From positions 1 to 64,000 of the forward strand of contig JBFMDV010000028.1 of the NCBI GenBank assembly GCA_040753875.1: a stretch of DNA of 64,000 bases, written 5' to 3'. How positions within the stretch are numbered: the stretch's first letter is position 1; each line of letters opens with the position of its first letter. Shown here in pieces: positions 1 to 64,000 of this stretch. The notes under the pieces are model-generated. The model had not been told where the DNA came from and made no database searches. It saw only the letters and a program-made list of their open reading frames with translations. The stretch is from Candidatus Zixiibacteriota bacterium (GTDB lineage Bacteria; Zixibacteria; MSB-5A5; GN15; FEB-12). Position numbers and translations under genes: made by a program.

Positions 1-2
1 GA

Positions 3-125
3 GCTATACGTGATTACATCGACTCCCACAACCAGCACCCCAAGGCCTTCGTCTGGACCGCCTCGGTCGAGGCCATCATGAAGAAAATATCCAAATGTAA
101 AGAAGCGTTAGATACAGGACACTAG
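3..125 (+). CDS. IS630-family transposase, C-terminal end (cut by window edge)
   Basis: This is the last 40 codons of a gene that begins before the window. The peptide has the sequence DYIDSHNQHPKAFVWTAS followed by a lysine-rich helix and ends in a TAG stop. The pattern D-Y-I-x-x-H-N-x-x-P-K-x-F-x-W-T-A is the typical end of IS630/Tc1-mariner DDE transposases, just after the catalytic domain. The catalytic residues lie outside the window, so activity cannot be judged. Confidence 0.8.
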   Translation, partial: AIRDYIDSHNQHPKAFVWTASVEAIMKKISKCKEALDTGH

Positions 126-317
126 AAGCCTCCTCTGGCACCAAGTTCCTCCCAATAGATTCTTCTGTATGCATCATCCCAGGAATTCGAATACGGAGCA
201 TCCATGATGTTGCCGTTGAGTAACCAGTTATATGTGTAGCTCCCATAGTAACTCAGTCCCATCGCTCGAGTCTGCCAAAGATGTGCCCGTTCTTCGTTAA
301 CCGTAGCTGGCGGGTGC

Positions 318-383
318 CCCACCCGCTTGCGGGTGGGAATAGCCGTCAGCCGCCCCCCAAAACCCCACCTGCAAGCAGGTGGG
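318..383. repeat. Pair of short GC-rich palindromes
   Basis: Two perfect 9-bp stems occur here: CCCACCCGC-tt-GCGGGTGGG at 318-337 and CCCACCTGC-aa-GCAGGTGGG at 364-383. The same palindrome family (CCCACC core) recurs at 6205-6223, 7423-7440 and 11233-11250. The pair lies just downstream of the mlaD stop and could end that transcript, although no T-run follows. The rest of 126-398 holds no convincing gene. Confidence 0.7.
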
Positions 384-398
384 CCACCCAGCTTTCCC

Positions 399-1334
399 CT
401 AAAACACCGAAAACTTAAAATACTTTCTCGGGTTCTTTTCGATATCCGTGACCAGATTGTTAATCCGAACAATCAGGTTCGTCACTTCATTGTACAGCGC
501 CGTGTCGTTCACCAGTAGCCCCATGTTCCCCGCCCGGCTGTTTATCTTTGCCGTGATCGAATCGAGCCGCGCGCTCGTTGAGGCCAACCTGTCATACAAC
601 GCCGGGTCATCCATCAGCTTGCCGACTGACCCTTTTCCTTCAGTGACTTGGCTGGTCAGCCGCTCGCTGAAGTTTCCGATTTTCTCAATTGATGACGTCA
701 GCCGTTCCTGGTTCTTCTGCAAGTCACGTGTGAGAAGTGCCAGATCGGACAATAGGCGCGTCATCTGCTGATACAGTACCTTGTCCGTTGCCAACTGGCC
801 AAGTGTTCCCTCACCTCGGTTCATGCGACCCAAAAGCGTATCCAGATTCCCGGCCAATGAGCCGGCTCTGTTCAGCGCCGTCTCCCCTGCTTTGAACATG
901 GCGGCCGCTTCACCAACGTCGCGGGTGGCAATCACCTCGTTTTCTTTGACTAATTCAAGCCCTTTAGTCCCCGGAAAGATTTCGACATACTTGTCTCCAA
1001 GAAAACCGATAGTCCCAAGCGCGACCTCGGAGTCCTTTGTCAGCATATGCCAGACCGATTTCTTCACCCGGCAGGTCACTTTGACCTGGCGCAGAGAATC
1101 CAAATTTACAAACGTGACCGAGCGGACATTCCCCACTTCCACCCCGGACATCCAGACCGGCGAACCATTGACCAGCCCGTTCACGTTCTTGAAATAACAG
1201 ATGAACATCCCCTTTGACTCGAAGATGGATGTTCCTCCGCCTGTCAGCGAGGCCCACATTGCGGTGGCAATGGCAAACATAACGAGGAGGCCGACTTTCA
1301 GCTTTCCCCAGCGAACTCCGATTGATCGTTTCAT
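399..1334 (-). CDS. mlaD: MlaD-like MCE-domain protein
   Basis: This 311-residue protein has one N-terminal membrane helix (about residues 14-32), then an MCE/MlaD domain (about 38-120, with the pattern V-x-V-G-x-V and a G-x-x-x-x-x-I-x-x-G motif), then a long helical region of leucine- and serine-rich repeats. In the family, MCE proteins form a periplasmic ring that carries lipids between the inner and outer membranes and dock on the MlaE-MlaF ABC transporter. It is the last gene of the mlaE-mlaF-mlaD run on this strand, 49 bp after mlaF. The long helical tail makes it more like the MCE proteins of non-enterobacterial diderms than E. coli MlaD. No mlaC, mlaB or mlaA gene is visible nearby. 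The family is clear; the transported lipid is not known. Confidence 0.88.
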   Translation of the reverse strand: MKRSIGVRWGKLKVGLLVMFAIATAMWASLTGGGTSIFESKGMFICYFKNVNGLVNGSPVWMSGVEVGNVRSVTFVNLDSLRQVKVTCRVKKSVWHMLTKDSEVALGTIGFLGDKYVEIFPGTKGLELVKENEVIATRDVGEAAAMFKAGETALNRAGSLAGNLDTLLGRMNRGEGTLGQLATDKVLYQQMTRLLSDLALLTRDLQKNQERLTSSIEKIGNFSERLTSQVTEGKGSVGKLMDDPALYDRLASTSARLDSITAKINSRAGNMGLLVNDTALYNEVTNLIVRINNLVTDIEKNPRKYFKFSVF

Positions 1335-1383
1335 ATATTTAGCCTTGTATTCTCACTCTATCGGCAGACAGATATTTTCCTAT

Positions 1384-2172
1384 TCAGACACCCGGCGTGT
1401 GGTTGACGAACTTCCGCTCGGCCACAGCGGTAAACGAAGCCCGGAATGGTTCGAGAAAATCCTGCACGCGCCGGTCGACGGAATCTCGCAACCCGGCCAG
1501 GTCGCCATCGAACACCAACTCGCCCCCGTGAATCACGATAAATCGGTTGGCAATCGCCAGGGCATCGGCAATCTGATGGGTCACTACGATAGTCGAGATC
1601 GCCTTCTCCTTGGTCAGCTTGTTTATCAACCATAGAACATTCTCAGTTGACTGCGGGTCCAATCCGGTCGTGGGTTCATCGTACAGCATGATTTTGGGAT
1701 TGGTGGAGAGCAGCGCCCGACCGATTGCCACCCGACGCTGCATGCCGCCGGATAGCTGTTCGGGCAGCTTGTCGACTATCTCATCAGCGTCCAATCCAAC
1801 GAACCCCAGCATCTCCACCACTTTCTCTTCGATCTCGGCCCAGGTCATCTTGGTGTGCTCAAGCAGATAGTAACCCACGTTCTCGCCCACCGTAAGCGAA
1901 TCGAACAGCGCGCCATCCTGAAACACCATGCCGATGCTCTTGCGGATCTCGCGTTTTTGTCGTTCCCGCATTACGCATATGTTCTCCCCGTCAATGATCA
2001 CCTCGCCGCTCTGAGCGCAGACTAGGCCAAGGATGAGTCGGAGAATGGTCGACTTTCCCGAACCGGATGGCCCCATAATGACAGCCGATTCGGTCTGGTC
2101 GATTTTGAACGAGATATTCTTCAGCACCGACTTGTCATCATAGGAGAAGTTGACATTGCGCAGCTCGATCAT
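1384..2172 (-). CDS. mlaF: MlaF-like ABC transporter ATPase
   Basis: This 262-residue ATPase has a Walker A motif (GPSGSGKST, about residues 35-43), an ABC signature (LSGGMQRRVAIGRAL, about 139-153), a Walker B (IMLYDEPTTGLDP) and a switch histidine (VVTHQ). The sequence after Walker B and the DALAIANRFIVIHGGELVFDG stretch are typical of the MlaF/Ttg2A branch. It should power lipid transfer through the adjacent MlaE permease. Its start codon overlaps the stop of mlaE by 4 bp (ATGA-type overlap), which implies translational coupling in one operon. The C-terminal 30 residues extend past the usual domain and probably contact partner subunits, which is inference. Confidence 0.92.
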   Translation of the reverse strand: MIELRNVNFSYDDKSVLKNISFKIDQTESAVIMGPSGSGKSTILRLILGLVCAQSGEVIIDGENICVMRERQKREIRKSIGMVFQDGALFDSLTVGENVGYYLLEHTKMTWAEIEEKVVEMLGFVGLDADEIVDKLPEQLSGGMQRRVAIGRALLSTNPKIMLYDEPTTGLDPQSTENVLWLINKLTKEKAISTIVVTHQIADALAIANRFIVIHGGELVFDGDLAGLRDSVDRRVQDFLEPFRASFTAVAERKFVNHTPGV

Positions 2173-3005
2173 AGGTACCCCTTGATGAACGAATAGATCA
2201 CCTTGGTGATGAAGAAATTGACTATGAGGATCGTAATCGATGTCAGCACGACGGAATTGGTCGTCGCCTGGCCAACCCCTTTGGTGCCTCCTTCAGAAGA
2301 GAACCCCTTGTAACAGGAAATGAACGCGATGACAAACGAGAACAAAAACGGCTTGAACAGCCCCATGAACAGGTTGCCGAAAATAAGCCGTTCCCGTACC
2401 GAGGCCCAGTACATGGTGGAACTGACATGGGCGATAAACACCGCAATCACCCAGCCGCCGAGAATGGCGATAACATCGCAGACAACCGTGAGAACGGGAG
2501 TCATAATGATCAGCGATATCAGACGAGGCGTGGCAATCTTTCGAATCGGGTCTATGCCAAACGCCACCATGGCGTCGATTTGATTCGATGACTTCATAGC
2601 GCCGATCTCGGCCGTAATCCCGGCTGCAACGCGAGCCGCGATCATCAATCCGGTTAGTGTCGGTCCGAGTTCACGGACGATCGCAATGGCCATGATCCGT
2701 CCCAAATAATCCTTGGCGCCGAAATCGGCAAGCTCCTGCGAAAACGCCAGCGCGAATCCCTGCCCCGCGAAGACGCCCGTCAGAACAACCAGATACAGCG
2801 AACCGACGCCGATCAGGTACATCTGCTCGAATGTCTCGGGTATATAAAATGGACGGCCAAGCAGTGAGGCCAACATCCGCCCCGAGAAAAAAAACAACTG
2901 CTGGCTTTCGTAAGCGGTATTTTTGAGCCAGTTGTTTAGCGCCGAGAGAATGGAACAGTCCTTTCGTTTCCGGCCTATGGTAGGTCCCAAGTCGTTTGGC
3001 GTCAA
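2169..3005 (-). CDS. mlaE: MlaE-like ABC transporter permease
   Basis: This 278-residue membrane protein belongs to the MlaE/DUF140 permease family. It has an amphipathic N-terminal segment, then five or so hydrophobic helices, and the conserved stretches VRELGPTLTGLMIAARV and GAMKSSNQIDAMVAFGIDP (about residues 110-150). The permease forms the inner-membrane channel of an MCE lipid transporter, with MlaF as its ATPase and MlaD as its periplasmic ring. The reading frame opens with TTG at 3003-3005, and another TTG lies five codons later, so the exact start is uncertain. It is the first gene of the operon and is divergent from the small gene at 3122. Confidence 0.9.
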   Translation of the reverse strand: MTPNDLGPTIGRKRKDCSILSALNNWLKNTAYESQQLFFFSGRMLASLLGRPFYIPETFEQMYLIGVGSLYLVVLTGVFAGQGFALAFSQELADFGAKDYLGRIMAIAIVRELGPTLTGLMIAARVAAGITAEIGAMKSSNQIDAMVAFGIDPIRKIATPRLISLIIMTPVLTVVCDVIAILGGWVIAVFIAHVSSTMYWASVRERLIFGNLFMGLFKPFLFSFVIAFISCYKGFSSEGGTKGVGQATTNSVVLTSITILIVNFFITKVIYSFIKGYL

Positions 3006-3121
3006 GGTTTATCGGGCATCAGCCGCAGCCTGTCAATCATCCTCCTTACCTCTCGTTACAACTACTCCCTTCTAAAGCGAGTAACAATCGGTGTCGATAC
3101 CTGAAAGACTGGTAATTCTAC

Positions 3122-3523
3122 ATGAGGGCGGCTATGCAAGAGAAACATATCAAACGGTGCGGCAACTGCGGTGTCTGGTTAACCGCAAGCGATTTCGTAA
3201 ACAACCCGGACCTCGTGCCGATTGGCATGATGTTCATTGAAGACGATACGACGACCGCCTACTACATGTTTCAGCATGAAACACCAAACTGCCGTTCGAG
3301 TTTGGCCGTACCGGCAAATGAATTCAGGGAGTTCATTGTCGAGCCGGTTCCAGACCAGGTGCTGACACTCTCGGAGTGTTGCAAAGAACATTGTGTCAAG
3401 TTGAACGACCTCAGCAACTGCAAACAGCCCTGCTACTTTGCGCCGTTCCGTCGGTTTCTTTTTCAGATGATTGAGAAAAAGGGACGCGCGGCTGTCCCCG
3501 ACATCGGCATCAAATCCTGGTAG
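3122..3523 (+). CDS. Small Cys-rich protein of unknown function
   Basis: This 133-residue protein has no signal peptide or membrane helix. It opens with a C-G-N-C pair (RCGNCGVWLTASDF), has a further Cys in its middle, and ends with a Cys cluster (SECCKEHC and CKQPC). The arrangement suggests a metal-binding fold, either zinc or an Fe-S cluster. From memory it resembles small uncharacterised proteins common in deltaproteobacteria that start with a CxxC and the pattern F-x-x-D-P-D. An ATG four codons downstream (3134) is an alternative start. It is divergent from mlaE and convergent with the membrane protein at 3583. Function unknown. Confidence 0.7.
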   Translation: MRAAMQEKHIKRCGNCGVWLTASDFVNNPDLVPIGMMFIEDDTTTAYYMFQHETPNCRSSLAVPANEFREFIVEPVPDQVLTLSECCKEHCVKLNDLSNCKQPCYFAPFRRFLFQMIEKKGRAAVPDIGIKSW

Positions 3524-3530
3524 AGGCCAA

Positions 3531-3563
3531 GACCCCGAACCACTTCCACAGTGGGTTGGGGTC
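3531..3563. terminator. Hairpin between convergent genes
   Basis: GACCCC-g-AACCACTT pairs with AGTGGGTT-g-GGGTC around a short loop, giving a long imperfect stem in the 59-bp gap between two convergent genes. There is no clear T-run on either side, so termination is inferred from position and stem strength. Confidence 0.5.
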
Positions 3564-3582
3564 CTGACCACAGACCCCGCGA

Positions 3583-4146
3583 TTACGCCGAGGTTTTCTG
3601 CGGAGCCGTCTGAAACGAATACTTGTATCCCGCCCAGAGCGCAATTACCCAGAACAGAATATCCATCGGGGAAAATCCCGCTTTCAAAATCTCCCAGGCC
3701 AGACCCGGGGTCAACTGCGAGATGACATCGAAGATTCCCATTTGCTCCTGTTGCGCTATGAAGTGACAGGAGGTGAAGATATCACCGAGCGCCAGACCAA
3801 GAGCCGCGCAACCTGCCCCCACGAACCCGAACGCCTGATCCACGCCCTTACCCATTTCGCGCACGGCATAGCCGCAGAGAAACCCTATGCCGATCGCCAC
3901 GATGCCGAGGTGGTAGTCGGTAACGACCGTGATGATTGCCCACGCGACCGCGCCAACTATGGCAGCGGCCAGACCGCCGAGAATCCCCTTGCCGAGACTT
4001 TGATCTCGCCGTAGGCGATCGAACTGCTGCTGCAAACGAAGTTGTTCGACCTGCCCCTGGCCAGGTGTCGGTAGATTAGGTTGTGGAAGCCCTGACGACG
4101 GCGGCAAAGTGCCTGTCTGGCCCTGATTGGGTTTGTGAAAATCCAT
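3583..4146 (-). CDS. Putative integral membrane protein
   Basis: This is a 187-residue protein of unknown family. Residues 1-55 are Gln/Pro-rich and polar (PTPGQGQVEQLRLQQQFDRL), and about four hydrophobic segments follow (near 57-75, 80-95, 100-120 and 155-175). The ATG at 4144-4146 was chosen because GGAGGAGAAAG precedes it at good spacing; an in-frame start 15 codons upstream has no such site. The middle contains paired glycines typical of packed helices. No catalytic motif is seen. Its neighbours (NmrA-like protein upstream, Cys-rich protein downstream) do not suggest a role. Confidence 0.7.
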   Translation of the reverse strand: MDFHKPNQGQTGTLPPSSGLPQPNLPTPGQGQVEQLRLQQQFDRLRRDQSLGKGILGGLAAAIVGAVAWAIITVVTDYHLGIVAIGIGFLCGYAVREMGKGVDQAFGFVGAGCAALGLALGDIFTSCHFIAQQEQMGIFDVISQLTPGLAWEILKAGFSPMDILFWVIALWAGYKYSFQTAPQKTSA

Positions 4147-4309
4147 GACTTTCTCCTCCAAGATGAGAGGTGATGAATGCCGGCCGAGCATTCCCGTGAC
4201 TGTCAGCCGGTATTATCATAGTATCGGAAACTGGAGGTGGAAAGTAAACGATCATCCTAAGGGCCTGGCAGACGGGCGAGGCTGTCCCAAAAGTCGCAAC
4301 CCCAGTTGC

Positions 4310-4354
4310 GTCAGTTCTTGCGACCTCGATGCAATCGGGGTCGTGTGAACTGAC
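4310..4354. repeat. Long imperfect hairpin
   Basis: GTCAGTTC (4310-4317) is repeated inverted as GAACTGAC (4347-4354), and the inner bases GCGACC-CGAT pair with ATCG-GGTCGT, so most of the 45 bp can fold back. It lies in the 340-bp gap between the NmrA-like gene and the membrane protein. No T-run follows, so it may be a repeat element or a processed RNA end. Confidence 0.5.
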
Positions 4355-4487
4355 GCCCTTTGTCTCCAATGAGATACGGCGTTAGGTCACAACCCCGACT
4401 TCCTCGGCGTCAGGACCTGACACAACTGATGTGCAGCCTTAGGGACGGCCTCCGCGGTCTGTCCACAAAGCGTAATCACAATGAAGA

Positions 4488-5438
4488 TTACTTGATCGGG
4501 ATGCGGTTCCCGTTCCTGGCCAGCCAACTGTCAAACGTCTGAAGATCCGGGTTGAGAATTTTCGCCGTCTCAGGTTGGCGCACGCCGCAGAAGTATTCCT
4601 CGAAGTCACGCTTGAACTGGAACATATTCCCCAGGTCATCGGCTCCGGGAAAGCCGAAACTCCGGTATACTTCGGGTTCGACTGCGTTGTACCGGACCTC
4701 TTTGCCAACAGCTTTGCTGAAGGCGGCCGCCATCTGCGTGCCGGTGAGATGCTCGCCGGCGATGCCGACCGTCTTGCCGATATACTCCTGCCCCTTCTTG
4801 AAGATGCCATAGGCACACCTGCCGATATCTTCGGCTGCGATCCCGGGCAGTTTCTTGTCTCCCATTGGGAACGTGATGGCGAACGAGCCGCTTTGATCCT
4901 TCTGCGGACCCATGCCGAAATGAATGAAATTATCCCAGTAGAACGAGGTGAGCAGAAAGGTTGTCGGGACTCCGACCTGCGCAAATGCTTTGTCCGCCTC
5001 ACCCTTGCCGTCGAAATGCGGCACTTTGTACTTTCCCTGAAGGGTAGGCATCCGGTTGTCATCGAGCGGCACCCACTTGCGGGTGTCCTCCAGAGTTGAC
5101 CAGATGACATGTTTCAGACCGGCCTCTTTGGCGGCCTCAGCCATCGAACGGGCCTCCGCTACCTCTTTTTCGGCTGAAAAATGATCCCAGAAAAACGTTA
5201 CGCAGAACGCTCCGTACGCGCCCTTGAAAGCGCGTTTCAAACTCCCGGGATCATCCACGTTCACGGCAACAACTTCGGCGCCGAGCTGCGCGAGTTCCTT
5301 CGCCTTGTCCGAATTTACATCGCGGGTGAGCGCTCGCGCGATGAACCCGCCGGTCCGGTCATTCAAGATAGCGCGAACCAACCCGCCCCCTTGAGCACCG
5401 GTGGCGCCGACAACAGCGATGATCTTCTTCTCACTCAT
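4488..5438 (-). CDS. NmrA-like NAD(P)-binding protein
   Basis: This 316-residue Rossmann protein opens with the dinucleotide-binding motif VVGATGAQGGGLVRAIL (about residues 9-25), a GxxGxxG-type loop as in the NmrA/HSCARG branch of atypical short-chain dehydrogenases. The stretches AYGAFCVTFFW and KHVIWSTLED also match this branch. These proteins usually sense NADP(H) or act as quinone or isoflavone-type reductases; the substrate here is unknown. GGAGGATAGTT precedes the ATG. It lies 137 bp downstream of a DinB-fold gene on the same strand, so the two may share a transcript. Confidence 0.85.
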   Translation of the reverse strand: MSEKKIIAVVGATGAQGGGLVRAILNDRTGGFIARALTRDVNSDKAKELAQLGAEVVAVNVDDPGSLKRAFKGAYGAFCVTFFWDHFSAEKEVAEARSMAEAAKEAGLKHVIWSTLEDTRKWVPLDDNRMPTLQGKYKVPHFDGKGEADKAFAQVGVPTTFLLTSFYWDNFIHFGMGPQKDQSGSFAITFPMGDKKLPGIAAEDIGRCAYGIFKKGQEYIGKTVGIAGEHLTGTQMAAAFSKAVGKEVRYNAVEPEVYRSFGFPGADDLGNMFQFKRDFEEYFCGVRQPETAKILNPDLQTFDSWLARNGNRIPIK

Positions 5439-5575
5439 AACTATCCTCCATGCGGTTTCCGGCAGGCCCGGAGAGGCCGGCCACTGTTTTCATGGATGGT
5501 TAAACACCAGTGCTCGGGCCGGCGTTCCCTGCCAGAGGCACAATAGTGGACTGTGAAGGTCCGCTCTTGGGATAC

Positions 5576-6112
5576 TTACTGAGATTTCAGGTAGCGCGCC
5601 TGTATGATCCGACGGTGGTGGAGCTCGTGCCCGGCTATTATCCACGCCAGCGCCCGCACACTCACCGCGAACCCGCTGGCGGTTCCCTTGCGGGACCAGG
5701 CTTCATCGTCAAGGTGCGTGAACAAGTCTACTGAGGCGGCGCGAACATGCTCGAATTCGGTCAGCAAGACCGGAAGCGGCCGCTGTGAAAACTTCGCCAC
5801 CTTCACATAGTCATCGTGTTCAAAACTCGCCAGTGCCGTTCTGTCAGCCCGGGCGATCCGAAGCGCCCGATAGGCAAAGACGCGCTCGGCATCGATCACA
5901 TGCCCGAGAATCTCTTTGATGTTCCACTTCTCGGGAGCATAGGAGTACATCGCTTGCTCATCGGACAGGCCGGAGAACAACGCGCGGGCATCGGAAACCT
6001 GGTCTGACAATGTGGTTAGAATGTCACCATGTGATATGGCAGTGATATACTTCCCGTAGTAAGGGGCATATTCGAACTGATCAGGGGCGGTGGATCGGAA
6101 TTCTGGTGTCAT
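5576..6112 (-). CDS. DinB-fold (YfiT-like) protein
   Basis: This 178-residue protein is a four-helix bundle of the DinB superfamily. Likely metal-binding histidines are seen in GHVIDAERVFAYR (near residue 70) and GHELHHRRII (near residue 165), and the segment SYAPEKWNIKEILGHV is the standard first motif. Family members bind a divalent metal and include thiol-S-transferases for bacillithiol or mycothiol, as well as many damage-inducible proteins of unknown function. AAGGAG precedes the ATG. It probably heads a transcript that continues into the NmrA-like gene. The specific reaction is not known. Confidence 0.88.
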   Translation of the reverse strand: MTPEFRSTAPDQFEYAPYYGKYITAISHGDILTTLSDQVSDARALFSGLSDEQAMYSYAPEKWNIKEILGHVIDAERVFAYRALRIARADRTALASFEHDDYVKVAKFSQRPLPVLLTEFEHVRAASVDLFTHLDDEAWSRKGTASGFAVSVRALAWIIAGHELHHRRIIQARYLKSQ

Positions 6113-6204
6113 GCGCGGTTTTCTCCTTCAGCCCCCTTATACCGAGAAGTAACTTCAATTCTCCGCCCAACGCAAGTGGAATGCACATGTAGCCCGAGGT
6201 GTAT

Positions 6205-6223
6205 CCCACCTGCTTCAGGTGGG
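6205..6223. repeat. Short palindrome of the CCCACC family
   Basis: CCCACCTG (6205-6212) pairs with CAGGTGGG (6216-6223). It is the same family as the pair at 318-383 and sits between the two divergent DinB-fold genes. Confidence 0.6.
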
Positions 6224-6366
6224 TTCCTAGTTCTCACCCAAACTCAATCGACCCTATCGCCTCAGTCCCGAACACCGTTTCCCCTTTCGTGGCTGCACCT
6301 GCACGAAGTGATTGACGAATTCGCCCAAATTGCCTATGTAGCCCCAAACATAGACCAGGAGGAACC

Positions 6367-6840
6367 ATGGCAGAGAATGTCGCCAACGAATTGATCACCA
6401 GGCAGATATTCCCGATTCTGCAAGAAACTTTCGAGAAAGTTGAGGGGATTTATCTCGACCGAGGAACATCGCTGTGCGAGACGCTGGACACTCTATCCGC
6501 GGCTGAGGCATCGCGTCCCACCACGCCGGGCGGCACGAGTATTGCGGGGCATGTGGAACATATCCGGTTTTACCTTCGCGTGATGAACGACTACATGGAT
6601 GGCAAGTTCTACGAGAAGCTGGACTGGAAACAGAGCTGGCTGGTTCACACGGTGTCGGAGCAGGAATGGACGGAACTTCGGCAGCGCGTTCGGGACGATT
6701 ACCGGGGACTTCTGGCGCACCTTCAGAGTTTCCCGGACTGGAACGACGAGCGTCGATTGGGTGGGGTGATAGCGGTAGTGGCGCACACCGCCTTCCACAT
6801 CGGCGCAATCAGACAGATGGTGAAGGTGGTGAGGGGATGA
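6367..6840 (+). CDS. Second DinB-fold protein
   Basis: This 157-residue protein is a divergent DinB-like bundle with histidines in AGHVEHIRFYL (near residue 62) and VVAHTAFHIGAIRQM (near residue 140), the spacing expected for a metal site. AGGAGGAACC lies just before the ATG. It is divergent from the DinB-fold gene at 5576 but clearly different in sequence, so this is not a recent duplication. The role is unknown; the family is associated with metal-dependent thiol transfer and stress responses. Confidence 0.82.
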   Translation: MAENVANELITRQIFPILQETFEKVEGIYLDRGTSLCETLDTLSAAEASRPTTPGGTSIAGHVEHIRFYLRVMNDYMDGKFYEKLDWKQSWLVHTVSEQEWTELRQRVRDDYRGLLAHLQSFPDWNDERRLGGVIAVVAHTAFHIGAIRQMVKVVRG

Positions 6841-6869
6841 CGGCTGTCACGTCAAACCGTACAGAGTGC

Positions 6870-7065
6870 CCCACAGCTTGCGGCTTGTTGAAAAACTATG
6901 CTTTTCTGAAAACAAGAGCAACTGTTCGTTGTGGCGGGCCTTGCGGCCGCAAGGTATGTCATCGCCGCACTTCGACTTCGGCTCAGTGCGACGACGATAG
7001 AGCGCACTTGCACTGAAGTGCGGCCGTGTGACCCGCCACTTTTTCAACAGGCCCCTTGCTGTGGG
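6870..7065. mobile_element. Candidate MITE with 26-bp terminal inverted repeats
   Basis: The ends at 6870-6895 and 7040-7065 are inverted copies that match at 22 of 26 positions; the inner part, GGCYTGTTGAAAAA, has one mismatch. The 196-bp element has no coding capacity. Ends of the form TGTTGAAAAA are common on DDE-type insertion sequences, so this looks like an internally deleted derivative. No target duplication is obvious. Confidence 0.55.
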
Positions 7066-7507
7066 ACCGTGTGGAGCTGCGGTGTCGAGTTTTTTCAGTC
7101 GCGCTGCCGAATGCCCAGAGTAGCTCGCTTCGGAACTCAACCTGCGACACTGGCAGAACCAGAGGCGGTTCTGCCGATAGCGTCATGGTGAGGTGATTCC
7201 ACCGAAGGCGGAGGCGACGTGACAATCCTTTCCGTCGCGTCGAGCGCAGTCGAGACGCGGGCTATCGGCCTATCGGTTTGCCGCCGGTTCTCGTCTTCGC
7301 TCGAACCGACGACAGGGGCGCTGACTGGATTCAGGCTCTCGGCGGCCGGAATTACAACGGTGGGTATCCGGTCACACCGTCTGCCAGTCGGCAGAAGGGA
7401 GGGCCCGATACAACGGTGGACACCCACCGCAAGCGGTGGGGTACCCCATCCCCTTGGGGTGGGTTTGGATAAACGGCAGACCTCCCGGTCTGCCGACCTT
7501 CGGCATG
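7066..7507. other. Gene-free stretch with palindromes
   Basis: There is no credible gene here. It contains an inverted repeat of GGCAGAACC/GGTTCTGCC near 7151-7173, the palindrome CCCACCGC-aa-GCGGTGGG at 7423-7440, and a small hairpin of the form GGCAGACC-tcc-GGTCTGCC near 7478-7497. The GCAGAACC palindrome reappears in the tandem repeat at 37856-38058. Confidence 0.6.
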
Positions 7508-7540
7508 AAAATAGAAAGAGGCGACTTGAGGAAGTCGCCC
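7508..7540 (-). terminator. Intrinsic terminator of the Cys-rich dockerin gene
   Basis: On the minus strand, GGCGACTT-cctc-AAGTCGCC is followed by TCTTTCTATTTT. It lies 55 bp past the stop of the gene at 7596-9758. Confidence 0.8.
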
Positions 7541-7595
7541 CTTTTGCACCTCAGCGGTTAATCGAACCTGTTGGTCCTCTTTACCGTCACGTGTC

Positions 7596-9758
7596 TTATG
7601 GACACGACGGCAAAACGATTGCCCCTCCAAACAGGAAATCGATTAACATCTGCAGATCAGATATGTCAATAGCACCCGATGTATCGACATCGTTCTCCTC
7701 GAAGCACGGTGAGATAGCGCCACCGAAGAACAGATAATCGACCATGGCCGACAGATCCGAAATATCAACGATATCCGCCGGGTCACCATCGACATTGCCC
7801 GTTGTGCCGGTGCAGCAACAGACCTGCGACGTGCACGCAACTCCTTGTGGCTTCGGTTTGCCGCCCAGGATGCGACAGCATTCCGGATCCAACATGACAC
7901 ACTGACCTGTGGGCAGGCAGCATGCCTGCAACGGCGCACAGAGTCCTGTATGCGGAGTCCCGCCCTGCAGTGCGCAGCAAACCGGATCCATGTTGACACA
8001 CTGGCCGTTTGGCAGACAGCATGCCTGAGGTGTGCTACAAGTAGCACCCGGTTGTGGCTGGCCCCCCTGGGCCGTGCAACAGAGCGGATCCAGCGTCACG
8101 CACCGGCCATCCGGGAGGCAACATGCGACTGGGGTAGTGCACGTAGTACCAGCCCCCTGTGGCTGGCCGCCCTGCATGAGGCAGCACACCGGGTCCATCA
8201 TGGCACACTGGCCGCTTGGCAGACAGCACGCCTCAACAGCGCTACACAATGCTCCGGGCTGCGGCTGCCCACCCCGCTGCATACAGCAAACAGGGTCGAT
8301 CGTGACGCACTGACCGGTGGGCAGGCAGCAAGCGACCGGGCTGGTACAAAGGGTTCCAGCCGGTTGCGGTTGACCACCCTGGAGCAAACAGCAGCGCGGA
8401 TCGACATTCACGCACTGGCCATTCGGCAGACAGCAGGCCTGCGGCGGGTCGCACACAGTCCCGTCCCCCTGATAGACGCCGCCCAGAATAGTCTCGCAGG
8501 TTACCTGATCGGTAACGGTACACTGCAAGACGCCGACCGCATCCGGATAGCAGCAGGCTCCGGTCGGCGCTGTAGGAGCTCCGCCGGTGATGACGAATGA
8601 GAGATCCAGCGACTGCGGCTTCGGCCGACACTGGTGAATAATCAGTCCCTGAATTCTCACGTTCCGCCCCTGCAACAGATCTATGGAGACCCATTCCGGA
8701 TTGTAGTTGGGCACAACCAGGTCGAATTCGTAGTGCCCCGGCCCAAGCGTACCTCTTATGTCACGTGCGATCATAATCGACTCGTCCGTTCCCGGAAGCG
8801 GCGGAATTCGCGGCTGCGGTGGAGGGTTTCCGTCGATTGACCAGATATCGGTGGCAAAGTTGATCGCAAATATGACGGACGACGGGAAAGTCGGGTTGAA
8901 CGGAAAGATGTCGAACGCGACATGAATCTGCTTGAACCTGGTGGTGTCATACGGATGGTCGTAAAACCAGATATTCCACCAGCCCGAGGGGTACTGGTAC
9001 CATCCCAGGCCGTATGCGTCGGTGCCCGAACCGCCGGCGAAGTTACCGTTTTCATCGAAGGCGGCATCGTAGTCGTTATTGATCGGCGGAGTCGTGTCGC
9101 GCGGTTCGTAGAGATCGATCCAATTGTAATCACTCAGAGTCGCCCATACAGCGTCATCGTTCCAGTGGTTTCTGGTAGATTTCCACCCCCACTGCACCGT
9201 AACCGGGCCGGGCTGCAAGACCGCCGAGACGTTCAGCCAGTAGATTGTTCCGGAGTCCTGATGGAACCAGTCAAGCGTGTCAAGAAAGATGTTGTACTGA
9301 AAGTACTGCTGGTGGTCGTTCGCGAGCACTTCCCCGATACTCGGGTCGTACCAGCCCTCGGGAGTCTGCGCCGTCACGGGGAGGGTGATGAAGTTGAATA
9401 TCTGTCGTTCCCAGATAACCGGTCCGGGGCGGCTGTACGGAATGGTTGGAGGATTTTTGGGAATGTCCTGGTGAATGCTGACGATGAAATACTGAATCTG
9501 GCCCTCGATGTCGTTCTTCCATGAGCCCCAGAAGTGGATGTCCTTCACCCAGCCGGTCTCCGAACACATCCAGTCATCGGCGAGAACCACCGGCGCGGTT
9601 GCATTGACATCCCAGCCGGCCTCATCCGGCAATTGCGGGAAGTGCATCTTGTGACCATCGCTCGGTACCCAATCCGCGACTGCATACAGAACTCCGAGGG
9701 CGAGAATACAGACCAAGGCAAGCATCACGCGAGCAGGTGCTCTATTCCTCGTTTTCAT
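7596..9758 (-). CDS. Secreted Cys-rich repeat protein with dockerin-like tail
   Basis: This 720-residue protein has a signal peptide (residues 1-28), a beta-rich region of about 370 residues rich in Trp and Tyr, then seven tandem repeats of about 34 residues (roughly 415-650). Six of these follow the pattern ACCLPxGQC-x-x-x-DPxCC-x(10)-C, with six Cys each; the first copy is divergent. A dockerin-like tail closes the protein (GNVDGDPADIVDISDLS, then DTSGAIDISDLQMLIDFL). Dockerins bind cohesins in cellulosomes, but here the tail is more likely a general surface or assembly module. GGAG precedes the ATG, and a consensus -10 (TATAAT on the minus strand) lies at 9885-9890. The biological role is unknown. 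Confidence 0.85.
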   Translation of the reverse strand: MKTRNRAPARVMLALVCILALGVLYAVADWVPSDGHKMHFPQLPDEAGWDVNATAPVVLADDWMCSETGWVKDIHFWGSWKNDIEGQIQYFIVSIHQDIPKNPPTIPYSRPGPVIWERQIFNFITLPVTAQTPEGWYDPSIGEVLANDHQQYFQYNIFLDTLDWFHQDSGTIYWLNVSAVLQPGPVTVQWGWKSTRNHWNDDAVWATLSDYNWIDLYEPRDTTPPINNDYDAAFDENGNFAGGSGTDAYGLGWYQYPSGWWNIWFYDHPYDTTRFKQIHVAFDIFPFNPTFPSSVIFAINFATDIWSIDGNPPPQPRIPPLPGTDESIMIARDIRGTLGPGHYEFDLVVPNYNPEWVSIDLLQGRNVRIQGLIIHQCRPKPQSLDLSFVITGGAPTAPTGACCYPDAVGVLQCTVTDQVTCETILGGVYQGDGTVCDPPQACCLPNGQCVNVDPRCCLLQGGQPQPAGTLCTSPVACCLPTGQCVTIDPVCCMQRGGQPQPGALCSAVEACCLPSGQCAMMDPVCCLMQGGQPQGAGTTCTTPVACCLPDGRCVTLDPLCCTAQGGQPQPGATCSTPQACCLPNGQCVNMDPVCCALQGGTPHTGLCAPLQACCLPTGQCVMLDPECCRILGGKPKPQGVACTSQVCCCTGTTGNVDGDPADIVDISDLSAMVDYLFFGGAISPCFEENDVDTSGAIDISDLQMLIDFLFGGAIVLPSCP

Positions 9759-10062
9759 AGTAACTCCAATAGTTTGCAGCTATATGGTTTGTTTCCTTTC
9801 CAAGTGGGTTCGCTGTCAAATAGCACAGCGGCGGGCGGACCATGTACGCTGACCATATCGGTGCGACCTTGAGCTTGAGATTAAATTATACTGTGAAAAC
9901 CAGTTTGCTCTGAAACAACAGAGAAATCAGACGCGGAATTCGAGATGTTCGAGTGCGAGTCTCAGAGCATCGCCCAGATGTCAGTCAATGTGCTTTAATG
10001 TAAACTATTCCGGTCTATATTGTCAAGGCTTTTTTCAGGAGAGGTGAAGCAAATGCCGGGGG
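9759..10062. other. Gene-free upstream region
   Basis: There is no gene here. It carries the leader of the minus-strand gene at 9758, with a TATAAT hexamer on the minus strand at 9885-9890 but no clear -35 partner. The remainder up to the first 118-bp repeat shows nothing recognisable. Confidence 0.5.
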
Positions 10063-10180
10063 GCTTCGTGCCGCACCTACCAGGTGCGTTTGCTGCAAGC
10101 GAACCCGGCAACGTCAAAGTCTGACGGCGTGTGTTCGATCACCCAAGAGGTCACGGAGAATTCTCACCTTTCAGGTGAGG
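10063..10180 (+). repeat. 118-bp palindrome-ended element, copy 1
   Basis: The left end holds the palindrome GCACCTACCAGGTGC (10073-10087) and the right end CTCACCTTTCAGGTGAG (10163-10179), with a 75-bp spacer. Further copies of exactly the same length lie at 11065, 11300 and 11841. Half copies flank the RAYT gene at 10283. Confidence 0.9.
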
Positions 10181-10190
10181 TACAGGCACG

Positions 10191-10880
10191 GTTCGTGCCG
10201 CACCTGCAAGGTGCGTTTGCTCTGAGCAGAACCGGAAATTTCACTGACAGTATCTGTCAGTCCCCCCTGATAGTTTGTTTCCGTGACGGTAAAGCACTTC
10301 GAACACGATGGACGAGCCCGGTTTGTGACATTCAGCACACACCGCCGGTTGCCGATGCTCACCAACAACGTATTTAGAGGCGCTGTGGCCGCATCGATCG
10401 AATCGGTCTGCCGACAGACGAACTGCCAGTTATTGGCATGGGTCGTCATGCCTGAGCATGTGCATCTCGTGCTTGTCCCACCGCTTGATGTGAAGATCGG
10501 GGCGGTAATTGGAGAAATCAAGAAACGCTCAGCGAAGATTATTCACGAGGTACTCGTGCGTCACAACAGCCCTTTGCAACAGCGACTCACCATCGTCCGC
10601 GACGGCGAGCCGAGGTTTGTATTCTGGATGAGGCGATGTTTTGATTATAATTGCCGGACTGAGGAGGGAGTGCGTCGAGCCATCGCCTACTGCCATTGGA
10701 ACCCTGTCAAGAGAGGGATGGTGCGGGCTCCAGAGGACTATGTTTGGTCGAGCGCCAAGTGGTATGGGGACGGCGCAGATGTAGAATAGAGATTGTGATT
10801 CTGTGAAACATCTCGTTCTTGCGCGTGTGCGAGAGATTGCGTGACGGACGGAGAATACACACCTTTCAGGTGAGGCACAG
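10191..10880 (+). mobile_element. RAYT/IS200-like element with palindromic ends
   Basis: The left half of the 118-bp repeat (10191-10235, palindrome GCACCTGCAAGGTGC) and its right half (about 10847-10874, ACCTTTCAGGTGAGG) flank the Y1 transposase gene at 10283-10789. Similarity to the 118-bp repeats covers about 45 bp at the left and 30 or more at the right and stops at the gene. The whole therefore looks like the autonomous parent of the 118-bp elements. This layout resembles IS200/IS605-type and REP-RAYT systems; boundaries are approximate. Confidence 0.7.
10283..10789 (+). CDS. REP-associated tyrosine transposase (RAYT, Y1 family)
   Basis: This 168-residue Y1-type (HUH) transposase starts at GTG. 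It carries the opening motif RFVTFSTHRRLPML, the metal-binding HUH pair in MPEHVHLVLVPP (near residue 55), and the helix with the likely catalytic Tyr in AIAYCHWNPVKRGMV (near residue 135). The family makes single-strand cuts at short palindromes through a covalent 5'-phosphotyrosine and acts on REP or IS200-like ends. Both motifs are intact, so it could be active. Palindromes lie on both sides, and four non-coding elements with the same ends lie within 1.9 kb. No ribosome-binding site is evident before the GTG. Confidence 0.9.
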   Translation: MTVKHFEHDGRARFVTFSTHRRLPMLTNNVFRGAVAASIESVCRQTNCQLLAWVVMPEHVHLVLVPPLDVKIGAVIGEIKKRSAKIIHEVLVRHNSPLQQRLTIVRDGEPRFVFWMRRCFDYNCRTEEGVRRAIAYCHWNPVKRGMVRAPEDYVWSSAKWYGDGADVE

Positions 10881-10885
10881 GGCAA

Positions 10886-11064
10886 GGCCACCAGTTTCTT
10901 CTGACCCCAGTGCGGATGCGCCGATCGAGCCTCGACGATAGCCTCTTCGATCAATGCCGACACCGCACGAGGCGAGTGATGAGGAACGCGCGATCGGTCC
11001 TGCAGTCCCGCATCCCGTCCTCCTCATACCGCCGAACCCACTTGTAGCTGGTCTCACGGCTGAC
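10886..11064 (-). pseudogene. IS481-type transposase fragment, frameshifted
   Basis: The minus strand encodes VSRETSYKWVRRYEEDGM in one frame and then, after a single-base slip, GLQDRSRVPHHSPRAVSALI and EARSAHPHWGQKKLVA in another. Together these match the helix-turn-helix N-terminus of IS481/IS3-type transposases. Restoring one G in the ATGCGGGACTG stretch would rejoin the frames. The fragment fills exactly the space between the right end of the RAYT element and copy 2 of the 118-bp repeat. It has no start, no catalytic domain and no function. Confidence 0.7.
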
Positions 11065-11182
11065 GCTTCGTGCCGCACCTACCAGGTGCGTTTGCTGCAA
11101 GCGAACCCGGCAACCTCAAAGTCTGACTGTGCGTGTTCGATCACCCAAGAGGTCACGGAGAATTCTCACCTTTCAGGTCAGG
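11065..11182 (+). repeat. 118-bp palindrome-ended element, copy 2
   Basis: It has the same length and order as copy 1. The left palindrome is intact; in the right one the arm reads AGGTCAGG in place of AGGTGAGG. It abuts the broken IS481-type transposase fragment. Confidence 0.88.
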
Positions 11183-11232
11183 CACAGGCTTCGGGTTCCG
11201 CGCTACGTGACATTTCTCGGCTGGAATCTGAC

Positions 11233-11250
11233 CCCACCGCAAGCGGTGGG
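11233..11250. repeat. Short palindrome of the CCCACC family
   Basis: CCCACCGC-aa-GCGGTGGG is a perfect 8-bp stem lying between two 118-bp elements. It is identical in both arms to the palindrome at 7423-7440. Confidence 0.65.
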
Positions 11251-11299
11251 GCACCGAGTGACGCCTCTGCGCTTAAATATGAGACAGTCAGAGAGTATG

Positions 11300-11417
11300 G
11301 CTTCGTGCCGCACCTACCAGGTGCGTTTGCTGCAAGCGAACCCGGCAACCTCAAAGTCTGACTGTGCGTGTTCGATCACCCAAGAGGTCACGGAGAATTC
11401 TCACCTTTCATGTCAGG
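11300..11417 (+). repeat. 118-bp palindrome-ended element, copy 3
   Basis: The spacer and left palindrome are essentially identical to copy 2. The right palindrome is degraded (TTTCATGTCAGG). The 160 bp that follow (11418-11577) hold no gene. Confidence 0.88.
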
Positions 11418-11577
11418 CACCGCGGCCGGCAACAGATCCCACATCCCACCATGAATAGTGGGCCACCGGCCTGAATTAGTCGTCATACGGTAGTAACACT
11501 TCCACGGATTACTCTGATTTGCCCAAAATCAAGCACTGCAATTACACAAACCCTATTCATAGTGTAATGCTCCCTAT

Positions 11578-11840
11578 TTAGCCAGCGTTTTCTAAGAGAG
11601 TCCTCGTGGTCAGGTTATAGGTTTCTTCGACCCGGTTGGGGGTCCGGTATCCCAGCGCCGAGTGTAACCAGGTCTCGTTATAGGTTTCGATCCACTGGTC
11701 GAGGGCGGCCGATAGTTCATGTGGGTCGCGCCATTCCCGTAACCAGATCAGTTCCTCTTTGAGCGCCCGCATCATCCGCTCAGTGACGGCGTTTCCTTTC
11801 GGGTTGTTGTAGCTGGTGAAGGCCTGATGAATCCCCAATA
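11578..11840 (-). pseudogene. IS3/IS481-type transposase, C-terminal fragment
   Basis: The peptide LLGIHQAFTSYNNPKGNAV followed by TERMMRALKEELIWLREW and HSALGYRTPNRVEE is the end of an integrase-core (rve) transposase, including the region of the third acidic catalytic residue (T-E-R-M). The frame ends at a TAA. Upstream it stops abruptly at copy 4 of the 118-bp repeat at 11841, and the missing N-terminal part is not recognisable beyond that repeat. The gene is broken. Confidence 0.78.
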
Positions 11841-11958
11841 GCTTCGTGCCGCACCTACCAGGTGCGTTTGCTGCAAGCGAACCCGGCAACCTCAAAGTCT
11901 GACTGTGCGTGTTCGATCACCCAAGAGGTCACGGAGAATTCGCACCTTTCAGGTGAGG
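11841..11958 (+). repeat. 118-bp palindrome-ended element, copy 4
   Basis: The left palindrome and spacer match copies 2 and 3. The right end reads CGCACCTTTCAGGTGAGG. It sits against the cut end of the transposase fragment at 11578-11840. Confidence 0.88.
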
Positions 11959-12513
11959 CACCGGGGCTATGACGGGGTCTTGACCTACACGACTCTCTCG
12001 AATCAGCGGGAGGGTCCGTTGAAACATAGAGTGTAGCGGTCCAGTATGCAAATGGAAAGTGCGTGGGCTTAGAGGTAGGGACCTGGTTAGTAATCAGTAA
12101 GTCGGGGAAGCCGGCCACGCACAGGACAAGATAGCACACCGTTAATCGGAGCAACCGACCGCGAGGCGGTGGGCCACCCGACCCAGCGGTGTCCCATGGC
12201 TTATTTGGGTTCGTTTTTGGGTCTGCTTCGGCGTATCTTGTTGTCGCACAATGACCGATTGGGTTCGTTTTGTTGTTTTTCAAATTTCGCAATGCACTTC
12301 TTTCCCGTGGCTGCATGTGTGAACGGACAAGTTTCGCCACAGAAGGGGGGGCAAATCAATGTCAGTACAAAGTCTGTAGGGAAAGTGCGGCAAAGGGGCG
12401 GGCCACTGGCTGGCGGAGAATGGATAGAAGAATCTCAATTTCCCTCTTGACACGTGGGGAGTGGGTATTCGTTATATTTAAATAAGACGAGGGATCGACC
12501 TCGGGAGGTTTTT
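11959..12513. other. Gene-free stretch before the lipoprotein gene
   Basis: There is no credible gene; short open frames here have no family resemblance and poor starts. A partial CCCACC-type palindrome lies near 12158-12178. A TTGACA at 12447-12452 and a TATATT at 12473-12478 precede the lipoprotein gene, but their 20-bp spacing is too long for a normal promoter. Confidence 0.5.
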
Positions 12514-13569
12514 ATGGACATGGGAATGAAGGTCGCAAGTGTGACACGCACTCTGGCTTGCGCGGTAGTCGGCATACTCCTGCTCTCGTGCAGTGACGGG
12601 CCGACAAGACCGAGACCGCCCCAGAAGGAGTATCCGTTCTATTTCAGGGCGAACGCGTTTACTTATTATCGCTTCCATCCGGTCTCAAAACAGATAGACA
12701 CAATCGTACTGCCATATCGTTCGTTTCCAAACATTGCGGTGTCGACTGATGGTAAGCGGCTTTACATACCATATGGGAATTCCACCGTGGTTGTGGGCAC
12801 CGACTCGTTTGCCTTCATAGCGGAATTACCCTACCCCAGTACTGGTGGTGTGGCAGTTTCTCCAGACGGCAAGTTGGTGGCAATACAAGGCACTGATCTG
12901 AATATTCTGCGCACATCCGATTACTCGGTTGTATACACAGATACGACCAGCTCGGAGTTGGTGGGGGATTTCTCGGCTGATGGCAGGCACTTCTATGGCA
13001 GGGGGGATTGTCAGCATATCTACAAACTCAATCCTTACAACGGCATTCGGGAAGTTGAAATGCAATTCCCCTCAGAATGTGTCACGAGGTTTGTACCGTC
13101 AATTGACGAGACCAAGTGGCTACTCTATCTACATGTCTCGACTTTCGACCATTTCTTCCAGGTCTACGACGTTGCGAGCGATTCAATAGTGTTCAGCCTG
13201 TATATCACACCGGGTCAGGGCTGGATTGTTGTCACTTCTGACGGCAGGTACGCATTCATATCAAATCCGGGAACACCCTTGTTCGGTCCTCCTCCTCCAT
13301 CATCGTTTCTGATGTTTGATATTCAGAACAACGTCCTCTACAAAGAGATTGACACGTATGGCCTGATAGGGGACAGCATCCGAGACTACCTGCCGATTGG
13401 CGCGATGGCTGTCTCACCCGATGGGAAGATACTGGTGGCAGCCCGAGCGTACGCGGCGGGAAACGGCGATTTCATAGTGTTTGATATTCAGACAGAACTT
13501 ATCACAGAGAACTACTTCGTGGGCAGTGCGGCGGCACTGGTTTGGATTACGTGTCAGGCTGCACCCTAA
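12514..13569 (+). CDS. Beta-propeller lipoprotein
   Basis: This 351-residue protein has a lipoprotein signal (hydrophobic stretch ending in the lipobox LLLSC, Cys near residue 27), so it should be anchored to a membrane. The rest consists of propeller-like repeats of the form VSTDGKRLYIPYG, VSPDGKLVAIQG and VSPDGKILVAARA, as in YVTN/WD40-type surface proteins. The ATG at 12514 was chosen because GGGAGG lies just upstream and the signal sequence follows. The subtilase-type pseudogene begins 17 bp downstream, so the two were probably one transcript. The ligand is unknown. Confidence 0.8.
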   Translation: MDMGMKVASVTRTLACAVVGILLLSCSDGPTRPRPPQKEYPFYFRANAFTYYRFHPVSKQIDTIVLPYRSFPNIAVSTDGKRLYIPYGNSTVVVGTDSFAFIAELPYPSTGGVAVSPDGKLVAIQGTDLNILRTSDYSVVYTDTTSSELVGDFSADGRHFYGRGDCQHIYKLNPYNGIREVEMQFPSECVTRFVPSIDETKWLLYLHVSTFDHFFQVYDVASDSIVFSLYITPGQGWIVVTSDGRYAFISNPGTPLFGPPPPSSFLMFDIQNNVLYKEIDTYGLIGDSIRDYLPIGAMAVSPDGKILVAARAYAAGNGDFIVFDIQTELITENYFVGSAAALVWITCQAAP

Positions 13570-13586
13570 AGGAATGGAGGTGTAGA

Positions 13587-15419
13587 ATGAGGGTCGAGAG
13601 GTTCATCTGGTTAGTGTCGGTCGTGATAGCAGTACTTGCGGCTGGCATTCGCGCGCAGTTCTATCACGGTACTGATGGGATGGTACCTTTGGGGATCGAT
13701 TCGACAAAAGTGGTCGTCAAATTTGATATTGGATCTTCTCAGCAAGACGTATTGTCACGGATTGCCCGGATTGTCTCGGCTGTCCCGGATACGAACATGC
13801 TTCCGGGATTTGTGGCGTGTTCATTGTCCGTTACGGACGGTTGCACGGCATTCCTGGATTCGCTAAACGGAGTTGAGGGGATATACCTCGGGGAGCCATA
13901 TTACTACTTCGAGAGCGGTCTGGCGGCGCCGGTCGGCGAAACGTTTGTTGCGGCGTTCAACCGTGACCTCTCCCAGTCGCAGATCGACAGCATTAACCTT
14001 CGGTATCGAGTTGTCATTGACCACGCGTTGGAAGGGATCGACAACGTATTCATTCTTCGGAACACCGATTCTTCAGGGTACCGACTATTAGATATCACGA
14101 ATCTGTACCATGACCTGCCGGAAACCCGTTACGCTGATCCCCAGTTCGGAATTCAAGCGCAGCCGATGGCATACAAGCTGTTCGACTATTATCATCCATA
14201 TCAGCCGCACACCAAGAAAGTAATCGGTACATTCAATAGCGCGTCGGTCTGGGACTTTGCTGGCCTGACTAACCCAGTTACAGTGGCAGTGATCGACGAT
14301 GGTGTTAACTCGCACGAGGATTTGCCGGCTTCCCGTTTGCTTGCGGGACGTGATTTCTATCCTCCCGGCGGTGGGGATTATAACCCTCAACCCGGGGCAC
14401 TGCAGAGCCACGGCATATCGTGCGCCGGCATAATAGGAGCTTCTCACACGACTGACAGCTTGACAGGGACGCAGACAAGCAGCGGAATATTGTCTCTTAA
14501 CCCGTACGTAAAGATTCTACCTGTGAAGATATTTTCCGATGAGGGCGATGGGATGACGGCGGAGGAAGATGCTCCCGCAATCTATTGGGCGTACGAGAAT
14601 GGCGCAGACATACTTTCGTGCAGTTGGGGATTTTTGCCAGGTACTGATGATCAAACTCTCAACGACGCGCTTCACGCGGCATACGACAATGGTCGCTTTG
14701 GGCGTGGCTGCCCAGTGATATTCAGTTCCGGGAACAATGATAACAAATTCCCTGTGTCGTATCCGGCCCGATTACCTTTTTGTTTCGCCGTCGGCGCCAC
14801 GCATTTGAACGACACCCGCTGGGAGTACAGCAGCTAGGGGGCTGACCTTGACCTCATGGCGCCAAGCGGCAATGTGTGTCTGCGGGGGGACGTCTGGACT
14901 CTGGACCAAATGAGTACTACGGGATTCAATCCGAATGTGGATTCACTTTGTGGTTCCTCTATCACCTGGAATTGCAGCAGCCCCAATGATTTCGACTACG
15001 ATTGTCATTTCGGTGGGACTTCTGCTGCCTGCCCGGTTGTGTCCGGCACTGCCAGCCTTCTTTTGTCGAGAGACTCGATGCTCACGTCTGACCAAGTTTA
15101 TGATATCCTCCGTTACTCGGCCGTGCCGCTTGGTGTGACGGTGCCGAATGATACGTTCGGCTATGGCCGGGTCGATGCCTTTCGGGCTGTGCTGTCGATT
15201 TCACACGGCGACGCCAACAATGACGGCGCCATTGAAATAGGCGACCTCACTGCCATCGTTGATTACGTCCTTCTTAACGGTCCAGATTTCTTTCCCAGTC
15301 ACCTGCTTGGAGATTGCACCTGCGACGGCTTGGTCGACATTTCAGATATCCAGCTTTTGGTCGATTACGTGATGCTCGGAATCGGGGACCCGCCCGTTAA
15401 ACCGTGCTACGAGTTCTGA
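13587..15419 (+). pseudogene. Subtilase (S8) with dockerin-like tail, broken by an in-frame TAG
   Basis: The full frame spans 611 codons and includes a TAG at 14835-14837 (codon 417). It has a signal peptide, a propeptide-like region, and an S8 domain with Asp237 (VIDDGVNSH), His275 (SHGIS), an oxyanion Asn in FSSGNND, and Ser479 (GGTSAACP). The tail carries two dockerin-like motifs (GDANNDGAIEIGDL and CDGLVDISDIQLLVDYV). The TAG falls between the oxyanion Asn and the catalytic Ser in the context EYSS-stop-GADLDLMAP; subtilases often have Tyr here (SxYG), so a TAC or TAT codon probably became TAG. GGAGG precedes the ATG. Termination there would remove the nucleophile. Confidence 0.85.
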
Positions 15420-15502
15420 CTCAGCGCTTCTGTTAAGGTACAGGTGTCGGATTACACTTGTCTACGTTTGGCTGGATGAGCAGGGAGTGACGGGAGACGA
15501 CC

Positions 15503-15534
15503 AAAACAAAAAAACCCCCTCTTGCGAGGGGGTT
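15503..15534 (-). terminator. Terminator of the rRNA operon
   Basis: The stem AACCCCCTC-ttgc-GAGGGGGTT (15513-15534) is followed on the minus strand by TTTTTTTGTTTT. It lies just past the 5S gene. The other side has TTTGATTT, so weak action on the plus strand is possible. Confidence 0.85.
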
Positions 15535-15541
15535 TGATTTA

Positions 15542-15657
15542 CCCCGGCGGCTTTCTACTCTCCCACACCCTCTCAGGTGCAGTACCATCGACGTTGACAG
15601 GCTTAACTGCTGTGTTCGGAATGGGAACAGGTGTGACCCTGTCGCTATCGCCACCGA
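15542..15657 (-). rRNA. rrf: 5S ribosomal RNA
   Basis: The minus strand has the 5S landmarks GGTGGCGATAGCG at the 5' end, CCCATTCCGAACAC in loop B-C, and GGGAGAGTAG near the 3' end. The length of about 116 nt is normal. The ends are set by similarity and may be off by a few bases. Confidence 0.93.
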
Positions 15658-15678
15658 GAATATCCGTGGCCTGCGGCT

Positions 15679-15710
15679 GAGATTGCTTCGGCGAAGCGCC
15701 TCGCAATGAC
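15679..15710. repeat. 32-bp direct repeat in the 23S-5S spacer, copy 1
   Basis: The repeat runs from GAGATTGCTTCGGCGAAGC to CCTCGCAATGAC and is identical to the copy at 15841-15872. It can fold on itself through GCTTC-GGC-GAAGC and ATTGC/GCAAT. The motif resembles a palindromic element dispersed in many bacterial genomes. Confidence 0.85.
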
Positions 15711-15840
15711 ACGGTGTCGGACCATGCAGGCCGTAACATTCTGATAGCAGTAAGAGATACTCGAGGTATCGCCCAAGAGGCGGCGCGAGGGTACGCATGC
15801 CGGGATGCGCTTTCAAGTAGGAGTCGCAAACTTTCTAACC

Positions 15841-15872
15841 GAGATTGCTTCGGCGAAGCGCCTCGCAATGAC
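15841..15872. repeat. 32-bp direct repeat in the 23S-5S spacer, copy 2
   Basis: It is an exact second copy of the repeat at 15679-15710, in the same orientation, with 130 bp between them. Confidence 0.85.
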
Positions 15873-15894
15873 TCGGTAGTAGAAATTTTACGAT

Positions 15895-18893
<2,999 letters not shown>

Positions 18894-18988
18894 TCGAAAA
18901 CCTACTTGGAAGAGCATTCCTTCGGCATACGCATTCCTGCGCAGCCTTTTGGAAGATACCCTTGACGTATCTCTTTACTACTATTCAG

Positions 18989-19001
18989 TTGTCAAAGAAC
19001 C
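18989..19001 (-). promoter_or_regulatory. boxA-like site before 23S
   Basis: GGTTCTTTGACAA on the minus strand resembles the rRNA antitermination boxA. The same 13 bases occur ahead of 16S at 21089-21101. Two copies, one before each large rRNA, fit known rRNA antitermination. Confidence 0.6.
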
Positions 19002-19059
19002 GTTGATGCCCGAAGGCATCGTGTATCGGTTATGATACAAAGTTACGTTTTTGCAAATC

Positions 19060-19132
19060 TGGAGATGACCGGGATCGAACCGGTGACCTGTGGCTTGCAA
19101 AGCCACCGCTCTCCCAACTGAGCTACATCCCC
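19060..19132 (-). tRNA. tRNA-Ala (UGC)
   Basis: The 73-nt cloverleaf has acceptor GGGGATG paired with CATCTCC, discriminator A, T-loop GGTTCGATCC and anticodon TGC. CCA is not encoded. It lies in the 16S-23S spacer. Confidence 0.95.
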
Positions 19133-19143
19133 GACCGAATCAA

Positions 19144-19217
19144 TGGGCCTAAATGGAATCGAACCATTGACCTCGCGCTTATCAGGCGCGCGCTCTAACC
19201 ATCTGAGCTATAGGCCC
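19144..19217 (-). tRNA. tRNA-Ile (GAU)
   Basis: The 74-nt cloverleaf has acceptor GGGCCTA paired with TAGGCCC, discriminator A and anticodon GAT. CCA is not encoded. It is the first of two tRNAs in the 16S-23S spacer, the usual Ile-Ala order. Confidence 0.95.
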
Positions 19218-19374
19218 AGAATAACAAGTCGATCTGCTCGCCTGAAAGGCGCCGGATAACATTTGTATGTAAATAGCCCGCCGAAGACCGGCGATCCGGT
19301 CCGGAGGTGAATTCGTGTCGCTCGACCATCGATGGTGCCGACCGGTGGGGTCGGGCATCACACCGTGCTCCTTA

Positions 19375-20925
<1,551 letters not shown>

Positions 20926-21148
20926 ATATCACAAATGTTACTTTGTCTCTTCCGAAGTCATGATCTGGGCGAACAAACGTTCGCTTGTTCATGATTTACA
21001 AATATTGATCACAACGATTCAACCGAATCGTGGACCCGCGACACGACCGCCAAACCTATGGCGCCGTGTCTTCGACGTGGCTATTTAGTTGTCAAAGAAC
21101 CGCTTTCCGACAAAAAATCTGCCAAACGTTCCTGTCCGGCAGACTTGA
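20926..21148 (-). other. rRNA leader region
   Basis: The stretch between the rRNA promoter and the 16S 5' end carries no gene. It contains the boxA-like site at 21089-21101. On the far side of the promoter, 21178-21480 likewise shows nothing recognisable. Confidence 0.6.
21089..21101 (-). promoter_or_regulatory. boxA-like site in the rRNA leader
   Basis: GGTTCTTTGACAA on the minus strand is identical to the site before 23S and is placed between the promoter and 16S. Confidence 0.6.
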
Positions 21149-21177
21149 AGAATACACCACCTATACTTGACTGTCAA
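21149..21177 (-). promoter_or_regulatory. rRNA operon promoter
   Basis: On the minus strand, TTGACA (21172-21177) is separated by 17 bp from TATTCT (21149-21154). It is the best sigma-70-type match upstream of 16S, about 225 bp before it. Confidence 0.8.
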
Positions 21178-21480
21178 GCGATTTTTTACAAATCTTTCCT
21201 GATGTCAAACAAACCGGTTGAGATTCTGACGCTGCCAGACCTTGTCGTCTGTTACCCCGCCGATGCGAAGCAAGACGTCACTCCGGACGCCAACAGACTA
21301 TTATCGGCACTTCCAGTGTATGTCTGAAGCGACTGTCTGTCAAGCCCGCATCGCGAGATTCTTACAGATAATATACGGCCTGGCGATATCTCTTGTGGGA
21401 CTGGGGAGTCAGTTACTGGGCTTGACCGTAATTTGGTCGCTTCGAGCCACAGCCCGGCCCGGCCATGCCCAGGAAGCGGT

Positions 21481-22824
21481 TCAGACGGTGATCTCGAGAC
21501 TCGAGATCAGCTTGCGGAGGTTGGCCGCGTCCAGTCCAAGTTCCCGTGCGGCCGCGCTAACGTTGGACCGGTTGTGATCAAGGGCTTTGATAATCAGCGC
21601 TCTTTCAAAATCGCGAACCATCCTTCGGAACCCATTCTTTCCGGCCAGGTCCTGAGCGGGGATCTTCAGATACGACGCGACATCAGCCCAGTTAATGTAG
21701 TACGACGGTGTCAGATCGATGAGGGACCTCACGGCATCGCTAAGGCGGCGGACATTGCCAGGCCAGTCGTACTCAACGAGCATATCGCGAGCCCTCGGCT
21801 CGATCACTTTCAGACCGATCCCCCTCTTGCCACACCAGAGTTCCAGGAAATAGTCGATGAGGTCGGGGATATCTTCGCGCCGGTCTTTCAACGGCGGCAT
21901 CACGATCGTGATTCCTTTGAGGCGATAATACAGGTCTTCGCGGAAAATCCCCTGCTTGACCAGCGTGAACAAGTCCCGATTGGTGGCGCAGAGAACGCGG
22001 ACATCGACTATCCGAACATTGGGCTCGCCCATACGGGACATCTCCCCCGTCTCGAGGACCCTGAGGATTTTCCCCTGGGTGGTCTTGTCCAGGTCGCCGA
22101 TCTCGTCGAGAAACACGGTGCCGCCGTTGGCGTATTCGAAGAGCCCGATGCGTCCTTCGACAGCGCCGGTATAGGCGCCTCGGACGTGGCCGAATAGTTC
22201 CGATTCGACCAGACTGGGGTCCTTATGGTTGCAGTTGAAGATGCCGAATCGCTGGGACGCCCGGGGGCTTCGTTTGTGCAGCGCGCGCGCCACCAGCTCT
22301 TTGCCGGTCCCGGTGTCACCGAGGATGATTACCTTGTTGTCGCTTGGTCCGATCTGCTCGATTGTCCGATACACATCCAGCATGGGACGGGATTTACCTA
22401 CCAGACCATATTCCGCGCGGGCGAGCCGGACCAGCTCGGGGTGTGACGATCGGAGGTGGTGATACTGAACGGCATTGCGGACCGCTTGAACCACTCGCTG
22501 GGGTCCCTCGTTCTTGCCGACGTATTCATACGGCTGGTGCTTTTTATCGATCCGTTTCTCGGGATACTCACCAGGGTAACCGGTATTGAAAACGATGGGG
22601 ACATCGCAGGGAAGGTCACGGATCCTTGAAGCCGTCTGGTAGCCGTCCATCTTCTCCATGCGGATGTCGAGGACGATGGCGGCGAGGTCAGTGCGGCTCT
22701 CGACTATTGTGAGCGCTTCCGCGCCGGAGGCAGCCGCCACCAGATCGTAATCATCAATGAATAACTCTGTCAGGCCTTCAATAACACCAGGGTCGTCATC
22801 AACTATCAATATTGTATGGCGCAT
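21481..22824 (-). CDS. NtrC-family sigma-54 response regulator
   Basis: This 447-residue protein has a receiver domain (residues 1-115, VDDD acidic pocket, phospho-Asp in VLDIRMEKMDGY), a sigma-54 AAA+ domain (about 140-375, Walker A GDTGTGKE, GAYTGA loop in place of the commoner GAFTGA, Walker B GGTVFLDEIGDL, arginine-finger region) and a Fis-type helix-turn-helix (NVSAAARELGLDAANLRKLI). It should activate sigma-54 promoters when phosphorylated. The ATG at 22822-22824 starts the receiver motif MRHTILIVDDD and lies 31 bp after the sensor kinase stop, so the two form one operon and a two-component pair. Its targets are unknown. Confidence 0.93.
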   Translation of the reverse strand: MRHTILIVDDDPGVIEGLTELFIDDYDLVAAASGAEALTIVESRTDLAAIVLDIRMEKMDGYQTASRIRDLPCDVPIVFNTGYPGEYPEKRIDKKHQPYEYVGKNEGPQRVVQAVRNAVQYHHLRSSHPELVRLARAEYGLVGKSRPMLDVYRTIEQIGPSDNKVIILGDTGTGKELVARALHKRSPRASQRFGIFNCNHKDPSLVESELFGHVRGAYTGAVEGRIGLFEYANGGTVFLDEIGDLDKTTQGKILRVLETGEMSRMGEPNVRIVDVRVLCATNRDLFTLVKQGIFREDLYYRLKGITIVMPPLKDRREDIPDLIDYFLELWCGKRGIGLKVIEPRARDMLVEYDWPGNVRRLSDAVRSLIDLTPSYYINWADVASYLKIPAQDLAGKNGFRRMVRDFERALIIKALDHNRSNVSAAARELGLDAANLRKLISSLEITV

Positions 22825-22855
22825 CTCCTCGGAAGAATCCTTCGCGGTAGGTTTG

Positions 22856-25800
22856 TCACGTATTGCCAGCCGCGAGCAATATAATAAACTGGGTTCCTTT
22901 GTCAATAACCGACTCCACTTCGATCGATCCGCCGTACAGTTCGGCGATCTTGCGGCTGATCGCCAGACCGAGACCGGTACCCGTGCGCGGCTTCGTGCTG
23001 TAGAACGGATCAAAGATACGGGAAAGATTTTCCGGCGGTATCCCTGCGCCGGTGTCGGCGAATCGAATGCGGATATTCTCGACAGATCGATCGGCTGCGA
23101 TAGAAATGCATTTGGGTCGATCATCGCACATAGCGTCGAGCGAATTCCCCATCAGGTTGGACAGCAGGCTGAACAAGTGGTCATGCATACAACGGACCTC
23201 AAGGTCGTCGTCTATCTCGACCGTCACCTCCACCCCGTCGCGCTGCAGCCGGCCCCGGTGGGACTCGATCAACTCATCCACGAGGTCGCGCAGATTGACT
23301 GAACTCTGAGAGACGGAGCTTTCGAGCCGGGAGTATTTCATGACCGTATCAGTCATCTTGATCGCTCGTAACACGGCCGCTTCGATCAGTTCCATGAGTC
23401 GGATATTCCGCGCTGTTTGCTCGGTATCTCCGGTATCCGCACCAAGACGTTCGCGCAGCTTGTACAGCGAGGTTGTCGCCGGGAACAAGGCATTATATAT
23501 CTCGTGAGCGATGCCGCCGGCAATCTGCTTCACCTGATTATACTGCGCCTGTGTGACTTGCTGGAGCCGGGCCTCATCACGCCGTCGCTCGGTGATATCG
23601 TAACCGATCGCGATCGCGGTCAGTCTGCCTGTCTCCGGCGCAAGAAAGGAAGAGTTCGACCAGAGGATCGTCCGGACCTCGCCGCGTTTGGTAATAAGCG
23701 GTCCTTCGTAGCGATCTTTCGGATGTCGCGCCACCCAGGACTTGAAATCTGACAGCCCTTCGTGAACGGCCTCGGGAGGGAGAAACATCTCCGGCCAGCG
23801 TTTGCCGAGCACTTCAACGGCGGAATAGCCGGTGACCCGTTCGCATTCCTCGTTAAAAACCGTCAGGCGGGCGTTTTCGTCGAGACAAATAATGAGACTG
23901 TTGGCGGTTTCGAGGATGGACCTGGAAAAGTCGCGTTCCCTCTTTATCTGTTGACCGGCGCGGACACTTTCGCTGATGTCGCGAACGAAGAGAACGGCAC
24001 CAAGAACGGTGTCATCGGGGCCGCGAAGCGGCGACATGCGCACGGAATACCACTGTTCCGTGCCTGCTTCACCGCGCGCGAAGGTTAATTCCTGGGTGTT
24101 GCTGTGCGACCCGATGTTCTGCAGGAGCCGTCCAATCACGTGTGTCACCTCGCGCGGAAAGATCGCGTCGATCGACTGCCCGACCACACCGTCCGTTACG
24201 AAGTCGGCGTTCCGAAGCGCCAGCGTGTTGGCAAACCGGATGACGCCCTCGGTGTCAACCGTCATGATGGCGTCCCCCGCCCCTTCAACAACGGCTCGGT
24301 ACTGTTCTTCACTTTCGCGCAGGGCGCTCTCAGCTTGAAGCCGCTTCGTAATATCGACGAAGGCGCCGAGCACGGCTATCGGTTCACCGGCAGCGTTGGT
24401 AACAAGGCTGGCCGACACCTGCACGTGAAACGGCGTACCGTCCCATCGCTTCGCCATTGCCTCGCCAACAAAATGACCGCGCGCCATGACTTCGACCATG
24501 ATGGCGTCGAATTCACCTCGGTTATTGGCGAGTTCGCCGAGCGACATGTTGAGCGCCTGGTCTTTGGTGCAGCCCCACATGCGCAGGGCGGCGTCATTGA
24601 CATAACTGATCCTGCCATCGAGAGCCGCCAGAGCGAGCGCGTTTATGGAGGAGGCCAGCGCCCGTTCTTTCAGGAACAGGTCCTCTTCGATGAGTTTTCG
24701 CTCGGTGATGTCCAGATCGGCGCCCATGAATCCGGTGAATTCTCCCGCTTCGTCATATACCGGCACCCCGTTGGTATAGAGCCAGGCGATACCTCCGTCT
24801 TTCGTCTGAACCTTATCTACTGAGTCGCGGAAAGGGGTGCGTTTGGCTATTTTGTCAAAGACGATCTGCTTGAATTCCTCGCGACCTTCCGGGGGGTGCA
24901 GATCGTAACAGTGCATTTTGCCGATCATCTCATCCTGCCGATACCCCAGGATCGCTTCGCAGGCCTGGCTTACATAGGTGTAGAGCCCGGTGGTGTCCAC
25001 CTCCCAGACCAGCTCCCGGCTCTCCTGAGTCACTTTGTCGAACCGGCGTTCGCTCGTCCGCAGCTTTTCCTCGGCCAGTTTGCGATCAGTGACATCGATT
25101 GCGGTACCCAGAACGGCCTGTTGACCCTGAAATTCGATCAGCTTGGCGGCATACTGCACCCAGCGGACAGCCCCACTCTTGGCTCTAATCTTGACCTCAT
25201 ACGATTGCGGCACATCTTCGCCCTGAAGGCGGGCGCGTCCCCACTGTTTTATGAGTTCCTTGTACTCGGGGTCGATGACGTCCCAAAAACTCATGGCCGC
25301 AAGTTCGTCGAGCGAATACCCGGTAATAGCCACCGAGGCGGGGTTGCAGTACAACAGTTTTGTTTCGTCGAAAATGGTGATAGCGGCAGTCATCGATTCC
25401 GCAACAGCACGGAATTTCGCTTCACTCTCTTCAAGGGCCAGGGCGGCAAGCTTCCGTTCGGTCATGTCCAGCGCCGTACCCAACACGGCTCGCTTGCCGC
25501 GATACTCGATGAGCCGAGCGGCGAACTCGACCCAATGGGTACGTCCGGCCTTGCTGACCACTTTCAGTTCAAGCCGTTCCGGCACCGGTTCCCCCCTGAA
25601 TCGAGCCTGCGCGCGTAGCATCGCTTCCTCGCGCTGATCCGGATGCACCAGTTGCCAGACCGACATGCCGGTCAACTCCTCCGGCGAATACCCGCTAATC
25701 TCCGACATAGCCGGGTTGGCATACAGGAGCTTCTCGGCATCATAGATGATGATAACGGCGTTGACCGATTCGGCCACAGCCCTGAACTTGGCCTCACTTT

Positions 25801-28030
25801 CGGCCAAAGCGCTGACGGCCAATTGGCGTTCGGTAATATCATCAGCATGTACCATGACCAGGTTCGGAGGCACGAAGCTGTAATTAACGGACATGTATCG
25901 GTCCTTGCCGGTGGTGCGGAAGTGGTACCACATTTCGCGCGTGTGGGTGGTTCGCTCCTCCAGGCAGCGCCTCATGTCTTTCAATATGTCCGGACTCTCG
26001 CGATACATGTCGCCGGCTTTAGAGCCAACGAAATTCGATACGCCGCCATGGGTCACCTCGCTGGCCTTGGCGTTAAAATCGGTGAGCACAAAGTCCGGGT
26101 CGACCCATTCCCAGATGTACGTGGCCATTGGAAAGGCCTCGAACTGCGCCCGTAACCGTTCGCGACTGAGATGCAACGCCTGCTCGGCACGGTTCTTCTC
26201 GGTAATGTCGCGAACGATGGCCAGCACTTCGTCATAACCGCACGGGACCAGCCGCGCCTCTTCATCGACCGTCTTCCCATCGACAGCCAACTGATACTCG
26301 AATACCTGCATCTTTCGGGTCGCCAGACACGTGCGGAGATTCGCCATGGTTAGCGCTGCGACATATGGCGGCAGAATGTCCATGACCGTCCGGCCAATCA
26401 ACCGGTCGGCCGGTACGAGCAGTTGCTGACCGGCATGGATCTGATAATCGCGGATGTGCCCGTGCCGGCCGATACGGAACATCAAGTCCGGAGTTGCATT
26501 GAGGATCGCCTGGTTTCGTTCTTCCATGCGGCGGAGTTTGGTCAGGGTGCCAAGGTGAACATAATTGAGCACCAACAGGCCGAGACTCACGACAGCCAGT
26601 ATGATGAGGAGGAGATTCCGGTACCGCCAGAAGAGAATGCTGACATATTGGTACCATTGGCGGCGCGTCACTTTACCGATGTATGACATCGTTGTTGAGG
26701 TGAGCAGCAGGCGATCGGGATCGTCGCGCGACGCTTTCCGAAGCAGTGTCACGCCCTCGACGTAAGCAGGCAGTAGAGCGAGACGCTCCAGTTCCGAGGA
26801 AAACAGTTCGAGGCCACGGGAAGTCTGATACAGCAACCCAGGCTCGGGCTCGCCCGGAAGACTCAACGTACTCAGCAGTCTCTGGAACTGCTGAGGTTGG
26901 TCGGCTTCGACGACAAGGCTCAGCGTGGAATCGTACAAGCGAAGCCCGCCGGCACGCGTGACAACGTGAAGCAGCGGATATGATGACCCAAAGGCCAAAG
27001 CGAATTGCATGTCGGCGGGATCCTCTTTGGTCGTGCCGCGACGAATCATCACACCGTTCCCGTCGATGATGCTCAGTACCCCGTGCTCAGTGTGAGGCGT
27101 TTCACCGACAGTTCCCCCAACACCAGGCTGGAAGAAGGCGAAGCGGTCATGTTGAGAGGGAACAGAACGGAGGAGGGGGCCCCGAAAACTATCGGCCACG
27201 ACGAAATTGAAGACCACTTCACCGTGCCTATCGACCCGCGTGAGATAACCAAAGCGATCATCGAAGTGGGCGTCGCGCACGCCGTTGTCCGGACCGTAGC
27301 TGACAAACAGCAGACCCGAATTACCGCTGTCTCCACACGGATAGAAACCATTTGGATCGATCGAAGTGGCAACCGGCAGCGACCATTCAACCCTGAGATT
27401 CTCGATATCAACGCAGGCCAGGACACGCGGCATCAGATCCCTTCCCACTGAAACACGGAAGAACAGCTCAGTCAGACCATCATAGTCGTAATCAGCCGCT
27501 CCGAGAAAGATAACGCCCGGCTCCCACCGGCCGTTGCCGGTGCGATCGGTACCACTCGCCAGGAAGATCAGGTCATATCTATTGGTCCCGGGGAAGTTGC
27601 GCGCAACAAATGCCGAGTCGTGGCGATAGCAGCCAACCGCCACCCCTGGTCTTCCCGAGGCGCCGTCGATGAACACAGAACAATCAGTGAAGGTGGCAAA
27701 CAGCGGGTCCTGCGAGACGGTTTGGTTTCTGGTCAGGTCATAAATGAGGACGCTGGCGGCTTCGTCGGAGTGGTAGACGGCATTGAAAGCCTGCACGATC
27801 AACTCCGACCAGCCGGACTCGTTTGGGAATATCCAGAACGGTTTTTGGATACCTGGTCGATCGGGACTCAGGGTGTACGCTCGCTCACTGACAAAGCAAT
27901 ATGGCAGCAGCGAAGTATCTCCGAGCGGTGAGATCTCTATATGTTGCGGCTGCGGACTGACTCCCAGAACGCTCTGCCCCAGGAGCGCTGCCGCGCCACA
28001 ACAGAGTCCGAGCAATCTGTGGCGAGACAT
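22856..28030 (-). CDS. Giant multi-PAS sensor histidine kinase
   Basis: This protein of about 1724 residues has a signal-like N-terminus, a periplasmic region of some 450 residues with propeller/FG-GAP-like repeats (YDYDGLTELFFRV), and one membrane helix (about 470-492). About eight PAS domains follow, near 500, 627, 747, 877, 998, 1123, 1243 and 1367. Next are an H-box (GGIAHEIYNALFP, His near 1508) and an HATPase domain with NSLDA, DTGAGIPP and TGTGLGLAI motifs. PAS 3 and 4 share SEAKFRAVAES and look like a recent duplication. It has no receiver domain; the NtrC-type regulator follows 31 bp downstream. An upstream ATG (28075) would add 15 residues, but the signal fits 28030. The signal sensed is unknown. 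Confidence 0.9.
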   Translation of the reverse strand: MSRHRLLGLCCGAAALLGQSVLGVSPQPQHIEISPLGDTSLLPYCFVSERAYTLSPDRPGIQKPFWIFPNESGWSELIVQAFNAVYHSDEAASVLIYDLTRNQTVSQDPLFATFTDCSVFIDGASGRPGVAVGCYRHDSAFVARNFPGTNRYDLIFLASGTDRTGNGRWEPGVIFLGAADYDYDGLTELFFRVSVGRDLMPRVLACVDIENLRVEWSLPVATSIDPNGFYPCGDSGNSGLLFVSYGPDNGVRDAHFDDRFGYLTRVDRHGEVVFNFVVADSFRGPLLRSVPSQHDRFAFFQPGVGGTVGETPHTEHGVLSIIDGNGVMIRRGTTKEDPADMQFALAFGSSYPLLHVVTRAGGLRLYDSTLSLVVEADQPQQFQRLLSTLSLPGEPEPGLLYQTSRGLELFSSELERLALLPAYVEGVTLLRKASRDDPDRLLLTSTTMSYIGKVTRRQWYQYVSILFWRYRNLLLIILAVVSLGLLVLNYVHLGTLTKLRRMEERNQAILNATPDLMFRIGRHGHIRDYQIHAGQQLLVPADRLIGRTVMDILPPYVAALTMANLRTCLATRKMQVFEYQLAVDGKTVDEEARLVPCGYDEVLAIVRDITEKNRAEQALHLSRERLRAQFEAFPMATYIWEWVDPDFVLTDFNAKASEVTHGGVSNFVGSKAGDMYRESPDILKDMRRCLEERTTHTREMWYHFRTTGKDRYMSVNYSFVPPNLVMVHADDITERQLAVSALAESEAKFRAVAESVNAVIIIYDAEKLLYANPAMSEISGYSPEELTGMSVWQLVHPDQREEAMLRAQARFRGEPVPERLELKVVSKAGRTHWVEFAARLIEYRGKRAVLGTALDMTERKLAALALEESEAKFRAVAESMTAAITIFDETKLLYCNPASVAITGYSLDELAAMSFWDVIDPEYKELIKQWGRARLQGEDVPQSYEVKIRAKSGAVRWVQYAAKLIEFQGQQAVLGTAIDVTDRKLAEEKLRTSERRFDKVTQESRELVWEVDTTGLYTYVSQACEAILGYRQDEMIGKMHCYDLHPPEGREEFKQIVFDKIAKRTPFRDSVDKVQTKDGGIAWLYTNGVPVYDEAGEFTGFMGADLDITERKLIEEDLFLKERALASSINALALAALDGRISYVNDAALRMWGCTKDQALNMSLGELANNRGEFDAIMVEVMARGHFVGEAMAKRWDGTPFHVQVSASLVTNAAGEPIAVLGAFVDITKRLQAESALRESEEQYRAVVEGAGDAIMTVDTEGVIRFANTLALRNADFVTDGVVGQSIDAIFPREVTHVIGRLLQNIGSHSNTQELTFARGEAGTEQWYSVRMSPLRGPDDTVLGAVLFVRDISESVRAGQQIKRERDFSRSILETANSLIICLDENARLTVFNEECERVTGYSAVEVLGKRWPEMFLPPEAVHEGLSDFKSWVARHPKDRYEGPLITKRGEVRTILWSNSSFLAPETGRLTAIAIGYDITERRRDEARLQQVTQAQYNQVKQIAGGIAHEIYNALFPATTSLYKLRERLGADTGDTEQTARNIRLMELIEAAVLRAIKMTDTVMKYSRLESSVSQSSVNLRDLVDELIESHRGRLQRDGVEVTVEIDDDLEVRCMHDHLFSLLSNLMGNSLDAMCDDRPKCISIAADRSVENIRIRFADTGAGIPPENLSRIFDPFYSTKPRTGTGLGLAISRKIAELYGGSIEVESVIDKGTQFIILLAAGNT

Positions 28031-28100
28031 AAGATGGTAACAAGGTACATCATTCTGCGAATAAGTCAAATGCACCGTCGCGCGCCTCCCAGTTCAAGAG

Positions 28101-28128
28101 TTGTACTCGCCCCGGTGTTGTCTATATT
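28101..28128 (+). promoter_or_regulatory. Promoter directly before the glycosyltransferase start
   Basis: TTGTAC (28101-28106), a 16-bp spacer and TATATT (28123-28128) lie five bases before the ATG at 28134. Transcription would start at about the first codon, giving a leaderless message; no Shine-Dalgarno site is present. Confidence 0.5.
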
Positions 28129-28133
28129 GCATC

Positions 28134-29984
28134 ATGACCACTAAGGCTCGAAACATGGTCCGATTAGCCGTCCCCAACTGGGTTCTGCCGGTAACCCTGG
28201 TCATCGCGGCGTTCCTGGTCAGACTCATGTATCTGAATCAGGTGACGGCTATGCCGACCTTCGAGCATCCGGTGATGGATGAGCAGTATCATGTAAGCCT
28301 GGCCGACAGGATCAATTCACCGGCTGGTTACGGCAACGAGCCATATTACCGGGCGCCTCTCTACCCGTATCTGTTTGCACTCATCTATCGCGTAGCCGAT
28401 CATTCTCTGTACTGGTCGCGGATTATCCAGATAACCATCGGTTCACTGCTTCCTCTGCTCGTGTTGTTGTTGGGGACCAGGCTCTTTGGTCGGCGTATCG
28501 CCCTGTGGGGAGCCGCGATTGCGATGGTCTACCCTACATTCCTCTACCACGATGTCACGATCCTCATCACCAGCCTGAAGACGCTTTTGGCTGTGCTGCT
28601 TGTCTGGCAGTTATATCGAACAGAAGATACGCCGACGGCTGGAAATTTCGCAGCGTCAGGACTACTGCTTGGCCTCGCGTCACTCGCAAGACCGAACTTC
28701 CTGGTGTTGTTTCCGGCACTGGCATTATGGGTGTGGGTTCAATTGAAAGATCGGATCGGCGTGAAATCGGCCGTGCAGAAGTACCTGCTGCTGGTTGTTT
28801 CGTGTGTTGTGGTTATCCTGCCAGTAACAATTCGCAATTACGTTGCAGCCAAGGACGTGGTGTTGATCGCCTGGCAGGGTGGGTTCAATTTTTTCCTGGG
28901 GAACAACCGGGCTGCTAACGGATGGTCGGCCACAGCGCCGGGGATTGATGCCACCTGGGAAGGCGGGTACAAAGAGGCAGTCGTGATCGCGGAAAACCAA
29001 GAAGGACGACCACTCAAACGTTCCGAGGTTTCGGACTTCTGGTATCAGCGTGGCTGGCAGGAGATACAAGCTGACCCCGGACATTTCGCTGCACTGACAT
29101 TCAAGAAGACCCGGCTGTTCTTCCAAGGATATGAGATACCCAACAACGAAGATCCGTACAACGTGCGTCAGTTTTCATGGCTGATCCGACCACTTCTATT
29201 GGCCGGTGTTATCAAGATTCCCTTCGGCATTCTGGCGCCGCTCGCGCTGCTCGGGATCGGGTTGTCGCTCAGACACTGGCGGAAATATTTGATCCTCTAT
29301 GTGTTCCTGGCGGCCTGGATAGGATCGTTTCTTTTCTTTTTCGTCTGCGCAAGGTATCGCCAGCCATTGCTGCCGTTTCTCATTCTGTTTGCGGTTGCTG
29401 CGACAGCACAACTAGTCGACTGGTTTCAAAAACGTCGGTGGAAAAACCTCTCCCTCTCTTTGCTCGTGCTCATACTGTTGATAGTCGAGAGCAACCACAG
29501 CCTGCTGGGAATTGACAGACGGCGCACTGAGGCTGAAAATCAAGTGATGTTTGGGACCGTGTACCTGGACCAGAATAGGCGATCCGAGGCGGAGACCTAT
29601 TTTCGAAGTGCGGTTGCAGCCGACCCGACATTCGCTCCCGCACACATCAATCTGGCCATTGTCTGTTCGCAAACGGGTCAGACGGAAGAGGCAGTGGCGC
29701 ATTACCGGACGGCGCTTGAGCTGGAGCCGTACACGGTCGACACGTATCTTAACTTTGCCACGCTCTTGCTCAATCAAGGGGACAGAGCCGGGGCGCTGAA
29801 CATACTGGAGCGAGCGCGGCAGGCGAATCCGCTCAGCGACGACGTGCATGTAAAACTCGCTATGACATACTTCGAACTGGGGCATTTGGCAGAGGCGCGG
29901 CAAGCTATCGGTCAGGCGCTCAGACTGAATCCACAGAATTCCCTCGCCCAGAGGATAGCGCAGGAACTGGTCCGCCAAAAATAA
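28134..29984 (+). CDS. GT39/ArnT-like membrane glycosyltransferase with C-terminal TPRs
   Basis: This 616-residue protein has about ten membrane helices over residues 10-450, and the first outer loop carries the acidic pair expected of lipid-phosphate-dependent glycosyltransferases (HPVMDEQYHVSLADRI). A cytosolic or periplasmic tail holds three or four TPR units (AEAYTYF-type motifs such as SEAETYFRSAVAADPTFAPA, residues 475-610). The family moves sugars from polyprenyl phosphate carriers to proteins or lipids; the acceptor is not known here. The start at 28134 is supported by a promoter five bases upstream; an ATG at 28155 is an alternative. It is divergent from the sensor kinase, with about 100 bp between them. 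Confidence 0.85.
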   Translation: MTTKARNMVRLAVPNWVLPVTLVIAAFLVRLMYLNQVTAMPTFEHPVMDEQYHVSLADRINSPAGYGNEPYYRAPLYPYLFALIYRVADHSLYWSRIIQITIGSLLPLLVLLLGTRLFGRRIALWGAAIAMVYPTFLYHDVTILITSLKTLLAVLLVWQLYRTEDTPTAGNFAASGLLLGLASLARPNFLVLFPALALWVWVQLKDRIGVKSAVQKYLLLVVSCVVVILPVTIRNYVAAKDVVLIAWQGGFNFFLGNNRAANGWSATAPGIDATWEGGYKEAVVIAENQEGRPLKRSEVSDFWYQRGWQEIQADPGHFAALTFKKTRLFFQGYEIPNNEDPYNVRQFSWLIRPLLLAGVIKIPFGILAPLALLGIGLSLRHWRKYLILYVFLAAWIGSFLFFFVCARYRQPLLPFLILFAVAATAQLVDWFQKRRWKNLSLSLLVLILLIVESNHSLLGIDRRRTEAENQVMFGTVYLDQNRRSEAETYFRSAVAADPTFAPAHINLAIVCSQTGQTEEAVAHYRTALELEPYTVDTYLNFATLLLNQGDRAGALNILERARQANPLSDDVHVKLAMTYFELGHLAEARQAIGQALRLNPQNSLAQRIAQELVRQK

Positions 29985-30344
29985 TCGGGGCGGCACGCCG
30001 GATCTTCCGGATCCGGGTTCCTCTGGTTATGCCACAAGCCCAGCTCATATTCCACTTAGCACTTGCGTCTTAACGTGGGGTAGTGTATCTTCTTTCTGTC
30101 CGGAGTGTCCCTGCAGCACGAAGGCATAAGCTCTCAGCCACAGTTCTATCACACTGACCGCCATAGTGGTCCGTCCGTTCGAGCGGGCGTCCTCACGTAG
30201 GCAAGGAGGTGATGGTCTTACAAGCACGGTTCAGTCTGAAGCATCAAAGTATCAGTGTCCGGGGTCTGCACTACACCACCGGGATCGACATCAAGCCACC
30301 AGGACGGCGCAGTTGTTCAACGTTGTAGCTTGTGGAGTTCACTA
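29985..30344 (+). other. Long 5' leader of a dockerin gene
   Basis: This region has no gene of its own. A promoter lies at 30063-30091, so the transcript would carry about 245 nt of untranslated leader. It contains an 11-base match to the 16S 3' end (AAGGAGGTGAT, 30203-30213) 131 nt before the start codon. A 38-codon frame beginning ATG at 30212 follows it directly, with spacing too short for normal initiation. Confidence 0.5.
30063..30091 (+). promoter_or_regulatory. Promoter of the dockerin gene at 30345
   Basis: TTGCGT (30063-30068), a 17-bp spacer and TATCTT (30086-30091). The -10 is the same as that of the promoter at 31428-31455. Confidence 0.5.
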
Positions 30345-31331
30345 ATGAAACATCATCAATTAAGACCTCCTGTCGCTTTGCTTACAGCCGCATTGTTTGT
30401 GGTGACCGTAGTGGTAGGTCAGCCGGGACGGAGCTCCGCGGCCCCGTCGAATCCGCTCTGCGGCGACGCCAGCGGCGACGGGCAGCTTAACATCTCAGAC
30501 TTGCTCACTATGGTGAATTACATTTACAAAGGGGGAGTGTTACCCAATCCTGCCGATGCGGACATGGACGGGGTACAGGGTGTGACGCTCAGGGATTTGC
30601 TGTTCTTACAGGATTATTTGTTCGATCCTTGCGGACGAGGCCAGCCGGTCCTCACGTGCGCTCCCCTCGTGCCGCACGATCCGCCGGAAGTGCCTGGAAA
30701 TTGTTGGGAGATTCCTGAGCGCATCTTCACCGCCGGCGACACGGCGCGGAACGTAACGCTGCGTCTCAGGCATACCAATCCTATCATTGGATTCGACGTT
30801 CCGTTGCAGATCATGGTCGGGCCTGATGTCGCCGTGATCGATACCGTGCTGTTCTTGCCGCCGTATTCGTTCTTGCAGAAGGGGCTGGTACGTTTGAGCG
30901 CGTCGGCCGTCTCTATAAGTGCCTTCGGGTGCACAATGCCGGCCGGTATCAGCGATGTCGCGACGATCGCTATTCGCATATCGGCAGCGGCGTATTGTCG
31001 CGGCCTCGGCGCAGCGTACGGTGACGGCGGAACAACACACCCGCCCATCCTCATAGAATCAGATTATGCGATGGTCAAGCCGTATGCCGGCTGCGATCTG
31101 GACTGCTGTATCGGCCTCACGGGAAATGTCGACAGAAGCGAGCTTGAAGGGCCGGACATTTCCGACCTTACGCTTCTGACCGACTGGTTGTTTTGCGGTC
31201 AGTTCGCGCCAATTCTGCCTTGTCCGCAGGAAGCGGATATCAACACCGACGCCACAGTTGACATTACCGACCTGACCGACCTGGTGGATTTCCTGTTCTT
31301 CCTCATCGACACTCCTCGGCCTTGTCTATAA
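30345..31331 (+). CDS. Secreted protein with dockerin-like modules at both ends
   Basis: This 328-residue protein has a signal peptide (residues 1-32). A dockerin-like module follows immediately (CGDASGDGQLNISDLLTMV, about 41-85), then a beta-rich middle domain of about 140 residues (cohesin-like or Ig-like in look, unassigned), then a second dockerin-like module (TGNVDRSELEGPDISDLTLL and DATVDITDLTDLVDFL). GGAG lies before the ATG at 30345. The middle domain resembles the adhesin-like domains often linked to dockerins, which is inference. It stands alone between a glycosyltransferase and an Asp-box protein. Confidence 0.8.
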   Translation: MKHHQLRPPVALLTAALFVVTVVVGQPGRSSAAPSNPLCGDASGDGQLNISDLLTMVNYIYKGGVLPNPADADMDGVQGVTLRDLLFLQDYLFDPCGRGQPVLTCAPLVPHDPPEVPGNCWEIPERIFTAGDTARNVTLRLRHTNPIIGFDVPLQIMVGPDVAVIDTVLFLPPYSFLQKGLVRLSASAVSISAFGCTMPAGISDVATIAIRISAAAYCRGLGAAYGDGGTTHPPILIESDYAMVKPYAGCDLDCCIGLTGNVDRSELEGPDISDLTLLTDWLFCGQFAPILPCPQEADINTDATVDITDLTDLVDFLFFLIDTPRPCL

Positions 31332-31362
31332 GAAGCTCCGGCATCAGTACCATAAACGCATG

Positions 31363-31397
31363 GACCGACCGCTCACCTCGAACATGAGCGGCCGGTC
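31363..31397 (+). terminator. Hairpin after the dockerin gene
   Basis: GACCGACCGCTCA (31363-31375) pairs with TGAGCGGCCGGTC (31385-31397) with one mismatch. No T-run follows, so its strength as a terminator is uncertain. Confidence 0.5.
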
Positions 31398-31427
31398 TTC
31401 CTGACCGGCTGACCACGTTCAAAGGCA

Positions 31428-31455
31428 TTGACAGACAGCGCAAACAAGTTATCTT
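31428..31455 (+). promoter_or_regulatory. Promoter of the Asp-box protein gene
   Basis: TTGACA (31428-31433), a 16-bp spacer and TATCTT (31450-31455), about 70 bp before the start codon. It is one of the best promoter matches in the window. Confidence 0.65.
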
Positions 31456-31530
31456 TGACCGTACGTTTCTCCTGTTAGTCCTCACGGCGTACGACCATCG
31501 ATGTTGACATTCAGAATGAGGAGTCGTTCC

Positions 31531-33477
31531 ATGAAAAAAGCGTTCCTTGGTTTCGTGTTGGCCTGTTTAGTACTCACCCTCGTGGGAGAATCCCGAGCCA
31601 TCGCACCGCCGACGAACATCCGCGTCACCACTATCCCGCAGTTGAACAACGAAGAACAGGTGTGGATCTGTCCAACCGACAGCAACATCATCATCGCCAA
31701 CTGGCGGGATTTCCGACTTGGTTACAGGCAGATCGGTATCGGGCGTTCGACCGACGGCGGCCTGACCTGGAACGACTCCCTGATAAACAACTCTATGCAG
31801 TACTATACGCAGCAGTTTCCCTTCGAGGGCTGGCAGTCCGACCCGACGATGTCGGTGAACAGCAGCGGTCACTTCTACATTTCAGCGCTCGATTTTCAGC
31901 CGAGCGGGCCTGGTTCGGTGATCGCGTTTTACAAATCGACCGACAAGGGGATCTCCTGGACCGGACCGGTGATTCATGCCCTACCGGGTCCATGGTTCGA
32001 GGATAAGCAGTTCACAACTGTCGACCGAACCAGTGGATTTAATGGATATCTGTACTGTTCATGGACGCGCTTCCCCGATTTCGACCCGGACCAGATAGCC
32101 TTTGTCCGGTCAACGAACGGCGGCGCCTCGTTCGACCCGGCGGTGATAGTCGGCCCGGTTCAGACATCGACCGGCTGCGGCGGTACGCGAGTCGATGCCG
32201 GCCAATTTTCCATTCCAGTGGTCACACCTAACGGGGACGTGCACGTATTCTGGCAGGGTATCGCACTTGATTCCGGGACTCTCTGCACCGGCCGTGATGT
32301 TGTCAAGCATGTCAAGTCCTCGGATGGGGGCATCTCATTCACGTATGAGGACACTATATTGTCGGTGTCAGGCTGGACGACGGCCAACGGCGGCATTCAG
32401 ACCTATTCGCAGCCGGTCGCCGACGCTGATATCACGAGCAGCCCCTTCTCAGGCAATCTGTATGTGTGTTTCACGAATATCGGTCCCGAGGACACCCAGG
32501 GCCGGAGCGACGTTGACTTTGTCCGCTCCACCGATAACGGCGCCACCTGGTCCGCCCGTTATCGAATCAATGATGATTCCAGTTCCGAGGAGATCGACAA
32601 TTTCCATCCGTGGCTGATCTGTAACGAGGAGGGAGTGTTGGCCACCATCTTCTACGACCAGCGTAATGATCCGCCCGCGTACTATGAGTTTGATCTGTCT
32701 GCGGCCTATTCATTCGATGGCGGCCTGAGTTTTACCACCAACCACCGCATTTCGAGCGTGTCGTCATCTCCGGATTTCCTGAAAGCGCTCCCCCCCGTCC
32801 GGTTCTGGCAGGACAATGGGGATGGCACCAAATCTCCGACCACCATGAGCCCGATGGCCGGCAGACTGGGCGAGTACATCGGCGTCACTGCTTTTCACGA
32901 CAAGATAAACGCGGTGTGGACCGACACCCGCAACGGCAACTCCGAGGTGTATACTGCCAACTGGTATCTTCCGATCCTGGAGCCACGGCTCGTGAACCCG
33001 CCCAACCAGTCACAGCCTGGCAACCAGCCTCTGTTTTCATGGGCCACGGCGTGGAAACACAACGACGACAGGTACCGGCTTGAGCTTTTCGACGCAACCG
33101 GTGCTTTGGTCTCTTCGGTACTGCTGGACACCACGTTTCACCAGTTTGGAGCACCGCTGACCGACAGCGTCTACACCTGGCGTGTGAAGGCGTTCAAGAT
33201 CTCAACCGGTGACAGCTCTGGCTATTCTCCGGTGTGGAAGTTCCGCAATCCGTGTTGCCTTGGTTTGCGGGGCAATGTTGATGGCGACCCCATGGACATT
33301 GCGGACATATCCGACCTCAGCGCTATGGTCGACTATCTCTTTGCGGGTGGGTCGATCACATCGTGCCTCGACGAGGCCAACACCGACGCAGATATTGCGC
33401 AGACGGTAGACATATCCGACCTGACCGTCGTGGTGGACTACCTGTTCACGGGCGGCAGTCTGCCTGCCTGTCCATAA
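31531..33477 (+). CDS. Secreted Asp-box (sialidase-like) protein with dockerin-like tail
   Basis: This 648-residue protein has a signal peptide (residues 1-24) and then a propeller with about five Asp-box (BNR) motifs: RSTDGGLTW, KSTDKGISW, RSTNGGASF, KSSDGGISF and RSTDNGATW. A fibronectin/Ig-like domain (about 490-580) and a dockerin-like tail (GDPMDIADISDLSAMVDYLF, then VDISDLTVVVDYLF) follow. Asp-boxes shape the fold of sialidases but do not prove that activity, and the sialidase arginine triad was not identified. GAGGAG lies before the chosen ATG; an ATG ten codons upstream lacks a site. The protein is probably a surface glycan-binding or glycan-degrading protein. Confidence 0.82.
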   Translation: MKKAFLGFVLACLVLTLVGESRAIAPPTNIRVTTIPQLNNEEQVWICPTDSNIIIANWRDFRLGYRQIGIGRSTDGGLTWNDSLINNSMQYYTQQFPFEGWQSDPTMSVNSSGHFYISALDFQPSGPGSVIAFYKSTDKGISWTGPVIHALPGPWFEDKQFTTVDRTSGFNGYLYCSWTRFPDFDPDQIAFVRSTNGGASFDPAVIVGPVQTSTGCGGTRVDAGQFSIPVVTPNGDVHVFWQGIALDSGTLCTGRDVVKHVKSSDGGISFTYEDTILSVSGWTTANGGIQTYSQPVADADITSSPFSGNLYVCFTNIGPEDTQGRSDVDFVRSTDNGATWSARYRINDDSSSEEIDNFHPWLICNEEGVLATIFYDQRNDPPAYYEFDLSAAYSFDGGLSFTTNHRISSVSSSPDFLKALPPVRFWQDNGDGTKSPTTMSPMAGRLGEYIGVTAFHDKINAVWTDTRNGNSEVYTANWYLPILEPRLVNPPNQSQPGNQPLFSWATAWKHNDDRYRLELFDATGALVSSVLLDTTFHQFGAPLTDSVYTWRVKAFKISTGDSSGYSPVWKFRNPCCLGLRGNVDGDPMDIADISDLSAMVDYLFAGGSITSCLDEANTDADIAQTVDISDLTVVVDYLFTGGSLPACP

Positions 33478-33951
33478 TTCTGAATCTGGGCTGCGCAGCC
33501 CATGCAGATCTCGAAGGCAGTTGCGCCGGTATCTTTTCACTTGCATGCCGGCGCCTATCGTGATACGTTGTATACGGATTTCACGGGCATCACAACCAAA
33601 CACACATCTCGCTAAGCCACGCAAGTCCATAAGGACAGTAGTCTCGGCTACACGTGCGCTCTGACCAGGCGCAGGTGTAATATGCCTCATTGACTTTCTC
33701 TGCTGAGACACTGTCAACAACTCATACTCATCGAACGCGTAACGCTGTCAGCCATACGACCGCGGCGGGGAGATATGCCCCGTTTCTGACGAAGGAGGTG
33801 ATCTCACAGCAGAGAAACACGCACGTCCGGCGTTTCATCGGCTAACCGAGTAATGCCGGCGCCTACTGATTGCAGATGGAAGGTTGTCAGTGCGTCCGTC
33901 ACGGCACCCATGACCGGACGGGCGAAAAACTGAGCGAATGAGGAAGAAACT
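33478..33951 (+). other. Long leader before the 1108-residue dockerin protein
   Basis: No gene is present in these 474 bp. AAGGAGGTGAT occurs at 33792-33802, 149 nt before the start codon, the same arrangement as in the leader at 29985-30344. No promoter match is convincing. Confidence 0.45.
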
Positions 33952-36900
33952 ATGCACAAGAGATTTCTCATCATCTTTATCACGCTGGCGGTGGTGTCGC
34001 TGGTGCTGTCGACTGTGATGGCGGCCGACCGACCGACGGAGAAGGTGGAAAAGCGCGTTCTTCGGACCAGCGTGTATGCGCTGCCGACACCGCTTCAGGG
34101 GGCAGATGAATGGACTCCGGGTATCGAGTCCAAAGAGACGCCCGGGGCATCACTGGGATCACTCTCTCCCTCGGCTTCGCCGGGCGAGGTCCTGTTCACC
34201 AGCTACCGGGACCAGCAGCACAACTCGACCCAGGGTCGTATGAACGACTGGCGCCCGGCGCCGCTCCCGAACGGCCCGTACGCACATTTCGGCGCGGCCT
34301 TCTTGCCTGCACCGAGCTTCACCGCAGCGCAGTACGCCTATCAGGTTTGGGATCCGGTCTCCGGTTCCTATCCAAATACTGGTGGTATCGGCTGCCGAGT
34401 ACAGGGAGCCGGCGAGTATGGCGTGTATGTCAACCTCGCGGTTGACCCGGACGATGGCGGTGTCGTAATCGCCGGTCATGACCACCATGGCTCAGTACCG
34501 TATCATACCCATACGTATTGGGACGGTTCGCCGATGGCCTGCTTCTTCGGAGCCGGTTCTGCTATTCCGGACACAATGGCTCAGAGAATCAGTCTCGGCA
34601 CGAGCACGCAACTTATCTGGCCGAAACTCGAGTACCAGAAGGTCGGCGGTACTGCCGTGACTCACCTGGTCAGCTATGAAGCAGGTGATCCGGTTCAGTG
34701 GGGCGCCATTGCGTACTTTCGGAAAGTGGGCAACAAGGGGGCCGGCACCTGGACCGGCATTCTGGTAGACAGCGCTCTGAACGGCGTTTCTCCGACAGTG
34801 GCGTCGTCGCGCACTTCACAGAAGGTGGCGATCTGCTGGACGATGAACACGGCTCAGGGGCTGACTGAGGGTCCCAACCAGATCGATAACGACGTCTTCT
34901 ATAAGATGTCAACCGATATGGGCGCCACCTGGGGCACCAAAGTCAACGTGACCAACTACGTGCCGAATGTTGACGGCTACCGTGCGTATGCGGAACTGTC
35001 GGCCTTGTTTGCCTCCGACGACAAGCTGCATATCGTGTGGCCGGCCCGCGTATGGCCGGGGAACGCCTATGCACCGGATGGCTCACTTGGCTACGATTGC
35101 CGTATCTTTCACTGGTCGGAGAATTTCCCGGCAGTGTACAGTACAGTAGCGACGGCCGAATGGGATCAGATCAACTGCCTGGGAGGCGCGTGGCAGTTGA
35201 ACCAGGCAAAGGTGACGTTTGGCGAATGCGCTGGTCGTTTCTACACCATCTGGACGCAGTTCAACGATATCCCTGCCGGGGTCGATGACGACTGCGCGTC
35301 CGCAGCTTCCGATGCCGGTTCATCGGCCAACGGCGACATCTGGATGGCGGTTTCGAGCGATCTCAATGGTCTCACCTGGGACCAGCGCCGGAACCTGACA
35401 AATAGCTATACGCCGGGTTGTGACTCGGTTGGATTCGGCGGTGTTTGCGAAAGCGATGGCTGGTCGTCAATCGCTCGCTTCGGCATGGACCTGGATTCCC
35501 TTACCGCGACCTACGGCGCGCTGACCTGGCCGACCCCGGCCAAGACAGCCGTGTTCCCGAGCTACACCGGCTCCAAGTACATTCACATGCAGTACATTAA
35601 CGACAAGTTCCCGGGTAACATAGTCGTACCGGAGGGAATTTTCACGTTGAACCCGGCGAAGTGGATCATGCTGCCGTGTGTTGACCCGGTGCCGAACCCG
35701 ATCCTGGCAATCCGGCCGACGAGCATCGCGTATCCTGAGTACATCAAGCACGGCACGCAGCGTGTTGAGACGATCACGATGGAAAACGTGGGGAACACGA
35801 CCCTGACGGTTGATTCTATCACGAAGACCCAGCTGACGCCTGTAAGCCCGAATGCCATCAACATTTCTACAGCCGGTCCGGTCACGATTCCGGCAGGCAT
35901 TGGAAATACTGCTACCATGACGGTAATACTGAACCCCGGCGGAGTTATCAACAGCCCGGGGACGACGATTAATCTAACTGGTGCAGTGACATTCTGGTCG
36001 AACTCACCGGCCCCGTTTGACGTGCAGGACTACAAAATTGCTCTGCCGATCACCGATACCGTGGTTCCGCCGGTTTTCGACACCATCATTACCAATACAG
36101 GAAGGTGCAAACTGGTGGTATCATCAAATGGCAATCTGGGACATGAAGGTGCCGGGAAGGTAAACCTCGATTTCTGGTCGACAGATTGCGACACGGTCGA
36201 TTCTATCCCAGGGTCGACGAATGTCTATCTGTTCGATGCCTCACCGGTGATTCTGCACCACAAAACCAGCCCCGACACGGTCATTGCGAGCTGGGCGATC
36301 TTCGGCTCCAGCATCGCGGATGCCAACGTGTTCAAGCCAGTCGCGGACACGGGTCACGCACCGCGTGACACCGTAATTGCCGGTGAAAATGGGTTCATCA
36401 CGGGAACATTCGCCACTGTCGACACGGTTGTTTACGTCGGTTCGGGGAAAATCCACATCATCATCACCAAACCCGACGGTACGCAGATACACATTCAAAT
36501 CGAAAAAGTGTATCTTGCACCTGGTGTTGTATCGGCTACCGGCCTGACATTTGGTGAGGCCTATGATATCGACGTTCCAGCCGATACAGGATCCTATAAT
36601 CTTGGCGGCTTTGATGCCTCTCGCAATCTCGTGTACCAGCAAGGGTACGAGTACAAATCCGAGGTCGGCAAAGAGTGCATCAAGAACAACCGTCGCTGGG
36701 CCGGTGCGGCAATGCTCGGCTATTACACGAACCACGACCTCGATCTCGACACCTGTGCTAACAAAACTGACATGTACGGCGGCTATACCAATAGAAACGA
36801 TAGCTTCGTGTACCCTAATAACGGATTCGTTCCCAAAGAGATGTGGGACAACATGTCCAATCCGGGCTTCTCGGCGGAGGCGGGTCCCACCGACCTCCAT

Positions 36901-37278
36901 ACGGTACTTACGTTCAAGCACAACATCAGCCTTGCTGCTGCCGATACGTTCTACTTCGTAACGGCAACCGCAACCATTTACAACGGTACCTTAGCAAACT
37001 TGCAGACTGCAATTGACGACGCCAAGGCCTGGTATATGGTCAACTATCGCAACTGTACCGGCTGCTGCAAAGGCACGACCGGAAATGTTGACGGCGATCC
37101 CGGTGATCTTGTCGATATTTCCGATCTGTCCGCTATGGTTGACTACCTGTTCTTTGGCGGCGCGATCTCGACTTGCGCTGAGGAGAACGATGTAGACAAA
37201 TCGTTGTCTGTGGACATATCGGACCTGCAATTGCTGATCGATTTCCTGTTCTTCGGCGCTTCTTTGCCGAACTGTTAA
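33952..37278 (+). CDS. Large secreted Asp-box protein with dockerin-like tail
   Basis: This 1108-residue protein has a signal peptide (residues 1-24). A propeller-like region of about 550 residues with two clear Asp-boxes (MSTDMGATW, SSDLNGLTW) follows. Next comes an immunoglobulin-like domain of the HYDIN/ASPM type (YIKHGTQRVETITMENVGN, about 600-700), a beta-rich region, and a dockerin-like tail (GDPGDLVDISDLSAMVDYLF and SVDISDLQLLIDFLF). The tail is nearly the same as that of the Cys-rich protein at 7596. GAGGAA precedes the ATG. It is a probable surface protein whose ligand is unknown. Confidence 0.82.
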   Translation: MHKRFLIIFITLAVVSLVLSTVMAADRPTEKVEKRVLRTSVYALPTPLQGADEWTPGIESKETPGASLGSLSPSASPGEVLFTSYRDQQHNSTQGRMNDWRPAPLPNGPYAHFGAAFLPAPSFTAAQYAYQVWDPVSGSYPNTGGIGCRVQGAGEYGVYVNLAVDPDDGGVVIAGHDHHGSVPYHTHTYWDGSPMACFFGAGSAIPDTMAQRISLGTSTQLIWPKLEYQKVGGTAVTHLVSYEAGDPVQWGAIAYFRKVGNKGAGTWTGILVDSALNGVSPTVASSRTSQKVAICWTMNTAQGLTEGPNQIDNDVFYKMSTDMGATWGTKVNVTNYVPNVDGYRAYAELSALFASDDKLHIVWPARVWPGNAYAPDGSLGYDCRIFHWSENFPAVYSTVATAEWDQINCLGGAWQLNQAKVTFGECAGRFYTIWTQFNDIPAGVDDDCASAASDAGSSANGDIWMAVSSDLNGLTWDQRRNLTNSYTPGCDSVGFGGVCESDGWSSIARFGMDLDSLTATYGALTWPTPAKTAVFPSYTGSKYIHMQYINDKFPGNIVVPEGIFTLNPAKWIMLPCVDPVPNPILAIRPTSIAYPEYIKHGTQRVETITMENVGNTTLTVDSITKTQLTPVSPNAINISTAGPVTIPAGIGNTATMTVILNPGGVINSPGTTINLTGAVTFWSNSPAPFDVQDYKIALPITDTVVPPVFDTIITNTGRCKLVVSSNGNLGHEGAGKVNLDFWSTDCDTVDSIPGSTNVYLFDASPVILHHKTSPDTVIASWAIFGSSIADANVFKPVADTGHAPRDTVIAGENGFITGTFATVDTVVYVGSGKIHIIITKPDGTQIHIQIEKVYLAPGVVSATGLTFGEAYDIDVPADTGSYNLGGFDASRNLVYQQGYEYKSEVGKECIKNNRRWAGAAMLGYYTNHDLDLDTCANKTDMYGGYTNRNDSFVYPNNGFVPKEMWDNMSNPGFSAEAGPTDLHTVLTFKHNISLAAADTFYFVTATATIYNGTLANLQTAIDDAKAWYMVNYRNCTGCCKGTTGNVDGDPGDLVDISDLSAMVDYLFFGGAISTCAEENDVDKSLSVDISDLQLLIDFLFFGASLPNC

Positions 37279-37317
37279 AACGATGGCACGACCTTGTCGG
37301 CCATTTTCCTTTCAGAG

Positions 37318-37352
37318 GCCATCCCCGAGATTATCGGGGGTGGCTTTTTGTT
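37318..37352 (+). terminator. Intrinsic terminator
   Basis: GCCATCCCCGA (37318-37328) pairs with TCGGGGGTGGC (37334-37344) and is followed by TTTTTGTTT. It ends the transcript of the 1108-residue protein. Confidence 0.88.
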
Positions 37353-37474
37353 TAGCGACTGAACAGTGGCAGGGGAACGTCGTTCGGCATCAGACATTTT
37401 CTCTGTTTTTTTTTGAACCTGTGCCGCTATTTTCCGATTATAGGGGCGATGTGCTGAATGAAAGGTTTGACAAC

Positions 37475-37807
37475 ATGCTCGTAGTCACGGATAGCGCCAG
37501 CTGCGAACTGAAGAAGGTATTCGAGACGCCCAAGGCTAAACACGCCAAGTTGGTAATCTATTTTCAGGGGGCCGGCTGAAACGGGCCCTCATTGGGCTTG
37601 GCTCTGGATGAGTCAGTGAATGGTCTTGAGAGACTGGAATCCAATGGCATCACCGCATATATCGACCCGGGTCTTCGCGAATTCCTCGAAGGGTACGGCG
37701 GCGTGAATATCGATTACGTGACACGTGACTTTGGCACCGGCGGATACATTGTCACAACCGGAAATCGCGCAGGCGGCGGTTGCAGCGACGACTGCAGTTG
37801 TTCGTAG
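37475..37807 (+). CDS. HesB/IscA-like protein, probable selenoprotein (TGA at codon 35)
   Basis: This is one continuous frame of 110 codons with a TGA at 37577-37579. The sequence around it, IYFQGAG-TGA-NGPSLGLALDE, fits the HesB/IscA motif in which the TGA position is the first conserved Cys (G-x-G-C-x-G-P-x-L-x-L-A-L-D-E). The frame continues for 75 codons after the TGA and ends in GGGCSDDCSCS, as HesB-like proteins do with a Cys cluster. HesB-like selenoproteins are known in bacteria and archaea. A 7-bp hairpin (CGGGCCC-tcatt-GGGCTTG, 37582-37600) starts two bases after the TGA. AAAGG lies before the ATG at 37475. The likely role is Fe-S cluster handling or a redox function. Alternative: a Cys-to-stop mutation. 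Confidence 0.75.
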
Positions 37808-37855
37808 CCGAGTATCCGCGAACTCGCCAAGCACCTTGCCCCCCAGGTAGTTGTT

Positions 37856-38058
37856 GTAGGGCAGAACCCCTTTGTGGCTCTGCCATTGTCTTGTTGGCGG
37901 AACCAGAAACGATTCCGCCCTACGGTAACCACTGTAACTGATAATCACGCAGGCACATCAGCAGGCGTAGGGCAGAACCCCTTTGTGGTTCTGCCATTGT
38001 CTTGTTGGCGGAACCAGAAACGATTCCGCCCTGCGGCAGCTAATAATCACACAGGCAC
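37856..38058 (+). repeat. Tandem repeat, 111-bp period, two copies
   Basis: Copy 1 spans 37856-37966 and copy 2 spans 37967-38058. Each holds the palindromes GGCAGAACC/GGCTCTGCC or GGTTCTGCC and GGCGGAACC/GATTCCGCC. Only a few differences separate the copies, so the duplication is recent. It lies between the HesB-like gene and tRNA-His. Confidence 0.88.
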
Positions 38059-38092
38059 GTTAGTTTCTCGGTGAGTTCTTCGAGCAAAAGGG

Positions 38093-38120
38093 TTGACTTG
38101 TGGCTCAGATGCGATAAGTT
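38093..38120 (+). promoter_or_regulatory. Promoter of tRNA-His
   Basis: TTGACT (38093-38098), a 16-bp spacer and TAAGTT (38115-38120). The expected start lies about 6 nt before the tRNA. Confidence 0.6.
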
Positions 38121-38132
38121 TGGCCTGCGCAT

Positions 38133-38206
38133 GCCGGGGTAGCTCAGTTGGTTAGAGCGCCAGTCTGTGGAACTGGATGTCGACAGTTCGAATCTGTCCC
38201 CCGGTA
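38133..38206 (+). tRNA. tRNA-His (GUG), without the usual G-1:C73
   Basis: The cloverleaf has acceptor GCCGGGG paired with CCCCGGT, D-arm GCTC/GAGC, anticodon loop CTGTGGA (anticodon GTG), T-arm GACAG/CTGTC and discriminator A73. CCA is not encoded. Bacterial tRNA-His normally has an extra G at -1 opposite C73; here the genome shows T at -1 and A73, and the first pair is G1-T72. A promoter directly upstream suggests it is expressed. Confidence 0.85.
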
Positions 38207-38510
38207 CTTAAAAATAGAGTGGAATAGCCGATAATTTGAGACTATGGTCAGGGATGCGACTCGGTTTTTGACTTCGTCGACCTGCAATAACCTGCATATC
38301 GTGTGCAAAGCAACCGCGTACTGGAACTTGCTTGAATACGCAGCCGATGAGCCGACTGTGTGATCCTACGTTGAGCGGCAACGAGTTGTGCGACAGTGTG
38401 CGAGTTTTCAACTGTTTAATTGACCAGTGGCCCGATAATTGCCATAATTGCGATGAATGGTCGACATACGTTTGAGACAACAATAGTCATAGGTATAAGG
38501 GATTACGAAC
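38207..38510. other. Gene-free stretch before the PEP-CTERM gene
   Basis: No gene is seen. A TTGAGA (38472-38477) and TATAAG (38494-38499) at 16-bp spacing lie just before the PEP-CTERM start codon and may be its promoter. Confidence 0.4.
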
Positions 38511-39104
38511 ATGAAGAGAATCGGACTCATGGTACTCGCGGCCACATTGACTCTGTTCGCCGTGAGCAGCAGTTTCGCGGGGGTCTACTACTTCAATCCA
38601 ACACCTCGTGCTGATCTGTGGGATCTGGACCACTATCGCTACTACACGTGGGGAATCGACTGGAACCATCCTGGCGAAACCATCACTGGTGCGGTCCTGA
38701 CCTTTAATAACATCTGGGATTGGCGGGTTGAGCCGGATTCTCTGTATGTCCACTTGCTGAACAACCCTGCGAGTGGTGTTCGCGCCTGGTGGGATTACCA
38801 GGGAAGCGGCGACAATTTCGCCGGCCAGGGTATGAATATGGGAACCTGGACAGATGCCGTGGGTGGACACCCGCGCAACTACACCTTGACGTATGATCTG
38901 GCTTCGCTGGGGCTCATCGATGAACTGAATGCGTATGCGTCGGACGGCGTGTTTGGTTTCGGGTTCGATCCGGACTGTCACTATTTCAATGACGGTCTGT
39001 CGCTGACAGTGACGACCACGTCGGCGGTTCCGGAGCCGGCCACCATTGCTCTACTTACACTGGGCCTGGTTGGCGCGGGTGTGGTTCGTCGCCGTACGAA
39101 GTAA
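38511..39104 (+). CDS. PEP-CTERM sorted protein
   Basis: This 197-residue secreted protein has a signal peptide (residues 1-23), a beta-sandwich-like body of about 145 residues rich in Trp and Tyr, and a C-terminal sorting tail VPEPATIALLTLGLVGAG followed by RRRTK. This tail (PEP motif, membrane helix, basic end) is the target of an exosortase, which is not in the window. PEP-CTERM proteins are usually linked to exopolysaccharide or biofilm surfaces. AAGGGA lies upstream of the ATG. It is the only protein here with this tail, among many with dockerin-like or type IX tails. Confidence 0.88.
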   Translation: MKRIGLMVLAATLTLFAVSSSFAGVYYFNPTPRADLWDLDHYRYYTWGIDWNHPGETITGAVLTFNNIWDWRVEPDSLYVHLLNNPASGVRAWWDYQGSGDNFAGQGMNMGTWTDAVGGHPRNYTLTYDLASLGLIDELNAYASDGVFGFGFDPDCHYFNDGLSLTVTTTSAVPEPATIALLTLGLVGAGVVRRRTK

Positions 39105-39130
39105 TTACACGCTTTTTAAGACAAATCTGG

Positions 39131-39163
39131 CCGCCGGCGTTTTCTCGATTCGCCGGCGGTTTT
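39131..39163 (+). terminator. Intrinsic terminator of the PEP-CTERM gene
   Basis: CCGCCGGCG (39131-39139) pairs with CGCCGGCGG (39151-39159), followed by TTTT. It lies 26 bp after the stop codon. Confidence 0.85.
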
Positions 39164-39325
39164 CATTTGTCCTTTCGTGGGGACAGGGGCGACAAAAATG
39201 GACCGGCCTGTTCCGAGAAAGCAATTGCATCGAGACGAATTTTGGATAGATTGGGATATCGCAGTTGGTCGTGGTGTGCCACCCCCTCACAGGGCACAGA
39301 ACATAGAACACAAAGGGAAAAAATC

Positions 39326-41185
39326 ATGCATCAATGGACCATGCCACATTCGTCCGGGGGCCGGCAATGTCGTGGGTCAGCACTCACATTCGCGTTTCTG
39401 GGGCTCGTGTTTCAGGCGGTAGTGGTGACCGCAGCCGAACCCGATGCCGCTGTGCCTTCGGCCAACCAGCCGCTCACCGTGGACTGGTGCCGGACCCAAC
39501 AGATATATGATGCAAAAAATGTGGCCAAGGCACCCACCAACCCCGATGCCTGCCCGACCAATGGTACCTGCGATATAGCAGCCAATCGCAACGCGTGGAT
39601 ACCGGCTGTCGACCAGCCGATGACGACTCTGCGGCTTTATTTCCATATTCTCCGCATGGATGACGGCAGCAGTGCCGCCACGACCCCCGAAATGCTGGCC
39701 TTGCAGGTGGCCAATCTCAACAATGATTTTCTTCCTTCCCGGATCCAGTTCGAATATCAGTGGCGCTATGTCAATTCGACGGCATACCGGTCCCTTGCCG
39801 ATGCCGAGATGGATGCCATGAAGATGGCGTTTGCGCTGGCAGCCGATTCGCAGATCAACGTATTCGTCTCTTACGTAGAGGGCTCTTATTCATTCGGGAC
39901 CTTCCCGTGGGACCCTGATGCGCTTACGTCGCGGGGCGGCATTGTTATGACAACGGGGCACTTTCAATCGGTCCAGAGTGCCCTGGCTCACGAGGTAGGT
40001 CATTGTCTCGGGCTGTGGCACACATTCCATGGCGTGAGCGAGGTAAGCCAATGCGGCTCCTGCTACGAACCGGCCGGCACAACTATCGGCGATGTCCTGG
40101 GGGACCTTTGCCAGGACACCGATCCCACACCCACCAACTACTCCTGCTCTCCCCCGCCCGGTCCGGACCCGTGCAGCGGCCAGAGTTGGGGACCGACGGA
40201 TGTCCAGAATATCATGGGGTATTCCGGGGATGCCTGCTGGACTGAATTTTCCACGCAACAGAAGGGACGGATGCACTGCTGGGTTGACGACCGGTTGATG
40301 ACCTGGGTGTCGGGAGTCCGTTTCACCGCCGTCAATACGTTTGGACCGGCGCCGCTGTCGGTAGATTTCAGCGGGATTTCCGCCAAGGTCGTCAATGCGT
40401 GGCAGTGGAATTTTGGAGACGGCAATCTCTCATCGGAACAGAATCCAACACACGTGTATGGTCCGGGGCAGTTCGATGTTTCCCTGTCGATACAGGCGAC
40501 CGATGGCGACTATTCCGCCGTCCAATCCGACTTTGTCTCTGCCTACGCCGATTCGATGATCGGTCCGGTTATATCGGTTCAGCCGAGCCAGGATATCCGG
40601 GTGGATGTATACGCGCGCAATTATCTGCCGCTTCGCGAGCTCAAGATCCCGTTCGCCTGGGGCGGGCCTTTTGGCCTCACATACGATTCGGCCAATACCA
40701 GCGGCCTGCGAACCAACTATTTCGAGCAGCAGCAACTCATCAGCTATGATCCATCCAATAAGCGCGCGACCTACTTCCTGCGAAGTTCTTCCACCGGCGC
40801 GCTGCCTGACCTTGTCCCCGGCTCGGGTCCGGTCGTGAGTCTCTATTTCTCGGTGCCAGGCCTGCTGTTCGGAGGGCCGAACATGATCTCGTTCGACGGC
40901 TATTTGTCATACTTGCCGACCTTCGTGGCAAACACCGGCACGTACAATCCGGTCGTGCTTGCGGCCACGATCAGCAAATGCCGTCCCGGCGATGTCGACA
41001 ACAACGGAGTCGGCCCTGATATTTCGGACCTTTCGTTTCTGGTGGATTACCTCTTTTTCTCCGGCCCGACTCCGCCGGTCACCAGCCAGGCCGATATCGA
41101 CGGATCCGGCAGTATCGATATCGCCGATCTGACAATGCTCCTCGATTTTCTCTTCCACAACGGGTCTCTGCCCGGATGTGTGTGA
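39326..41185 (+). CDS. Secreted M43-like metalloprotease with PKD domain and dockerin-like tail
   Basis: This 619-residue protein has an N-terminal signal (about residues 1-38). The metalloprotease domain carries HEVGHCLGLWH (His222, Glu223) and a Met-turn-like NIMGYSGD, as in pappalysin/M43 enzymes. A PKD domain (FGPAPLSVDFSG to HVYGPGQFDVSLSI, about 340-415), an unassigned beta domain of about 130 residues (IRVDVYARNYLPLRELKIPF) and a dockerin-like tail (GDVDNNGVGPDISDLSFLV) follow. The last three modules are shared with the papain-like protease downstream at 41455. AAGGG precedes the ATG at 39326. It should be secreted and cleave extracellular protein. Confidence 0.87.
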   Translation: MHQWTMPHSSGGRQCRGSALTFAFLGLVFQAVVVTAAEPDAAVPSANQPLTVDWCRTQQIYDAKNVAKAPTNPDACPTNGTCDIAANRNAWIPAVDQPMTTLRLYFHILRMDDGSSAATTPEMLALQVANLNNDFLPSRIQFEYQWRYVNSTAYRSLADAEMDAMKMAFALAADSQINVFVSYVEGSYSFGTFPWDPDALTSRGGIVMTTGHFQSVQSALAHEVGHCLGLWHTFHGVSEVSQCGSCYEPAGTTIGDVLGDLCQDTDPTPTNYSCSPPPGPDPCSGQSWGPTDVQNIMGYSGDACWTEFSTQQKGRMHCWVDDRLMTWVSGVRFTAVNTFGPAPLSVDFSGISAKVVNAWQWNFGDGNLSSEQNPTHVYGPGQFDVSLSIQATDGDYSAVQSDFVSAYADSMIGPVISVQPSQDIRVDVYARNYLPLRELKIPFAWGGPFGLTYDSANTSGLRTNYFEQQQLISYDPSNKRATYFLRSSSTGALPDLVPGSGPVVSLYFSVPGLLFGGPNMISFDGYLSYLPTFVANTGTYNPVVLAATISKCRPGDVDNNGVGPDISDLSFLVDYLFFSGPTPPVTSQADIDGSGSIDIADLTMLLDFLFHNGSLPGCV

Positions 41186-41213
41186 GCGTGGCCAACCATC
41201 CTTAAGAAGATTC

Positions 41214-41240
41214 ACCGGCGCCCATCGGGCGCCGGTTTCA
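41214..41240 (+). terminator. Intrinsic terminator of the M43-like gene
   Basis: ACCGGCGCCC (41214-41223) pairs with GGGCGCCGGT (41227-41236), followed by TTCATTTGG. The T-run is short. Confidence 0.75.
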
Positions 41241-41290
41241 TTTGGTAATCTCAGCAAACGTGTTATGGGCCGATGAGACCATGTTTTTGA

Positions 41291-41319
41291 TGGACGAAAC
41301 GAGAATTCGGCGTTATATT
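41291..41319 (+). promoter_or_regulatory. Candidate promoter of the papain-like protease gene
   Basis: TGGACG (41291-41296), a 17-bp spacer and TATATT (41314-41319). The -35 is a weak match. The TATATT hexamer recurs before several genes in this window. Confidence 0.4.
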
Positions 41320-41454
41320 GGCTTCAGTTGCACTATTACCCTAAGGCGCGCCCATTGGGAGCGATAATTGGTTGAGTTGTTTTCGACCGCTTTCAGGAGA
41401 GCTATCCTCCCCTCTGCATCCCATGGTTGAGCCCAGCACCAGAAGGAGAAGTCG

Positions 41455-43257
41455 ATGTTGAGTCGCGAGCAGTATCGGTGCCCGGCGTTTGTCGGGATTC
41501 TATTTCTCATTGTGTTCATGATCGGCGCGAATGCTCCGGTGTTCGGCCAGTTGACAAGCGACGACATAGCCAGGCTGAAGGAGCAAGGCGAAAAAGAGGG
41601 GTGGACGTTTATCGTCAAAGAGAACGAAGCCACTCAGTATCCTCTCTCCCAGATCACCGGCTTAAAAGTGCCGGATGATTGGAGGCAGAATGCGAAGGTC
41701 TATTCGCCGAAGATCGATCCTGCCACCCTGCCGCCATCGTATGATTGGCGTTCGATAACGGCCATGCCGCCGATTCGTAACCAGGGTGGGTGTGGTAGTT
41801 GCTGGGCGTTTGCAACGGTGGGAGCGATGGAGTGCGCCATCAAGATCTACGATGACACCGTGGTCAACCTCTCCGAGCAATGGCTGGTGAGCTGTAATAA
41901 TCGCGGCTGGGGCTGCGACGGCGGTTGGTTGGCGTTTGATTTCTTTCAGTGGGATAGCGATCCGTGCAACGGTATCGGCGCTATTGCCGAAACGTCTTTT
42001 CCGTATGTAGCCGCCGACGTGGCCTGCAGTTGCCCGTATGAGCATCTGTATCGCATCGATTCCTGGGGTTTTGTCGACGGCGAATGGGTCATTCCAACTC
42101 CGGAGGCAATGAAGCAGGCGATCATGGAGTATGGTCCAATAGCGGTGTGTGTGTACGCCAACAGTGCTTTCCAGGCATATGGCGGCGGCATTTTCAATGC
42201 CTGCGAAAATCAGTGGATAAATCACGCCGTGGTGTTGGTCGGGTGGGATGATACTCAGGGCCCGGGCGGGGTGTGGATCATGCGGAATTCCTGGGGTCAG
42301 AGCTGGGGTGAAAGCGGCTATATGCGCATCCCGTACGGATGCTGCGAGATCGGATACGGCGCCGCGTGGATGGACTATTCTGGTGTCCGCTTGAGTGGTA
42401 CACCTACCTTTGGACCGGCGCCTCTTGCCGTCGACTTCACTGGTGTGTGCGGGCGGACCGTAAATTCATGGTTGTGGGACTTTGGAGATGGCTCCGGGTC
42501 GGACATGCAGAACTGCGCGCACAGCTACCAGCCGGGGATGTATAATGTGACGCTCACGGTGCAGACCCCGACCAAGCCGTACCAGGCACTTCGAGTCGAC
42601 TACGTATCCGTGTACGCCGACACTCTGAACGGTGGAACGCTGAACATTGAGCCGCGACAGAAGATTCGTGTCGATGTGTATGGGAGAAATTGCCTGCCTT
42701 TGAAAGAAATGACCATCCCGTTCACCTGGGGCGGACCGTTCGCGCTGACTCTCGATTCGGTGAGCACTGCCGGGCTTCGGACCGACAGCATGGAGACGAG
42801 ACAGTATATCAACTTCGATCCCTCTAACAGACGTGCTACCTATTTCATGAGGGCTTCAGCGAGCGGCGGTCCGCAGACGTTGGCGGCTGGAGCTGGTCCC
42901 GTATTGAGTATTTTCCTGACGGCACCGGGGCTGCTGTATGGAGGACCGCACACGATGTCTTTCGCAGGTTACGGCAATTACTCCCCTACTTTTCTTGCTG
43001 AGGCCGGCAGCTACACGCCTATTCTGTATGACGCCGTGCTTAACCGATGCCGTCCGGGTGATGTCGACGGCAACAGCATCGGTCCAGACATATCGGACTT
43101 GAGCTACTTAGTGGACTTCTTGTTCATGGGGGGTCCGCAGCCACCATCGGCGCCATCGGCGAATGTCGACGGTCAGGGCCAGGTGGATATTTCCGACCTG
43201 ACCTACCTGGCGGAATATCTGTTCATGGGAGGACCAGCACCTCAGGCATGCAGTTAG
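41455..43257 (+). CDS. Secreted papain-like (C1A) protease with PKD domain and dockerin-like tail
   Basis: This 600-residue protein has a signal anchor-like start (residues 10-32), a short pro-region, then a papain domain with YDWRS, QGGCGSCWAFA (Cys116), NHAVVLVGW (His257) and RNSWGQSWG (Asn278); the full catalytic set is present. A PKD domain (FGPAPLAVDFTG, about 315-390), the same unassigned beta domain as in the upstream metalloprotease (IRVDVYGRNCLPLKEMTIPF) and a dockerin-like tail (GPDISDLSYLVDFLF, VDISDLTYLAEYLF) follow. AAGGAG precedes the ATG. Bacterial C1A proteases of this build are secreted and degrade protein substrates. Confidence 0.92.
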   Translation: MLSREQYRCPAFVGILFLIVFMIGANAPVFGQLTSDDIARLKEQGEKEGWTFIVKENEATQYPLSQITGLKVPDDWRQNAKVYSPKIDPATLPPSYDWRSITAMPPIRNQGGCGSCWAFATVGAMECAIKIYDDTVVNLSEQWLVSCNNRGWGCDGGWLAFDFFQWDSDPCNGIGAIAETSFPYVAADVACSCPYEHLYRIDSWGFVDGEWVIPTPEAMKQAIMEYGPIAVCVYANSAFQAYGGGIFNACENQWINHAVVLVGWDDTQGPGGVWIMRNSWGQSWGESGYMRIPYGCCEIGYGAAWMDYSGVRLSGTPTFGPAPLAVDFTGVCGRTVNSWLWDFGDGSGSDMQNCAHSYQPGMYNVTLTVQTPTKPYQALRVDYVSVYADTLNGGTLNIEPRQKIRVDVYGRNCLPLKEMTIPFTWGGPFALTLDSVSTAGLRTDSMETRQYINFDPSNRRATYFMRASASGGPQTLAAGAGPVLSIFLTAPGLLYGGPHTMSFAGYGNYSPTFLAEAGSYTPILYDAVLNRCRPGDVDGNSIGPDISDLSYLVDFLFMGGPQPPSAPSANVDGQGQVDISDLTYLAEYLFMGGPAPQACS

Positions 43258-43271
43258 AGTGACCAGTGTTC

Positions 43272-43300
43272 GGGCGGGTCAGCTGACCCGCCCTTGTTAT
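43272..43300 (+). terminator. Intrinsic terminator of the papain-like gene
   Basis: GGGCGGGTCAG pairs perfectly with CTGACCCGCCC (43272-43293), followed by TTGTTATTTCT. Confidence 0.82.
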
Positions 43301-43354
43301 TTCTAACCGGTCAAGTCGGGCGCGCTCGCAGTTGGTCCGTGCAGACGGAGCAGT

Positions 43355-44254
43355 ATGGATACAACGTTTCGATCACGGTTGTTGCAAGAGCCGGTTCTCT
43401 TCGACGGTGGTGTTGGTACGGAGATTCGGTCGCGCGTCAGCATGTACGTGTGCGAGGAGGCGAATCTGGTTAACCCGGATTTGATCCTCGCAATTCACTG
43501 CGACTACCTCAGAGCCGGAGCCGACGTTATCACAACCAATACCTTTTGTGCCCAGGCGCGGTACTTAGGCCGACTGGGACTCGCTGCAAGCTGCGCACAG
43601 TTCAATCTTCGCGGAGTCGGTCTGGCCAAAGAGGCCTGTGCGAGCCCGGCAGGTGAAAACCGTAACCGGTGGGTGGCAGGATCAATCGGACCCGGCATAT
43701 CACTGACAGAAAGCGAATTCGATCAGGCGATGGCGGATTATCGAAATCAAGCACAGACACTGACTGAAGCTGGTGCTGATCTGCTCATCATAGAGACCTG
43801 TCAATCCGCACTCCAGATGCGGGCGGCATTGGTCGGAGTCAGCCGCGCCGTGGCGGATTCACAACGGGACCTGCCCTTAGTGGTGACCATCGGGCCCACA
43901 CTGGGAGGATCGTTGCCCGGCGAACTATCCGTGGATCTCCTTGTTCGGGCATACCAGGACCACGGCCTGGCGGCGATCGGGTTCAGTTGCGGCGCCGGTC
44001 CATCATCGATGATCAAGCTGCTGGAAAATGCTCGTGATCGTTTTGATGGTCCGCTGGTGGTGCTGCCAAGTGCCGGTCTGCCGATCAATACGCACACCGG
44101 TCTCGAATACCCCATCCCGGCGACTGAGTTTGCAGACCAGATGGGGGTCATAATCGAGCGGTTTTCTCCGTCTATAATCGGGGGTTGTTGCGGCACGACT
44201 CCCGAGTACATCCGAGCCTTGTCATCCGTTCTTTCCGGAACGCAATCACATTAG
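43355..44254 (+). CDS. Homocysteine S-methyltransferase family protein
   Basis: This 299-residue TIM-barrel protein has the family opening LFDGGVGTEI and the stretches ADVITTNTFCAQ and DLLIIETCQS. Zinc-binding cysteines are seen in GFSCGAG (near residue 215) and IGGCCGTTPEYIRAL (near residues 275-280). Members move a methyl group from S-methylmethionine, SAM or methylcobamide to homocysteine; the methyl donor here cannot be told. CGGAG lies before the ATG. It stands between a secreted protease and the type IX tail operon and looks unrelated to both. Confidence 0.9.
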   Translation: MDTTFRSRLLQEPVLFDGGVGTEIRSRVSMYVCEEANLVNPDLILAIHCDYLRAGADVITTNTFCAQARYLGRLGLAASCAQFNLRGVGLAKEACASPAGENRNRWVAGSIGPGISLTESEFDQAMADYRNQAQTLTEAGADLLIIETCQSALQMRAALVGVSRAVADSQRDLPLVVTIGPTLGGSLPGELSVDLLVRAYQDHGLAAIGFSCGAGPSSMIKLLENARDRFDGPLVVLPSAGLPINTHTGLEYPIPATEFADQMGVIIERFSPSIIGGCCGTTPEYIRALSSVLSGTQSH

Positions 44255-44305
44255 TCAGGAATCAGCTTCGCGTTGAGACCGTAGCTTGCCCATAGTCATT
44301 CCCCC

Positions 44306-44334
44306 TTGGTGAATTCTGCCTGCCGAGTTATATT
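44306..44334 (+). promoter_or_regulatory. Promoter of the type IX tail operon
   Basis: TTGGTG (44306-44311), a 17-bp spacer and TATATT (44329-44334), about 50 bp before the first gene of the operon. Confidence 0.55.
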
Positions 44335-44385
44335 ATCGTGTAAGCATTCAACAAACGGGTCTGCTTGAGCGTTAAATACTGAGTG

Positions 44386-47300
44386 ATGGAGCCCGCCGTG
44401 ACGTCAGCACACCGCCGAAATCCGTCTGTTCATTTATTTGTCGGCGCCATGACACTGCTCATGCCATTGTTTGCCCTTGGGGTCACGGAGGCTCGATCCG
44501 AAGAGCTTCGCGGCCCTGTCCCCGGGCGATTCATTGTCAAACTCTCCCCACACACCAAAGCCGCTGTACTTCAACAGGCCGCTGCTACAGAGGGTTCACT
44601 CACCGCGATTTCACAGCTCAGACTTCGGGACGATCTTCGCGGGGCCGAGTTTTGGGACCGGTACTACATATTCACTGCCACCAAGTCAGATGCAACCCTC
44701 GCGGCGGCAGCATTGGCGATCGGGCAGAACAATATCGAATGGATCGAGCAAGATTACTATCTGGAGTTTTTTGATTTCCCGACGGACCCCCTGTTTACAA
44801 ACCAGTGGTACCTTCGAAACACCGGGCAGGAGTATCTGGGCATCGACCGCAGAGAAGGAAACGGTAATGACAGTCTGGTGTTGAAACGAGGGGTGGCCGA
44901 CAAGGACATGCGCGTCTCGGCGTTCTATCAGACTCCGCCGATCGAAACGACGCGAGTGGTTGTGGCGATTGTTGATACCGGCACGGACCCAGACCATCCC
45001 GAGCTGGCCGGACGATACTGGAAAAACCCGGACGAAATTCCATCAAACGGAATCGATGATGACCACAACGGCTTTGTGGATGACACGCTGGGGTACGACG
45101 TCTCCGGGGATATTCCGTCGTTATTCAATATCGTTGGCGACAATGACCCGACCGACATTGTCGGCCACGGCACACATATTGCCGGAATCGTGGCGGCCAA
45201 TGCCGACGGCAACGGCGTTGTCGGCGTCGCGCCGTGGGCAGAGATCATGTCGGTCAAGATCAGACCGAATGCCACCAATGCGGTTGGGGCCGCAGGCATC
45301 ATGTATGCCGTCAACGCGGGAGCGCAGGTTATCAACATCAGTTGGGGAACGCCGTTTGAGGCGCTGATCCTGAAAGACGCCCTCGACTTCGCGCGTCGCA
45401 ACGGTGTTTTTGTCGCCATTGCGGCCGGTAATACCGGGCGGCAGGACACATTCTATCCGGCTGCCTTCGATTCCGCGTTCGCTGTCGCGGCCGGGAATTC
45501 TTCGGGATTCGTGGCGTCGTTCTCAACTTTTGGCCCGCAAATCGACATAACGGCCCCCGGGCTCGACATCCTTTCGCTGCGTGCGGCGGGAACAGACATG
45601 TACGCTGATGCCGGTGAACCTGGCGTGCGGATCATTGGACCGGACTCGCTCTATTACCTTGCCGATGGGACCTCGATGGCTGCTCCAGTCGTGGCCGGGG
45701 CAGCAGCATTCTTGTTGGGGGTGCGACCCGATCTGAATCTCGACCAACTCGAAGACCTGCTTCGCATGGGAGCGTCCGATCTGGTTGACCCGCTGGACAA
45801 GAACGATACGCTGCCGGGACCAGATTCAGTTTCCGGCTACGGCTACATCAACGTAGCACAATCGTATGGTTTACTGCAACACGGCGGGTTAACCTTTGCA
45901 CAGCCGACCCGCATGAGCCGTTACACCGGTGCGGTGCCGATCGTGGTGAGACCAGTAGCTTCGTACTCCGGCCCCTGGTGGTTGGCGTACGCCGTCCCGT
46001 GCGATCCCAACAATTGGCTCCCTATCGACTCAGGCTTATTATTCCCATCAGACTCACTGACCTGGAATTTCGACCAGCCGGCCATCAACGGCGATGTGAC
46101 CCTTCGCCTGCTTGATGAGTTCGGTACTAGCATCACCACTCGCTTTACGTACGTGAACTCGCGCGGTCTGGAGTTGACGTCGCCGGCTCCCGCGGAGGAA
46201 CTCCGCTACAACGTCATGATCCGCGGCTCAGCGTACGGACCTCATTTCGATTCCATGTTGCTGTCGTTTCAGTCTGCGGGTAAGCAGCCGATCCAGTTGC
46301 TTCGGAGCAGTGCCGAGTTTTTCGATACATTGATCTATACGTGGAATATCTCCGGGGTGGATACCGGTGATGCGACGATTCTCCTGACCGGCCATTTCGA
46401 TGGCACAGTTGTGACCGATTCGATACCGGTGCGGATCAGTTCGACCTACGCGGCCGGATGGCCACAGGCGCTGGCTGGTCGTGGCTCACAAACGCCGGTT
46501 TGCGGCGATATCGATGGTGACGGGCAGAAGGAGATCATTGTAGGGACGAGTTCCGGGTTGTATGCGTTTCACGCCAATGGCGTCGTTGTCGACGGATTTC
46601 CGCTCATGCCTGACAAAGACATGCGCTGTGTGCCGGCCATATTCGACGTCGATGGCGACGGCAGTAATGATATCATTACGACGAACGAAGATGGCATCCA
46701 CGTGTTTCGACACGATGGTACTGAGGCGCTCGGCTGGCCGAAAAATTGCACCACCGGCCTGCTCGCGTTTGGCTACCCAAATCCGACTGTCACGAATCTC
46801 ACGCCGAATGAGCCGCCGGCGATCGCAATCGTCAACGAGGGGGGACAACTTCTGGCCTACGAACTGAACGGCGACTCATATTTCTACTCGCTCAGGGGAT
46901 TCTACTCATCAATCAACCCCGGATGGACACCGGCGTATCGATACGGCGGTAATCTGGTGACGACAACTGATCTCAATGGCGACAATCTCCGAGAGGCGGT
47001 CGCAAGTTTCAGCGGCATTCTGCCGTCCTCGGGGACAGCGGTGTTCGATGGTCGCACCGGTCAACCCGCCTTTGATCTGCCATCACCACTGGTAATCAAC
47101 GCGACTGTTGTCTACGGCACCGCGCTCGCCGATCTCACCGGTGATAGTCTCCCGGAGATCGTGAGCTGTGGCTACGACGCCACCAACGCCCGCGTTATAT
47201 GGGCGAAGACTCAGGGGCTGTTCGATCTGCCCGGGTTCCCCATCCGGCTGCCGGAAATGAGCGGATGGCGCGGGAACTTCCCTACGCTCGCGGATCTCGA

Positions 47301-48096
47301 CCTCGACGGCATTCCGGAGATTCTCTGCACGTTCTTCGAGTTTGATATAGGGACGTTGTATATTTTTCGTGTCGATGGCACACCGTACATTGAGAGAGCA
47401 GGCAGACCGGTCGGCGAAGCTTTTCGGTACTCCATGACTTTCGGTGTACCGATGGTGGCCAATCTGGCCGGCGATCAGTATCCGGAGATTGTCTTCCGGG
47501 GCGGTTACATCCTCCCAGGCACCGGCACAGAGAAGCTCTTCCTGCTCGATTACCAGGCAAATCTCCTCCCTGGCTGGCCGATCACCACAGCGGCGCCCAA
47601 CAATCTTGTCATTTCCAGTCCCTACGCGCCTCTGGTGGATGATATCGATGGCGACGGTTTTGTTGAGATGGCTTTGACGGGCGATGCCAACCAGATATTT
47701 GTCTGGAATTTGGAGACCTCTTATGACAACGGCCGAAACAGCGCCCGGTTACTTGGCGACAATCGAAACAGCGCCATTCTCCCGGGCGCCGCGGTGCCCA
47801 CTGATGCACCTGCCGAGGGAGGCACGCTGCCAACAACGCTGACCTTGCGGCAGAACTATCCCAATCCTTTTAATCCATCGACAACCATATCCTTCGCACT
47901 GCCGCAAAGAGGCAAGATACGGTTGACGGTGTTCAACCTGCTCGGGCAGCAGGTAGCTACTCTTGTCGATAACGAGTTGCCTCCCGGAGAGCATCGAGTG
48001 CAATTCGATGGTTCTGCATATGCCTCCGGTCTTTATCTGTACCGACTTGTCACTGACAATGGGACGGTTGCCAAAAAGATGTTGCTGATAAAATGA
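44386..48096 (+). CDS. Subtilase (S8) with FG-GAP repeats and type IX secretion tail
   Basis: This 1236-residue protein has a signal region (residues 15-40) and an I9-like propeptide. The S8 domain has Asp197 (VAIVDTGTDPDHPE), His261 (GHGTHIAGI), an oxyanion Asn (AAGNTG) and Ser430 (DGTSMAAPVV). After a beta domain come FG-GAP/VCBS-type repeats (DIDGDGQKEIIVGT, DVDGDGSNDIITTN, DLDGIPEIL). It ends in a Por-type tail (LRQNYPNPFNPSTTI to GLYLYRL). The tail should route it through a type IX secretion system across the outer membrane. ATG at 44386 follows a GTG; either could start. Its stop overlaps the next start by 4 bp. Confidence 0.93.
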   Translation: MEPAVTSAHRRNPSVHLFVGAMTLLMPLFALGVTEARSEELRGPVPGRFIVKLSPHTKAAVLQQAAATEGSLTAISQLRLRDDLRGAEFWDRYYIFTATKSDATLAAAALAIGQNNIEWIEQDYYLEFFDFPTDPLFTNQWYLRNTGQEYLGIDRREGNGNDSLVLKRGVADKDMRVSAFYQTPPIETTRVVVAIVDTGTDPDHPELAGRYWKNPDEIPSNGIDDDHNGFVDDTLGYDVSGDIPSLFNIVGDNDPTDIVGHGTHIAGIVAANADGNGVVGVAPWAEIMSVKIRPNATNAVGAAGIMYAVNAGAQVINISWGTPFEALILKDALDFARRNGVFVAIAAGNTGRQDTFYPAAFDSAFAVAAGNSSGFVASFSTFGPQIDITAPGLDILSLRAAGTDMYADAGEPGVRIIGPDSLYYLADGTSMAAPVVAGAAAFLLGVRPDLNLDQLEDLLRMGASDLVDPLDKNDTLPGPDSVSGYGYINVAQSYGLLQHGGLTFAQPTRMSRYTGAVPIVVRPVASYSGPWWLAYAVPCDPNNWLPIDSGLLFPSDSLTWNFDQPAINGDVTLRLLDEFGTSITTRFTYVNSRGLELTSPAPAEELRYNVMIRGSAYGPHFDSMLLSFQSAGKQPIQLLRSSAEFFDTLIYTWNISGVDTGDATILLTGHFDGTVVTDSIPVRISSTYAAGWPQALAGRGSQTPVCGDIDGDGQKEIIVGTSSGLYAFHANGVVVDGFPLMPDKDMRCVPAIFDVDGDGSNDIITTNEDGIHVFRHDGTEALGWPKNCTTGLLAFGYPNPTVTNLTPNEPPAIAIVNEGGQLLAYELNGDSYFYSLRGFYSSINPGWTPAYRYGGNLVTTTDLNGDNLREAVASFSGILPSSGTAVFDGRTGQPAFDLPSPLVINATVVYGTALADLTGDSLPEIVSCGYDATNARVIWAKTQGLFDLPGFPIRLPEMSGWRGNFPTLADLDLDGIPEILCTFFEFDIGTLYIFRVDGTPYIERAGRPVGEAFRYSMTFGVPMVANLAGDQYPEIVFRGGYILPGTGTEKLFLLDYQANLLPGWPITTAAPNNLVISSPYAPLVDDIDGDGFVEMALTGDANQIFVWNLETSYDNGRNSARLLGDNRNSAILPGAAVPTDAPAEGGTLPTTLTLRQNYPNPFNPSTTISFALPQRGKIRLTVFNLLGQQVATLVDNELPPGEHRVQFDGSAYASGLYLYRLVTDNGTVAKKMLLIK

Positions 48097-50264
48097 AAAG
48101 ACTACTTCCGATCATACTTGCGTTTGCCCTTGCCGCGCCGGACGCCCGCGCGCTGATTTCGCGCGACCCGAACTTCACACTCCTGTGGAACGGATTTAAC
48201 TCGGTCTTCGTGCGGGACAGTTTTGTCGTAGCGGCAGGCAACGATGGACTGATGGTGCTCCGGTATGATTCAGCAACTTCATTGTACGGTCCGGTGACGA
48301 CACGATTTCTGGATTCGCGTCCGGCCCGCCTGAAGGTCACGGCGGACGTGATGAGTGTACAGACCGATGCGCAAACGCTTTACTTCTACGACCTAAGCCG
48401 CCTTCCGGAACTGGCCCAACTGGGATACGCCGATCTTGGTGGGACGCCGATCACAGACTTCGATCTGCACGGCCAGAGTCTATTTGTCTGCCGTGGATTC
48501 AAGGGGCTCTGGCGGTATCAACTGACCAACTACTCGTCCCCGCAGTTTATCGATTCGAGCATGCTGGGGATCCACTATGTGCAAGTGCAGTCCAACGACA
48601 GCGAACTGCTGGCACTGGACGACTACAACGGGATTCTTCGATACCGGCTCGACACAGTCGGGTTCGGAACGTTCATCGACTATCTATACATTCCGTTCCG
48701 AGTAAGCTCGTTTCTCGCGTTTGACTCGACTATCGCGCTGAGTACCGACACCGACGCCGTTATGCTGGCGCGCTTTGGTGCCGCAGGCCCCACGATATTC
48801 GATACCATTGGTCTATTCTCGGTGCCTCAACGCATGTATGCGATTGACACGATGCTGGTCGTTACCAATGACGACATGAACCTGGTGGAAGTGGTCAGCC
48901 TTCGGAGCTTCACGGTCTTCCATTCGTATCTGCTGGATGCTCCTGCTCTGAACAAACAGGCAGCGGTTTTTGAGCGGTATGGCGAGAATTTCATCATGTT
49001 CGCCGGTGCCTCAGGAGGCCTTCTTACCTATTCGCTCGACGAACTCTGGTTCAATCCTGCACCGCGCCAGGGGCTGGGACGGCCGGGCAATATCACGGGC
49101 CTGGCGATGATCGATAACCGGCTGTATACGGCCGGCGTCGCGAATCCGCTCGATGCTTATTCGCTGGCCCTTGATGGAAACCCGACCTTCGATACGACCT
49201 ACCTGCAGGGACTGAATCAGGTGTCGGCCATGACCAACAATGGTGATACGTTGTTCGTGCAGTACACGCAGATGAAGCGTGTGTTCATTCTGGAGATGCG
49301 GCCGGAATCGCTGGCCTTTGGGGGTGCGATCCTCAACGATGCCGACCCGGTTGTTCAGCTCCTGTTCAACCCGCACTACATCGACACCCTCAGGTCGTTC
49401 TTTGTCGCTCAGGAGACCAAGGTGCGGCTGTACACGATCTCCGACCCTGACGCCGACTCCAACCCAGGCTTGATTTTGCCGGCAGGGTCGGTTTCCGTAC
49501 TGGGGAGGATACGTCGAATAGCCGTACTGGACTCGGTGCTCTGCATTGCGAGCAACAAAGGACTCTGGCTCTACCGCATCTACAATGATTTCACGACCGA
49601 TTATCGGACACATATCGACCTGACCGCCGAGGCGAATCATCTGCTTCCATATCAGGGGAAGCTGCTGGTCTTCGATGCCAATGATATGGTGGTGTTTGAT
49701 ATCACCGACCCGGCATTGCCGGTAGTCGATACGACTATCGCCATGCCGTTCGGCGTGTATGGCGCCACGTTCGCCGAAGATCGCCTGTATACCGTGGGAC
49801 CGTACGGGATCATGGTGTTCGATGCCACGGGTCCGTTACCGAGCTTGCTTGACTATGGTGGGCGGTCCGGTTCACTGATCGCAGCCGAGAACGGCATCGT
49901 GGCTGTCTCCGACGGCTCCGCCATCCACATCTTCGATCTGAGAACATTCCGCACTGACTTCGTCAATAACGACAACGCCGGACCGGAGTCATTTTCGCTT
50001 GAGCAAAACTACCCCAACCCCTTCAATCCCAGCACGACCATTGCCTATTATTTGCCGTATCCTTCCCGCGTTGATCTGATCGTGTACAACATCCTCGGGC
50101 AGGAAGTGATCACGCTTGTCGACGAGGTGCGACCGGCCGGAATCCACACAGTCGAATGGGACGGCAGTACCAGCGCCGGTTCTCCCGCGAGCACAGGTGT
50201 GTACTTCTATCGCTTGACAGCCGGCGAACGGACCGAGACGCGTAAGATGATTCTCCTGAAATAA
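48093..50264 (+). CDS. Propeller-like secreted protein with type IX secretion tail
   Basis: This 723-residue protein starts inside the stop of the subtilase gene (ATGA overlap), so it is translationally coupled to it. It has a signal peptide (residues 1-20), then about 600 residues of blade-like repeats of the LVIVD type (FVVAAGNDGLMVLRYDS, LFVCRGFKGLWRYQL). It ends in a Por-type tail (LEQNYPNPFNPSTTI to VYFYRLTAGERTE). No catalytic motif was seen. Coupling to a subtilase suggests a surface complex or a partner of the protease, which is inference. Confidence 0.85.
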   Translation: MKRLLPIILAFALAAPDARALISRDPNFTLLWNGFNSVFVRDSFVVAAGNDGLMVLRYDSATSLYGPVTTRFLDSRPARLKVTADVMSVQTDAQTLYFYDLSRLPELAQLGYADLGGTPITDFDLHGQSLFVCRGFKGLWRYQLTNYSSPQFIDSSMLGIHYVQVQSNDSELLALDDYNGILRYRLDTVGFGTFIDYLYIPFRVSSFLAFDSTIALSTDTDAVMLARFGAAGPTIFDTIGLFSVPQRMYAIDTMLVVTNDDMNLVEVVSLRSFTVFHSYLLDAPALNKQAAVFERYGENFIMFAGASGGLLTYSLDELWFNPAPRQGLGRPGNITGLAMIDNRLYTAGVANPLDAYSLALDGNPTFDTTYLQGLNQVSAMTNNGDTLFVQYTQMKRVFILEMRPESLAFGGAILNDADPVVQLLFNPHYIDTLRSFFVAQETKVRLYTISDPDADSNPGLILPAGSVSVLGRIRRIAVLDSVLCIASNKGLWLYRIYNDFTTDYRTHIDLTAEANHLLPYQGKLLVFDANDMVVFDITDPALPVVDTTIAMPFGVYGATFAEDRLYTVGPYGIMVFDATGPLPSLLDYGGRSGSLIAAENGIVAVSDGSAIHIFDLRTFRTDFVNNDNAGPESFSLEQNYPNPFNPSTTIAYYLPYPSRVDLIVYNILGQEVITLVDEVRPAGIHTVEWDGSTSAGSPASTGVYFYRLTAGERTETRKMILLK

Positions 50265-50292
50265 CTCAGTGAGCCTGTGCCGTGATCTGCCC

Positions 50293-52878
50293 ATGAAACC
50301 GCTCTCCTGCCTTGCCATCGCCGCTGCTGTTTTACTCCTGGCGGTCCCACTTTCTGCAGGGACTTTCGTCACCAACTCGACAGCCGATTCGCACGACGTA
50401 AACCCCGGCGACGGAATCTGCGGCGACCATATCGACGTGGTTAGTTCGCACTGCACTGTCAGAGCGGCTATTGAAGAAGCGAACGCCATACCCGGGCCGG
50501 ATACAATCGTCGTGACAGCATCGGAGATTCCGCACATACTTGCGTTCGGTACATTGACGGTGACCGACAACGGTACAGCTATCCGCGGCGAGTCGGGTAC
50601 GAGCATGCTCGACGGGCTTAATAATCCGTTTGGCGCTCCGATCCTCGACTTGTTGTCAGACAGCAATAGCGTTACCGGAATGTCATTTCAGCGTTCCCGT
50701 GGCGACGCCCTGGTCGTATCCGGGAGTTTCAATGTCATAGGTGGCGGCTCGAGCGAAGAGGGGAATCGGTTCGTCAATAATGGGCTGGACCTTCCGGACA
50801 GCTACGCGCTGCGAATTTCAGGAAAATCGGCCTCAGGGAATCTCATACTTCACAACTTCATCGGCATGACCGGCAACGGCACCGAACCGTTCGGCAACAG
50901 CAACGGGATAGCCATCGACAACGAAGCGCACGACAACGTGGTGGGCCGAGCTTCGAGCGCCTGGGCGAATCTGATATCGGGCAACAAAGGGTACGGTGTG
51001 CTGATCTCGGGAGGTGCACATGATAATGAGATCCTTGGCAATGTCATCGGTGCTGATATTACCGGCACCCGTGTGGCGCCGAACGGGTCAGGCGGAATTC
51101 TCGTGCGGAGCGGCGCGCATGACAACATGATCGGTAACCAGATCGACTCCTCCGGCAATATCATTTCAGGAAATGACGGTAATGGCATTACCGTCACGGG
51201 CAGCACCACGACAGAGAATTACGTATGCCGGAATCTGATCGGACCGGACATTACCGGTCTGCTCCCGCTTGCTAACGGCGGCGACGGCGTACGCATCGAG
51301 AATGGCGCGCACAGCAATTATATAGGCGGTTGTGTGGTGTCATCAGGCAATATCATCTCGGGCAACCGCGGTAGCGGGATCAGACTCACCGGTACGGGGA
51401 CCTCACAAAACCAAATCTCGCACAATTGGATTGGCCCGGATATCCGTGGCTTCGGCGGTTTTTCAAGCGGCCAGGACAACAGCAACGGAATTTATCTTGG
51501 TGAAGGTGCGTCCGAGAATATCGTCGGCGGTACAATGGCTGACCGAAATGTCATATCTGGCAACAACTACTGCGGGGTATTGCTGACCAGTACAGGGACC
51601 AATGCCAACCGCATTTCCGGCAATTTCATCGGGACATCGACGGCCGGTTCCAGCACTCTGGAGAACGGCTGCGGTGTCATGATACAAAACGGCGCCTCGC
51701 ACAATGTTGTCGGCGGCAACGCGATGACAGAAGGGAATGTCATCTCAGGCAACCGGGGACTGTTGTTCCCCTATGGAGCCGGGGTTGCGATCTATGATGA
51801 GGGGACGAACTATAATCAGGTGACAGGAAACAAGATCGGGACCGACAGCACCGGCACACGCGCCGTGCGAAATGGCTCGGCAGGCATAATTATCGGTGCC
51901 GGCGCTCAGCACAATCAAGTCGGCGGTACAAGTTTGGCAGAGCGAAATCTCATCTCAGGAAATGGTTCCGGTGCGATTGTACCTTCACTCGGACGCGGTG
52001 TCCATTTGTTCGGGAATGGAACATCCTTCAATCAGATTATCGGAAACGCGATAGGTCTTTCATCCACCGGATCAGTGCTGGCAAATGCCGGTAACGGCAT
52101 TGCGCTGGTCGACGGTGCCACCGACAATCAGGTCGGCGGGTCCGATGACACCTACGGCAACGCCATCGCATTTAACCGTGGACACGCGGTGTACCTCGCC
52201 GATACAGGCACGTTCGATAACAGCATCAGACACAACTCCATGTACACGAATGACAGTCTTGGAATCGCGATTCGCCGGAGCGCCCAGCGCTCGATAACCG
52301 CTCCGAGCATTCTCGTTATGGACAACGATACGGTGACCGGCATCGGAGCGCCGCCGCTCGGTGTGGTCGATCTGTATCTGGCGGCAAGTGATCCATCGGG
52401 GCGTGGCGAAGGCAAGAAATGGCTGGCTACGACGACCGCCGACATCAATGGCAGTTTCAAAATGACGGCCGCCGGTTTGGGATCAGTCGATACCCTCACG
52501 GCTCAGGCTACTGACATCGAGGGAAACAGTTCGGAGTTTTCCATCAATGTGCCGGTGGGCCAGGTGACTGACATTTCCGATGAGGGTGGCGAACTGCCGG
52601 CGGCGTTCAGGTTGGAGCAGAACTATCCCAACCCGTTTAATGCGTCCACACAGATTGCGTACTCACTCCCCAGTGCCGGACTGGTCGAACTCAAAATCTA
52701 CAACATCGTGGGACAATTGCTGGCAACACTTGTGAGTACCCCACAGTCCGCCGGCAATCATGTGGCGGTATGGGACGGGCGAAACGATGCCGGAATTGTG
52801 GTGTCCAGCGGCGTGTATTGGTATCGACTGACAACGGCTGATCGAACCGAAAGCAGGAAAATGCTGCTGCTTAAGTGA
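50293..52878 (+). CDS. Parallel beta-helix secreted protein with type IX secretion tail
   Basis: This 861-residue protein has a signal peptide (residues 1-23) and a CSLREA-type motif (GDGICGD, then HCTVRAAIEEANAIPG). A right-handed beta-helix of many imperfect 22-40 residue repeats follows, such as NVISGNNYCGVLLT, HNVVGGNAM and GNVISGNRG (about 120-680). It ends in a Por-type tail (LEQNYPNPFNASTQI to VYWYRLTTADRTE). It is the third gene of the operon. An in-frame GTG at 50269 is an alternative start, only 5 bp after the upstream stop. Beta-helices of this kind often bind or cut polysaccharides, but no active site is recognised. Confidence 0.87.
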   Translation: MKPLSCLAIAAAVLLLAVPLSAGTFVTNSTADSHDVNPGDGICGDHIDVVSSHCTVRAAIEEANAIPGPDTIVVTASEIPHILAFGTLTVTDNGTAIRGESGTSMLDGLNNPFGAPILDLLSDSNSVTGMSFQRSRGDALVVSGSFNVIGGGSSEEGNRFVNNGLDLPDSYALRISGKSASGNLILHNFIGMTGNGTEPFGNSNGIAIDNEAHDNVVGRASSAWANLISGNKGYGVLISGGAHDNEILGNVIGADITGTRVAPNGSGGILVRSGAHDNMIGNQIDSSGNIISGNDGNGITVTGSTTTENYVCRNLIGPDITGLLPLANGGDGVRIENGAHSNYIGGCVVSSGNIISGNRGSGIRLTGTGTSQNQISHNWIGPDIRGFGGFSSGQDNSNGIYLGEGASENIVGGTMADRNVISGNNYCGVLLTSTGTNANRISGNFIGTSTAGSSTLENGCGVMIQNGASHNVVGGNAMTEGNVISGNRGLLFPYGAGVAIYDEGTNYNQVTGNKIGTDSTGTRAVRNGSAGIIIGAGAQHNQVGGTSLAERNLISGNGSGAIVPSLGRGVHLFGNGTSFNQIIGNAIGLSSTGSVLANAGNGIALVDGATDNQVGGSDDTYGNAIAFNRGHAVYLADTGTFDNSIRHNSMYTNDSLGIAIRRSAQRSITAPSILVMDNDTVTGIGAPPLGVVDLYLAASDPSGRGEGKKWLATTTADINGSFKMTAAGLGSVDTLTAQATDIEGNSSEFSINVPVGQVTDISDEGGELPAAFRLEQNYPNPFNASTQIAYSLPSAGLVELKIYNIVGQLLATLVSTPQSAGNHVAVWDGRNDAGIVVSSGVYWYRLTTADRTESRKMLLLK

Positions 52879-52892
52879 GGACCATATTGTGC

Positions 52893-53369
52893 CTAATCAA
52901 GTTGCCGACTCAGTTTCTGAATCACCCCCCACTCCTTTGCCGTCACCGGCTGGATTGAAAGCCGACTCCCCTTCTGGCAGACCATCATCTTCTCCAACCC
53001 TTTTGTCTGCCGTAGAACTGCGAGCGGGATGACATCGGGCAGTTTCAATTTGAACTTCACGTCAACCATAAACCAGATCGGGTTCTGTTCCGTAGCTTTT
53101 GGATCGAAATACGGATTGGTCCGGTCACGAGCGGTATGATCAGGGTAACCGGACCGGACAACCTCGGCTATGCCCGCGACACCCACAACATCGGTTGAGC
53201 TGTGATAGAACAGGACCTCGTCTCCTACTTGAACCAGATCGCGCAAGGTATTCCGCGACTGGTAATTGCGCACGCCACTCCATGGCGCGGTTTGACCCGG
53301 GCTGTGCGCCAGATCGTCTATTGAGAACTCGCTCGGCTCGGACTTGAAAAGCCAGTAACGTTTGGGCAT
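52893..53369 (-). CDS. EVE-domain protein
   Basis: This 158-residue protein is a full EVE/Thy28-like (PUA-fold) domain: YWLFKSEPSEFSIDDL, SGVRNYQSRNTLRDL, GDEVLFYHS and NPIWFMVDVKF. EVE domains bind modified bases in RNA or DNA, such as 5-methylcytosine, by flipping them into a pocket. The start at 53369 was chosen because the domain begins there and a GGAG lies upstream. It is convergent with the beta-helix gene, with 14 bp between the stops. Confidence 0.92.
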   Translation of the reverse strand: MPKRYWLFKSEPSEFSIDDLAHSPGQTAPWSGVRNYQSRNTLRDLVQVGDEVLFYHSSTDVVGVAGIAEVVRSGYPDHTARDRTNPYFDPKATEQNPIWFMVDVKFKLKLPDVIPLAVLRQTKGLEKMMVCQKGSRLSIQPVTAKEWGVIQKLSRQLD

Positions 53370-53468
53370 CAAACTGTTTCTCCGGCAGATAAATAACACA
53401 GAGATTCTCCGATTTCAAGCCTGCTTAAACGTCTTGACCTAATCGTAAACAGGCCAATAAGATACTGG

Positions 53469-53496
53469 TTGACAAATGGGGCGTTTTTTGTACTTT
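53469..53496 (+). promoter_or_regulatory. Promoter of the subtilase-dockerin gene
   Basis: TTGACA (53469-53474), a 16-bp spacer and TACTTT (53491-53496). The expected transcript would start about 65 nt before the start codon. Confidence 0.55.
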
Positions 53497-53569
53497 ACAC
53501 ACGATGCATAATATTATGCCCATGTTCTTACCATTTGAGATCAACTGCTCATAATACAAGGGAATGACC

Positions 53570-56500
53570 ATGAGACCACAGTCGCGACTCGCAGTCATCG
53601 TCTCCCTCATGATTCTGATTCTGACCGCCGGCAGCGCGCTGGCGGACCTGGACTTCGCTGTCAAACTCCGCACGGGTGACGTTTACACAACCACCAACAA
53701 AACCGCCATGCCGGCTTCAGCGGGGTTGGTAGATAAGCACATTTTGATACAATTCAATGGCCCCGTAACGGACCAGGAGAAAGCCCGCCTGACAACGCTT
53801 GGCATCGAGGTACTCGATTACGTCCCTTACTATGCCTACACCGCGCGCGTGACCCGCGCCTTCGATGCCTCGAAGCTCGATGCCTATCGTGTGCGCTGGT
53901 ACGGCGAGATCAAGGCCGACTATAAAATATCCCCATATATCACCGAGGTAGGCATCAAACCGTGGGCGCGTCGGGGCGGCGATTTGGTGCAGTATACGAT
54001 AGTGCTGCATCGCGACGAAGATATCGATTTCTGGAGCACTGAACTCCAGGCACAGCTTGGTGCGCAGATCGTCGGCCAGGAACGCACGACCAATGCGATT
54101 GAGTTGATAATTCCTGAACCGTCTTTTTATCGACTGTCCGAGTTGGACGCTATTGTCTGGATCGAGCCGGCGCCACCGGACCCGATTGAATACAACAACT
54201 CTGCCCGCGTCAACACCAACGCCGAAGTGGCGCAAGCCGCGCCAATGAATCTATCGGGTCTTGGGGTGTCGGTGGCCGAATGGGATGGTGGCGGCGTGGA
54301 CGGAAATCACAATGATTTCGGCCGTCGGGTGACCTCGATGGACGGAGCTGCGATTGCCACCCACGCGACACATGTGGCCGGGACCGTGCTCGGTTCCGGC
54401 TCTGAATCGGGCGGGACCTATCGCGGCATGGCGCCTGAGGCAGAACTGCTGTCCTATTTGTGGTGGGGCAGCGCTTCATCGGCGTTCAATCAGTATTCAA
54501 ACGTGATCAATAACTACAACGCCACCATAAGCACAAACTCGTGGGGGTACGGGGTCGGTAACCCGGCCACGCAGGCAGCGTGCGAAGCGACGCTCGGCAA
54601 CTATTACAGCGAGGATGCCACGCTCGACAATTTGGTGCGAGGTTCCGCAGGTGAACCGATAGTCATCTGCTGGGCGGCCGGGAATCAGCGGGGCAGTTCC
54701 TCCTCCTATTGCGGTTCGATCGGCTGGACGTATAACACCGTCGATCCCCTGGCCAGCTCAAAGAACGTGATCACTGTCGGGGCGATCAATTCAAACAACA
54801 GCAGCATGACCAGTTTTTCATCGTGGGGCCCCACCGACGATGGTCGCATTAAGCCGGACGTCGTTGGACCCGGCTGCCAGAGTAACGACGATGGCGGCTT
54901 AACCAGTACCAGACCAGGGTCAGGGTACACGGTGTTGTGCGGTACCTCGATGGCCACACCGGCGGTGGCCGGGGTTGTGGCTTTGGTACGAGAGTCGTGG
55001 GACCTGCATTTCGCACCATCAAACCCGCTATCTTCGACCATAAAGGGAGTTCTGATAAACACGGCCATCGATCTGGGGAATGTCGGTCCGGACTTCGCGA
55101 ATGGCCACGGTAAAGTGGATGCTGTCGCGGCCTGTAACAAGATCGCCGTCGGTGGGCCCTCGTATCAGGAAAATCAGATATCGACCGGGCAAACGCAGGT
55201 CTATGACTTGACAGTTCCAAGCGGCGCTGCCAAAGTTAAGCTCACGCTGGTGTGGGATGATCCTGGGGGAGCGGGGATCGCCGGGAAGAACCTCATCAAC
55301 GATCTCGACCTGACTTTGGTGGATCCGTTTGGCGCCGAACATCAGCCATGGGTGCTCAATCCGCTGATTCCGAGCCTGGCGGCGACCACCGCTGTGGATC
55401 GAACGAACAACGTCGAGACGGTCGAGTTGGACAACCCGCAGCCGGGGCTATGGAGCGCCAGGGTCAACGGGTACAATATCCCAAATGGCCCCCAGAGTTA
55501 TTCGTTGGTGTTTACGCCGGACAGCATCTACACGCCCGGCAACCTCTTAGCGCTGGCTGTGTATGATAACGGCGATCAAGTCCAGAATGCCGGGACACAA
55601 GTGCCTGTACCGTTCTGGGTCTCGAATGTGGGCGCTACCTCCGATTCTGTGCATGTCACAATTTCCGATAATCGCGGCTGGCTACTTTCGAATGTCGACA
55701 CCATCGTCATACTGAATCAGTTTGATTCATCGTACGTCCCGGTCACAGCACAGATTCCCGGAGGATTGCTGGCCGGTGACAGCACGCTCGTTACGTGTAG
55801 CGCCGTCAGCGAAACCGACACAGTAGTGACTGCACAGGGCGTAGTGGAGCTCTCCGTCGCCGCAGTTCATGTCATCAGTGTAGCGCCGCCGACGGCAGAC
55901 ACGGTCCCGTCACCGACGTCGTACCCGTTCTCGGCAATGGTCCGCAACGAAGGGAACGCCTTCAACACGATCACGGTGTCGCCATCCGATCAACGGCAGT
56001 GGGCATTCTCACCGGCGAACCGCGTAGTCGGTATTTCACCAGGAGACAGTGCCGTTGTGTCCTTCACACTGGCAGTGCCGCCCGAAGAAGCTCATATGGC
56101 AACTAATCAGGTTACCCTGAATGCCACCAGCACGGGCGGAGCAACCGATGCACCGGTGTTCGTTCTAACCGTCTACAACCCTTTTCCGCCCCCCACGCTG
56201 CTGATACCCGATGCCTCCGCGTACACGCAGAGCCGCACGCCGGAGTTTGCATGGACTAAAGAATCAGGGACGACGTTCCGGTTGTATGTCGCGCAGGACA
56301 GCTCGATGACCTCCCCGATCCGCAACTACGGAAGCTTGACAGATACCGTCTTCAGTCTGCCGCCAGCCGACTCTCTGATTGATGGCGTCTACTATTGGGC
56401 AGTGCGGCTATACGTGGGGGTGGACTCGTCATCGCTCCAGCGATACCCGCACAGGGTAGTAGTGGACAATACGCCGCCAACATCAGTGGGCGCGGTTTCA

Positions 56501-57295
56501 CCCATCAATCGTTACGACAGCTTAATAACCGTGATCTTCACGCTCTCCGGGACACCACCTCCCCCATATGTGGGCAAGGCTCCCGAATGGAATGAGATTC
56601 AGGTGGCTAATGACTCAACCTTCGGCTCCCTCATCTCGACTCTGGCGCTTGATGCGTTTACTGTCCCGGCTGCCGGCGTTCTTCCAGAAGGGCGGCTGTA
56701 CTGGCGTGCCCGCCGAGTGGATTCTGCCGGCAATGCTACGGCGTTCACACCGGTCGTGAACTTCGTGCACGACACGCAGACTCCGCCAATTCCGACACCG
56801 ACATTCCCGGCTAACGCCGCGACCATCGGTGGTGATCTCGTGTTTCGTTGGGACGCCGGCCCAGTGCCGCCGTATGAACGCTCGGCTGAGTTCTATTTCC
56901 TGCACGTTTCCAATCGCGCCGACTTCGCCGACTACAGCACCTTCGCCGATTTCCTGTTTGCGGACAGTCAACTGATACAGTCGCCGCCGCTTGTTGAAGG
57001 GACAACGTATTATTGGCGGGTGAAGACCATCGACTCGGCCGGATTCTACTCCGACTACAGCGCGCCGTTTCACTTCACGTATCTCAGCTATGTCTGCGGT
57101 GATGTGGATGGCAGTCTGACCGGGCCGGATATCAGCGACCTTTCGCGGCTTGTCGACTACCTGTTCTTTGGCGGCTCTACGCCGGATCCGGTTAATGCAG
57201 CTTCATTCGACTGCAACATGACGATCGATATCTCGGACTTGACCATCCTGGTCGATTTCCTGTTTGCCGGCGGCGCGCCTCTCTGCTGCCCATAG
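53570..57295 (+). CDS. Large secreted subtilase (S8) with dockerin-like tail
   Basis: This 1241-residue protein has a signal peptide (residues 1-25) and a long propeptide-like region (26-215). The S8 domain has Asp239 (VAEWDGGGVDGNH), His265 (THATHVAGT), an oxyanion Asn (WAAGNQRG) and Ser460 (CGTSMATPAVAG). A jelly-roll domain as in KP-43-type enzymes (DLTVPSGAAKVKLTLVWDDP), several Ig-like domains and a dockerin-like tail (GPDISDLSRLVDYLF, TIDISDLTILVDFLF) follow. The second of two close ATGs was chosen for AAGGGA at good spacing. It is a probable extracellular protease, with the triad complete, unlike the broken gene at 13587. Confidence 0.93.
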   Translation: MRPQSRLAVIVSLMILILTAGSALADLDFAVKLRTGDVYTTTNKTAMPASAGLVDKHILIQFNGPVTDQEKARLTTLGIEVLDYVPYYAYTARVTRAFDASKLDAYRVRWYGEIKADYKISPYITEVGIKPWARRGGDLVQYTIVLHRDEDIDFWSTELQAQLGAQIVGQERTTNAIELIIPEPSFYRLSELDAIVWIEPAPPDPIEYNNSARVNTNAEVAQAAPMNLSGLGVSVAEWDGGGVDGNHNDFGRRVTSMDGAAIATHATHVAGTVLGSGSESGGTYRGMAPEAELLSYLWWGSASSAFNQYSNVINNYNATISTNSWGYGVGNPATQAACEATLGNYYSEDATLDNLVRGSAGEPIVICWAAGNQRGSSSSYCGSIGWTYNTVDPLASSKNVITVGAINSNNSSMTSFSSWGPTDDGRIKPDVVGPGCQSNDDGGLTSTRPGSGYTVLCGTSMATPAVAGVVALVRESWDLHFAPSNPLSSTIKGVLINTAIDLGNVGPDFANGHGKVDAVAACNKIAVGGPSYQENQISTGQTQVYDLTVPSGAAKVKLTLVWDDPGGAGIAGKNLINDLDLTLVDPFGAEHQPWVLNPLIPSLAATTAVDRTNNVETVELDNPQPGLWSARVNGYNIPNGPQSYSLVFTPDSIYTPGNLLALAVYDNGDQVQNAGTQVPVPFWVSNVGATSDSVHVTISDNRGWLLSNVDTIVILNQFDSSYVPVTAQIPGGLLAGDSTLVTCSAVSETDTVVTAQGVVELSVAAVHVISVAPPTADTVPSPTSYPFSAMVRNEGNAFNTITVSPSDQRQWAFSPANRVVGISPGDSAVVSFTLAVPPEEAHMATNQVTLNATSTGGATDAPVFVLTVYNPFPPPTLLIPDASAYTQSRTPEFAWTKESGTTFRLYVAQDSSMTSPIRNYGSLTDTVFSLPPADSLIDGVYYWAVRLYVGVDSSSLQRYPHRVVVDNTPPTSVGAVSPINRYDSLITVIFTLSGTPPPPYVGKAPEWNEIQVANDSTFGSLISTLALDAFTVPAAGVLPEGRLYWRARRVDSAGNATAFTPVVNFVHDTQTPPIPTPTFPANAATIGGDLVFRWDAGPVPPYERSAEFYFLHVSNRADFADYSTFADFLFADSQLIQSPPLVEGTTYYWRVKTIDSAGFYSDYSAPFHFTYLSYVCGDVDGSLTGPDISDLSRLVDYLFFGGSTPDPVNAASFDCNMTIDISDLTILVDFLFAGGAPLCCP

Positions 57296-57321
57296 CCAGA
57301 CTGACTGCTTGCTTTACCAAG

Positions 57322-57347
57322 GACCCGCCACGGCGGGTCTTTTTTTT
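57322..57347 (+). terminator. Intrinsic terminator
   Basis: GACCCGCC-ac-GGCGGGTC followed by a run of eight T. It is the strongest terminator in the window. Confidence 0.95.
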
Positions 57348-57400
57348 GCCTTGGACAAGACCAATCGCGAGTTTGCGTCTTTTGCAGCTATATTACTCTT

Positions 57401-58090
57401 ATGAGATTTCCCTGGAACGGCAGACACGAGGAGCAGTTCGCTGAACTGCGGGAGGCGATGGTGCTTGAGCAGATCGAGCGGCGCGGCATCACTGACCGCA
57501 CCGTACTCGACGCCATGCGTACAGTGCCACGCCATTTTTTTGTTCCCGAATCGAGTAGGGCGGACGCCTACGCCGATGGGCCGCTGTCAATTGGTCACGG
57601 CCAGACAATCTCCCAGCCATACGTGGTGGCCTCGATGACCGAGGCGTTAAGGCTTGACCATCGCAGCCGAGTTCTGGAGGTGGGGACAGGCTCGGGGTAT
57701 CAGACGGCCGTCCTCGCCGAAATTGCCGCGCGAGTGTATTCTATTGAGATTCTCCCCGACCTGTCGCAGCGTGCGACCGTCCTGTTGGCCAGACTTGGGT
57801 ACACGAATATCGAGACTTCGGTGAGAAACGGCTATCACGGCTGGCCCGAGGAGGCTCCGTTTGACGGCATCATCGTGACGGCCGCAGCCAGCCATGTACC
57901 GCCCGACCTGTTAACGCAAATGGCCGAAACCGGCCGACTGGTCATTCCGGTTCAGGAGTACGGTCCGGAACGGCAGGACCTGGTGTTGGTGGAGCGAACC
58001 GATGGCGGCCTGAAACGGCAGGTCCTGTATCAGGTCAGGTTTGTGCCGCTGGTTGAAGAAGGCGGCCTGTCGGATAACCTGGACCCATGA
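57401..58090 (+). CDS. pcm: Protein-L-isoaspartate O-methyltransferase
   Basis: This 229-residue enzyme has the SAM-binding motif RVLEVGTGSGYQTAVLAEI (about residues 88-106) and the family stretches RHFFVPESSRADAYAD, IGHGQTISQPYVVASMTEAL and DGIIVTAAASHVP. It repairs isoaspartyl residues in aged proteins by methylation from SAM. A TATATT hexamer ends six bases before the ATG and there is no Shine-Dalgarno site, so the message is probably leaderless. It starts 106 bp after the stop of the large subtilase gene, with a strong terminator between. Confidence 0.93.
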   Translation: MRFPWNGRHEEQFAELREAMVLEQIERRGITDRTVLDAMRTVPRHFFVPESSRADAYADGPLSIGHGQTISQPYVVASMTEALRLDHRSRVLEVGTGSGYQTAVLAEIAARVYSIEILPDLSQRATVLLARLGYTNIETSVRNGYHGWPEEAPFDGIIVTAAASHVPPDLLTQMAETGRLVIPVQEYGPERQDLVLVERTDGGLKRQVLYQVRFVPLVEEGGLSDNLDP

Positions 58091-58177
58091 TTTAGGCCGG
58101 AACCTTTACCGGCCAGATGCGTCATAGTACTATTGTTATCGGTATCCATACGTTCACATCGTGTAAGGAGACGCAGC

Positions 58178-60871
58178 ATGCGCGTGTTTCATCGAGTCAT
58201 TCTCCTCACCTCCCTATGCGCCGTACTTCTGACCGACCTGGCCCTCGCCGGTCGCAGGGAGTATACGCTGACCGGCCTCAAGAAGCCGATCTCCGCTAAA
58301 GGATCATCCGGACTAAGCGACAGCGAGAAGCCGTTCGCCGACGTGGTCAAGAATCGTGTGGCCATTGGGGGGCTCTTCACGTTCTATCTGGACACCACCA
58401 CCAACAGTATGTTCATGGCGATCAAGCCACACCAGTTCGACAAAGTGTTCCTGTGCGGAACCACGCTCTCACGCGCCGAAGGAGCCTTTTTCGATAACGG
58501 CGCCATGGACGAAACTTTCCCGTTCTACTTCACGCGAGTCGGCAAAAAAGTCATGATGATGGAGAAGAACCTTCGCCTGCGTGCCGACAGCAGTTCCAGC
58601 CTGCGGCGGGCGGTCTCTTCGGGGCTGTCGGATCACTTGTTTTCCTCCGCCAAAGTTGAGTCGAAACCGGATACCAGCGGCGCCATCCTGGTGGATGCCT
58701 CGGCGTTCTTTGTCCGGGACGCTAACAATGTCAACTACTTCCTGGGTCAGATGGGCCAGACCGGTCTGGCATTCGATCGTGACAATTCCTATCTGGAATT
58801 GGTCAAGTCATTTCCGGAGAACTCCGAGATCGATGTCCGCCTCCATTACCGAACCGCCAAGCCGGTTTCGGCGGTGACTATGCAGAACCCGTACTCGCTG
58901 TTTCATACCTATCATTACTCATTATCTAACCTTCCAGAAACGGACTACGTGCCGCGCATCGCGGATGACCGCGTCGGGCACTTTCAGACTCTTTACGAGG
59001 ACTACTCCACCCTCGACAAGGAGACACCCTATGTGCGGTACATCAATCGCTGGAATCTGAAGAAGAAAGACCCAGATGCGCGGATCTCAGAGCCGGTGGA
59101 GCCGATCGTGTTCTGGGTAGAGAACACTGTCCCTAAAGAGTATCGCGGCGCAGTGGCCGAGGGCATTGAGTTCTGGAATCCTGCATTCGAAAAGATCGGG
59201 TTCCGGAGCGCGATCATCGCCAGGCAGATGCCGGACACAGCCACCTGGGACCCCGCCGACGTGCGATACAACACAGTTCGTTGGATGGTCATTCCAGGGG
59301 GCGGATATGCGGTCGGGCCAAGCCGAGCCAATCCTTTCACCGGCCAGATATACGACGCTGATATCCGGGTGTCGTCAGACTTCATCCGCTACATGTTCAG
59401 CAACATGGAGAATTTCATCAAGCCGGTATCGTTTGACGGCATGATCGCCGATGACACCATTGGGTTCCGGAAGGCGCTCTCCCAGAGATCGATCGAATCG
59501 GGCAGCTTCTGCACCTATGGGTCGGAGTCCGCCATGGAGGCAGCTTTCGGACTGGCGTATCTCGAAAGCATGGGAGATCTGGCCAACAAGGACTCGCTCA
59601 CAAAAGAATATGTGCACTCGTACATTGTCGAACTTGTCGCCCACGAGGTGGGACACACGCTGGGGTTCCGGCATAATTTTAAGGCATCGACAGCGTACGC
59701 ACTCGAGCAACTGGCGAACCGGGATTTCACGCGGACCCACAGCACCGGCGGCACCGTCATGGATTACACCCCGCCGAATATCGCCGGAAAGGGAAAACCA
59801 CAGGGTGAATACTATGCCTCCACACCCGGTCCCTATGACAACTGGGTAATCGAATACGCCTACTCCGATTTCGGCGCCGAAACCCCCGAGGAAGAACTGC
59901 CGAAATTGAACGAGATCGCATCCCGGACGGCCGATCTGACGCTGGCGTACGGTACCGACGAGGATGCTTTCGGCATCAGTCCAAAATCGGTGGACCCTGC
60001 CTGCAATCTGTTTGACCAGGGGAACGACGCGCTGAAATTCGCACGGCACAAGATCGGATTAACCCGCGAACTGTGGACCAACACGATCAAGGAATTCGAA
60101 AAGCCGGGAACGCGCTATCAGAAGATACTGTCCGTATTCCAGACCGGCTGGCGGTCGTATATCGAAGCCGCGCAGTGGGCGCCCAAATATGTCGGCGGCC
60201 TGTACGTGCGGCGCTCCCATATCGGCGATCCAAGCGGGACAGACCCGTTCGAACCGGTGGCCGCAGCGGACCAACGGAAAGCGGTCGAATTCCTGAGTGA
60301 GAATTTCTATGCTCCCAAGGCGTTCGACCTGCCCGCCGAGCTTCTCAACAAACTACAGCAGGAGAACCTTCAGGACTTCACCTTCTCAGCATTCACCACA
60401 CCTCAGGTCGATTATCCGTTCCATCAGATGGTGCTCGCAGTCCAGAAGCTCTCGCTCGACAAGTTGTATCACCCGCTTACGATCGGGCGCCTCCTGAACA
60501 ATTCGAGCCGGTTCAAAGCGGGGCAGGAAAAGTACACCATGTTCGATATGTTCACGGATGTCCGCAAGTCGATCTGGTCGGAAGCCGCGACGGCCGCAAA
60601 TGTCAACAGTTTCCGCCGCCAGTTGCAACTGGCGCATTTGGGAGAGGTGATCGATATCTATCTGAGCAACCCGGCCATGTATCCATCGGACGCCCGCTCG
60701 TTGGCAGCCAACGACCTGGATATTCTGGAGAACGCCGCATCACGTGCGGCTGCGGCGGGCGGAGTCGATGATATGTCGCGAGCGCATTACAAAGAAGTGG
60801 TGCGTCAGATTGCCGCGGCCAAGAAAGCGCAGCGGAGTTACTCGTCAGGCATTATGATCATGGGCGGTTGA
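58178..60871 (+). CDS. Large secreted zinc metalloprotease (DUF5117/DUF4953-like)
   Basis: This 897-residue protein has a signal peptide (residues 1-24), then a long N-terminal region with FLDTTTNSMFMAIKPHQFDK, and a zinc-binding motif HEVGHTLGFRHN (His489, Glu490) with a preceding LVA. The overall order, including EYRGAVAEGIEFWNPAFEKIGF before the zinc site and VMDYTPPNI after it, is that of the large zinc-dependent metalloproteases with DUF5117/DUF4953 domains, common in Bacteroidetes and relatives. AAGGAG lies before the ATG at 58178. No dockerin-like or type IX tail is present, unlike the other secreted proteases here. The substrate is unknown. Confidence 0.88.
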   Translation: MRVFHRVILLTSLCAVLLTDLALAGRREYTLTGLKKPISAKGSSGLSDSEKPFADVVKNRVAIGGLFTFYLDTTTNSMFMAIKPHQFDKVFLCGTTLSRAEGAFFDNGAMDETFPFYFTRVGKKVMMMEKNLRLRADSSSSLRRAVSSGLSDHLFSSAKVESKPDTSGAILVDASAFFVRDANNVNYFLGQMGQTGLAFDRDNSYLELVKSFPENSEIDVRLHYRTAKPVSAVTMQNPYSLFHTYHYSLSNLPETDYVPRIADDRVGHFQTLYEDYSTLDKETPYVRYINRWNLKKKDPDARISEPVEPIVFWVENTVPKEYRGAVAEGIEFWNPAFEKIGFRSAIIARQMPDTATWDPADVRYNTVRWMVIPGGGYAVGPSRANPFTGQIYDADIRVSSDFIRYMFSNMENFIKPVSFDGMIADDTIGFRKALSQRSIESGSFCTYGSESAMEAAFGLAYLESMGDLANKDSLTKEYVHSYIVELVAHEVGHTLGFRHNFKASTAYALEQLANRDFTRTHSTGGTVMDYTPPNIAGKGKPQGEYYASTPGPYDNWVIEYAYSDFGAETPEEELPKLNEIASRTADLTLAYGTDEDAFGISPKSVDPACNLFDQGNDALKFARHKIGLTRELWTNTIKEFEKPGTRYQKILSVFQTGWRSYIEAAQWAPKYVGGLYVRRSHIGDPSGTDPFEPVAAADQRKAVEFLSENFYAPKAFDLPAELLNKLQQENLQDFTFSAFTTPQVDYPFHQMVLAVQKLSLDKLYHPLTIGRLLNNSSRFKAGQEKYTMFDMFTDVRKSIWSEAATAANVNSFRRQLQLAHLGEVIDIYLSNPAMYPSDARSLAANDLDILENAASRAAAAGGVDDMSRAHYKEVVRQIAAAKKAQRSYSSGIMIMGG

Positions 60872-60901
60872 CGCCAGGGGAGTTGACAAAGATCGGTCTT
60901 T

Positions 60902-60930
60902 CGGGGTCGGAGTAATCCGGCCCCGTTTTT
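60902..60930 (+). terminator. Intrinsic terminator
   Basis: CGGGGTCGGA (60902-60911) pairs with TCCGGCCCCG (60916-60925), followed by TTTTT. It closes the metalloprotease gene; the convergent gene ends just beyond it. Confidence 0.85.
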
Positions 60931-60960
60931 CTTCACCAATGGAACGGTGTGATTGGGGAG

Positions 60961-61830
60961 TTATTTGCGGTTGTTGTTGGCCGACTGGTAGAAGAACTTG
61001 ATGTAATTCCAGGCGTCACGAGCCTTGTCGGCATAGACGAACAACTTGATGTCTTCTTCGTCGATCGTCCCTTCGGCTACCAGGTGCTCGAACGCGATCA
61101 CTTTGCGCCAATATTTCTCGCCGAACAAAACGATGGGCAACGGTTTGACCTTTTTCGTCTGCACGAGGGTCAGAGCTTCGAACAGTTCGTCCAGTGTGCC
61201 AAAACCGCCCGGAAATGCCACCAGCGCTTTGGCACGCATCAGGAAGTGCATTTTGCGGATGGCGAAGTAATGGAACTGCATACACAGGTCACGGGAGATG
61301 TAGGGATTCGGTTCCTGCTCCATCGGCAGCGTGATGTTCAAACCGATTGACTTGGCGTTGACATCGAAGGCTCCGCGATTGGCGGCCTCCATGATGCCGG
61401 GACCACCACCTGTCACGATGACATATTCGTGGCGGTCGGCCATCTGGCACTCCGACGATACCAGGCGGGCGAACTCGCGAGCTTCATCATAATAACGGGA
61501 TTTGGTCTGGATCGACTTCGCTACGGCCAGCTGCTTGCGAAGGGCCCGGTCCCTGGGGCGCGATTTCACTCGTTTGGCAAGTTGGGCAACTCTGCGCTGT
61601 GCGTCGGCCGGTTCCACAATGCGTGTCCCGCCGAACACGACGATGGTCGATTGTACTTTGTGCTCACGGAACAGCATCTCCGGCTTCAGCAATTCAAGCT
61701 GAAGGCGCACCGGACGAAGGTCATCCCGTTTCAGAAATTCGAGATCTTCATAGGCAACGCGGTACGCCGAAGTCTCCTTGAGCGCAGCTAGTTTCTTCTC
61801 CCGGTCTGTCCGCTTGCGAAAGATCCTCAT
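60961..61830 (-). CDS. LOG-family protein (nucleoside 5'-monophosphate phosphoribohydrolase-like)
   Basis: This 289-residue protein has the LOG motif PGGFGTLDE (near residue 210) and the nucleotide-binding stretch VTGGGPGIMEAANRGAF (near 140). LOG enzymes release the base from nucleoside monophosphates and were long mis-annotated as lysine decarboxylases. This one has a long N-terminal extension of about 100 charged residues (KRDDLRPVRLQLELLK), as in the larger branch of the family. It lies 63 bp after pfkA on the same strand, so the two are probably cotranscribed. The natural substrate is not known. Confidence 0.88.
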   Translation of the reverse strand: MRIFRKRTDREKKLAALKETSAYRVAYEDLEFLKRDDLRPVRLQLELLKPEMLFREHKVQSTIVVFGGTRIVEPADAQRRVAQLAKRVKSRPRDRALRKQLAVAKSIQTKSRYYDEAREFARLVSSECQMADRHEYVIVTGGGPGIMEAANRGAFDVNAKSIGLNITLPMEQEPNPYISRDLCMQFHYFAIRKMHFLMRAKALVAFPGGFGTLDELFEALTLVQTKKVKPLPIVLFGEKYWRKVIAFEHLVAEGTIDEEDIKLFVYADKARDAWNYIKFFYQSANNNRK

Positions 61831-61893
61831 GAAGACATGCTCCTGGAAATGTTTACTAATAAACGCTGAAAGCGGACAGTCATTCGAACCCGG

Positions 61894-63033
61894 CTACCTG
61901 GCCACATCGGCGAGATACTTTTCAAGTGAGATAGAAGTGGGAACACCCAGACTTATTCCAACTGACTGCGCTGTTTTCACCCAGGGATGTTCTGGTGTGA
62001 CCAGGCGTAGTTTTCCGGCAACATCTTTGATAGCGACCGAGGTCAGCTCGTTCCTCTGCAGCGCCACCATGCGACCATAGTCGCCGCGCATCACCAGGTG
62101 GACCGCTTCCACACCCAGCCGCGTAGCCAGAATTCGGTCGAACGCGCTCGGCGAGCCACCGCGGAGCAGGTGACCCAGAATGGTGACCCGGCATTCGATA
62201 TTCAGAATCCCCTCGAGTTGCGCTGCTATCTGACGCGACACACCACCCAGCCGAATGGCATCGGGCGAGTTTTTGACCCGGCGACTTACCGTCATTTCGC
62301 CGCCGACCGGCTTGGCTCCCTCGCCAACAATGACGATCGAGAAGTTCTTTCCCTGGCCGTTGCGGATACGGACCTGCTCGCAGATCGAGTCAATATCGTA
62401 TGGAAATTCCGGTATCAGAATGATATCGCCACCCCCGGCCAATCCGGAGCCGAGCGCCAGCCATCCGGCATATCGCCCCATCACCTCGATCAGCATCACC
62501 CGATGGTGAGACTGCGCCGTTGTATGAATGCGGTCGATGGCATCGGTGGCCGCCACAAGGGCAGAATCGAATCCAAACGTGACATCGGTACCGACCAGAT
62601 CATTGTCAATGGTCTTGGGCACACCGACTACCCGCAACCCCTTTTCCGCCATCCCGGCTGAAGCCGCCATGGTGCCGTCACCGCCTATGGCGATTAGCGA
62701 GTCCAACCCGAGTCGCTCGAAATTCAGAAGTCCCTGCGAAGACCTGTCCAGATAGACGTAATCATCCCCCTGAAGCACCGGGAAACGGAATGGGTCACAC
62801 CGGTTGGACGTCCCAAGTATGGTCCCCCCTTGCGACAACAGGCCGGACACATCCTTGGAATCCAGAGTGCGATACCGGCTCTCGATCAGACCTTCGTAGC
62901 CATCGGCAAAACCGACCACCTCGGCGCCATAGTCGTTTTCGGCGGTGCGAACCACCGCCCGGATGACGGCATTGAGGCCCGGGCAGTCGCCACCGCCGGT
63001 CAGAATGCCGATCCGTCTCTTTGCTTTTGCCAT
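61894..63033 (-). CDS. pfkA: 6-phosphofructokinase
   Basis: This 379-residue enzyme has the motifs GILTGGGDCPGLNAVIRAVV (residues 9-28), GGDGTMAASAG (near 117), PKTIDNDLVGTDVTFGFDSA (near 139) and MLIEVMGRYAGWLAL (near 180). GGDG rather than GGDD suggests an ATP-dependent type. It phosphorylates fructose 6-phosphate in glycolysis. A TAAGAT hexamer (minus strand, 63040-63045) ends six bases before the ATG with no Shine-Dalgarno site, so the message may be leaderless. It is divergent from the phosphorylase gene at 63277, so the two carbohydrate genes share an upstream region. Confidence 0.94.
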   Translation of the reverse strand: MAKAKRRIGILTGGGDCPGLNAVIRAVVRTAENDYGAEVVGFADGYEGLIESRYRTLDSKDVSGLLSQGGTILGTSNRCDPFRFPVLQGDDYVYLDRSSQGLLNFERLGLDSLIAIGGDGTMAASAGMAEKGLRVVGVPKTIDNDLVGTDVTFGFDSALVAATDAIDRIHTTAQSHHRVMLIEVMGRYAGWLALGSGLAGGGDIILIPEFPYDIDSICEQVRIRNGQGKNFSIVIVGEGAKPVGGEMTVSRRVKNSPDAIRLGGVSRQIAAQLEGILNIECRVTILGHLLRGGSPSAFDRILATRLGVEAVHLVMRGDYGRMVALQRNELTSVAIKDVAGKLRLVTPEHPWVKTAQSVGISLGVPTSISLEKYLADVAR

Positions 63034-63276
63034 ATGTTTATCTTACCACACTTGGTGCGCACAGAAAACAAGTATTTGCGGTTGCCCACCTCTTTTTGTT
63101 TACTATCATCGGTAAGTTGACTTTCCGACTGAACCCCTCGGCGCCGATGAAACGGAAGACAGTAGCGCCAGAGTGTCCCGACAGTTGGTAAATAAATGTG
63201 TCGGCGGGTCGATATTTATGAGGTAATGGCGGACTGATGGCGAGCCGCTCCCACAAGGCATAACAGGGATGTAACA

Positions 63277-64000
63277 TGCGTATAAAACAGCTTCTGGTCC
63301 TACCTAAACTGCCCCAGCGAATTAGTTCGTTACAAGAGATGGCCCACAACCTCTGGTATTCGTGGAACTGGGAGATCGTGCGGCTGTTTATCCGTCTCGA
63401 TCCGGATATGTGGGAGGCATGCTATCAGAATCCGGTTGAAATGCTGGCCCGACTGCCGCAGGAGACCCTGCTCAAAGCGGCCCAGGATGAAGCTTTCCTG
63501 GTCAGCCTCGACCGCGTCCACGAGAAATATCGCGACTATATGGAACGCAAGAAGTGGTTCCATTACAAATACGGGTCGCTTGAAAACCGGCGCATCGCCT
63601 ATTTCTCGCTTGAATATGGTCTCGATACCGGACTGCCGGTGTATTCGGGGGGATTGGGCGTCCTGTCAGGCGATACCCTCAAATCTGCCTCCGATCTTGG
63701 CCTGCCCATGACCGCCGTAGGGCTTCTTTATCGCTACGGCTATTTCCGCCAGTTTCTTTCCCCGGATGGCTGGCAACAAGAGCGGTACGAGGAGAACGAT
63801 TGGTACCACATGCCGGTCGAATTGGTGAAAAGCGACAAAGATGAACCGGTGCGCGTTAAACTTGACCTCGATGGCACTCCCGTACTTCTCCAGATTTGGA
63901 AAGTTCATGTCGGCCTCACGCCGCTTTATTTGCTGGACAGCAATATACCGGAGAACTCCACCAAGGCGCGCGACATCACCTCCGTCCTATACGGCGGCGA
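63277..64000 (+). CDS. glgP: Alpha-glucan phosphorylase (GT35), N-terminal part, runs off the window
   Basis: The open frame runs from the ATG at 63277 to the window edge (241 codons) with no stop. It begins MRIKQLLVLPKLPQRISSLQ, continues LAHNLWYSWNWE-like (here MAHNLWYSWNWEIVRLF), and has the phosphorylase motif YFSLEYGLDTGLPVYSGGLG followed by LSGDTLKSASDLGLP. These mark the short-type alpha-glucan/maltodextrin phosphorylases that release glucose 1-phosphate. The pyridoxal phosphate lysine lies beyond the window. AGGGA precedes the ATG. It is divergent from pfkA, the next pathway step after entry of glucose phosphate. Confidence 0.92.

Follow-up and report, generated by a model that had tools for sequence, protein, structure and literature searches.

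The window, a 64,000-nucleotide stretch of DNA from a Candidatus Zixiibacteriota bacterium, almost certainly contains a gene for a HesB-like selenoprotein in which the UGA at 37577–37579 would be decoded as selenocysteine (Sec) by way of a SelB-type hairpin at 37600–37614. Since HesB-like selenoproteins are already known (TIGR01911, with the UxGP motif), the gene is a new member of that family. That it represents a new, divergent and phylum-wide branch is well supported, because the TGA and its RNA signal are kept in relatives and the signal is lost in Cys sister genes. Comparative pairing also suggests a recoding element made of two hairpins, and it is this element that may be new. A Sec-containing HesB/IscA subfamily is thereby placed across an uncultured phylum, in genes that a standard ORF caller splits at the TGA. 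The features concerned are listed here with the evidence for each.

37460–37465, + strand: Shine-Dalgarno-like GAAAGG, 9 nt before the ATG (sequence)
37475–37807, + strand: HesB/IscA-like gene, predicted selenoprotein (translation, NCBIfam matches, phylum-wide homologs, IscA fold)
37577–37579, + strand: TGA, predicted to be read as selenocysteine (first conserved Cys of the IscA/HesB motif, UxGP)
37585–37597, + strand: hairpin 1, probable accessory helix (wobble-position covariation)
37600–37614, + strand: hairpin 2, putative SelB-type SECIS apical stem-loop (comparative pairing, frozen codons, loss in Cys paralogs)

The gene and its relatives across the phylum

The initial annotation had proposed a HesB/IscA-like selenoprotein whose frame is open on both sides of the TGA, and translation bears this out: 37475–37807 is open apart from the single in-frame TGA at 37577–37579. 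The read-through product has 110 residues (MLVVTDSASCELKKVFETPKAKHAKLVIYFQGAG-U-NGPSLGLALDES...GGGCSDDCSCS*), with Sec as residue 35 in the motif GAG-U-NGP and with C103, C107 and C109 in its Cys-rich tail. The UxGP signature thus reads U35-N-G-P within the HesB/IscA domain. Two NCBIfam models of selenoproteins match the product, IscA_HesB_Se (NF038090) over residues 1–104 at E 2.4e-14 and HesB_rel_seleno (TIGR01911) over nearly the whole length at E 9e-9, both below their curated cut-offs (53.5 vs 85 bits and 35.8 vs 66.35, respectively). The same two models match all ten relatives compared, at E<=0.01. Scores against the general carrier models are likewise under the cut-offs, at 34.3 vs 58.8 for TIGR00049 and, in a weak match, 18.2 vs 26.3 for Pfam Fe-S_biosyn (PF01521). 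Together with the Sec machinery of the host and TGA-bearing relatives free of decay, the NCBIfam matches support the proposed reading.

The family of HesB-like selenoproteins bearing UxGP is established (PMC1794560; PMC13188914) and known from methanogens, Deltaproteobacteria and Firmicutes (PMC1794560). PMC11097638 cites 75Se labeling and mutagenesis for the Methanococcus maripaludis member and states that its function is unclear. The Zixiibacteriota branch shares with TIGR01911/NF038090 proteins the Sec in place of the first conserved Cys in the HesB/IscA motif, the UxGP, the small single-domain build and the company of SelA/B/D and tRNA-Sec. It differs from them in its divergence below both curated cut-offs, in being nearly always of the Sec type within the phylum, and in having its own C-terminal Cys-rich tail and a tandem-hairpin recoding element. 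A literature search with limited coverage of subscription journals returned no report of selenoproteins in Zixibacteria.

All relatives found by sequence belong to Candidatus Zixiibacteriota. The nine loci of the first search all had TGA at the equivalent codon and an intact downstream part, and a profile search of 132 genomes of the phylum gave matches in 93, nearly all of the strong ones having a single TGA, located at the motif codon. After removal of duplicates there remained 80 distinct Sec-type genes, every one with TGA at the motif codon, and four Cys-type paralogs with TGC or TGT. Judged from these sequences, conservation of the TGA in 80 distinct homologs is far beyond chance. The alignment and the four Cys codons agree with the earlier claim that the TGA replaces the first conserved Cys of the motif. 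The part after it had been described as intact, and the protein indeed stays conserved downstream of the TGA in relatives from the phylum. The counter-scenario named at the outset, of related strains with TGC/TGT and decay after the stop in this one, does not apply: the relatives carry TGA, and no decay is seen downstream. The viral contigs searched contained no relative of the gene.

Each of the four Cys paralogs lies near a Sec copy (L062 in genome G082; L080, L082 and L083 in G062, G063 and G061), and their closest Sec relatives in the tree are neighboring or sister-genome copies, which points to at least two duplications with Sec-to-Cys replacement. These nearby Sec/Cys pairs in two lineages constitute a natural experiment for Sec-to-Cys replacement. 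Through such tandem pairs the role of HesB-like selenoproteins, so far unsolved, becomes open to experiment.

Predicted fold and function

An AlphaFold2 model of the protein (pLDDT 86) resembles IscA over 95–99 residues, with Z scores of 10.8–11.4 for entries 1s98, 1r94 and 1x0g, of which E. coli IscA (1s98) gives 11.4 and IscA with [2Fe-2S] (1x0g) 10.8; DsrR (2k4z) matches at Z 11.5. Sec35 occupies, in this predicted model, the place of the first ligand Cys of IscA. The likeness to IscA/ErpA/SufA thus comprises the predicted fold (Z about 11), the N-terminal and middle motifs and three Cys-type ligand positions. The protein departs from these carriers in having Sec for the first Cys (Cys35 in IscA) and UxGP for CSG, in the spacing of its C-terminal cysteines and in scores below the family cut-offs. 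The canonical CSG...CGC ligands are absent from it, their place being taken by U-x-GP and a different tail, in which 71 of the 80 Sec genes retain two or three Cys.

Elsewhere the host genome encodes a carrier of the ordinary Cys type (C36:78816, 121.7 bits), adjoined, as read from the ORFs, by a ferredoxin-like ORF and an Rrf2/IscR-like regulator ORF. Since such a carrier coexists in the same genome, the Sec protein would be a specialized paralog. We envision a product with the A-type-carrier fold in which Sec replaces the first cluster or metal ligand and the other ligands come from the C-terminal Cys motif, so that Sec35 and the tail cysteines may act as metal-cluster ligands or as a redox pair. 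A selenolate/thiolate Fe-S-binding or redox protein is the most likely product, a reading much less certain than that of a selenoprotein, and binding and transfer of an Fe-S cluster or iron would be expected of it if it acts as an A-type carrier.

Beyond the phylum, a plasmid of Cytobacillus oceanisediminis (NZ_CP062791.1, L121:1588) carries a HesB-like gene that contains a TGA and lacks annotation; it lies in an ars region with arsA, trxB, a phosphatase-family gene and arsR. A Priestia Cys homolog, annotated as 'adhesin', also lies beside arsA in an ars region. An Acetoanaerobium match (H11) was rejected as a Sec relative, as it carries Cys (TGT). The ars context of the Cytobacillus and Priestia genes would suit a protein that, rather than carrying Fe-S clusters or iron, handles metals, metalloids or thiols in redox chemistry, with Sec pairing with a tail Cys as a selenenylsulfide; the canonical Cys-type carrier, which would cover housekeeping Fe-S transfer, fits this as well. 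We regard this alternative as possible though the less probable one, as no ars genes recur next to the Zixiibacteriota genes and the fold and ligand positions are those of IscA.

Hairpins downstream of the UGA

The deep alignment of 80 distinct Sec genes, with matched Cys paralogs from the same genomes, makes the RNA requirement for Sec insertion readable. Hairpin 2 (GGCTC-TGGAT-GAGTC) has a five-pair stem (37600–37604 with 37610–37614) and a UGGAU loop (37605–37609), extended in most sequences by a sixth pair, 37599–37615; 25 nt separate the TGA from the loop. The rules for bacterial SECIS elements given in PMC13188914 are a distance of 16–37 nt from the UGA, a loop of 3–9 nt, a stem of at least 4 bp and a G in the first two loop positions, and hairpin 2 agrees with them in spacing, loop size, stem length and loop G. 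Its stem of 5–6 bp and its loop of 5 nt, in which positions 2 and 3 are both G, liken it to the elements described there, from which the present case differs by an additional short hairpin, with wobble pairs that covary, between the UGA and the SelB-type hairpin.

Across the alignment, 98.8% of cells in the five-pair stem are paired, with compensatory changes at three pairs, as in L095 (GGTTC/GAACC) and in L013 (GGCCC/GGGTC), the latter at the price of a Glu-to-Gly change. The codons that form the hairpin are nearly frozen synonymously (Ala GCT in 59/60, Leu CTG in 79/80, Glu GAG in 78/79, with Ser mostly TCA), and elsewhere in those genes GCT accounts for 18% of Ala, CTG for 30% of Leu and GAG for 32% of Glu codons. 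Loop position 2 is G in 78 of 79 distinct sequences. Pair counts came to 92.7%, compared with 87.5% when shuffled and at most 54% when slid. All four Cys paralogs have hairpin 2 broken or absent, L062 retaining a recognizable remnant (35 bits vs 68 for its Sec neighbor). The Cytobacillus plasmid gene has GGCTC-TGGAT-GAGCC at exactly the same distance from its TGA. Archaeal HesB-like selenoprotein genes, in contrast, have their SECIS in untranslated regions.

Taken alone, the hairpin is modest in energy (19 nt, MFE -7.5 kcal/mol). Energy filtering by crude bSECIS criteria proved too blunt, as it passed 7.7% of all TGAs in the window and only 18 of the 80 Sec genes. A model of the recoding region (R1) found this region as its sole match in the 3.29-Mb genome (E 4e-9) and no other host gene with the same element. 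No Rfam family matched 37400–37900 at E<=10.

The initial annotation had instead placed a 7-bp hairpin at 37582–37588/37594–37600 with the loop TCATT. This hairpin is present and its inner 4 bp are supported, but conservation does not extend to its outer pairs, which overlap hairpin 2; we therefore rejected it as the main SECIS and kept its 4-bp core as hairpin 1 (stem 37585–37588/37594–37597, loop 37589–37593). The remark that its loop lacks a G is correct for that hairpin; the next one, at 37600–37614, which had been missed, has the loop G.

The outer two pairs of hairpin 1 both join third codon positions and covary. Pair 37585–37597 ranks first among 43,956 column pairs of the gene alignment by Watson-Crick excess, and neither for 37585–37597 nor for 37588–37594 was the observed excess ever reached in 2,000 tree simulations (p<=0.0005); for four mispaired controls, p ranged from 0.13 to 0.96 on the Watson-Crick measure. 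Neither wobble pair forms in any of the four Cys paralogs. On this comparative evidence, hairpin 1 is probably a real accessory helix.

Set against this is the possibility that Sec insertion is real and the functional SECIS is the single hairpin at 37600–37614, the covariation of 37585–37597 being a by-product of phylogeny or of another constraint. RNAalifold predicts hairpin 2 only and not the helix of hairpin 1, whose middle pairs never vary because Pro (CC) and Gly (GG) codons fix them; the outer wobble pair is unformed in about 30–36% of sequences (18 of 50, or 36%), the count in an independent-pairs test is not extreme, and hairpin 1 is not formed in the Cytobacillus gene. Still, a by-product of this kind would have to put both wobble pairs above every tree simulation while sparing the mispaired controls, bring one of them to the top of all column pairs, and leave both unpaired in each Cys paralog, and we consider it the less likely reading. 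On balance we favor a picture in which the HesB-like selenoproteins of the phylum are a subfamily fixed for Sec and rely on a recoding element of two parts, the SelB-type hairpin and, ahead of it in the ribosome-entry region, a second short hairpin that covaries; the occasional Cys copies of this subfamily would stem from tandem duplications in which both hairpins were lost.

With two hairpins at work, SelB carrying Sec-tRNA-Sec would bind the UGGAU stem-loop at 37600–37614, placed as are other bacterial SECIS loops. The upstream helix at 37585–37597 may help recoding, for instance if it sets the spacing of the SelB hairpin, presents that hairpin or slows the ribosome; it lies near where the ribosome would open the mRNA when the UGA sits in the A site, and might there act as a spacer or cause a pause. 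The two-hairpin element is thus a concrete hypothesis on what bacterial Sec insertion needs besides the SelB loop.

Host selenocysteine machinery and genomic surroundings

A search of the genome for selA, selB, selC and selD had been proposed as a check, and absence of selB and tRNA-Sec from a complete genome as a counterargument. The host assembly (Candidatus Zixiibacteriota, 3.29 Mb, 39 contigs) is rated 100% complete and contains tRNA-Sec (C26:144710, above the cut-off, with anticodon TCA by ARAGORN), selB (C26:130601, 310 bits, over the cut-off), selA (C26:132499, 502 bits) and selD (C19:36270, 378 bits), so the counterargument falls away. The UGA at 37577–37579 would be decoded by this SelA/SelB/SelD/tRNA-Sec set, and Sec is presumably inserted in the host organism itself. 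The selD gene has one in-frame TGA of its own (CAG-U-ASK), and a formate-dehydrogenase-type gene (L130, G000:C10:21756–22505) has one in ARI-U-HSSTVASL, which makes at least two further probable selenoprotein genes. The TGA of L130, another probable selenoprotein of this genome, is followed by a hairpin. Across the phylum, selA is matched in 127 of 132 genomes, 116 of them over the cut-off. In genome G058, selA (L134, G058:C64:9741–11075) is interrupted in its matched part by an in-frame TGA, codon 324, which does not fall at a Cys position and is probably a sequencing error or nonsense mutation.

A lone in-frame stop in one genome would look the same if a HesB gene of the Cys type had become a pseudogene, suffered a nonsense mutation or been misread in sequencing, and the selA of G058 is one such probable error. 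This explanation is refuted by phylum-wide conservation and keeps a negligible probability: the TGA recurs in independent assemblies, always at the motif Cys and with the protein conserved after it, and the RNA signal is conserved with compensatory changes. Reassignment of TGA to a standard amino acid in the lineage would also leave the frame open across the codon, but is slighter still and refuted by the use of TGA as a stop, which ends 6 of 21 long ORFs in the window, while each of the HesB genes has a single internal TGA, placed at the motif Cys, and the Sec machinery is present.

No conserved neighbor was found across 90 loci, and gene neighborhood gave no functional clue; as neighboring genes differ between genomes, the gene seems to be stand-alone. 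In the window it is flanked by four secreted-looking proteins (31501–33477, 33952–37278, 39326–41185 and 41455–43257) with a common C-terminal dockerin-like repeat (GDVDG...DISDLSxLVDYLF), which suggests a common surface or cohesin-type anchoring system. Downstream, at 37896–37921 and 38007–38032, an interspersed palindromic repeat, GGCGGAACCAGAAACGATTCCGCCCT, lies inside a longer duplicated unit; it has 11 copies in the genome at up to 3 mismatches, compared with 0 for a reversed control.
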